A stretch of 34,165 nt of DNA from Spirochaetales bacterium (GTDB lineage Bacteria > Spirochaetota > Spirochaetia > DSM-2461), in contig JAFGXR010000042.1 in the NCBI GenBank assembly GCA_016936555.1, positions 1 through 34,165 on the forward strand, read 5' to 3'. This document shows, piece after piece, positions 1 to 34,165 of this stretch. Position 1 is the stretch's first letter. Every line of letters begins with the position of its first letter. Under the pieces are notes generated by a model. That model was not told where the DNA came from. It saw only the letters and a program-made list of their open reading frames with translations, and searched no databases. The position numbers and the translations under genes were made by a program.

Positions 1-1364
1 GATATGGCAATAACACCTTTTTTCGGAGAGGCTTCCAGGGCGTTTTTTATAAGATTGGAGAAGATCATATAGAGGAGGGTCGGCTCGCTGTTCAGGAATT
101 CCTTATCCCTGCCGGTGTTAAGCTCGAAAGAACAGCCCTTGTCCTGAGCCTGGAGATTCAATTGCTCCATTATCTGTCTTAAGAGAGGGATAATATCCAC
201 TTTCTGAAACTCCGGCTCATATTGACCCGACTCTATCTTATAGAGGATCAGGGACTGATTGATAAGGTCCAGCATGTTCCTGCCGGCGCTGGCAATGATT
301 CTGAGGTAATCTTTACTTTCAGGGGATGGCGATTCGTTTTCGAGCAGAAGCTGGGTGAACCCGATTATGGAGTTCAGAGGAGTCTTCAGATCGTGACGCA
401 TAACCCTTTCCATATCGTCCTTGAACACTTCCAGTTTCCTGTATTCCGTCATATCGATATAGCTTTCGATAAACCGGGGTTCTCCCGATGGAGAGATTGA
501 TTGCCCGGCACTCAGTCTTCGAAGAATCTTTTTCTCTCCTTCCGCCGTTACGACGACATATTCTTCCTCTTTGAGATTTTTTGTATGAAAAATCGGATCT
601 GTGTCCGAAACCGGTTTGAAGTTACCGAAGGCTTCTCCTTTTTCCCCCAGAATCTGATCAGAGCTGAAACCGCTCAGCGCTAAAACCATTTCATTGAGAT
701 CGGTAATCATACGGTTTTTGTTTAAAGTCAGAATAGGAATGGGGCTTTTCTTGAAAAGGAATTCCGCATATTCTTTCGATCTTTCCAGTTCTTCGGTCCG
801 GATTTTCACTTCCTTTTCCAGATCATCCCTGTTCTTCTGGATTTCCTTTATATACTGCTTGAGTATGCGTATGTTGAGGGTCGAGTAAACCGAAATAAGA
901 AAAAGGGCGAAAAAAGAGATCGTGAGCATATCGGGGCTGTACTGAACGGAGTTGTCTCTTACCCAGAATGCCAGAAAATAGAGAAACAGCGTGTATATGA
1001 CTATCCCGTAGGATAGCCTCTCGGAAACAAAGAAATAGGAGCCGGTTATAAGAACGGCCAGATAGATAATGTTGTACTCGTATATATCTCCAAAAAGCAG
1101 TTGATAACTGGCCAGCACCGTGAAGGACAACCAGAAGACGACCGGTACCGTTTTGTTATATCTCAGAAAGACGAATATTACAAAAACCGAGGTTAAGAAT
1201 ACAGCGGCTCCGTAGATCGGCTGTTCCATGAAACGGCCGGCGAGGGCATCGCGGATGGTGAGGACCGAACCGAAGGCGATGATAGATCCGCTTATGGCCA
1301 GAAGGGCGATAATTCTTATCTTTTCGGCGGGGTCTTTCATATGGGATCGGAACCGGTTTAACAT
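1..1364 (-). CDS. Membrane PAS sensor histidine kinase, C-terminus cut by window edge
   Basis: Reading the minus strand from an ATG at 1364 gives an open frame that runs off position 1. The first ~180 residues hold several hydrophobic membrane segments. A short charged linker follows, then a PAS-like domain beginning near FLFKKSPIPILTLNKN. The HisKA dimerisation helix carries the H-box VMRHDLKTPLNSIIGF, with the phosphoacceptor His near residue 323, and the ATPase N-box is SNLIKNALEASP. The G boxes of the ATPase domain lie beyond the window. The start lies 31 bp after the S66 peptidase stop on the same strand, so co-transcription is likely. No clear Shine-Dalgarno precedes 1364; an ATG at 1340 is an alternative. 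The signal sensed and the partner regulator are unknown. Confidence 0.9.
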   Translation of the reverse strand, partial: MLNRFRSHMKDPAEKIRIIALLAISGSIIAFGSVLTIRDALAGRFMEQPIYGAAVFLTSVFVIFVFLRYNKTVPVVFWLSFTVLASYQLLFGDIYEYNIIYLAVLITGSYFFVSERLSYGIVIYTLFLYFLAFWVRDNSVQYSPDMLTISFFALFLISVYSTLNIRILKQYIKEIQKNRDDLEKEVKIRTEELERSKEYAEFLFKKSPIPILTLNKNRMITDLNEMVLALSGFSSDQILGEKGEAFGNFKPVSDTDPIFHTKNLKEEEYVVVTAEGEKKILRRLSAGQSISPSGEPRFIESYIDMTEYRKLEVFKDDMERVMRHDLKTPLNSIIGFTQLLLENESPSPESKDYLRIIASAGRNMLDLINQSLILYKIESGQYEPEFQKVDIIPLLRQIMEQLNLQAQDKGCSFELNTGRDKEFLNSEPTLLYMIFSNLIKNALEASPKKGVIAI

Positions 1365-1395
1365 ATATATATTTTATTGTATGAAAAGTCCGTTT

Positions 1396-2424
1396 TCAAA
1401 TGAAAGGGGACTCTCTTATTATCAGTTTTTTTTCACCGGGATCTATTACCATTTCAACACCCAGAGGCAGAATAATCTGCGGGTCCGTATGGCCGTAGCT
1501 CATATTGGAGATGATATTGAGATCTCCCCGTCCGAATTCGCCTTTTACGACGGATATGATAGCTTCATCCAGTTCTTTTTTCATTTTAACGGAATAATCT
1601 CTGGCCCGGCCGAATAGGATCCCTTCGATTTTATCGAAGACGCCCATGACTCCGTAATTTCTGAGCCAGTACCGGACATAGTCCACCGGCGGGTTGTCCT
1701 CCGATGTCTCTAAAAAGAGAATTTTGCCTTCCCAGAAAGAGGGTGAGGGCCAGAATGCGGTTCCTTTCAGCATTTCCAGGACTTCAATGCAGCCGCCCCA
1801 GAGAATTCCCGAAGATATTTTTTCTCCCTGAAGCCAGCGCCTTCCCCCATCGGTGGCAGGCGGATTGATTTTTCCCGCATTTTCTTCGCACCAGGCGGGA
1901 TAACCGTCGGAATAGGACGGGAAGTGGGGGAGTTCCAGCTCGGACCATTTATCAAAGAGAAACGTCTCGAGATACCGGCGGTAATCCGGCGGAAAAGACT
2001 TCAGCTGGGAAAACCCGGCCATGACTGCAGGTCCGTTGAATATGACCAGTCCCTTCTGACTGAGGTAGGAGGTATAGCCCGTCGTATCGGAAAAGCCCAT
2101 AAACAGTTTGGGATTGTCCGTAATAAGATCCGTATCGAGGTAGCGGAGCACTCGGGCCGAATCATCACCGCCGATAGAAGTTATAATGCCCATCACCTCT
2201 TTATCGGCAAAGGCTTCATTGATATCTTTTCCCCGGAGTTCCGGGTGTCTGTGAAGTTCATCGGCGGACATTCTGGCCGTGGGATACTCTTTTATACGGA
2301 ACCCCATCTCTTTCAGATTTTCCAGCCCTTTGTCAAATACACTGGGAGAGAGGCTCGGTCCGCCCCAGGAGGGAGAGAGGACCGCTATGGTGTCGCCTTT
2401 TTTCAGTCTTTCCGGTTTTAGCAT
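1396..2424 (-). CDS. Peptidase S66 family (LD-carboxypeptidase / MccF-like)
   Basis: The 342-residue product has the S66 serine peptidase layout. The nucleophile elbow is MGFSDTT with Ser112, and the other likely triad residues are Glu214 (WGGCIEVLEML) and His312 (SYGHTDPQI). The N-terminus LKKGDTIAVLSPSWGG is typical of the family. Members either cleave the L,D bond of murein tetrapeptides in recycling (LdcA) or hydrolyse acyl-nucleotide or acyl-amino acid amides such as microcin C (MccF). The length and spacing resemble MccF-like proteins more than short LdcA, but sequence reading alone cannot settle the substrate. There is no signal peptide, so it should be cytoplasmic. It lies upstream of the histidine kinase on the same strand and diverges from the hybrid kinase across a ~165 bp gap. 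Confidence 0.88.
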   Translation of the reverse strand: MLKPERLKKGDTIAVLSPSWGGPSLSPSVFDKGLENLKEMGFRIKEYPTARMSADELHRHPELRGKDINEAFADKEVMGIITSIGGDDSARVLRYLDTDLITDNPKLFMGFSDTTGYTSYLSQKGLVIFNGPAVMAGFSQLKSFPPDYRRYLETFLFDKWSELELPHFPSYSDGYPAWCEENAGKINPPATDGGRRWLQGEKISSGILWGGCIEVLEMLKGTAFWPSPSFWEGKILFLETSEDNPPVDYVRYWLRNYGVMGVFDKIEGILFGRARDYSVKMKKELDEAIISVVKGEFGRGDLNIISNMSYGHTDPQIILPLGVEMVIDPGEKKLIIRESPFI

Positions 2425-2589
2425 ATGGCGAATTTTAAACTGAATCAGTTAAAAAGTATACTGATTATAATTTGAGCCCCTCATATCCTGCTTAAGAGAT
2501 AAAGCCGTAAGGATACTTTCCCGGAAAATACTGGAAAGTGTTTTACCGGTGAATTAAAATTTATAGATGAAACTTGAGAGCGGGCCATT

Positions 2590-5310
2590 TTGGAAAGGGG
2601 TCAAAAAATCGAAAAAGATCATCATCTATCCATGCTGGAAGCGATTCGCAAAGTGCACCATCTGGCGTTTCATGCCGTCGATATCGACGAACTCTGTAAT
2701 GGCATTTGCCGGATTCTCATTGAATCGAGAGAGTATTACAACGCCTGGATTGTTCTTTTTGAAAACGTTTCCCTGAACAGGACCTACTTCCACAAGGGCT
2801 TCGGTCCCGGGCAATTCCAGCCGATGACCGATATGCTCGACCGGAATGTCTTTCCTTCCTGCACCGGAAAAACTCTCAATACCAAAGCGCTTACGGTTGT
2901 GGGAAATCCTCATCTTGAGTGCTCCGAATGTCCGTTCAGGGACAGATATGATAATCTGATCGGCTATAATATGGCTCTGTCCTGGTCCGATGTTCTTCTC
3001 GGTTGGATCAGCGTTGCCGTCCCGCGCGAAGCCGGTTTGAAAGAAACCGAACAGGAGCTGTTTGCCGAACTGATCGAAGATATCAGCCTGGCCGTTTACA
3101 ATCTGTCCAATTCCCGCAAGAGGGAAGAGCTCAGTTTCGATTATGAAATGCTTCTGAACAATATGGACCAGGCGGTATACATCCTCGATGAAGACGGCTG
3201 CATTCTCCGTTCAAACCAGCAGGCCGACCTCCTGATCGGGCAGATCGGTTTGGAACAACCGCGGCATATCTGGGACCTTTTCAAGGATCGGGATTTCTCT
3301 CTTATGAAACTGAATGAGACCATTAACCGGGGAAGCTGTACTTTCTTCGATTCCATTCAGACATCGGGGCTGAAGGAAATAAATGTAAAGGTCTCCTTTC
3401 TGACCAGCAGGAAACGCCCGGGCGCGGAAATTTATTGTCTGCTCAATATCTTTATGGAAAAGGAGACAATCACCAAGTCCCTTTTTGAAAGCGAAATGAA
3501 GTTCCAGATGCTCTTTGACAGCTCGCCCATGAGCTACCAGTCCCTGGATGAAGAGGGGAAATTCATATCGGTTAACCGGAGCTGGCTCGAGACTCTGGGC
3601 TATAAGAAAGAAGAGGTGCTGGGCCGGTGGTTCGGCGATTTTCTCCATCCCGATTATGTTGATTCATTTCATTCATTCTTCTCGCGGTTCAAGGAAACCG
3701 GTTCGATCGAGAGCGAATTCTATATCAGGCACCGTTCGGGAGAGTACCGGTATGTTTCATTCACCGGTAAAATCGGGAAGACCCCGGGAGGGGCGTTCCT
3801 TCAGACCCATTGCATAATGAATGACATAACGGATAAGAAGCGACATGAGGATGAACTGAAGATCAGCCAGTCTTTCCTGCAGACCATATTTGATAATTTG
3901 CCGTCGGGAGTCGTTGTTTACGAGCCGGTTGATGACAATAGCGACTTCCTGATCATGAATATGAATAAGGTAGCCCAGACCTCATCCAAAGTCGAAATGG
4001 CCGCCGTTCGGGGGAAGAGGGTAACCGATGTTTTTCCTTCGTGCCGGGAGATCGGCGTTCTCGATGCCTTGACCATGGTGGCCGTAACGGGAGAATCCTA
4101 TTATCTGCCCACCCGGTTTTATAAGGACAGCAGAATGAGCCAATGGGTGGAAAACTATATAGCGAAACTCCCCAACGGAGAGATCGTGGCCATATACAAT
4201 GACGTGACTAAGGAAAAAACTCTGGAAGAGGAGATAAATCAGACCAGAAAAATGGAATCGCTCGGCCGGCTGGCCGGAGGAATAGCCCATGACCTTAATA
4301 ACCTCTTAACGCCCATACTGGCATATTCCGATGTTCTGGCTGCCAGCGATAAGCTCGATGAAAGGGGAAAGCGCTATGCCGAAACCATTTTACAGGCCGG
4401 TGAAAGCGCATCGGAGCTGGTTTCCAAACTGCTGGTTTTCAGCCGGAAGAAAGAAATTAATACTGCCGTAAGTGACCTCAATGCTATCATACGCAAATTT
4501 TTAACTATCATTGAAAGAACCCTCCATGAAAACATTAAGCTCACCGTATCTCTCGACGAGAATTTAAAGCCTGTTTCTATCGATCCTGTCCAGTTGGAGA
4601 AGGTCCTTATGAATCTCTGCATCAATGCCCAGGATGCCATGAAAAATGGAGGGGAAATCCATATTTCGACAGAGCAGGAGAACAACCTTGCTCTCCTGAA
4701 AGTATCGGACAGCGGCACAGGAATCCCCCAATCGGTTATTACCCATATTTTTGAGCCCTTTTATTCCACAAAGGGAGACCGGGGAACGGGACTCGGTTTG
4801 TCGACAGTTTACGGTATAGTAACCAGTTTGAAAGGGACTATCGATGTCGAATCGAAAGACGGAAAGGGGACTGAATTTCTCATCCGTCTTCCCAACAACG
4901 ATGAAAAAAGGAAAGAGGTAAAGGTCCTGCCTACCGGAAAGACTTCCGGTCAACCGGCGAAGTCCATACTGGTTGTGGAAGATAACGGAGAAATTCGTTC
5001 TCTTCTCGAAGAGGGCCTGGCCGGTTACGGATACGATGTCGTTTCGGTAAGCACAGGTAAAGACGCGCTGAGTCTTCTGGAAAATCAGCCGTTCCAGCTT
5101 GTTATTACAGATATTATCATGCCGGGGCTGGACGGTATTTCCCTCTTTGAGGAAACCGGAAAAACGGGAAGGGACATTCAGTTCATTTTTATGTCCGGTT
5201 ATACCAATGATTACCAGATAAACGGCATCAGCCTCAGATCATCCTACAATTTCATCCAGAAGCCTTTTACCCTCAATCAGATCGTCAACAAGATTCAGTC
5301 TGTATTTTAA
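2590..5310 (+). CDS. Hybrid sensor histidine kinase: GAF, three PAS, HisKA, HATPase, receiver
   Basis: The product is about 906 residues with no obvious membrane segment, so it is probably a cytosolic sensor. Domains in order are: GAF-like (about 10-155), PAS1 (about 180-290), PAS2 (about 305-425, MLFDSSPMSYQSLDEEGKFI), PAS3 (about 430-545), HisKA with H-box LAGGIAHDLNNLLTPI (His near 567), HATPase with N-box NLCINAQDAMKNGG and G boxes DSGTGIP and GDRGTGLGLSTVYG, and a C-terminal receiver with phosphoacceptor motif VITDIIMPGLDG (Asp near 841). The GAF part has Cys91, Cys111 and Cys114, the last two as C-x2-CP. The frame opens with TTG at 2590 preceded by GAGAG; an in-frame ATG at 2632 lacks a Shine-Dalgarno. 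The histidine kinase assignment is secure; the stimulus is unknown. Confidence 0.93.
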   Translation: MERGQKIEKDHHLSMLEAIRKVHHLAFHAVDIDELCNGICRILIESREYYNAWIVLFENVSLNRTYFHKGFGPGQFQPMTDMLDRNVFPSCTGKTLNTKALTVVGNPHLECSECPFRDRYDNLIGYNMALSWSDVLLGWISVAVPREAGLKETEQELFAELIEDISLAVYNLSNSRKREELSFDYEMLLNNMDQAVYILDEDGCILRSNQQADLLIGQIGLEQPRHIWDLFKDRDFSLMKLNETINRGSCTFFDSIQTSGLKEINVKVSFLTSRKRPGAEIYCLLNIFMEKETITKSLFESEMKFQMLFDSSPMSYQSLDEEGKFISVNRSWLETLGYKKEEVLGRWFGDFLHPDYVDSFHSFFSRFKETGSIESEFYIRHRSGEYRYVSFTGKIGKTPGGAFLQTHCIMNDITDKKRHEDELKISQSFLQTIFDNLPSGVVVYEPVDDNSDFLIMNMNKVAQTSSKVEMAAVRGKRVTDVFPSCREIGVLDALTMVAVTGESYYLPTRFYKDSRMSQWVENYIAKLPNGEIVAIYNDVTKEKTLEEEINQTRKMESLGRLAGGIAHDLNNLLTPILAYSDVLAASDKLDERGKRYAETILQAGESASELVSKLLVFSRKKEINTAVSDLNAIIRKFLTIIERTLHENIKLTVSLDENLKPVSIDPVQLEKVLMNLCINAQDAMKNGGEIHISTEQENNLALLKVSDSGTGIPQSVITHIFEPFYSTKGDRGTGLGLSTVYGIVTSLKGTIDVESKDGKGTEFLIRLPNNDEKRKEVKVLPTGKTSGQPAKSILVVEDNGEIRSLLEEGLAGYGYDVVSVSTGKDALSLLENQPFQLVITDIIMPGLDGISLFEETGKTGRDIQFIFMSGYTNDYQINGISLRSSYNFIQKPFTLNQIVNKIQSVF

Positions 5311-5348
5311 AGAGATGAATCACGCGGTCTGTCCCGATCCTGATTTTT

Positions 5349-6941
5349 TTATATCGTCTCAACGGCGGCCCGTTCTACAGCCAGCCCTTTATGGTATCTC
5401 TCGAAGTAGGCGTTAAAGCCCTGCACATCTTCCGGGTCCGGCTTCAGGGCTGTTCCCATCGAACCGGCAAAGACTTTATCGAGGTATTCCGACAGGCTCT
5501 CATCTGATTTTTTTTCAGTCATAAAAGCCGCCAGGAGAGCGATGCCCCAGGCTCCGCCTTCGCCTGCTGTCTCCAGCTGGGAAACGGGGGTATTCAACGC
5601 GGCGGCCATAATCCTCTGTCCCACAACCGGTGTTTTGAAGAAACCGCCATGGCCCCGGATTTCATCGACCTGAACGTCTTCCCTCTCCGTCAGGATATCA
5701 ACTCCTGTCTTCAGGGCGCAGATGGAGCTGTAGAGATGGGCTCTGAGAAAATCTGCCAGAGAGAAGGGACTGTCCGGTTGCCGGACAAAGAGGGGTCGGC
5801 CTTCTGTGAAGCCCGTAATATGCTCCCCCGAGAGATAGCCGATGGACAGCAGGCCTCCGCAATCCGCGGCGCCTTTCAGAGCTTCATTCATCATTTTTTC
5901 ATAGAGGGTATCGGTATCGAAATCGGCTCCCATCAGTCTTGCCCCTTCGGCGAGCAGGGAAACCCAGGCGTTGAAGTCCGATGTACAGTTATTGGAATGG
6001 GCCATGGCGACGAGCGAACCGTCGGGGGTCGTCACCAGGTCTATCTCGTGGTGGACATCCTTCAAATCCTTTTCCAGAACGATCATGGCGAAGGTCGATG
6101 TTCCCGCCGATACATTGCCCGTTCTTTTATTTATGCTGTTTGTGGCCACCATACCGGTTCCGGCATCGCCTTCAGGGGGACAGAGTGGTGCGCCCGCTTT
6201 GAGATCTCCCGCGGGATCGAGCCACAGAGCTCCTTCTTCGGTCAGGGTTCCCGCCTCTTCTCCGGCTGTCAGGACTTCAGGGAGAATATCGAGGAGTTTC
6301 CAGCCCGTATTGAATTCCTGTGCTTTCTTATCAAATTTTGAAACCAGATCGCTGCGGAATCTGAGGGTGGAGCTGTCGAGTGAAAACATCCCCGACGCTT
6401 CTCCGGCGCCGACGACTTTGCGGCCCGTCAGTTTCCAGTGGACATATCCCGAAAGGGTCGTCAGTATGCCGATGTGCGGAACGTGTTCTTCCTTATTGAG
6501 CATCGCCTGATAGAGGTGGGCCATGCTCCATCTCTGGGGAATGGGGTAGTGAAAGAGTTCCGTCAGCTCTTTCGATGCCTGTCCCGTTATATTGTTCCGC
6601 CAGGTCCGGAAGGGTACCAGGAGCTTGTCTTCTTTGTCAAAGACGAGGTAACCGTGCATCATGGCGCTTATGCCCAGGGCTTTTACGGCTTTCAGATCCG
6701 CGCCGTATTTCTCTTTTACATCTCTTTTCAGATCGCGGTAAGCTTCTCTGAGGCCCCTTTCAACCTCATCCATGGAATAAGTCCATATGCCGTCGACAAG
6801 TGAGTTTTCCCAGCCGTACCCGCCGGAGGCGATCGGGGCTTTTTCATCATCGATCAGAACGGCTTTGATCCGCGTCGATCCCAGCTCTATGCCCACCACG
6901 GCCCGGCCGGATTTGATTATTTCCAGTGGATTTTTGTTCAT
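5349..6941 (-). CDS. FGGY-family carbohydrate kinase (pentulose/hexulose kinase type)
   Basis: The 530-residue protein has both halves of the FGGY sugar kinase fold. The N-terminal phosphate-binding motif is [17 protein letters not shown]. The mid-region has [10 protein letters not shown] and a probable catalytic Asp in [11 protein letters not shown]. The C-terminal ATP-binding half contains [13 protein letters not shown], then [14 protein letters not shown] and [18 protein letters not shown]. The enzyme should phosphorylate a keto sugar or sugar alcohol with ATP in the cytoplasm. The start has a strong Shine-Dalgarno, GGAGG, 5 nt before ATG. It sits 26 bp downstream of the LacI regulator on the same strand, so that regulator probably controls it. 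No isomerase, epimerase or transporter is next to it, so the sugar cannot be named. Confidence 0.9.
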
Positions 6942-6967
6942 AAGAACCTCCAGTTATTTATTCGTTT

Positions 6968-7984
6968 TTACTCATAGGAATTGATATTCTCCCGGCAGAG
7001 GATTTCGATAGGAAGCTTGATATTTATGGGAATCTCTTCCTGTAGAACCGTGCATTTTATAAGATTTTCCAGAGCCAGCTCTCCCTGTTTTCGCGGTTGC
7101 TGATTGATAAGAAAATCTATCTGTCCCGCTTTCAATTGGCGGGTGTTGGCTTCCACCTGGTCGAAGCCGATTATTTTTACATTATCGGGCAGCCTCTCGG
7201 CGAAAAAATGTACCGATGAATTGGGAACGAAGAGGCCGGTCAGGTCTCTGTGTTCGCTCAGAATCTTTTTCGCCGTTATTTCAAACTCATCTTTCCTGTT
7301 TTCAGGAGGAAGATAGTAGGAGCTTATGGCCATTGAGGTCTGCTCCTTCAAATAGTCCTTGAAACCCAGAGCCCTTGTGTTGATGTGATAATCTTCCAGG
7401 TTAACTTCAATAACGGCAATGGAGCCTCTGTCCCCGGTGAGAATATGCATAAGCTTTCCCGCTGTTCTTCCGCTCTCGTAGGAATCCTGACCGATGCAGG
7501 AGAGCCGGGGAAACTCGGGGAGGTCGGAGTTGAAAAAAACGACTTTGCAGTTTTCCGGTATTCTGTCCCGGAATTTCATGGTTTCCTCTGCCAGTATCGG
7601 GGCAACCAGAAGTCCCGAAGGATTGCTGTTCAGAGCTTCTTCAAACTGTTCCGTATAGTTAACTGGGGAATATCTGTCAAAATAATAAAAGCGGATATCG
7701 AGTTTGAAATAACTCAGTTTTTCTCCGGCTTCCCGTATTCCATCTCCGATCATTCCCCAGAAGCTGTCATTCTGGTGAGGGTGGGGGATCAGCACAGCCA
7801 GCAGGGTCTTTCGGGAATTGGAAAGCTGACTGGCGACTATGTTCCGCCGGTACCCTTCCTTTTCCATAATGGAGTGGATTTTATTTTTCGTCTTTTCCGA
7901 AACCCGGCCTCTGTCGTGTATGACCCTGTCGACCGTACCGATGGATACACCGGCCTGTTCCGCGATTTCCTTGATTGTAATCAT
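6968..7984 (-). CDS. LacI-family transcriptional regulator
   Basis: The N-terminal helix-turn-helix MITIKEIAEQAGVSIGTVDR, with hinge helix region VSEKTKNKIHSIMEKEGYRRN, is classic LacI. The rest is a periplasmic-binding-protein-like sensor domain (TLLAVLIPHPHQNDSFW, VVFFNSDLP, CIGQDSYESGRTAG, GLFVPNSSVHFFAERLP). I place the start at ATG 7984, which begins exactly at the HTH and has AGGG about 8 nt upstream. The open frame could extend to 8014, but that adds residues not seen in the family and crosses an inverted repeat. The downstream FGGY kinase is the likely target. The Gly-Thr-Val-Asp-Arg form of the recognition helix is common in LacI members with sugar or sugar-alcohol ligands; the effector here is unknown. 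Confidence 0.9.
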   Translation of the reverse strand: MITIKEIAEQAGVSIGTVDRVIHDRGRVSEKTKNKIHSIMEKEGYRRNIVASQLSNSRKTLLAVLIPHPHQNDSFWGMIGDGIREAGEKLSYFKLDIRFYYFDRYSPVNYTEQFEEALNSNPSGLLVAPILAEETMKFRDRIPENCKVVFFNSDLPEFPRLSCIGQDSYESGRTAGKLMHILTGDRGSIAVIEVNLEDYHINTRALGFKDYLKEQTSMAISSYYLPPENRKDEFEITAKKILSEHRDLTGLFVPNSSVHFFAERLPDNVKIIGFDQVEANTRQLKAGQIDFLINQQPRKQGELALENLIKCTVLQEEIPINIKLPIEILCRENINSYE

Positions 7985-7991
7985 TTTCAAC

Positions 7992-8019
7992 CCTGAATGC
8001 GTTAACGTACACATTCAGG
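7992..8019. promoter_or_regulatory. Inverted repeat before the LacI gene: putative operator or RBS-masking hairpin
   Basis: Perfect 8-base arms, CCTGAATG and CATTCAGG, flank 12 bases that contain two further symmetric pairs (GT and AC), giving a 28 bp dyad. It starts 7 nt upstream of the ATG at 7984. Its proximal arm overlaps the Shine-Dalgarno of the regulator. LacI proteins often bind such dyads to control their own operon, so an operator is likely. In RNA the same arms could form a hairpin masking the ribosome site. There is no T tract after it, which argues against a terminator for the chemotaxis gene upstream. Confidence 0.55.
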
Positions 8020-8041
8020 TTATGGCACTTTATGAAAATTG

Positions 8042-9652
8042 TCAAGATTCAAGAATCTTAATCTCTTTATTCAGGTCCTCTCCGTGATCCTTCAGCCCTT
8101 TGGAGAGATCGGTAATCTTGTGGACCGATTCTGAAATCATATTCATTCCCTGACTGATTTCCGTCATGCTGCCCGAGATCTGCGCAGACATGTCGACGAG
8201 GGAACGCACTTGGCCGCTGATCTGTTCATGGGCCTGGCTGAAATTGGCAAATTCGCTGTCGATCTCGCGGGATGAAGAGTTCAGACCGGAGGCGGAAGCG
8301 CTGATGGTATCGCCCTCGTCGGACAGTTTTCCCGCATCTTCCTTGATTCGGGACATGGATCGGGAGACAGACTGGATTTCCGTGGAGATGTCCTGAAAGG
8401 ATTGGCCGGTGCTGTTCACTTTTTCGTTGGCTGCTTCAATAGAATCGATCAGATCCTTGAGCCTGCTTGTAATGTCTTTGGCGTTGGCGGAACTGGACTC
8501 AGCCAGTCCTCTGATCTCCTGGGCGACGACGGCAAAACCCCGACCCGAATCACCGGCATGGGCGGCCTCTATAGCGGCATTCATGGCCAGGAGATTGGTC
8601 TGCGCGGCAATTTTCGAGATGAGCGAAGTCATGCCTCTTATGTTGTCTATGTGATTGGTCACGTTGGCAAAAGATTTCATGGCTTCCCCGACGATCAACT
8701 CTCCCTCTCTCGATTTTTCAATAAGTGTGGATACGGACTGCTCTTCCTTAATGACGATATCCTCTACGGAACGGATATTCCTGACAATCTGAACGATTCC
8801 CTCCGTCGAATCATATACCTTCCGGGACTGATCGCTGATGGAACCCCGGATTTCCGATACGGAACCGGAAAGCTCTTCCAGGATACTGACAGAGGAGCGG
8901 ATATTCCCGTCGAGTCCGCTCATATTCTCCTTTATGGACTGTAAATTCCTTTCGATCTGTACCACAGCACTGGCTGTTTCCTGGGAATTTTCAAGGAGCT
9001 CTTCCGCTTTTTCCAGCTGTTCCAGCGAGGTCTTGACCAGGTTCCGTCCCTGTTCGTTTTTGGATTTCATCTCTTCGAGATTGAGGGATATCTGTTTGAT
9101 TATCCCGTCAAAAACGATGCGGGTAATCAGAGTCGATGTGACAATGGCGATATGGGCTATAAAGGGATAGACGATCAGCTCCATGGAAATCATCCCTTTC
9201 CCCATATCGGAACTCAGAAAAGTCAGGACTGTAACATAGATAAAACTTATGGTTCCCAGAGCCGACAGAACGCCGATCAGCTTCATGCTGCTTATAAAAA
9301 CGGCGCTGAGAACAAGAAAGGATCCCAGTATGGCCACGACCTGGGCTATGCTCCCGGGATTCTCATACCCCGCTTTCAGGCGGAGCAGAGCCATAGCTGT
9401 AAATAGAAAAGCGAAATAGACCCGGGACGTAAAATTGAAGCCGCCTTTCAGCAGGACGATCAGGGATGCAACCGTTACAAGAAAGAGCATGATATGGGCC
9501 AGGAATCTCGCTGTCTGCTGGCCGCCTATTATATCCCCGGCAAGCATAATCATCGCCAATCCCGTTAGAATCACCATGATGACAAAGAGAGGTTTTAGTT
9601 TTTTCTTCACTTCATAGGAAGCATTATTGTAATATTTATCAATCCAGTTCAC
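8042..9652 (-). CDS. Methyl-accepting chemotaxis protein with multi-TM N-terminal domain
   Basis: The C-terminal half is a long coiled-coil signalling domain with hairpin tip [20 protein letters not shown] followed by [19 protein letters not shown], the binding surface for CheA/CheW. The N-terminal ~200 residues form about six or seven membrane segments with little periplasmic sequence, instead of the usual two TMs around a sensor domain, so it may sense from the membrane or cytosol. I favour GTG 9652, which has AAAGG 7 nt upstream. ATG 9706 is in frame but has no Shine-Dalgarno. The frame stays open to 10000, but that extension lies antisense to the FHA gene and is rejected. No other che gene is nearby. 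Confidence 0.9.
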
Positions 9653-9722
9653 TTTTATACCTTTTATCTTTTCTTTATCGGCAGAAAATAATGAATTGAT
9701 AGACATAAAAAAAAGGGGAATA

Positions 9723-10100
9723 ATGAGAAACATGGATACAACTGTAATTAACGACAATCCCCGCTCACTGAAAGAGAGCGGACATCTCTCTTCCCGGGGC
9801 ATACTCATTGTGCTGTCGCCGAATTTCTTCGGAAGGACTTTTATCGTCGACAGGGACAGCTGCATTCTCGGAAGAAGCGATAATGCCGACTTTTCCATAA
9901 AGGATGACCTGATCAGCCGGGAACACTGCCGGATCATCAGGGAGGAGGGGAAACATTTCTCCATCGAGGATCTCCAATCGACCAATTCCAGCTCCATCAA
10001 CGGCAGGAAACTGAAGAAAAAGCAACAGCTTTGCTATGGCGACAGGATACGTTTAGGCAGTACGGTGATGCGTTTTTTCCGGGAAGAAGAGGTCTCGTAA
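9723..10100 (+). CDS. Small FHA-domain protein
   Basis: The 125-residue protein is essentially one forkhead-associated domain. The conserved core is visible: [13 protein letters not shown] (Gly-Arg of strand 3-4), LISREHCRI (Ser and His of the phosphopeptide loop) and [12 protein letters not shown] (Asn-Gly). FHA domains bind phosphothreonine peptides, so it likely reads Ser/Thr kinase signalling in the cytoplasm. AGGGG lies 5-6 nt before ATG 9723, which fixes the start; an earlier in-frame ATG at 9696 would overlap the divergent chemotaxis gene. It lies 32 bp before the half-transporter pair on the same strand and may head that operon. No kinase or phosphatase of that type is in the window. 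Confidence 0.85.
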
Positions 10101-10132
10101 AAAAACCGGGAAAATGATAGTCTTTTCTCCAT

Positions 10133-10510
10133 ATGGACAGGACCGGACCGGCGCGTCATATTTTTTTATTTATTCTCTATTTCTCCTTCCTCTGGGGGGG
10201 GCAGCTTTCCTCCGCCGGGGCGGCGCTGGAAGGAAATTTCCTCAATTTCTGGACAGGTCTTATGTATGTTTTTCTCCTGTCCCGCGGTTTCCTGTGGGTT
10301 CTTATTTTAAAAGAGATGGATCTCATTAAAGCCTATGCCCTCTCCAGCGTGAATTTTATTATTATTCCGCTTCTTTCCCGTTTTTTTCTCCATGAAGATC
10401 TGGAATTGAAATATCTCATAGGTGCCATTTTCATCATACCGGGGATTCTTCTTTTCGCCCTGGGTGAAAAACGCAACTCCACTGCATCTGTCCGGACGGT
10501 CCAATCGTGA
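10133..10510 (+). CDS. SMR/EamA-like half transporter, first of a pair (ArnE/ArnF-like)
   Basis: About 125 residues with four predicted membrane helices and almost no soluble part, the size and shape of small multidrug resistance and ArnE/ArnF proteins. Visible segments include FLFILYFSFLWGG, GLMYVFLLSRGFLWVLIL and YLIGAIFIIPGILLFALGE. The EamA-type signature around residues 65-110 (LSSVNFIIIPLLSRFFLHED) suggests family membership. Its stop overlaps the GTG of the next gene by 4 bases, so the two are coupled and probably form a heterodimer. Followed by a GT2 glycosyltransferase, the pair could flip a lipid-linked sugar, as ArnEF does for undecaprenyl-phosphate-aminoarabinose. That role is inferred from context only. 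No good Shine-Dalgarno precedes ATG 10133, so the start is uncertain. Confidence 0.75.
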   Translation: MDRTGPARHIFLFILYFSFLWGGQLSSAGAALEGNFLNFWTGLMYVFLLSRGFLWVLILKEMDLIKAYALSSVNFIIIPLLSRFFLHEDLELKYLIGAIFIIPGILLFALGEKRNSTASVRTVQS

Positions 10511-10824
10511 TTTATCTTTTCATGGCTCTTATGTGTCTGTCTGCCTCAACTGGTCAGATCCTGGTCAAGAAAGGGCTCAACAGAAAAAAGGCATACTATC
10601 TCGATCCTTTTATTTTCGCCGGTGTTTTTCTTGTTCTCCTTTCCCCCTTTCTTTATATGAAAGCCGTGCAGACCGCCGGCCTGTCCGGAGCTTTCGGACT
10701 CAATGGATTTTCCTATATTATCGTTTATCTTCTGGGGATAACTGTACTGGGAGAAAAAGGGTCTCTTCTTCAGACATTGGGTATACTTTTAATCAGCGGA
10801 GGGGTATTTATCTGGTCGATCTGA
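10507..10824 (+). CDS. SMR/EamA-like half transporter, second of a pair (ArnE/ArnF-like)
   Basis: The 105-residue protein has four membrane helices. The start MIYLFMALMCLSASTGQILV, with a following Lys-Lys-Gly, matches the SMR/EamA pattern of a polar residue in helix 1. The end, VLGEKGSLLQTLGILLISGG, is the typical last helix hairpin of these families. GTG 10507 overlaps the TGA of the first half transporter (GTGA). Its own stop at 10822-10824 overlaps the first codons of the glycosyltransferase gene. The two half transporters differ in sequence, as expected of an obligate heterodimer. A drug/amine efflux pair is the main alternative to a lipid-sugar flippase. Confidence 0.78.
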   Translation: MIYLFMALMCLSASTGQILVKKGLNRKKAYYLDPFIFAGVFLVLLSPFLYMKAVQTAGLSGAFGLNGFSYIIVYLLGITVLGEKGSLLQTLGILLISGGVFIWSI

Positions 10825-11546
10825 CTGTAGTCGTACCCTCCTATAAGGGCATCCACCATATCGATCCTCTTCTCCGGCGCCTTGTTCCGGTTCTCGACAG
10901 CACAGGGCTTCTCTGGAATGTGCTTTTTGTCGATGACGGAAGCCGGGACGGCACATTTGAGAAGCTGAAGGAAATCCACAAAGGGGATTCCCGGATTAAA
11001 GCTGTAAAGCTGGTGGAGAACAGAGGGCAGCAGAATGCCGTCTACTGCGGTCTCTGCCGGGCCGAAAGCGAGCTGATCATTACCATGGATGACGATCTGC
11101 AGCATCCCCCCGAATTGATACCCGATCTTATCTCCCGTATTTCCGGGGGAGCGGATCTGGTGTACGCCGTTTCCCGCGGAAAGGAAAGGCCCGTTCCGCT
11201 TCGCATCGGAACAGCACTCAACAGCCTTTTTTTCTCCCTGTTTCTCGGGAAACCCGCCGGTCTGGAAATCGGCAGCTACCGGATTTTCACCCGGTCACTG
11301 GCGAAGAGAATTAAAGGGGAGAGGAGATCATTCATTTATGTCTCGGCATTGGTTTTCTCTCTTAAGCCGGCCGCGGAAGTGCGGTCTTTCCGGTTCCTGA
11401 AAGAACCGGCGGCCAGCGGGGGACTGACGCGATTCTCTTTCCGGGGGCGGATGAAACTATTTTCCCGTCTGTTCTGGCATTACGGACCGCTCCGCTTTCT
11501 CATTTTCCGCAAGGGCGAACCGTTCCGGATCGGGGAGGAATCGTGA
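10812..11546 (+). CDS. GT2 glycosyltransferase (DPM1/ArnC-like), probable CTG start
   Basis: The protein is a GT-A type glycosyltransferase. It begins with VDLTVVVPSYKG, then LFVDDGSRDGT (nucleotide-sugar aspartates), ENRGQQNAVYCGL, and the metal-binding MDDDLQHPPELIPDL. These fit the dolichyl-phosphate-mannose synthase/ArnC group, which move a sugar to a lipid phosphate. At ~244 residues it lacks the C-terminal TM helices of ArnC. No ATG, GTG or TTG occurs in frame between the upstream coding region and the first strand of the fold. CTG at 10812 has a strong GGAGGGG 7 nt upstream, so I take it as the start; the next GTG, near 10921, would remove the nucleotide-binding strand. The stop overlaps the ATP-grasp GTG by 4 bases. 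Confidence 0.85.
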   Translation: MVDLTVVVPSYKGIHHIDPLLRRLVPVLDSTGLLWNVLFVDDGSRDGTFEKLKEIHKGDSRIKAVKLVENRGQQNAVYCGLCRAESELIITMDDDLQHPPELIPDLISRISGGADLVYAVSRGKERPVPLRIGTALNSLFFSLFLGKPAGLEIGSYRIFTRSLAKRIKGERRSFIYVSALVFSLKPAAEVRSFRFLKEPAASGGLTRFSFRGRMKLFSRLFWHYGPLRFLIFRKGEPFRIGEES

Positions 11547-12796
11547 TTCTCCATATGCTCGGCGGAGGACCGGCACAGCTGGCTGCGGTAAAAAGGGCAG
11601 GGGAACTGGGGCTCGACGTCCTCGTCTCCGATTTCGATCAGAACGCCCCGGCTTTTCAGTTCTGTCGTTTCCGATCTACGGCAAGCACGTTCGATTCCGA
11701 AGCCGTCGGAGCTGATGCACTCAAATTCGGTTCCTCTTTTCTCATGACGACGGGAACGGATCAGCCGGTTCTGACAGCGGCGACCGTTTCGGAAAAACTG
11801 GGGCTTCCCTATTTCCTATCAGTTCCTCAGGCCCGGATGGTCACCAATAAAAAAGTGATGAAGGAAGCCTTTCTCCGCAACGCCATTCCCACGGCGCGGT
11901 TTGCCGTTCTAGGGGAGGACTTTTCCGATGCAGACTTGAAAGGCCTCTCTTTTCCCCTTGTCATCAAACCCCTGGACAGCCAGGGGCAGAGGGGCGTCAT
12001 GAAGGTGGAATCCGTCACTGAGATCCGGGCGAATTTTCAGAAGCTTCTCTGCTTTTCCCGGGAAAAAGAGATCCTGGCGGAAGAGTTCTACCCCTCCGAT
12101 GAACTGACGGTTAACGGATGGGCCGTAAAGGGGAAACCGCTCGTTCTTATGATTACCGACCGGGTTACCATCGATAACGGCCCCCATATCGGTGTCTGCC
12201 TGTCCCACCGCTACCCCTCTCTCTATCACCACAGGGAGGCGGAGCTGCGGGAACTGGCCGGCAGAATCACAACCATGATAGGATTGTATGAAGGTCCGCT
12301 GTATTTTCAGATTCTCGCCGGCGGAGAGGGGTTCAAAGTCAATGAAATCGCCTGCCGTCTCGGCGGGGCTTATGAGGATGAGTTCATCCCCCCTATGACC
12401 GGTTTTCCCCTGCTCGACAATATGATAGAACTGACAGGGGGCGGGGTCCGGATCCTTCCCGGTCAGGGCGAAGTGGATAAAAAGCTGAAGGGGCAATTTC
12501 TGTCTCTCCAGATGTTTTTCGCCTCTCCGGGTATTCTGGCTGTCATGGAGGGAATGGACGAAGTGCGTTCTCTGCCCGGTGTCCTGAACGGCCGTTTTCT
12601 CCTTCCGGCAGGAACGGAAATCGCCGACCGGGAGAACTCGACCCAGCGGGCGGGGTATTTTATCGTTACCGGCCTGTCGGCGGAGTCGCTGAACAGAACC
12701 ATCGGAAAAGCCTACAGTCTTCTCCGCATGGAAGACAGTGAAGGCCGGAATATGCTGCAATTTTACGAGAGGATGATGTTTCCCCATGAAAGCTAG
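11543..12796 (+). CDS. ATP-grasp ligase (carboxylate-amine/thiol type), product unknown
   Basis: The 417-residue protein shows the ATP-grasp order: an N-terminal Rossmann-like pre-domain (MLGGGPAQLAAVKRAGELGL), ATP-binding FPLVIKPLDSQGQRGVMKV, then EEFYPSDELTVNGW, and the metal-binding FKVNEIACRLGGAYEDEF. This resembles carbamoyl-phosphate synthase-like and BacD/PurK-type enzymes that activate a carboxylate as acyl phosphate and couple it to an amine. A C-terminal domain of ~100 residues follows, as in PurK or L-amino acid ligases. The acceptor is not predictable. GTG 11543 overlaps the glycosyltransferase stop and has GGAGG 4 nt upstream. The stop overlaps the next gene by 11 bases, so it is firmly in the operon and may modify the same envelope product. 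Confidence 0.83.
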   Translation: MILHMLGGGPAQLAAVKRAGELGLDVLVSDFDQNAPAFQFCRFRSTASTFDSEAVGADALKFGSSFLMTTGTDQPVLTAATVSEKLGLPYFLSVPQARMVTNKKVMKEAFLRNAIPTARFAVLGEDFSDADLKGLSFPLVIKPLDSQGQRGVMKVESVTEIRANFQKLLCFSREKEILAEEFYPSDELTVNGWAVKGKPLVLMITDRVTIDNGPHIGVCLSHRYPSLYHHREAELRELAGRITTMIGLYEGPLYFQILAGGEGFKVNEIACRLGGAYEDEFIPPMTGFPLLDNMIELTGGGVRILPGQGEVDKKLKGQFLSLQMFFASPGILAVMEGMDEVRSLPGVLNGRFLLPAGTEIADRENSTQRAGYFIVTGLSAESLNRTIGKAYSLLRMEDSEGRNMLQFYERMMFPHES

Positions 12797-13715
12797 ATTT
12801 GTGATTTTAGTTCTGTTATCTCTTTTTCTTCTGCCGGGATGTACAGGGAAAGGCAGCTCCGAGGGAAAAATCCGCATTGCCGAACAGTACGGCCTGGCTT
12901 ATGCACCCCTGCAGATTCTCAGAGAGAAGGGGTTCCTTGAAGAAGCGGCAGAAGGCATTGAAGTGGAGTGGGTACGCCTCGGCAACACGGCCGCCATCAG
13001 GGAAGCCGTACTGGCCGGTGATCTCGATATCGGTTTTATGGGGATTCCCCCTTTTCTCATTGCCCGTGACAAAGGGATGGAGTGGAAAATCGCTACGGGA
13101 CTGTCGCGCTGTCCCCTCGGACTGGCGGTTCCCTCCGGTGCGTACCGGTCTCTCTCCGATATACCTGCTGATGCCAGAATCGCTCTTCCCCAGCCGGGGA
13201 GCATTCAGCATATTCTCCTTTCCATGGCCCTCGACCGCGAGACGGGTAATCCCTCTCATCTCGATAATAATCTCATTGCCATGAAACACCCCGACGGAAT
13301 GAACGCCCTTCTTTCCGGCGCCGTGACCGGCCATTTTACTTCACCGCCTTATCTCTTCCTCGAGGAGGAAGAGGGATATGACGTTCTGGTCAGCGGCGAA
13401 GAGGCCATGGGAGAGCCTTTTACATTTATCGCCGGAGTGGCTACGGAACGGTTTCATTCAAATGAGCCGGACTTATATAAGGTTTTTCTATCAGCTCTCG
13501 AAAAAGCCATTCTCTTTATTGAGGAGAACCGTGAAGAAACAGTGAACATCCTGTCGGGAATATATGATATGGATAAAAAGACTGTGGAGGATTATCTCTA
13601 CAACAGAGGAATGGTGTTCGAACAGGATGTGAGAGGTCTGGAGAATTTTATATCATTTATGGAAAAAACCGGCTATCTGAAGCAGATTGGCGAAAGGGAG
13701 AGCGTCCTCTTTTGA
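12786..13715 (+). CDS. ABC transporter substrate-binding lipoprotein (SsuA/TauA/ThiY-like)
   Basis: A signal peptide with lipobox LFLLPGC makes this a lipoprotein. The body is a type 2 periplasmic binding fold of the NMT1/SsuA/TauA kind: IRIAEQYGLAYAPLQILREK, GNTAAIREAVLAGDLDIGFM and GIPPFLIARDKGMEWKI. Relatives bind sulfonates, nitrate, or pyrimidine precursors of thiamine. Here the ligand cannot be chosen from sequence. It overlaps the ATP-grasp gene by 11 bases and the permease by 4 bases, so the importer is co-expressed with the transferase and ligase. The protein is ~309 residues, normal for the family. Confidence 0.9.
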   Translation: MKARFVILVLLSLFLLPGCTGKGSSEGKIRIAEQYGLAYAPLQILREKGFLEEAAEGIEVEWVRLGNTAAIREAVLAGDLDIGFMGIPPFLIARDKGMEWKIATGLSRCPLGLAVPSGAYRSLSDIPADARIALPQPGSIQHILLSMALDRETGNPSHLDNNLIAMKHPDGMNALLSGAVTGHFTSPPYLFLEEEEGYDVLVSGEEAMGEPFTFIAGVATERFHSNEPDLYKVFLSALEKAILFIEENREETVNILSGIYDMDKKTVEDYLYNRGMVFEQDVRGLENFISFMEKTGYLKQIGERESVLF

Positions 13716-14467
13716 AAAAGGGATTGTTACCCGGTCTGGCGGTTCTGCTGCTCTGGCAGATCCTCTTTATGAGCGGATTTTTCTCCCCGCTTGTATTCCC
13801 TTCACCTCTTGCGGTTGCTGAATCTCTCTATGGAGATTTGAAGACGGGAGAGCTGGTTCTGTCCATCCTCTTTTCTCTGGCGATCATTCTCGGTTCCTTT
13901 TTACCCTCTCTGATTCTGGCATTCTTTCTGGCCTGGCTGGCTTTCCGTTACAGGAGCTTTGATCCCTGGATAGAAAAGCTCTCGGCTCTGGTTCATCCTC
14001 TGCCCGGTATCGCCCTGCTGCCCCTGCTCATTCTCTGGACCGGTCTGGGGACTCACATCATCGTTCTTATCGTTATCCATTCGGTCCTCTGGCCTTTTTA
14101 CATCAACATCCGCAGCGGCTTCCGGCAGGTTCCCGGAGTCTGGCTCGATGTGGCGGATAACAACAGGCTTTCCGAAGGAGAGCGCTTTCTCTCCCTTCTG
14201 GTCCCCGCCTCGTTTCCTCAGATTTTCGCCGGTCTGAAAATCGGCTGGTCCAGAGCCTGGCGGGCCGTTATCAGTGCGGAGATGATTTTCGGAACAATCG
14301 GTTCCGGAGGCGGATTGGGCTGGTTTATTTACAACAAGAGAATTTTTATGGATACGCCGGGGATGTACGGCGGCGTGATAATTCTCATGCTCATAGGACT
14401 GGCTGTCGAGAATCTGCTGTTCCGGTCCGTGGAGAGGAGGATAGCCTATGTCTATTCTCAAAGCTGA
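13712..14467 (+). CDS. ABC transporter permease (SsuC/TauC-like)
   Basis: The 251-residue product has about six membrane helices and the BPD_transp_1 coupling loop (EAA region) DVADNNRLSEGERFLSLLVP followed by ASFPQIFAGLKIGWSRAWRA. The N-terminus LLPGLAVLLLWQILFMSGFF and the FPSPLAVAESLY segment are typical of SsuC/TauC. The TTG start at 13712 overlaps the upstream stop (TTGA). It overlaps the ATPase gene by 20 bases at the 3' end. It forms the membrane pore of the importer with the flanking genes. Confidence 0.9.
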   Translation: MKKGLLPGLAVLLLWQILFMSGFFSPLVFPSPLAVAESLYGDLKTGELVLSILFSLAIILGSFLPSLILAFFLAWLAFRYRSFDPWIEKLSALVHPLPGIALLPLLILWTGLGTHIIVLIVIHSVLWPFYINIRSGFRQVPGVWLDVADNNRLSEGERFLSLLVPASFPQIFAGLKIGWSRAWRAVISAEMIFGTIGSGGGLGWFIYNKRIFMDTPGMYGGVIILMLIGLAVENLLFRSVERRIAYVYSQS

Positions 14468-15212
14468 CTCGCTTCATTTCGCCTATGACCTCGATAAAGG
14501 GAATCATAAGGTTCTGGAAGATTTCTCCCTGGACATCGAATCTGGTGAGTTCCTCGCTGTCATCGGGCCTTCGGGCTGCGGGAAAAGCACTCTTCTCAGG
14601 CTTCTCTCCGGGTTTATCAGGCCCGGTTCGGGCAAAATCAGCCTGAATGGATCGGAAGTCCTCCGTCCCGAAAGAGCGGGACAGATGATCTTTCAGGATT
14701 TCAACCAGCTTTTCCCCTGGCTGACCGTGGAGCAGAATATTCTCTTCCCCCGGTACCGTTCCTTCTTTTCGTTAGGAAAAAAAGCGGTTGATCCCCCGGA
14801 CCGAATGAGAGTTGATGAGATCCTTGAGCTGACCGGCCTGACGGGGTTCCGGAAGTACCGTCCCCATCAGCTTTCGGGGGGATTGAAGCAGAGAACCGCT
14901 CTGGCCCGGGCTCTTTTTGCCGATCCGCAGATCCTCTTTCTCGACGAACCTTTCGGAAGCCTCGATGCTCCGTCGCGGGTGGAGTTACAAAACCTTCTCC
15001 TGCGGGTCTGGAAAGAAAAAAAAAGGACCGTTCTTTTTGTGACACACGATATTTCCGAAGCGTTGTTCCTGGCGGACAGGCTTCTGGTTTTCGAAAGCAG
15101 AAGCGGGCGGTTTAAGGTGCATTCCAATTCTCTGAGCAGACCGAGAGACCGGCACAGCGGGCCGTTCCGGGAGAGAAAGCTCGAACTCTATTCGCTGATT
15201 GATCCTGACTGA
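14448..15212 (+). CDS. ABC transporter ATP-binding protein (SsuB/TauB-like)
   Basis: The protein has Walker A VIGPSGCGKSTLLRLLSG, Q-loop MIFQDFNQLFPWL, signature LSGGLKQRTALARALF, Walker B ILFLDEPFGSLD and switch histidine FVTHDISEA. The PWLTVEQNILFP segment after the Q-loop is typical of the nitrate/sulfonate/taurine ATPases. Length is 254 residues, normal. It is the last gene of the plus-strand operon. Its 3' end overlaps the 3' end of the convergent GT39 gene by 25 bases, leaving no room for a normal terminator between them. Confidence 0.92.
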   Translation: MSILKADSLHFAYDLDKGNHKVLEDFSLDIESGEFLAVIGPSGCGKSTLLRLLSGFIRPGSGKISLNGSEVLRPERAGQMIFQDFNQLFPWLTVEQNILFPRYRSFFSLGKKAVDPPDRMRVDEILELTGLTGFRKYRPHQLSGGLKQRTALARALFADPQILFLDEPFGSLDAPSRVELQNLLLRVWKEKKRTVLFVTHDISEALFLADRLLVFESRSGRFKVHSNSLSRPRDRHSGPFRERKLELYSLIDPD

Positions 15213-16912
15213 TCAACTTTATAGATCCGCACCTTCCAGTCTTTCTGATACCGGTAGGGAGCTATCCGAACGCCGTATCCGGGGCTTTTGAACTCGTCTA
15301 CCAATATCCCGCGTTCTTCAATCAACCCGAGAAGCTGCGGATACCAGTGGGCGATATTCCCGTACAGGACATTCCAGACCGGGCGGTTGCGGTAGATAAA
15401 ATCCAGTTCATCGCCGAGCATGACATATTCAATGGAACGTTCATTTAAGTATTCGCGAAGAGTCAGCCCTGCGTCTTTCAGATAAGCGAGGTTCCTCCAG
15501 TCATTAAATCGTCCTTCCAAACCGGTCACATATTCTCCATAGAGATTACCGAGAAGAATTCCATCGGAGGGGACGGATTTCTCTATTTCCTTTATAAAGG
15601 ATGAAAAGCTCTCTTTTTCACTTGTGATATCGCTGATGGAGAAGTATGCCGTGGCAGAGAGTAAAAGGACTGCCGGAATGATAATCGGCATAAGTTTTTT
15701 TATCGTCTTCATCCAGCTTCTCATTAGCCTGTTTCCGAACAGCCCGGAGGGAGAGGAGCCTGCCAATAGCTCAAAACTCCCTTCTCCTTCCGGGAGAAGG
15801 GCCGGGGATGAGGGGGGGGATAAGAGAATCCGATTTGTATAGAGATCGTAAATCAATTCCATACTCCCCGCCGCAGCCAGATAGTAAAAGGGCAGAAGAA
15901 AAACAATGGACGGCTGGCTGTATTTTCCGATTATGGCGATGGCCATATTAAAGCCGATAAATCCCGCAGCATTGATCCAGTGTCTGTTTCTATAGAAATC
16001 GATGCACAGAACAAGAGGGAAAAGAACCATCTGTAAATAGATCGGTGGAGTGTGGTAGGTCCCGCCGATACGGAGAAAAAGTTTCTCATAGAACCCCGGC
16101 AGCCTGAGCCATTTGACATCGGGCGGGGCCAGAACGCCCAGCGGCTCTCCGTATGCTCTGTAATCACTTATAAAGTGGGGGTTGAAGCAGAAGCTGATCA
16201 GCACCACAACCAGAGCCGGAACAACGGCCCCGGCAAGAAATATCAACCCTTCTTTCATCGTTCGGCTGTTTTCCCCCGAAGCGCCGGGCAGGCGGCTTTC
16301 CGCAATGGAAAGGAGAAGATAGAGTCCCGCCGGCCACGCAATTATGAAGGCGTTGGGATGAACCGCCGCTGCTGTTCCGATAATCAGCCCGGACAATATC
16401 CCCCTGCGGAGTACCGGCATATCTTTTTCCGTCAGGATAAGCAGCGAGGCGATTTCCATCATAAGAAGAAGGCTCTCCTGCCTGGCCATATGGGTCCCGT
16501 AGAGGAACTGGATGTCAACCGACAGGATGCAAAGAATGAGAAAGCGGAGTGCTTCCGGACTCTCCGGATAGATATTTCTTATTAACCGGTAGAAGAGCAG
16601 GAGCGATACAGCCCCTGCCAGCAGAGAGAGCAGCCGGACAGAGAAAATTCCGTAACCGAAAAGGCCGATTAAGGGAATCTGGAAAAGGTGATAGAGAATC
16701 TTAATGGCATGGGGATGGCGTGGATAGAGATCGAAAAAATCTTCCGTAGCCGAAAGAGAACCGGATTCCATTATGGAGCGGGTCAGACCGCTCAGCCACG
16801 GTTCGTCCGTATGAACGAAGGGGTAGCTCTCCAGAAAAAAAAGATTGAACGCAAACCAGAGGGCCGCGAAGAGGAGAACATAGTGATTCTCTTTTAAGTA
16901 TTTCCCCTTCAT
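15188..16912 (-). CDS. GT39/PMT-like membrane glycosyltransferase with repeat-derived insertion
   Basis: The 574-residue protein is a polytopic GT-C enzyme. The first loop, FVHTDEPWLSGLTRSIME, carries the acidic pair expected at the catalytic site. Many membrane helices follow (LLSLLAGAVSLLLFYRLI, GLIIGTAAAVHPNAFIIAWP). Relatives use polyprenyl-phosphate sugars to glycosylate proteins or lipids on the outer face. A low-complexity stretch near residues 363-390 (SPPSSPALLPEGEGSFELL) is encoded by a palindromic repeat. The C-terminal soluble part probably faces outward. ATG 16912 overlaps the TGA of the TauB-like gene by one base, so translation is coupled. A glycosyltransferase in a sulfonate-import operon is unusual. 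Confidence 0.85.
   Translation of the reverse strand: MKGKYLKENHYVLLFAALWFAFNLFFLESYPFVHTDEPWLSGLTRSIMESGSLSATEDFFDLYPRHPHAIKILYHLFQIPLIGLFGYGIFSVRLLSLLAGAVSLLLFYRLIRNIYPESPEALRFLILCILSVDIQFLYGTHMARQESLLLMMEIASLLILTEKDMPVLRRGILSGLIIGTAAAVHPNAFIIAWPAGLYLLLSIAESRLPGASGENSRTMKEGLIFLAGAVVPALVVVLISFCFNPHFISDYRAYGEPLGVLAPPDVKWLRLPGFYEKLFLRIGGTYHTPPIYLQMVLFPLVLCIDFYRNRHWINAAGFIGFNMAIAIIGKYSQPSIVFLLPFYYLAAAGSMELIYDLYTNRILLSPPSSPALLPEGEGSFELLAGSSPSGLFGNRLMRSWMKTIKKLMPIIIPAVLLLSATAYFSISDITSEKESFSSFIKEIEKSVPSDGILLGNLYGEYVTGLEGRFNDWRNLAYLKDAGLTLREYLNERSIEYVMLGDELDFIYRNRPVWNVLYGNIAHWYPQLLGLIEERGILVDEFKSPGYGVRIAPYRYQKDWKVRIYKVDQSGSISE
15771..15820. repeat. Dispersed palindromic repeat inserted in frame in GT39 gene
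   Basis: A perfect 9 bp stem, CCCTTCTCC (15779-15787) and GGAGAAGGG (15793-15801), has a 5-base loop, followed by GCCGGGGATGAGGGGGGGGA. This layout, a purine-rich GGGAGAAGGG hairpin next to GGGGATGAGGG, is that of a widespread bacterial interspersed repeat normally found between genes. On the coding (minus) strand it stays open and encodes the Pro/Ser/Gly/Glu-rich stretch in the GT39 protein. Base composition here is unlike the flanks (an 8-9 G run). The match to the dispersed family is from memory, not from a search. Confidence 0.6.
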
Positions 16913-17676
16913 CAGGACCAGATATAACTGAGAACTTCCTCTCTCAGCTCCACGAACTCGGGGAGGGACTTGATTTCCCGGCTCTTTCTGTCGGCATAGC
17001 CGGAACTGAACGGGGTATCGATTTTCTTCAGTATTCTGCCGGGCAGTTCCGACATGACATAAACCGATGTGGAGAGATAGATCGCTTCCTCCACGCTGTG
17101 GGTGATGAGGAGGACCGTCTTGTGGGTTTCCCGCCAGATTTTCAGCAGTTCATCCTGCAGGTGTTCCCGTGTCAGGACATCGAGAGCCCCGAAGGGTTCA
17201 TCCATCAGAAGGATTTCCGGATCATTGGCCAGGATGCGGGCGATGGCGACCCGCTGCTGCATACCCCCCGAAAGTTCGTAAGGGTGCATATGGCCGAAAT
17301 CGGAGAGGTGAACCCTCTTCAGGTTCTCCTCCACGATTCTGTTCATCTCTCCTTTTGACCGGGGCCGGAGCTTCAGCCCGAAGGCTACGTTCTGGACCAC
17401 ATTGAGCCAGGGATAGAGAGCCGGTTTCTGAAAGACGACCCCTCTGTTCCGCCCCGGCCCGGTCAAGGGCGATCCGTTTTCCCGAATCTCTCCTCCCGTC
17501 GGAGGAAGAAACCCACCGATAACATTGAGAAGAGTGGATTTCCCGCAGCCCGAAGGTCCGACGATACTGATAAAGTCTCCTTTCTTCACTGTCATGGAGA
17601 TATTCTCTATCGCCGATAAAGTCCCTTTATTCGTTTCGAAATCTACGGAAATGCCCGATAGTTCAAGAAGATTCAA
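16912..17676 (-). CDS. ABC transporter ATP-binding protein (TauB/SsuB-like)
   Basis: The protein has Walker A IVGPSGCGKSTLLNVIGG, Q-loop VVFQKPALYPWLNVVQNVAF, signature LSGGMQQRVAIARILA, Walker B ILLMDEPFGALD and LITHSVEEAIYLS. The PWLNV segment and the C-terminus match taurine/nitrate-type ATPases. I choose TTG 17676: it lies 4 nt after the TAA of the binding-protein gene, has GGAG about 10 nt upstream, and begins right before the first strand (LNLLELSGISVDF). The longer frame to 17736 would add 20 residues overlapping the binding-protein gene, with no family support. Length is 254 residues. Confidence 0.92.
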   Translation of the reverse strand: MNLLELSGISVDFETNKGTLSAIENISMTVKKGDFISIVGPSGCGKSTLLNVIGGFLPPTGGEIRENGSPLTGPGRNRGVVFQKPALYPWLNVVQNVAFGLKLRPRSKGEMNRIVEENLKRVHLSDFGHMHPYELSGGMQQRVAIARILANDPEILLMDEPFGALDVLTREHLQDELLKIWRETHKTVLLITHSVEEAIYLSTSVYVMSELPGRILKKIDTPFSSGYADRKSREIKSLPEFVELREEVLSYIWS

Positions 17677-17680
17677 GGCT

Positions 17681-18703
17681 TTACGGCTCCAGTGCCATTT
17701 CAATATATTCGGGATGGAGAGCCGCTTTGAACACATCCAGTTCCGGCGATTTGAGAATTGTCTTCTGAGTCACCAGAAAATCGGCTGTCGCTTTCAAAAC
17801 CGATGCGAGGTTTCCGATCTGTCCCGATGTTCCCATATACGCTTCCGTCAGCTGATCTTCACCGGTGAGAAGTACGAGGCTTTTCATCTGTCTGGCCGCT
17901 TCGTCGGCGGGAATGCCGAACTGCCGGCTGACCGCTTCGGCCGCTCCGGCGCTGTCTGTGTTATAGTAGTCGACCGCCCGGATTTCACCTTTGATATATT
18001 CCGTCACAATTTCGGGATACTTCTCTGCAAAACCTTTTCTGGCAACCGTTATATCTCCGGTCAGGTATCCCGCAGCTGCCAGCTTCCGCGAATAGATGAC
18101 GACTTTGCCGTCGCTTTCCAGCATTTTAGCCAGGGTGGGCTCCCAGATAAAACTTCCGTCTATATCCCCTCTGTGCCATGCCGCCAGAGCGTCAGGCGGC
18201 TGCATATCGAAAATCTCAACCGATTCGGGATCGACTCCCTCAAGCTCCAGAGCCGCCAGGAGGTGGTAGTGGGTTGTCGCACCGAAGGGAACGGCAATTC
18301 TCTTCCCGGACAGGCTCTTGACGTCTGTGATGCCTGAACCGTTCTTCACGACCAGAGCTTCGTTGTCTCCGATGATGTCGTGTATCCATATCACATCGAA
18401 GGGAACCCCGTTGGCAATCCCCGCAGCAATGCCGCTGCTGCCCGAAAGACCGATATCAATGCTTCCCGCGGCCAGGCCTGTGTTCAGTTCCGAACCGGAA
18501 TTCACCTGGACCCACTCGACGGGGACCCCCGTCGCTTCTTCCAGCCAGTCGAAATCCTTTGAGATAATCTGGCCGTTGGGAATGGCCTGGAACCCGATAA
18601 CGATTTTTTTCGGTTTGCCCGATGCACTGTCATCGCCTCCCGCCGCCGCACCGTTTGTCAGTACAGCCGCTGCCAGAAATAGCAGTAAGAATACTTTTTT
18701 CAT
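17681..18703 (-). CDS. Taurine/sulfonate-type ABC substrate-binding protein (TauA-like)
   Basis: A Sec signal peptide (KKVFLLLFLAAAVLTNGAAA) precedes a TauA-like fold: KKIVIGFQAIPNGQIISKD, VEWVQVNSGSELNTGLAAGS, IDIGLSGSSGIAAGIANGVP and the substrate-pocket segment IWIHDIIGDNEALVV. The pattern NSGSE...LAAGSIDIGLSGSS followed by IHDIIGDNEALVV is close to taurine-binding proteins, so sulfonate is the best guess. No lipobox is evident, unlike the other binding protein in this window. The ATG at 18703 has AAGGG 5 nt upstream; a GTG at 18709 is the alternative. It sits between permease (16 bp away) and ATPase (4 bp away). No taurine dioxygenase (tauD) is in the window, as expected if the host is anaerobic. 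Confidence 0.9.
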   Translation of the reverse strand: MKKVFLLLFLAAAVLTNGAAAGGDDSASGKPKKIVIGFQAIPNGQIISKDFDWLEEATGVPVEWVQVNSGSELNTGLAAGSIDIGLSGSSGIAAGIANGVPFDVIWIHDIIGDNEALVVKNGSGITDVKSLSGKRIAVPFGATTHYHLLAALELEGVDPESVEIFDMQPPDALAAWHRGDIDGSFIWEPTLAKMLESDGKVVIYSRKLAAAGYLTGDITVARKGFAEKYPEIVTEYIKGEIRAVDYYNTDSAGAAEAVSRQFGIPADEAARQMKSLVLLTGEDQLTEAYMGTSGQIGNLASVLKATADFLVTQKTILKSPELDVFKAALHPEYIEMALEP

Positions 18704-18719
18704 TTTCACCCTTTCCTTT

Positions 18720-19505
18720 TTATCCTTTCCCTTTCCAGGGAACTATTAACATCTCGGCAATCCGGATCAGTCTGTCCAGGATTATGCCTGTAACACCCAT
18801 AACCAGTATCCCCATAAACATGACATCGCCTCTGAGGAATTTCCCCGCATCGAGTACCATCCATCCTATCCCCGATGTCGCCGCGACAATCTCCGAAGAA
18901 ACCAGGGTAGTGTAGGTGAAGCCGATACTGACTCTCATCCCCGTGAAGATCCCCGGCAGACAGGAGGGAAAAATCACCCGGGAGAAAATCTGCCTCTTAT
19001 TGGCTCCCAGAGACTGGGCCGTGTGTATCCTTTCGAGAGGAACCGAAGCCACAGCCGCCATGGAGTTGATGGAAAGAGGCGGGAAGGCGGCAAGAAACAA
19101 CAGGGTAATTTTCGAAGCATTCCCGATACCGAGCCATATAACCAGTATGGTGTAATAAGCCAGGGGGGGCAACGGTCTGTAAAACTCCACGATAGGGTCG
19201 AAAAGCGCTTTGATCTTTCTGTTGAAACCCATCAGCATGCCCAGGGGTATGGCGATCATACAGGCCAGAATAAAGCCGGAGAGCACTCTGAAAAGACTGT
19301 CTCCGAGATGCTCCAGGAGAGTCCCCCCGCGGTATCCCTCAAATGCGATTTCCTTAAAAGCCCTGAATACGCTGGCCGGAGTGGGAATAAAATATTCCGG
19401 GAAGATCTTCATGGCCGCAACAACAGACCAGGTGATAAATATCGCCAGTACAGCGGAGAGGGAGATAAGGGCTTCCTGTATTTTGTGTTTTTTATATTTA
19501 TTCAT
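18720..19505 (-). CDS. ABC transporter permease (TauC/SsuC-like)
   Basis: The 261-residue protein has about six membrane helices. The EAA coupling region is AQSLGANKRQIFSRVIFPSC followed by LPGIFTGMRVSIGFTYTTLV, and the family-typical FIPTPASVFRAFKEIAFEG and YRPLPPLAYYTILVIWLGIG are present. It is the first gene of the permease-binding protein-ATPase set. The start region has little Shine-Dalgarno. A hairpin lies 34-54 bp upstream, between this gene and the YeeE-like gene, so this set may be partly insulated from the genes before it. Confidence 0.92.
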   Translation of the reverse strand: MNKYKKHKIQEALISLSAVLAIFITWSVVAAMKIFPEYFIPTPASVFRAFKEIAFEGYRGGTLLEHLGDSLFRVLSGFILACMIAIPLGMLMGFNRKIKALFDPIVEFYRPLPPLAYYTILVIWLGIGNASKITLLFLAAFPPLSINSMAAVASVPLERIHTAQSLGANKRQIFSRVIFPSCLPGIFTGMRVSIGFTYTTLVSSEIVAATSGIGWMVLDAGKFLRGDVMFMGILVMGVTGIILDRLIRIAEMLIVPWKGKG

Positions 19506-19538
19506 TATCTATAACGATTGAATGTATTAAAGCCAAAG

Positions 19539-19559
19539 CAGGGGACGCGAGGTCCCCTG
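19539..19559 (-). terminator. Hairpin between YeeE-like and TauC-like genes, weak terminator
   Basis: Perfect 8 bp arms CAGGGGAC and GTCCCCTG enclose a 5-base loop, just 11 bp after the YeeE-like stop on the minus strand. The trailing sequence (CTTTGGCTTTAATAC) is only moderately T-rich, so termination may be partial. It probably separates or attenuates transcription between the YeeE/CoADR pair and the ABC importer. Confidence 0.6.
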
Positions 19560-19570
19560 TTAAATTTATA

Positions 19571-20854
19571 TCAGTTGACGCAGTTGTCAACAGTCATTTT
19601 GGCAACCATATTGCCGATGATCCCTCCGCCCGTCAGGGCAGCGAGGAAGATCCATCCGGAAAGGGAGAAGTTGGCAATCGGCGTGTAGAGCGCTCCGACG
19701 TTACAGCCGTTGGCCAGTCTCGTTCCGAATCCCATGAAGAGTCCGCCCAGTGCGAAAAAGAGTATCTGCATGGGGTGGATTTTCAGTTCCGATGTAAAAG
19801 TCGCTTTGAAAGATCCGGCCAGAAGGAGGGCCACAAGCGTCCCGATGACAATCCCGATATTCTGAACCGATACGGGATGGGCGAAAATTGACATATCGAA
19901 GAAAGAAGCCGGCATATGGGTGAAGGAGGCCAGCGCTTCCGAAGAGACTCCGAAAAGCATCAGCACTTTGCCGAACCACATTCCGTAGATGCTGGAAGCG
20001 CCCCATCCCGCTTTGGTGATACCCATGAGGAGCAGGAAGATTCCCCCGATCACGATGGCACCGGTTCTCATCTGCCAGGGGCGGACGAAGAGCATTTCAT
20101 AGGTTCTGGCGCTGAAGAGTTTGAACGGCTCTCTGCCGGCAGCTTCTTCCAGGAGTTTCGCCTGTTCGAGCTCTGTTCCCACGCCTGTGAATTTATTCTG
20201 GGCTTTCTTTCGGTCTTCGTATATTCTGGCGATCCATGCCACGATGGCGGCAAAGAGCACGGTCAGAAGAATCGCGCCGAGGTAGCCGCTCATGCCGTCC
20301 CACATAAACAGGTCGGGGAGATAAACGCCGCCGGCAAGCTGTTCGCCCGTGGGGGTGGAGAACCACGAATCAGTCACCCAGGACGCTGTCTTCTGTACGG
20401 GAAATCCGATGAAGACACCGAAGGCGAAGAAAACCAGCGTGATGATGGCTCTGGGAAGTCCCGTTACCAGGTCGGTGAGAACGCCCGATGCGCAGCATGA
20501 GGAAAAAGTCATTCCGAAACCGAAGGAGAGTCCTCCGAGAATCAGCCCCAGGTTGATGGGGTTGACCCACAGGTTGTATGTCGTGGCATCGACGCCGTAG
20601 AGAAAGGCAACGGAAACCGCAGCCGTTCCGGCGAACATCCACATGAGAACCCGCATCAGTTTGGACGATCCGGTTCTGTAGGCTCTGTTGACGCTGCCGG
20701 CGAATCCCATAAACCCTCTTGTCAGGGCATATCCGAATCCCATTCCGGCCAGAAGCCTGAAGAGGAGCATCTGCGTTCCGAGAAAGGCGCCGCCGAAAAT
20801 CAGCACAAGGGCGATTACGGCAAAACCCAGGATGTTTTCAATTTTGTTATTCAT
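19571..20854 (-). CDS. YeeE/YedE-family sulfur transporter, two-repeat form
   Basis: The 427-residue polytopic membrane protein has two sulfur-transport repeats. The first contains FGFGMTFSSCCASGVLTD, with paired cysteines, and the second contains FGTRLANGCNVGALYTPIAN, with one cysteine. TsuA, the characterised YeeE/YedE member, moves thiosulfate through conserved cysteines; others carry sulfite or persulfide-type sulfur. A soluble loop near residues 215-245 (DRKKAQNKFTGVGTELEQAK) links the halves. It lies 18 bp downstream of the CoA-disulfide-reductase/rhodanese gene, so the pair is likely one operon: the transporter admits reduced sulfur and the enzyme handles it. The exact sulfur species is not determined by sequence. 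Confidence 0.88.
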   Translation of the reverse strand: MNNKIENILGFAVIALVLIFGGAFLGTQMLLFRLLAGMGFGYALTRGFMGFAGSVNRAYRTGSSKLMRVLMWMFAGTAAVSVAFLYGVDATTYNLWVNPINLGLILGGLSFGFGMTFSSCCASGVLTDLVTGLPRAIITLVFFAFGVFIGFPVQKTASWVTDSWFSTPTGEQLAGGVYLPDLFMWDGMSGYLGAILLTVLFAAIVAWIARIYEDRKKAQNKFTGVGTELEQAKLLEEAAGREPFKLFSARTYEMLFVRPWQMRTGAIVIGGIFLLLMGITKAGWGASSIYGMWFGKVLMLFGVSSEALASFTHMPASFFDMSIFAHPVSVQNIGIVIGTLVALLLAGSFKATFTSELKIHPMQILFFALGGLFMGFGTRLANGCNVGALYTPIANFSLSGWIFLAALTGGGIIGNMVAKMTVDNCVN

Positions 20855-20872
20855 GATCCGTTTTTTCCTTTA

Positions 20873-22573
20873 TCAGTCGAAGTTGTATCCCGTGAGAATC
20901 GGTTCTCTTCCGGTCACCTTATCATTGTAGAACTCATAGAAGGAAATTCCCATAAATCCTCCGGAGATATTATACACCTGTTTGAAGCCTCTGTTCTGAA
21001 GAGCCAGACAGGCGTTGTAGCTTCTCTGACCGCTCCGGCAGTGGAGGTAGATCGGTTTGTCTTTGGGGAACTCGTCGATTCTGTCGCGGAGCTGACTGAG
21101 GGGGATATTTACAGCCCCCTTGAGGTGGGACAATTCGTATTCGTGCTCTTCCCGCACGTCGAAAATGGCTGCGCCCTCTTCTATAAGAGGTCTTACATCG
21201 TAAACATTTACCTGTCTGAAATCGTCGTGCATCAGGTTGATGGCAACGTAACCGGCGAAGTTTACAACGTCTTTTGCCGTTCCGAAGGGAGGAGCGTAAC
21301 AGAGTTCCAGGTCTTTAAGATCGTTGATGGTTCCATTGAATTTGATGACTGTGGCGATAACGTCTATTCTCTTGTCTACATTGCCTTTTCCGATGGCCTG
21401 GGCTCCGAGAATTTTTCCGGTCGGTTTTTCATAAATCAGCTTGAAGTGCATATTTTTGCTGGAAGGCATCAATCCCACTTTATCTCCGGGAATGATCCGG
21501 ACGCAGTCGTAATCCACTTTCAGACCGCTGTTTTTTATGAAACCGCAGGTCAGTCCTGTCGAAGCGGCATTGTAATCAAATACTTTCAGGATGGAGGAAC
21601 CGATATAACCGCGGTTGTCCACATACTGTCCGTTGATATGGTCGGCAACGCTTCTAGCCTGTTTCTGTGCCGGTCCGGCCAGGGGAAGCTTGAAATAGTC
21701 GTCGAAGAGGTAGCTGTAGACTTCGATGGCATCTCCGACAGCGTAGATATCCTGATCGATGGTCCGGAAGTTCTGGTCGACTTTCATCGCTCCGGTTTTT
21801 CCGATTTCCAGCCCGGCCTGTTTGGCCAGATCCGTTTCCGGAGAGACGCCGATAGCCATGATGACCACATCGGCATCGACTTTCCGTCCCGACTCGAGAT
21901 GAATCATTTTTGTATCGAAGGCCGTCACTTTATCATCGAGGATAAGATTGTTACCCTGATCATAAAGCTCTTTATGAAGAGTCTGAACCATGTCGTAGTC
22001 GAAGATTCTCAGGATCTGGGGCATCGCTTCGATAAGAGTCACTTCATAACCGGCTTCCTTCAGGTTTTCAACCGTTTCAATTCCGATAAAACCGGCACCG
22101 ATAACGCTGATCTTTTTGACATCCTTTTCCTTGATGGCTTTGGCTATCCTGTCGATATCGACTACGTTTCTGATTGTATGGTAGTTGATTTTGTCCAGGC
22201 CGGGAATCGGAGGTACTATGGGTTTTCCTCCCGGAGAGAGTACAAGCTTGTCGTAGGTCTCAGTGTAGTCTTTTCCGGTTTCAAGATTTCTGATCGAGAC
22301 TTCCTTTGCTGCTCTGTTTATGGAGACAACTTCATTATTGACTCTCACATCGATGTTGTACTGACTTTTAAAAAGTTCGGGCGTCATTAAAACCAGTTCT
22401 TCGGCTTTTTCTATTACACCGCTCAGGTGATAGGGGAGACAGCAGTTTGAGAAAGAGACGTTCGGTCCTTTTTCAAAAACAACAATCTGATCTTCTTCGC
22501 TATGTCTTCTCAGGCGCGCCGCTGCTGACGCACCACCGGCGACTCCACCGACAACAAGGATTTTCCTGGCCAT
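20873..22573 (-). CDS. CoA-disulfide reductase-like FAD enzyme fused to rhodanese (CoADR-RHD)
   Basis: The 566-residue protein begins with a FAD dinucleotide motif VVGGVAGGASAAARLRR. The redox Cys is in VSFSNCCLPYHLSG (Cys44, with an extra Cys45). The NAD(P) motif is VIGAGFIGIETVENL, and FAD binding ends in IYAVGDAIE. The C-terminal ~100 residues are a rhodanese domain with active-site loop YLHCRSGQRS (Cys512). Fused enzymes of this class reduce CoA disulfide, CoA persulfide or polysulfide with NAD(P)H; the rhodanese part passes sulfane sulfur. It is cytoplasmic. It is followed by the YeeE-like transporter and divergent from the rhodanese lipoproteins. Length is typical of the fusion family. 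Confidence 0.93.
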   Translation of the reverse strand: MARKILVVGGVAGGASAAARLRRHSEEDQIVVFEKGPNVSFSNCCLPYHLSGVIEKAEELVLMTPELFKSQYNIDVRVNNEVVSINRAAKEVSIRNLETGKDYTETYDKLVLSPGGKPIVPPIPGLDKINYHTIRNVVDIDRIAKAIKEKDVKKISVIGAGFIGIETVENLKEAGYEVTLIEAMPQILRIFDYDMVQTLHKELYDQGNNLILDDKVTAFDTKMIHLESGRKVDADVVIMAIGVSPETDLAKQAGLEIGKTGAMKVDQNFRTIDQDIYAVGDAIEVYSYLFDDYFKLPLAGPAQKQARSVADHINGQYVDNRGYIGSSILKVFDYNAASTGLTCGFIKNSGLKVDYDCVRIIPGDKVGLMPSSKNMHFKLIYEKPTGKILGAQAIGKGNVDKRIDVIATVIKFNGTINDLKDLELCYAPPFGTAKDVVNFAGYVAINLMHDDFRQVNVYDVRPLIEEGAAIFDVREEHEYELSHLKGAVNIPLSQLRDRIDEFPKDKPIYLHCRSGQRSYNACLALQNRGFKQVYNISGGFMGISFYEFYNDKVTGREPILTGYNFD

Positions 22574-22794
22574 TCTAAACTCCTTAGATATGAAAAATAA
22601 TATATATAGATAATAATTTATGTATAAAAAGTTATTTAATCTACTATAACATTAAACAGCCATGTCCCTAATTTTGTCCACCCTGTAAAATTAAAAAACA
22701 GATCTTTTTTGCCTGTGAACTCATTTATTTTCTGCATACAGACAGATGCGAATATAGGACTTTTTGAATGAAGTGCTTTACTTTTGGGAACTTA

Positions 22795-22824
22795 TTGACA
22801 ATAGAGATTTATCGGTGTTATTAA
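22795..22824 (+). promoter_or_regulatory. Putative sigma-70 promoter for the rhodanese lipoproteins
   Basis: A consensus TTGACA (22795-22800) is followed after 18 bases by TATTAA (22819-22824), about 46 bp before the ATG at 22871. The surrounding ~300 bp divergent gap (22574-22870) is AT-rich, with several TATAAT-like runs on the minus strand near 22590-22625 that could serve the CoADR gene. I see no regulator site I can name there. Confidence 0.55.
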
Positions 22825-22870
22825 TTTTCTATCATATTGTGAAAAAATTATTGATTAAGGATGCTGATAC

Positions 22871-23797
22871 ATGAAACCAATCGGGAAAATAGGGATTTCA
22901 GCCTTCATTTTAATTCAGGTTCTGCTAATGACAGCCTGTTCTTTTGTGGATTATGCTGAATCGGGAACTCTGATTGTAAGTGCTTCCGAGGCTTTGAGAA
23001 AAATTGAATCGGGCTATATTCCCGTTGATGCCCAGAGAGCATCCGCCTATGGCAAAGAACATCTGGCAAACGCAGTCAATATCGAGCGGAATGCCATAAT
23101 GATCAAGGAACCGGTGGCAAACACTCTGGCTACAGAGGATATCGTCGCCCGGGCCGCCGGTGCCGCAGGCCTGACGGAAAAAAGCAATATTGTTATTTAC
23201 GATGACAACATGAACATGGATTCATCCCGTCTCTGGTGGACTCTGAAGATATACGGACATAAAGGGGATATTGTTATTGTTTCCGGCGGGCTTGCCGCTC
23301 TGAAAGAAGAAGGCGCATCTGTCACCGACAGTAAAACCGCAATCTCCGCCGCGGCCTATAACACCTCTCCCCTCAATAGAGACATGCTCGCGACAAAAGA
23401 GGAAATATTATCGAATATCGATGATCCCTCTCCCGATTTTGTCCTGATCGATGTGCGGACTGATGAAGAATTCAACGCCGGAACCATACCCGGATCCATC
23501 CATATCAATCATGAGAGAAATATGTTTGTCAACGAGGAGAAAGGAACGACTTTCCGCCCGTTCAGCCATAACAGAATCCTCTACAGGGAACTGGGAATAA
23601 CGCCGGAAAAAGAAATCGTCATGTACTGCAAAAGCTCCGTCCGGGCCGCCAATACCTTTGCGGCTCTCTATGATGCCGGTTATAGAAATCTCAAGGTTTA
23701 CGACGGAGCCTATCTGGAGTGGGATGCGGAAAAACTTCCCGTCATCAAGAGGGAAGTAGAGGTCAAAACGACGACGACCCAGTCTGACAATTCCTGA
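22871..23797 (+). CDS. Lipoprotein with two rhodanese domains (thiosulfate sulfurtransferase-like)
   Basis: The signal peptide ends in lipobox VLLMTAC, giving an exported lipid-anchored protein of 308 residues. Domain 1 (about 35-155) has rhodanese structure (IPVDAQRASAYGKEHLANAV) but the catalytic loop reads VIYDDNMNMD, with no Cys, so it is probably inactive. Domain 2 (about 175-290) has FVLIDVRTDEEFNAGTIPGS and active loop IVMYCKSSVRAAN with Cys253. This inactive-plus-active layout is that of classical thiosulfate/mercaptopyruvate sulfurtransferases. It should move sulfane sulfur outside the cytoplasmic membrane. It is followed after 57 bp by a second rhodanese lipoprotein. Confidence 0.9.
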   Translation: MKPIGKIGISAFILIQVLLMTACSFVDYAESGTLIVSASEALRKIESGYIPVDAQRASAYGKEHLANAVNIERNAIMIKEPVANTLATEDIVARAAGAAGLTEKSNIVIYDDNMNMDSSRLWWTLKIYGHKGDIVIVSGGLAALKEEGASVTDSKTAISAAAYNTSPLNRDMLATKEEILSNIDDPSPDFVLIDVRTDEEFNAGTIPGSIHINHERNMFVNEEKGTTFRPFSHNRILYRELGITPEKEIVMYCKSSVRAANTFAALYDAGYRNLKVYDGAYLEWDAEKLPVIKREVEVKTTTTQSDNS

Positions 23798-23854
23798 TCA
23801 TTTTGGTTAACGCAGATCTTTTAAAAAGTTCTGATTATTGAAGGAGTGTGATAT

Positions 23855-24763
23855 ATGAAAAAAATGCTATGGATGCTGCTGGCAGCAGCTCTTGTCCTCG
23901 GTTCCTGCGCAAAAGCGGAACAGGAACCCGTTAAAGCGGTTGAAAAGGCCGCTGAAGTTTCCGTCGATACTGTAAAAGCCGCCGGAGAAGCCTATTTCGC
24001 AGAATATCCCGGTTCGCGGATTATCCCCGCCGACAAAGTTTTCGCCGCCATCGATGCCGATGAGGATTTCCTTATCGTCGATATCAGAAGCGCTGAAGCC
24101 TACGCCGCAGGTCACCTGAAAGGAGCTGTAAGTGCACCCTGGGGTCCCGCAATCGCTGATGCTCTGAACTGGCTGCCCGATGATATTCCCGTCTATGTCA
24201 ATTGTGTAACCGGCCAGACTGCCGGCCAGACTGTTGCCGTTCTGAATATGGCCGGAATCCAGGCCCAGTCCATCAAATCGGGTTGGAATCTCGGAATTGC
24301 CAAAACGGAAGGATATGAGGCTTATGTTGAAACAACAGCAAATATGGCTCCCGATGCATCCGGTGTCAAATACGATCCCGCTGTCAGAGCCGCTGCCGAA
24401 AAATATTTCAAAGCCATTCCTGAAACGGGAAGTAATATCATTGCATCGGCCGCGTTGAAGGAAAAAATGGATGCTGAAGAGGCAATGACAATCGTCTCTG
24501 TCAGACAGCCCGATGCCTATGCGGAAGGTCATATCGAAGGCGCCATCAATATACCCTTCGGAAAAGATATGCAGAAACAGTTCGCGCAGCTTCCCAAAGA
24601 TGAGAAGGTCTATGTTTACTGCTACTCCGGGCAGACAGCCGGACAGACCGTCGGTATTCTCAGAATGCTCGGATACGATGCCGTTTCCGTAAAAAGCGGT
24701 ATGGGAAATGCCGGTACAAACGGATCAGGTTGGTCTGTAGAAGGCTTCCCGACAGTCCAGTAA
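23855..24763 (+). CDS. Lipoprotein with tandem, both-active rhodanese domains
   Basis: Signal peptide and lipobox VLGSC (Cys18) indicate a lipoprotein of 302 residues. Two homologous rhodanese units follow, each with active-site Cys: VNCVTGQTAGQTV (Cys117) and VYCYSGQTAGQTV (Cys256). The near-identical CxxGQTAGQTV loops and the matching lead-ins (AGEAYFAEYPGSRIIPA and AAEKYFKAIPETGSNIIAS) show an internal duplication. The loops carry Thr-Ala-Gly-Gln in place of the usual Arg-Ser, so the acceptor may differ from that of classical enzymes. The Shine-Dalgarno AAGGAG is strong. It is followed by an intrinsic terminator, so it ends the transcript begun by the preceding gene. Confidence 0.9.
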   Translation: MKKMLWMLLAAALVLGSCAKAEQEPVKAVEKAAEVSVDTVKAAGEAYFAEYPGSRIIPADKVFAAIDADEDFLIVDIRSAEAYAAGHLKGAVSAPWGPAIADALNWLPDDIPVYVNCVTGQTAGQTVAVLNMAGIQAQSIKSGWNLGIAKTEGYEAYVETTANMAPDASGVKYDPAVRAAAEKYFKAIPETGSNIIASAALKEKMDAEEAMTIVSVRQPDAYAEGHIEGAINIPFGKDMQKQFAQLPKDEKVYVYCYSGQTAGQTVGILRMLGYDAVSVKSGMGNAGTNGSGWSVEGFPTVQ

Positions 24764-24784
24764 TCAATAGCTGATAATTATTCT

Positions 24785-24814
24785 ACCCGGGGTTTCGCTC
24801 CGGGTATTTTTTTT
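24785..24814 (+). terminator. Rho-independent terminator after rhodanese lipoprotein genes
   Basis: ACCCGGGG and CTCCGGGT pair (one G-T wobble) around a TTTCG loop, followed by a run of eight T after one A. It starts 22 bp after the stop codon. This is the clearest terminator in the window. Confidence 0.9.
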
Positions 24815-24887
24815 CTAATCTTCCCAATCTTTTGTGAAAAGGCTATAATAGCCATTCCCGGGGACGCAGGGGCAGGAATTAATTAAG

Positions 24888-25538
24888 GTGAATACATTTA
24901 TTTTTGATATCGATCACACTCTGTTGAGAAGTGCGACCGGTATCTATTTTGTCAGAGAAGGTCTCGCCCGCAAGCTTTTTTTCAGAAGGCAGTTGATCAG
25001 AATACCCATTGTTCTGCTCAAATACCGCATGGGCTTTCTGAAAGGAAGCATCGTCGAACGGGAGATTCCCTTTATGAAAGGACTCACCCGGAGGGATCTG
25101 GAAGATCTCGGGCGTGCAGGGTTTGAAAAATTCGGACTGCCGGATATTTACAGGGATGCCGAGTCTTTGATTCAGAAGCTAAAAGAAGAAAACAAGAGAA
25201 TCCTATTAGCCACTTCTTCTTTTGATTATTCAGTGCGTCCGGTTGCTGATTATTTCGGAATTGAAGATGTTATCGCCAGTTCCTTCGAGTTCGACGGAGA
25301 TTTCTGCACAGGCTATATCGAGGGCCGCGCCGCATTCGGCGATTCGAAAAAAAGTAAAGTTATGGCCTATCTCGAAGAGAGGGGAATCAATAAAGACGAT
25401 TGTGTTTTTTATTCCGATTCCCATCATGATATTCCCCTGCTCGATTATGTCGGTAAAGCCGTTGCTGTCAACCCCGACCGGAAATTGAAGTCTTTCGCCC
25501 TTGATAAGGGTTGGGAAATCCTCCGGTTCCGCCAGTAA
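24888..25538 (+). CDS. HAD-superfamily phosphatase, SerB-like (HAD-IB)
   Basis: The 216-residue protein opens with motif I FIFDIDHTLL (nucleophile Asp7, acid Asp9). Motif II lies in RILLATSSFDYSV, and motif III/IV in KKSKVMAYLEERG and FYSDSHHDIPLLDYVGKAVAV. The cap inserted after motif I and the SDSHHD pattern place it in the phosphoserine-phosphatase-like group, which dephosphorylates small metabolites; the actual substrate is unknown. GTG 24888 is the start. It lies alone between the rhodanese terminator and the AraC regulator, with a 66 bp gap to the latter. Confidence 0.87.
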   Translation: MNTFIFDIDHTLLRSATGIYFVREGLARKLFFRRQLIRIPIVLLKYRMGFLKGSIVEREIPFMKGLTRRDLEDLGRAGFEKFGLPDIYRDAESLIQKLKEENKRILLATSSFDYSVRPVADYFGIEDVIASSFEFDGDFCTGYIEGRAAFGDSKKSKVMAYLEERGINKDDCVFYSDSHHDIPLLDYVGKAVAVNPDRKLKSFALDKGWEILRFRQ

Positions 25539-25604
25539 TCATATCATTTAAAATCAAGAACTTTTCCTCCCTTTCTGTAAAATCCTATATTAGGATTATG
25601 CCTG

Positions 25605-26489
25605 ATGCATGAAGAAGAAGTTGTTGAAGAAATCAAAAAGTTCATCGAATCTCATCTGAGCGAAGAAATCACCCTGAAGAAAATCAGCGATGCTGTGTGT
25701 TATTCGGAAGAGCATACAAGCCGACTGTTCAAGAAGAATACAGGAGAGAATCTTTTTGATTTCGTAAGGAACAGAAGACTGCTGGCTGCCGCTGATCGCT
25801 TGAAACGGGAAGGCGGGAAAATTATCAATATCGCCCTGGATCACGGTTTTAACTCCCATGAAGTCTTTACCAGAGCTTTTTCGACATATTTCGGCATTTC
25901 TCCCAGACGGTTCCGGCTTTTAAAACCGGAAATAAAACAATTTATGCCGAAGGGATTAAAAGTGTTCCCTTTGGAGAGAGGAGAGAACGTTATGGCGAAT
26001 TTTATGATTTTTACTCAGATTTTAGAAAAAGAGGAAAGACAGCTTCTCTTTTATCCGGGAAAGAAGGCAACTCATTATTTTGAGTACTGCAATGAACTGG
26101 GCTGTGATGTGTGGGGCAGGCTCATGGAGATTGAGGGGACACTCGACGAACCTCTCGGGTTCTGGCTCCCTGAAAAGCTCCGCGGTGAATCCTGCTCCGA
26201 ATATGTTCAGGGCGTGGAGGTTCCGCTCGGATTTAAAGGTCCAGTTCCCGAGGGAATTGAATCGATGATTCTGCCGGCCGGTTCATTTCTCATTTTTCAG
26301 AGCGAGCCTTATGAGGAAAGCGATGAAAAGATGCTTGAGGTAATCCAGTCGGTCCAGAAGGGAATCGCCTCCTACAACCCTGAATTATACGGCTATGTGT
26401 GGGCTGGAGAGGATGCTCCCCGGTATCAGATGACTCCTCTTGGCGAAAGAGGTTATATTGAAGCTGTTCCGGTCCGAAGGAAAGGATAG
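25605..26489 (+). CDS. AraC-family regulator with GyrI-like ligand domain
   Basis: The N-terminal ~105 residues are an AraC DNA-binding domain with two HTH motifs: ITLKKISDAVCYSEEHTSRL and NIALDHGFNSHEVFTRAFST followed by YFGISPRRF. The C-terminal ~160 residues look like a GyrI/SOUL-type small-molecule domain (YVQGVEVPLGFKGPVPEGIE, MILPAGSFLIFQSEPYE), the arrangement seen in Rob- and BmrR-like multidrug or metabolite sensors. The HTH-first order agrees. It is convergent with the glycyl radical enzyme gene and has no obvious target beside it. Confidence 0.88.
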   Translation: MHEEEVVEEIKKFIESHLSEEITLKKISDAVCYSEEHTSRLFKKNTGENLFDFVRNRRLLAAADRLKREGGKIINIALDHGFNSHEVFTRAFSTYFGISPRRFRLLKPEIKQFMPKGLKVFPLERGENVMANFMIFTQILEKEERQLLFYPGKKATHYFEYCNELGCDVWGRLMEIEGTLDEPLGFWLPEKLRGESCSEYVQGVEVPLGFKGPVPEGIESMILPAGSFLIFQSEPYEESDEKMLEVIQSVQKGIASYNPELYGYVWAGEDAPRYQMTPLGERGYIEAVPVRRKG

Positions 26490-26500
26490 GATTTGAAAAT

Positions 26501-26520
26501 CCGGGGAGAACTCTTCCCGG
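26501..26520. terminator. Hairpin between convergent AraC and glycyl radical enzyme genes
   Basis: CCGGGGAG and CTTCCCGG pair (one G-T wobble) around a 4-base loop, 12 bp after the AraC stop. The plus side is followed by TCATATTTCC and the minus side by ATTTTC, so T tracts are short. It may work weakly in both directions. Confidence 0.4.
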
Positions 26521-26598
26521 TCATATTTCCTCCCGGTATCCCCATCAGCTGTACCCTGTCCTATCATTGCGCGGGCCGGGAGACTGAGCTCTGTCTGA

Positions 26599-28986
26599 TC
26601 AGAGAGCCTGCTCTGTCCTCGCTATAATATCGTCCTGAGTCTCTTCTGAGAGATTGGTGTAGAAGGCCGAATAACCGGCGACCCTGACGATAAGATCCCT
26701 GTATTGCCGGGGATCTTTTTTTGCGGCCAGAAGAGTCTCCCTGTCTATGATATTGAACTGGATGTGCCAGCCTTTCAATCTGTCGAAAAATCCATGAAGA
26801 AGGGAAATCAGCTTCTCTCTCTTTTCCTCTGTCTGCAGGCTGAGCGGAGAGAGTTTCTGGTTGAGAAGGACGCCGCCCAGAATTTTTTCGGTCGGCAGCT
26901 TGGACAGACTTTTCATTACAGCCGTCGGGCCCTGTCTATCCGCGCCGGCGCTCGGTGAGGCGCCTTCAGCCAGGGGCTGCCAGGCTTTTCTGCCGTCGGG
27001 AGTCGCCGGAACGACGGAGCCCGCCGGAACATTCCCCGAGATGCTGGAGGTTCCGGCATAGTATTTGCCTCCGATGGGGCCTTTCCCTTCCCTGATAGTG
27101 CCGTATTTACTGATTTCATCAATATAATAATGATAAGCTTCTCCGATAAGAGAGTCGACATAATCATCGTCATTCCCATACTTGGGTGCGCCGTTCAGAA
27201 GAAGCTGACGTACTTTTTCTCCGTCCGGACCTTCGAAATTGCTGTTCACCGCTTCCATAAGCTGAAGGGGCGTCAGGCGTTTCTCTTCGAAAACCAGCTT
27301 TTTTATAACAGCAAGAGAGTCGGCCAGGTTGGCTATTCCCACCTGAAGTCCCGATACGAAATCGTATTTGCTTCCGCCCTGGTGGACTGTCATTCCCCGT
27401 TCCAGACAGGGATCGGTGAAGGCGGAACAGAGAAGGTCCGGCGCTTCGTCGCGAAGCACCGTATCGATAGCTGTGTCGATATCGATACCCGCTTTCGCGT
27501 AGAACCTGACCTGTTTTTCCCAGGCTTCCATGACCTGGCCGAAGTCTGTGAAATCCTCGAATCGCCCTGTCCCCGGGCAGAATCGTTTCCCGCTGACCGG
27601 ATCCATGCCGTCGTTGAGGGCAGCCAGAAAAACGCGCATAAAATTCAGGAAATGCTTTCCCGTACAGCGGTAACCCCATTTTCCCGGTACAGCCGTTTCA
27701 ATGCAGCCGATAGCCGAGTAATCCCAGGCATCTTCCTCTTCCACTCCCAGATTGAGAAATGAGGGGATGACAATGGCATCGTTATTGAAAGCAGGCATGC
27801 CGAACCCCAGGCGGATCACGGCCACGCATTCGTCGAGAAAAGCGGGATTGATGTTCTGATGGAAACGTACTGAGAGATTGGGCTGGGTCAGTCTTGTCTC
27901 GCCTACAGAACGGAGAATCAGATAACTTAAATCATTGACCGCATCGGAACCGTCGCGCAGCTGACCGCCTATGGTCACGTTCTGATATAGGGGCCCGCCG
28001 GCGGAAAAGCGGGTGTGGGACCAGGAGCGGATCTTCTTCATACTGACAAGTTTCAGCCAAAGGGATTCGAGCAGCTCCATAACAAAATCATCGGATATAA
28101 GCCCTTTTTCTTTGTCCTCTTTGTAAAACGGGTAGAGATACTGATCCATCCTGCCCAGAGACTGGGAATGGCCGTTGCTTTCGATCTGCAGAACCAGCTG
28201 TATGAAGAACGTGAGTTGAAGAGCCTGATAGAAGGTCTCTGGTTTGGAATGGGTGATGTGCAGGCAGTTGGAACTTATCTGTTCCAGTTCCTGCCGCCTC
28301 TTCTCATCATTTTCCTGGCCGGCCAGTTCCAATGCCAGAGCCGCGTACCGGGATATAAAGACCTGCAGGGCTTTCAGACTGATGAGAACAGAGTGGTAGA
28401 AATCCCCTTTCTGCCGGTTTTCCAGTGTGGCATCTTCAGTGTCATTCAGCTTCTCTTCTGTAAAATTCACATACCATCCCAGGCCTTTGTCCAGAATTTT
28501 CCTGTAATGAGCGGCTATATGGGCATCGCCGGAAGTCAGATTCCCTTCCGCCCGGATAATTGATGAATCGTGAATCTCACGGAGTAATCCGGTCATCTGT
28601 TCCCGCCCTTTGTCCAGAGTGGTCCGGTTTTCCCAGAAGCGGCATATATGCAAAAGTTCGTCTTTGGTTTTTCTATCGGGGTAAAAAGCGTCGCCGGGCC
28701 GTTTTTCAAATTCATCGATTTCTTTGATGATCCATTCAACTGCGTATTCCGGGAAGATCGGTGCAGCATAGATTGCCGATGAGTGATTCCCCGCCAGAAG
28801 GTCTTCCGGTTCTATACGGATCGTCATGTTTTCCAGAGTTTTCTTCAGTCCGTAAGCCCTTTTTATTATGACGGGCTGATCATCGCGGAGACGGTAGGCA
28901 TCGGTGTAAAACCGGGCACGTTCCATGCAGATAGACGGTGTGGATGATAGGATTCTCTCCCTGTATCGATTAATTCTTTCGGTCAT
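26599..28986 (-). CDS. Glycyl radical enzyme, dehydratase/lyase type (PFL-like fold)
   Basis: The 795-residue protein ends with the radical motif IVRVAGYSAFYTNLS (Gly771). The active-site loop is YSAIGCIETAVPGKWGYRC with Cys428 and Glu430, the C-x-E pair of glycerol/propanediol dehydratase, choline lyase and similar C-O, C-N or C-S lyases, not the Cys-Cys pair of true pyruvate formate-lyase. His156 in SGDAHIAAHYRKILDKGLG sits where the dehydratases have a catalytic His. The enzyme is oxygen-sensitive, so it should act under anoxia. The substrate is unknown. GGGAG lies 5 nt before ATG. No radical-SAM activase gene lies within the window, although most relatives have one adjacent. It is divergent from a DeoR regulator. 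Confidence 0.93.
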   Translation of the reverse strand: MTERINRYRERILSSTPSICMERARFYTDAYRLRDDQPVIIKRAYGLKKTLENMTIRIEPEDLLAGNHSSAIYAAPIFPEYAVEWIIKEIDEFEKRPGDAFYPDRKTKDELLHICRFWENRTTLDKGREQMTGLLREIHDSSIIRAEGNLTSGDAHIAAHYRKILDKGLGWYVNFTEEKLNDTEDATLENRQKGDFYHSVLISLKALQVFISRYAALALELAGQENDEKRRQELEQISSNCLHITHSKPETFYQALQLTFFIQLVLQIESNGHSQSLGRMDQYLYPFYKEDKEKGLISDDFVMELLESLWLKLVSMKKIRSWSHTRFSAGGPLYQNVTIGGQLRDGSDAVNDLSYLILRSVGETRLTQPNLSVRFHQNINPAFLDECVAVIRLGFGMPAFNNDAIVIPSFLNLGVEEEDAWDYSAIGCIETAVPGKWGYRCTGKHFLNFMRVFLAALNDGMDPVSGKRFCPGTGRFEDFTDFGQVMEAWEKQVRFYAKAGIDIDTAIDTVLRDEAPDLLCSAFTDPCLERGMTVHQGGSKYDFVSGLQVGIANLADSLAVIKKLVFEEKRLTPLQLMEAVNSNFEGPDGEKVRQLLLNGAPKYGNDDDYVDSLIGEAYHYYIDEISKYGTIREGKGPIGGKYYAGTSSISGNVPAGSVVPATPDGRKAWQPLAEGASPSAGADRQGPTAVMKSLSKLPTEKILGGVLLNQKLSPLSLQTEEKREKLISLLHGFFDRLKGWHIQFNIIDRETLLAAKKDPRQYRDLIVRVAGYSAFYTNLSEETQDDIIARTEQAL

Positions 28987-29020
28987 ACATACTCCCTGAT
29001 TTATATTAGAGTAATTTCAT

Positions 29021-29079
29021 GCGAAAGTCAAAAACGAAAAATACGAAAACAATAAAGAAGTTGAAGGTTTTCGTTCGAA
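29021..29079. promoter_or_regulatory. CGAAA repeats between glycyl radical enzyme and DeoR genes: putative operator
   Basis: The 108 bp divergent gap contains GCGAAAG (29021-29027), ACGAAAA twice (29034-29040 and 29043-29049), and an inverted copy GTTTTCGT (29067-29074) running into TTCGAAA. ACGAAAAC (29043-29050) and GTTTTCGT form a perfect 8 bp inverted repeat. DeoR-family regulators commonly bind TTTCG/CGAAA half-sites, so this is the likely operator by which the adjacent DeoR protein controls itself and the enzyme gene. Promoter boxes are not certain. Confidence 0.6.
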
Positions 29080-29094
29080 ACTGTATGATAAAGT

Positions 29095-29838
29095 ATGATG
29101 AACCGCCATGAACAGATTCTGAATATCGTCAACAAAGAGAATGAAGTTTCGGTTAACCGCCTGGCGGAACTTCTGAAGGTGTCGCTTGTCACAATACGCA
29201 GTGACCTCAGGGCACTTGAGGAAGAGAAACTTCTGATGCGAACTCACGGAGGGGCTGCGCTGCCCCCTGTCGATGATATCACCCATCGCCTGAGCATCAA
29301 TTTCCCTATCAAAAAAAGAATAGCCGCCGCAGCCGCGGATCTGGTGAAGGACGGTGAGACCATCCTTCTCGAAGCCGGATCGACTATCTCCCTTATGGCC
29401 CGTTTTCTTGCAGAGCGGAAAGATCTCAATGTCATCACCAATAACGCTTTTGTCGCGCGGCAGTTTAAAAACTCCCCTTCGGTCAATGTCATTCTTATGG
29501 GGGGATTGTATCAGAAGGAGAGTGAAACCATGGTGGGACCTATGATTGCGGAGTACATCAGCTACTATAATTTCAGTAAAGTCTTTCTCGGCATTGACGG
29601 CTTCTCTCTTGATGAAGGCATCATGTGCCGTGACCTTGAGCGGGCTGAAGTTATGTCTCTTTTTGTCAAAAGAGGAAAAAAAGCTATTGTGCTCTCTGAC
29701 TCGGGAAAACTGGGAAAAACAGCAGTTCGATCGGTATGCCGTCCCGAAGAGATCGATTGCTTTATCAGCGATGGGGACGTCGGAGAAAAGTACAGAGATT
29801 ATTTCAGAAAAAAGGGAATAGAGCTAATAGAAACCTGA
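29095..29838 (+). CDS. DeoR-family transcriptional regulator
   Basis: The 247-residue protein starts with the DeoR HTH (RHEQILNIVNKENEVSVNRL, SLVTIRSDLRALEEEKLLMR) ending in THGGAALPP, the family hallmark. The sensor half has PIKKRIAAAAADLVKDGETI, LLEAGSTISLMARFL, VITNNAFVA, VILMGGLYQKES and FLGIDGFS, the DeoRC isomerase-like fold that binds phosphorylated sugars or related metabolites. It is divergent from the glycyl radical enzyme gene and 14 bp before the GNAT gene. It likely represses the enzyme gene until a phosphorylated metabolite appears. ATG 29098 is an alternative start. Confidence 0.92.
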   Translation: MMNRHEQILNIVNKENEVSVNRLAELLKVSLVTIRSDLRALEEEKLLMRTHGGAALPPVDDITHRLSINFPIKKRIAAAAADLVKDGETILLEAGSTISLMARFLAERKDLNVITNNAFVARQFKNSPSVNVILMGGLYQKESETMVGPMIAEYISYYNFSKVFLGIDGFSLDEGIMCRDLERAEVMSLFVKRGKKAIVLSDSGKLGKTAVRSVCRPEEIDCFISDGDVGEKYRDYFRKKGIELIET

Positions 29839-29852
29839 TCATTGGAGAATAA

Positions 29853-30494
29853 ATGAAAATATCGATACGGAATGAAAAGTCTGAAGATTTCAGAAAAGTT
29901 GAAGAGAAGGCAAGGGAAGCCTTCTGGAATCTCTATTTCCCGGGATGCAATGAACATGTGGCTATTCATAAACTCCGGAAAAGCGATGATTTTATTCCTG
30001 AGCTGACCTATGTTCTCGAACTGGATGGTGAAATTGCCGGAGCTATCTTCTACAGTACTTCCAGAATTGTTGCAGCCGATGGTTCGGAATATCCGATGGT
30101 TTCTTTCGGTCCTGTCTTTATCGATCCCGAGTATCAGCGGCAGGGCCTGGGACTTAAGCTGATTAATCATTCCATTGAGGATGCCCGGAAGATGGGGCAT
30201 CGGGCCATTATCATTATAGGTTATCCCTACCACTATGAACCTTATGGTTTCAAAGGGGGAAAAATCTTTGGAATATCGATGCCTGATGGTAAATTCTATA
30301 AAGGCCTTCTTGTGTTACCTCTCTATAAAGGAGCTCTTGATGGTATAAGGGGCTATGTCGTATTTTCCGATTCTCTGGAACCGTCCGAAGAGGAAACTGA
30401 AGAATACGATAAACTTTTTCCCTTTAAGGAGAAAAAGATTCAGAGCAGCCAGAGGGAATTTGAGATTGCTTCAGCCGAGCTCGATGGGGATTAG
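29853..30494 (+). CDS. GNAT-family N-acetyltransferase
   Basis: The 213-residue protein has acetyl-CoA motif A VSFGPVFIDPEYQRQGLGLK with the Q/R-x-x-G-x-G loop QRQGLG, preceded by IAGAIFYSTSRIV. The segment GHRAIIIIGYPYHYEPYGFK is motif B. This is close to the YhbS-like group of predicted acetyltransferases. The substrate is unknown. A charged C-terminal tail (about 175-213) extends beyond the domain. GGAG lies 5 nt before the ATG, and the gene is 14 bp behind the DeoR gene, so they are probably co-transcribed. Confidence 0.88.
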   Translation: MKISIRNEKSEDFRKVEEKAREAFWNLYFPGCNEHVAIHKLRKSDDFIPELTYVLELDGEIAGAIFYSTSRIVAADGSEYPMVSFGPVFIDPEYQRQGLGLKLINHSIEDARKMGHRAIIIIGYPYHYEPYGFKGGKIFGISMPDGKFYKGLLVLPLYKGALDGIRGYVVFSDSLEPSEEETEEYDKLFPFKEKKIQSSQREFEIASAELDGD

Positions 30495-30497
30495 CTC

Positions 30498-30638
30498 TTA
30501 ATAGCGTTGTGCCTTCAGATTGATTTTCTCTTTGTGCTGTCTCGTTCTGTAATACCAGTAGAAATTCCTGAGGAAACCCGGTGCCATGTTAAATAGTAAT
30601 CGCCTGATCCATGCTTATCCAGCGAATCTTTTTATCGA
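30498..30638 (-). pseudogene. Possible degraded coding remnant in the 353 bp gap
   Basis: The gap 30495-30847 has no intact gene. On the minus strand two protein-like stretches lie in adjacent frames: one reads VKLDKKIRWISMDQAITI and ends at a TAA; the next frame then reads LLFNMAPGFLRNFYWYYRTR followed by about a dozen more residues before its own TAA near 30498. A frame shift around 30590-30600 would join them. The composition (aromatic and basic) looks like a protein C-terminus but I cannot name a family. This may be chance. The rest of the gap is AT-rich leader for the ferredoxin operon. Confidence 0.25.
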
Positions 30639-30800
30639 GTTTGACTGGTTATTCCTCGGGGAATCGTTAAAGATATGTAACAAATGTTATCTAATCTGAA
30701 TACATAAGTTTTTTTATTTGACGACAACAAAAAAGAATAATCCAAAGAAGAAGTCATATTTTCTGAGAGAGATGAGAAAATTTTCGAAATTTTGCGTAAG

Positions 30801-30816
30801 TGTGATATTTATCACA
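30801..30816. promoter_or_regulatory. Crp-like operator TGTGATATTTATCACA before the ferredoxin/permease operon
   Basis: The site is a 7 bp perfect dyad, TGTGATA and TATCACA, with TT between: the TGTGA-N6-TCACA consensus of Crp, not TTGAT-N4-ATCAA of Fnr. It ends 46 bp before the operon start at 30863. The Crp/Fnr gene at the end of the same operon has recognition helix CSREALSRTVSSLEKE, with the Arg-Glu-x3-Arg pattern that reads TGTGA in Crp. The position would suit activation at about -40 if transcription begins near 30850, but the promoter boxes are weak. Confidence 0.75.
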
Positions 30817-30862
30817 TAAAGTGCTTTTCCGGTAGTTTACCCTGTGGATGCAGGAGGCTGCC

Positions 30863-31513
30863 ATGAAAGAAAAAACAAGAAATATTGTAAGGTGGATATG
30901 GGAAATCGCTGCATTGATTCTATTTTTCGGACTCACTGTAGCCGGTAAATTACAGCTTTGGTTCGCCATTTTTATGCTGGGTGTTCTTATCTCTGTATTT
31001 GCCGGAAGATTTTACTGCGGGTGGATCTGCCCGATGAATACAATATTCCGGCCTTTAAGCTGGTTTTACGGGAAATTGAAAATCAAAAGGCTGAAGAGTC
31101 CGAAGTTTCTATCGGGCAACGGATTTAGGTATTTCATCCTAATCCTTTTTCTCGCATTAATGATTTTTGTCCGAATTCTTCATGTAAAAATGAATATTCT
31201 GCTTTATCTGACTATGCTGTCTGTCCTGGTCAGTCTGGTTTTTGAAGAGGCATTCTGGCACAGAAAAATCTGTCCTTTCGGAACAATCCTGAGTCTTACA
31301 TCCCGAAAGGCCAAAGTGGCCATGAATATAGATGAATCAGGCTGTATCGGCTGTGGTGCCTGTCAGAAAAAATGTCCATCCGATTCCATTATTACAAAAG
31401 AGGACGGCAAGCGTTACAACCTGAAGCATGAATGCCTTATGTGTTATCAGTGCATTGATGCCTGCCCGACCAAGGTCTGTGAAATCGGTACAATACAGGA
31501 GAGAAAAATATGA
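30863..31513 (+). CDS. NapH/YccM-like membrane ferredoxin, two 4Fe-4S clusters
   Basis: The protein has about four membrane helices, with two C-x3-CP motifs, FYCGWICPMNT and HRKICPFGTI, typical of NapH, CcoG, RdxA and NosR relatives. The C-terminal domain has two ferredoxin motifs: CIGCGACQKKCP and CLMCYQCIDACP. It should pass electrons at the cytoplasmic face of the membrane, possibly from quinol or a soluble donor. ATG 30863 has AGGAGG 5 nt upstream and is preferred over ATG 30848, which lies before that site. The stop overlaps the cupin ATG by 4 bases (ATGA). No Nap, Nos or cytochrome oxidase genes are present, so its partner is probably in this operon. Confidence 0.9.
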   Translation: MKEKTRNIVRWIWEIAALILFFGLTVAGKLQLWFAIFMLGVLISVFAGRFYCGWICPMNTIFRPLSWFYGKLKIKRLKSPKFLSGNGFRYFILILFLALMIFVRILHVKMNILLYLTMLSVLVSLVFEEAFWHRKICPFGTILSLTSRKAKVAMNIDESGCIGCGACQKKCPSDSIITKEDGKRYNLKHECLMCYQCIDACPTKVCEIGTIQERKI

Positions 31514-31833
31514 TAATTACTACTGTGAAGCAAGCGGTAACTGTTGTTCAAAAGAACGGGGTGAAAGCTCAGAAACTTTACGATCATCAGGAAGCCCTTG
31601 TAAATCATTTAACCTTTCAGCCTGGAGCCCGTTTGAATACCCATACAACACCGGTTGATGTTTTCTTTTATGTGCTTGAGGGAAAAGCCTGGATTGAGAT
31701 CGGAGATGAACGAATGGCCGTTGAAACCGATTCCATTGTAGAAAGTCCCAAAGGTATTCCACATGCACTGGAAAACTTCAGTGGGGAAAAAATCCTGAGG
31801 GTTCTGGTTGTTAAAACGCCAAAACCTCAATAA
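31510..31833 (+). CDS. Small single-domain cupin
   Basis: The 107-residue protein is one cupin barrel. Motif 1 is PGARLNTHTTPVDVFFYVLE followed by a Gly (one His only in place of H-x-H). Motif 2 is SPKGIPHALEN, with the conserved Pro-x-Gly-x2-His-x3-Asn. The metal site is thus partly changed. Such cupins act as small metal-dependent enzymes or ligand binders; function here is unknown. It begins inside the stop of the ferredoxin gene, so expression is coupled. Confidence 0.88.
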   Translation: MIITTVKQAVTVVQKNGVKAQKLYDHQEALVNHLTFQPGARLNTHTTPVDVFFYVLEGKAWIEIGDERMAVETDSIVESPKGIPHALENFSGEKILRVLVVKTPKPQ

Positions 31834-31850
31834 GATTTCAGGAGCGAAGA

Positions 31851-32327
31851 ATGACAACAATAATAATGATAGTTATATCCATAGCGTTACTTGCACTGTC
31901 TATTGCAAAAAGCAGACAGAAAAGCAAAGAAGCTGTGTTGATAGCTAAAAAGATGTTTCTGGGAACTATTTTAGAAGTAGCGGGAGTCATGGCTATAGTC
32001 GGGCTGGTTCTGGCTCTTCTACCTCCCGAGCTGATACAGAAGATTCTAGGCGGCAGTCATGTAATGATGAGCACGGTTTACGGGGCTCTTATCGGGACCG
32101 TCACCATTATGCCTGCCTTTATCGCTTTTCCCTTAACCAAATCGCTCTTTGTGAGCGGAGCTCATCTGGTGTCTCTGGCCGCCTTTCTCACAACATTGAC
32201 CATGGTGGGATTTGCCACTTTTCCCATTGAATCGAAGCATTTCGGAATGAAATTCACCCTTGTTCGAAACGGTGTCAGCTTTATAATGGCTTTGGTCATC
32301 GCTTTTTTTATGGGGGTCATTCTCTAA
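31851..32327 (+). CDS. Half-size permease, COG0701/ArsP-like, first half
   Basis: The 158-residue protein has about four or five membrane helices (MIVISIALLALSIA, VAGVMAIVGLVLALLPPELI, TVYGALIGTVTIMPAFIAFP, GVSFIMALVIAFFMGVIL). The GTVTIMPAFIAFPL segment matches the GAxTP/LPAF-like motif of the DUF318 permeases, a group that includes the organoarsenical exporter ArsP. Those proteins are usually ~300-350 residues with two inverted halves; here the halves are two genes. GGAG lies 6 nt before the ATG. Its TAA shares one base with the ATG of the second half. Assignment to the family is by motif and layout only. Confidence 0.75.
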   Translation: MTTIIMIVISIALLALSIAKSRQKSKEAVLIAKKMFLGTILEVAGVMAIVGLVLALLPPELIQKILGGSHVMMSTVYGALIGTVTIMPAFIAFPLTKSLFVSGAHLVSLAAFLTTLTMVGFATFPIESKHFGMKFTLVRNGVSFIMALVIAFFMGVIL

Positions 32328-32968
32328 TGAAACAATTGAAAAAGTTCAAAATCATTATTCTTGCAGTCCTGCTTTATGCCGTTTTTTTTATTCTCAAAAG
32401 AGATATCTTCTTCCATGCCGTAAACATAACAGGTGGTTTCCTGAAAGAGATGATACAGGTCCTCCCGCCGGTTATGATATTATCAGCTCTGATAACCGTA
32501 TGGGTTCCTTCTTCAACCATTCAGAGGGGGCTCGGAAAACAATCGGGTTTTATGGGACGGATTCTCTCTGTCTTTATCGGGTCGGTTTCCGCCGGACCAA
32601 TCTACGCCGCGTTTCCGGCAGCGCTCGTGTTATTCAAGAAGGGTGCATCCATTTCAAATATGGTTATAATATTAAGTTCATGGGCTGTCATTAAAGTTCC
32701 CATGCTTATGGTGGAAATCAAGTTCCTTGGTCTTCAGTTTTCACTGGTCAGGTTTCTGTTGACCATCCCGGCAGTTATTCTAATAGGATTGATTACGGAG
32801 AAATTGGTACATAGATCCGAAATCCATGAAAGCGGGGAAGAAGGTCTGACAAACCTGCCCAATTTGAATTGCGGAGGATGCGGTTATTCCAGTTGTGACG
32901 ACTTTAAACAGGCTATATTGAATGAAGGGGTAGATATTAACGGATGTGTTGTGTTGAAAAAGGGATAG
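32327..32968 (+). CDS. Half-size permease with C-terminal RnfB-like Fe-S domain
   Basis: Residues 1-165 are a half permease with about five helices (IIILAVLLYAVFFIL, MIQVLPPVMILSALITVWV, SVFIGSVSAGPIYAAFPAAL, IILSSWAVIKVPMLMVE). SAGPIYAAFPAALVLFKKGA parallels the MPAFIAFPL loop of the first half. The C-terminal ~45 residues are soluble and contain NLNCGGCGYSSC plus a Cys 17 residues later: C-x2-C-x4-C-x16-C, the exact spacing of the 4Fe-4S domain in RnfB (PF04060-like). A transporter half with its own Fe-S cluster is unusual and suggests electron input from the ferredoxin gene upstream. It is followed after 3 bp by the Crp/Fnr gene. Confidence 0.8.
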   Translation: MKQLKKFKIIILAVLLYAVFFILKRDIFFHAVNITGGFLKEMIQVLPPVMILSALITVWVPSSTIQRGLGKQSGFMGRILSVFIGSVSAGPIYAAFPAALVLFKKGASISNMVIILSSWAVIKVPMLMVEIKFLGLQFSLVRFLLTIPAVILIGLITEKLVHRSEIHESGEEGLTNLPNLNCGGCGYSSCDDFKQAILNEGVDINGCVVLKKG

Positions 32969-32971
32969 TAT

Positions 32972-33574
32972 GTGGATTTGAAAGATTTCTTCCATAATGA
33001 AAAGTCTCTGAATCTGGATAAAAGTGAAGTTCTCCACAGACCGGATGAAACCTGTAAGAGTCTTGGATACCTCCTGTCCGGTAGACTGGTTATGAAAAAA
33101 TATCTGTCTACCGGTAAAGAATTATACCTGACCGAATTTAAAGCCGGAGATATTTTCGGAGAACTTCTGGTTCTGTCCGGGGAAAAGTATAAGGGGTGGC
33201 TTGTGGCCGAAGAACCCTCTCAGGTCTTTGAGTTGAGCTATATTAAATTGAATAAATTGTTGAGTGATCCTGCATACAAGACACTGTATTTTCGGGAGAT
33301 ATCCCGAAGAGTCTCCAGGATGACAGAGAGGATAGAAATCCTCTCCTATAAAAAAGTTTCAGATCGCATCATTATCTATTTGATTAATCATTTTGAAGAG
33401 GGGAAACCCTTTCGGATTAATATATCTTTATTATCTGATATCCTGGATTGTTCCCGGGAAGCCCTTTCCAGAACCGTATCTTCTCTGGAAAAGGAGAATC
33501 TTCTCGTTAAGCATGGCCGTTTCATCACGATCCGCCGGGTCGCCGATCTGGAAGAGCGCCTGTCAATTTTCTGA
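32972..33574 (+). CDS. Crp/Fnr-family transcriptional regulator
   Basis: The 200-residue protein has an N-terminal cyclic-nucleotide-like barrel (YLLSGRLVMKKYLSTGKELY, FKAGDIFGELLVLSG), a long dimer helix (ISRRVSRMTERIEILSYKKV) and a C-terminal winged HTH (LSDILDCSREALSRTVSSLE). It lacks the N-terminal cysteine cluster of Fnr and the Arg-Ser/Thr pair of the cAMP pocket in Crp, so the signal is probably neither [4Fe-4S]-O2 in the Fnr manner nor cAMP. The recognition helix predicts a TGTGA half-site, found before this operon. GTG 32972 has AAGGG 7 nt upstream. It ends the operon. Confidence 0.9.
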   Translation: MDLKDFFHNEKSLNLDKSEVLHRPDETCKSLGYLLSGRLVMKKYLSTGKELYLTEFKAGDIFGELLVLSGEKYKGWLVAEEPSQVFELSYIKLNKLLSDPAYKTLYFREISRRVSRMTERIEILSYKKVSDRIIIYLINHFEEGKPFRINISLLSDILDCSREALSRTVSSLEKENLLVKHGRFITIRRVADLEERLSIF

Positions 33575-33681
33575 CTTATCATTTTCCGGTTTTCAGTCTT
33601 CCCTTAGAACATCTGTCCACTTAGAGATCGCCGCCGACCTGAAAACTGTCAATAGGATTCCCGGGTTTCATCTCTGTTCCT

Positions 33682-34092
33682 TCATACATGAGAGGGCCTG
33701 GAATACATGGAAAGCACGATCCGATCCAACAGGGAACTGTTTAACCACTTTATAAGCCTTTTCATGATCCTGGCCTGTCCCGTCGTGTCATAAATAGCTT
33801 TCGGCTTTCGGGCCGTTCCGGCGTGAACCATGTCTTTTACGGTGCTTTCCGGTCCCGGACAGGTCTCGTAGGATTGGATGATGTATTCCCTGAACCCTTT
33901 CATCAAAGGCTTGTAGTCATCGGGATAGTCAATCTTATCCAGGGTTTTTATGGCCACATTGTCGAAATTCGTTTTTACGGCTCCGGGGTGGATCATAATC
34001 ACTTTTATGCCCAGTCCTTTCACTTCCTGACGCAGGGCCGTTCCCATGGCGTACAGGGCATGCTTTGTCGAGGCGTACCAGCTGTAGTGTAA
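33682..34092 (-). pseudogene. Short-chain dehydrogenase/reductase lacking its N-terminal half
   Basis: The open minus-strand frame encodes the C-terminal half of an SDR. It begins at YSWYASTKHALYAMGTALRQ, holding the catalytic Tyr-x3-Lys, then IKVIMIHPGAVKTNF, the family's PG motif after strand 6. The expected ~150 residues before it, with the TGxxxGxG cofactor site and the catalytic Ser, are absent. A TAG stops the frame at 34095-34093 and the sequence beyond is AT-rich and non-coding. It cannot bind NAD(P), so it is most likely a truncated remnant. An ATG inside (34047) would give 121 residues. The C-terminus is intact. Confidence 0.75.
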
Positions 34093-34165
34093 CTATTTCA
34101 CATATCACAGTCTAATAACTTTTTTCCGAAGTAAAATATCTCAACCGGTCAATTTCACAAAATAA

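Follow-up and report, generated by a model that had tools for sequence, protein, structure and literature searches.

The window analysed here, a stretch of 34,165 nucleotides from a Spirochaetales bacterium, carries five tightly packed genes on its forward (+) strand (30863-33574), which encode a NapH-like membrane protein, a Cupin_2 protein, two homologous half-permeases and a Crp/Fnr regulator. The NapH-like gene (30863-31513) overlaps the cupin gene (31510-31833) by 4 bases, and a 17-base gap leads to permease half A (31851-32327, 158 aa), which overlaps half B (32327-32968, 213 aa) by 1 base (TAATG). The regulator gene (32972-33574), which has a GTG start, follows after a gap of 3 bases. 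A sequence-only reading of the same DNA had described this set with junctions of 4 bases, 1 base and 3-17 bp, and all five open reading frames were found as placed. Families were assigned by Pfam and NCBIfam profile searches, which supported each of the five and back the earlier list of parts (NapH-like protein, cupin, permease halves, Fe-S tail and Crp/Fnr protein). Scans for promoters and terminators gave signals no higher than in shuffled sequences, and a role in anti-phage defence was rejected, as PADLOC models match none of the five proteins. A sulfur gene cluster also lies in the window, 6 kb upstream.

The first protein (216 aa) is a NapH-type 4Fe-4S membrane protein in the general sense, with CxxxCP-type membrane motifs, two 4Fe-4S cluster motifs and matches to Fer4_5 (47.3 bits, cut-off 22) and Fer4_10 (38.5 bits, cut-off 25.5). 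Its best named relative is the NapH/MauN family TIGR02163, with which it shares the Fer4_5 membrane motifs and the two 4Fe-4S clusters. However, its score of 79.8 bits lies below the curated cut-off of 213, and we therefore call it NapH-like; NapH proper was rejected on this score and on that against NF007013 (77.1 bits, cut-off 234). In contrast to the NapH/MauN family, the window protein is shorter than the 255-286 profile positions and its gene is adjoined by no Nap or Mau genes. The cupin (107 aa) is a small, single-domain protein, recognised by profile (Cupin_2, E 2.4e-12) and in alignments.

Permease halves and the Fe-S tail

Each half-permease consists of one ArsP-type repeat, to which half B adds a C-terminal Fe-S domain. 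Half B matches ArsP_1 (PF03773) at 54.9 bits (E 9.6e-15), above the cut-off of 32.3, and half A at 31.2 bits (E 1.7e-7), 1.1 below it; the halves are homologous to each other (hhalign probability 97.8) and match the same region of the profile. The ArsP family follows a plan of 4+4 segments and also includes members with a single repeat (PMC7176098). In each of the 48 pairs that we studied, the ArsP repeats are split over two adjacent genes; a supposed natural fusion at locus L109 was discarded, the long open reading frame there having only half B in frame and the genes being separate. Positive charge in half A is greater in loop1 than in loop2 in 48/48 pairs, while in half B it is smaller in loop1 in 35/48 and equal in 11/48. 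These opposite patterns suggest inverted pairing of the halves, with opposite predicted orientations in the membrane. AlphaFold2 models of the two halves were weak (mean pLDDT 55 and 57), and a search among solved structures found none similar to the permease in sequence, only the Fe-S tail matching RnfB.

The tail (residues 177-208) scores 44.7 bits against PF04060 (cut-off 23, E 1.1e-11), matches RnfB of solved Rnf complexes and has the cysteine pattern Cx2Cx4Cx16C, the four cysteines being invariant across the five aligned tails of A7. Judged by its sequence and cysteine pattern, it is a bona fide PF04060 domain of the RnfB N-terminal Fe-S type, although here it is fused to a permease half and not to Rnf. 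A contig scan with two peptide patterns found four loci, and our count of Fe-S-tailed pairs is therefore a minimum.

Both halves are homologous to the membrane repeat of the ArsP exporters (TC 2.A.119, PF03773/COG0701). Unlike the organoarsenical exporters of this family, the window permease lies on two genes, is predicted to be heteromeric, carries an Fe-S tail and has no recognised arsenic genes nearby. Weak profile similarity links the halves to the SO_0444 Cu/Zn efflux (NF033936) and SaoE efflux (NF040736) transporters (14-25 bits against cut-offs of 300-325), which are single full-length proteins. We found no known substrate for split ArsP-type permeases. The permease might export a thiol-reactive metal(loid), organo-metalloid or sulfane-sulfur compound that the NapH-like protein and the cupin prepare, with the Crp/Fnr protein reporting redox state only. 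The ArsP_1 family and its named relatives, which export organoarsenicals and Cu/Zn, fit such a role, as do the sulfur gene cluster upstream of the operon and the presence of other split pairs beside ArsR genes, a heavy-metal P-type ATPase gene (L128), rhodanese/CoA-disulfide-reductase genes (L122, L047) or a rhodanese gene (L036). Metal or sulfur genes also lie beside the pairs at L115 and L117, several of these neighbour labels having been read by eye. Yet the split pairs with such neighbours branch elsewhere in the permease tree, outside the Fe-S-tail clade, and the Fe-S-tailed pairs examined adjoin no recognised ars, mer or metal gene. We regard this account as possible but doubtful.

The regulator and its predicted operator

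The 200-aa regulator combines cNMP_binding and HTH_Crp_2 domains, with a conserved Cys28 in the sensor domain and the recognition helix CSREALSR. A predicted operator, TGTGATATTTATCACA (30801-30816), lies 46 bases 5' of the NapH-like start codon. Of the three copies of TGTGA-N6-TCACA in the 4.7 Mb genome, two lie inside open reading frames and this one alone is intergenic; it is kept ahead of the operon in relatives, as CGTGATATATATCACA in L028 and TGTGATATCTATCACA in L057. The Arg180/Glu181/Arg185 contacts and the TGTGA-N6-TCACA site are those expected of an HcpR1-like regulator with a CRP-type motif. By analogy, the predicted operator fits the regulator's Arg-Glu-Arg helix, following the rule in PMC1274295 and the binding of HcpR1 (PMC5701242). 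The HcpR1 protein of Desulfovibrio, which has the same R-E-R contacts, binds to TGTGA-N6-TCACA, regulates its own expression and responds to NO (PMC5701242). Its operon (Ddes_0524-0528; PMC5701242) resembles ours in the R-E-R helix, the site and a 4Fe-4S protein gene, but its companions are FMN-binding and flavodoxin proteins, a permease and a cupin are not named there, and whereas autoregulation and NO response are known for HcpR1, the window regulator is likened to it by helix and site only. The conserved operator and the recognition helix support regulation of the operon by its own Crp/Fnr protein. The operator itself was absent from the sequence-only reading and is added by this analysis.

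A possible second site, GTAACAAATGTTAT (30677-30690), is weak, with one mismatch to the HcpR2 motif GTAACnnnnGTTAC, and is absent in the two relatives (L028, L057). We rejected an identity of the regulator with HcpR, given that the genome's own hcp (L064) has a separate HcpR-like regulator and the exact HcpR2 motif (GTAACATGTGTTAC), and likewise with FNR, the 4Fe-4S oxygen sensor, whose N-terminal cysteine cluster is absent from the window protein. The regulators of this group share little sequence (about 33% identity), with modest support in the tree (81/97).

Conservation and genomic context

The same five genes occur in the same order in another spirochaete (G005, locus L028), with identities of 72-78% for the cupin and permease halves, about 60% for the NapH-like protein and about 33% for the regulator, and four of the five are present at L057. 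Because it is conserved at both loci, the operon is not a product of chance. Apart from the low regulator identity, nothing favours chance clustering or an annotation artefact; order, overlaps and operator are conserved in relatives, and G005 and L057 contradict such an origin, which we consider barely credible.

Split ArsP-type pairs are common, being carried by most relatives examined, and in the wider permease family pairs without NapH-like protein and cupin are the rule. Even in the Fe-S-tail clade, the NapH-like gene adjoins only 3/10 pairs. Two genomes with Fe-S-tailed pairs (L059 and L060) have no NapH-like match at E 1e-10, and a third (L058) has only a distant, polyferredoxin-like one. 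NapH-Crp and NapH-cupin loci lie beside flavodiiron or peroxiredoxin genes without an adjoining permease, and NapH-like proteins mostly accompany pairs that lack the tail. Each of these distributions argues against the earlier proposal of an electron transfer from the NapH-like protein to the half B tail that drives or gates transport. Although the five-gene order kept in G005 and the genuine PF04060 domain, of the RnfB N-terminal type, are consistent with such a transfer, we now consider it improbable.

The occurrence of permease pairs mostly without ferredoxin and cupin, which the sequence-only reading had named as evidence against itself, thus speaks partly against it, yet co-occurrence persists at the level of genomes. 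Among spirochaetes, leaving out the window genome and G005 and counting short NapH-like proteins whether linked or unlinked, a split pair (E<=1e-25) is present in 8/9 NapH-like-positive genomes and 18/292 others (Fisher 9e-9), or 5/6 against 14/135 by genus (p 1.5e-4). On a plasmid of P. acidaminophilum (Peptoclostridium), moreover, GTTACnnnnGTAAC occurs five times (control 0), ahead of NapH-cupin, Crp|permease-permease, a Crp paralog, a cupin with an ABC-type efflux cluster, and a second ABC-type efflux cluster. The Crp|permease-permease-cupin locus of A. noterae (Acetoanaerobium) carries the same motif. As a regulon motif in spirochaetes of family f9, this GTTAC motif was rejected, showing no enrichment over control. 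Together, the same order in two genomes, the co-occurrence and the shared Peptoclostridium motif support the view that NapH-like protein, cupin and split permease are functionally linked. It is conceivable that NapH-like protein plus cupin and the split permease are instead separate modules under related Crp/Fnr regulators, joined by happenstance in a few spirochaetes. Loci of the types NapH-Crp, NapH-cupin-Crp and NapH-flavodiiron exist with no permease, others (permease-Crp, permease-TetR) with no NapH-like gene, and the NapH-cupin and permease loci of P. acidaminophilum lie far apart, all of which would agree with this. However, the strong co-occurrence and the common operator motif in P. 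acidaminophilum point to more than proximity and make such happenstance unlikely.

Stress genes recur around these loci. L048 and L109 have hcp (hybrid cluster protein) and L028 has an hcp remnant upstream; a gene for flavodiiron NO reductase is present in L152-L154, one for peroxiredoxin in L150-L151 and one for rubrerythrin in L059, and L033 and L042 have DUF438-hemerythrin. These neighbours vary by locus, and some are convergent and not co-transcribed (L048, L109).

Discussion

We propose, with a probability of roughly 0.4, that the operon is a Crp/Fnr-controlled membrane module of strict anaerobes against nitrosative or oxidative stress, built around a heteromeric ArsP-type exporter. This reading draws on the five-gene operon in G005 and the four genes in L057, on the operator kept in three genomes and an R-E-R regulator like the NO-responsive HcpR1 of Desulfovibrio, on the co-occurrence of NapH-like protein and split permease together with the motif shared by P. 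acidaminophilum and A. noterae, and on the neighbouring hcp, flavodiiron NO reductase, peroxiredoxin, rubrerythrin and DUF438-hemerythrin genes. Several observations argue against it. The genome's own hcp is under a different regulator and motif, stress neighbours vary, the regulator is poorly conserved with modest tree support, and the GTTAC motif is not enriched in family-f9 spirochaetes. Furthermore, the majority of split pairs are accompanied by an ArsR, PadR or TetR regulator, and metal or sulfur genes adjoin some of them, so the substrate of the family may be unrelated to NO.

In the stress module that we favour, the Crp/Fnr protein would sense a redox or nitrosative signal, bind the upstream palindrome TGTGATATnTATCACA and control the operon and its own gene, as the conserved site and recognition helix suggest. 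Halves A and B, oppositely oriented by prediction, would form one ArsP-type (2.A.119) transporter, most likely exporting a small toxic product of nitrosative or oxidative damage or a metal(loid)/sulfur species. The tail of half B, predicted to be cytosolic, would more likely sense or gate than carry bulk electrons. The NapH-like protein may move electrons at the membrane for detoxification, its ties to the permease so far being co-regulation and co-occurrence, and the cupin may be a small metal- or ligand-binding accessory. A more specific version, in which redox change or nitrosylation of the fused cytosolic Fe-S cluster gates the heteromeric permease and, with the NapH-like carrier, provides a dedicated membrane detoxification for anaerobes, is speculative and, we think, quite unlikely. 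With an Fe-S domain fused to one half, the transporter would be a rare example of a permease equipped with its own redox sensor. As the clade is now linked to a regulator class, an operator and a NapH-like electron carrier, its function is directly testable.

The earlier statement that no named system has this set holds. A near precedent is the permease and ferredoxin-like pair CTC0897-CTC0898 of C. tetani, which lies beside the HcpR2 paralog CTC0896 and is a predicted regulon member (Rodionov et al., 2005; PMC1274295). There the regulator is divergent and no cupin is mentioned, but, compared by description only, the C. tetani set likewise places a permease and a ferredoxin-like protein under an HcpR-type Crp/Fnr regulator.

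Conservation of the operon and of Fe-S-tailed permease pairs

We conclude that the five-gene set at 30863-33574 is a real and conserved operon, predicted to regulate itself, and that its parts are functionally linked outside the window's genome too. The genes lie where the sequence-only reading had placed them, joined by a 4-base overlap, a 17-base gap, a 1-base overlap and a 3-base gap. Pfam/NCBIfam searches assigned Fer4_5 and 4Fe-4S domains to gene 1, Cupin_2 to gene 2, ArsP_1 to the permease halves A and B encoded by genes 3 and 4 (gene 3 falling 1.1 bits short of the cut-off), a C-terminal PF04060 FeS domain (the tail) to gene 4, and cNMP_binding and HTH_Crp_2 to gene 5. Gene 1 scored well under the NapH cut-offs, which rules it out as a true NapH and makes "NapH-like", rather than "NapH", the correct label.

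A search of 41 relatives recovered half-B orthologs with the Fe-S tail from G005 (73%), which has all five genes in the window's order, and from G026 (62%), whose locus L057 comprises half A, half B, NapH-like and Crp genes without the cupin. Further tailed pairs of adjacent half A and half B genes emerged when genome contigs were scanned (L058 from Kosmotogales, L059 and L060 from Clostridia MAGs), in a phylum-wide search (G113, L089) and among genomes of L059's class (G410 and G412, with G411 interrupted by a contig end). In a tree of 49 half-B proteins every tailed protein falls into one group, to which Acetoanaerobium noterae is sister (100/99); the sole member with no visible tail, L111, is truncated. 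Regulators in this clade are Crp proteins in one branch and TetR proteins in several members of the other. Within the clade and its sister, a cupin adjoins the pair in the window, G005, G410 and A. noterae, and within the clade a NapH-like gene does so only in the window, G005 and L057. The sequence-only reading had regarded pairs mostly lacking the ferredoxin and cupin as evidence against its five-part system, and this is partly what we found: the majority of pairs in the wider permease family have neither, and many adjoin PadR, ArsR or TetR genes (identified by eye, save where a family search is cited). The window's genome also contains a second, untailed split pair (L006; G000:C37:2120-3135) with no NapH-like, cupin or Crp gene directly adjoining.

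Permease architecture and co-occurrence with NapH-like proteins

An hhalign comparison shows the two halves to be homologous, with 27% identity across 134 columns at a probability of 97.8, and each of them aligns to the first half of PF03773. Positive charges lie in loop 1 of half A, where loop 1 exceeds loop 2 in 48 of 48 pairs, and in the N-terminus and loop 2 of half B, where loop 1 is lower in 35 of 48 and equal in 11. Under the positive-inside rule these charges suggest that the halves are oppositely oriented, as expected of an inverted-repeat transporter split over two genes, and that the Fe-S tail would be cytosolic; structure models of both halves were too weak for use. The split represents a known variation, since ArsP proteins consist of two repeats of four segments each and their family includes members with a single repeat (PMC7176098).

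The short NapH-like subfamily (E<=1e-28) occurs in 11 of 393 spirochaete genomes. Besides the window's genome and G005, half B was detected at E<=1e-25 in G032, G291 and G296 by the phylum search and in five of the remaining six, G496 being the sole exception, against a base rate of 18/292 genomes with the window, G032, G291 and G296 left out. With both thresholds fixed beforehand, Fisher's exact test gave 9e-9 by genome, a figure inflated by shared ancestry, and 1.5e-4 by genus. The co-occurring pairs are located elsewhere in the genome, away from the NapH-like gene, and the half-B matches in the five later positives stop short of the tail. One of these co-occurring pairs, the untailed one in G518 (L176), has a perfect TGTGACTATTGTCACA before half A. 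The electron flow proposed from sequence, straight from the NapH-like protein to the tail of the permease, is unsupported because the two features come apart: genomes with tailed permeases can lack a close NapH-like protein, and NapH-like proteins accompany untailed permeases.

Predicted operator and apparent shared regulation

The palindrome TGTGATATTTATCACA lies 46 bases upstream of the NapH-like start; TGTGA-N6-TCACA has three copies in the 4.7 Mb genome, the other two within ORFs. Corresponding sites precede the G005 NapH-like gene (CGTGATATATATCACA) and half A in L057 (TGTGATATCTATCACA); no such site was seen in L058. At the three base-contacting positions, Arg, Glu and Arg are retained in the regulators of the window (32972-33574), G005, L057 and L058 (recognition-helix residues SREALSR, SREALSR, TREAVSR and SRETVSR, respectively), and under the rule that Rodionov et al. 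describe, such residues predict TGTGA half-sites (PMC1274295). The window regulator shares its contact residues and predicted binding motif with Desulfovibrio HcpR1, a self-regulating, NO-responsive protein that binds TGTGA-N6-TCACA (PMC5701242). It is distinct from the regulator adjoining the genome's own hcp, since that gene is accompanied at L064 by a different Crp/Fnr protein, whose helix is of the Arg-Pro kind, and by a perfect HcpR2 motif. Cys28, possibly a thiol sensor, occupies the same sensor-domain place in most regulators adjoining NapH-like or permease genes, including the window's, and is missing from the two HcpR-like proteins and from L089.

Two clostridia that have been cultivated, Peptoclostridium acidaminophilum and A. 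noterae, carry the same parts in other arrangements. On one 0.8 Mb plasmid of P. acidaminophilum, NapH-like and cupin genes (EAL2_RS12085, RS12090) lie about 500 kb from two permease halves and the Crp gene that diverges from them. GTTACnnnnGTAAC occurs five times on this plasmid, against none for the reversed control, and always upstream of a gene: before the Crp/permease-permease locus, NapH-cupin, a Crp paralog, a cupin with an ABC-type efflux cluster, and a second such cluster. In A. noterae one copy lies between Crp and permease-permease-cupin and the only other within an ORF; in this species the motif does not exceed its control in frequency. From its distribution in both species, these differently arranged loci appear to be under common regulation. 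The two efflux clusters (L171, L172) have an RND-like adaptor and one of them includes a cupin as well; having GTTACnnnnGTAAC in common with the NapH-cupin and permease loci they form with them a candidate Crp/Fnr efflux regulon.

Stress-gene neighbours and probable function

Several spirochaetes have the NapH-like gene diverging from a Crp gene, linked to a cupin (L150, L151) or with a flavodiiron protein encoded after it (L152-L154); the L152 flavodiiron protein reaches 636.7 where the cut-off for anaerobic nitric oxide reductase flavorubredoxin is 635. These Crp/NapH-like-flavodiiron loci are kept in three spirochaete genomes, with neighbours that by eye resemble V-type ATPase genes. In G005, a C-terminal remnant of hybrid cluster protein (hcp; L028:5575-6117, minus strand) lies 47 bases upstream of the NapH-like gene, with no N-terminal part in the locus. 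Elsewhere, hcp stands beside a cupin near the pair (L048) or, with an Rrf2 regulator, convergent with it (L109); rubrerythrin lies upstream in L059, peroxiredoxin adjoins NapH-cupin in L150 and, by sequence, L151, and DUF438-hemerythrin-PAS proteins adjoin pairs in L033 and L042. The neighbours differ among loci and some are convergent with the pair; all belong to or resemble the NO or O2/peroxide defences of anaerobes, and they point, by guilt by association, to a nitrosative or oxidative stress role. We consider a regulated exporter acting in redox or nitrosative stress the most probable function, its main rival being that the permease exports a metal(loid) or sulfur species.

Other genes in the window

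A glycyl radical enzyme (26599-28986) belongs to the PFL2/glycerol dehydratase family at 964 bits against a cut-off of 678, scores below the thresholds for the listed named subtypes, and adjoins a regulator of DeoR type at 29095; inspection of the flanking ORFs revealed no recognisable activase. A sulfur cluster at 17681-24763 encodes a taurine/sulfonate-type ABC transporter, a YedE/TsuA-like permease, a CoA-disulfide-reductase/rhodanese protein and two tandem rhodanese-like proteins.
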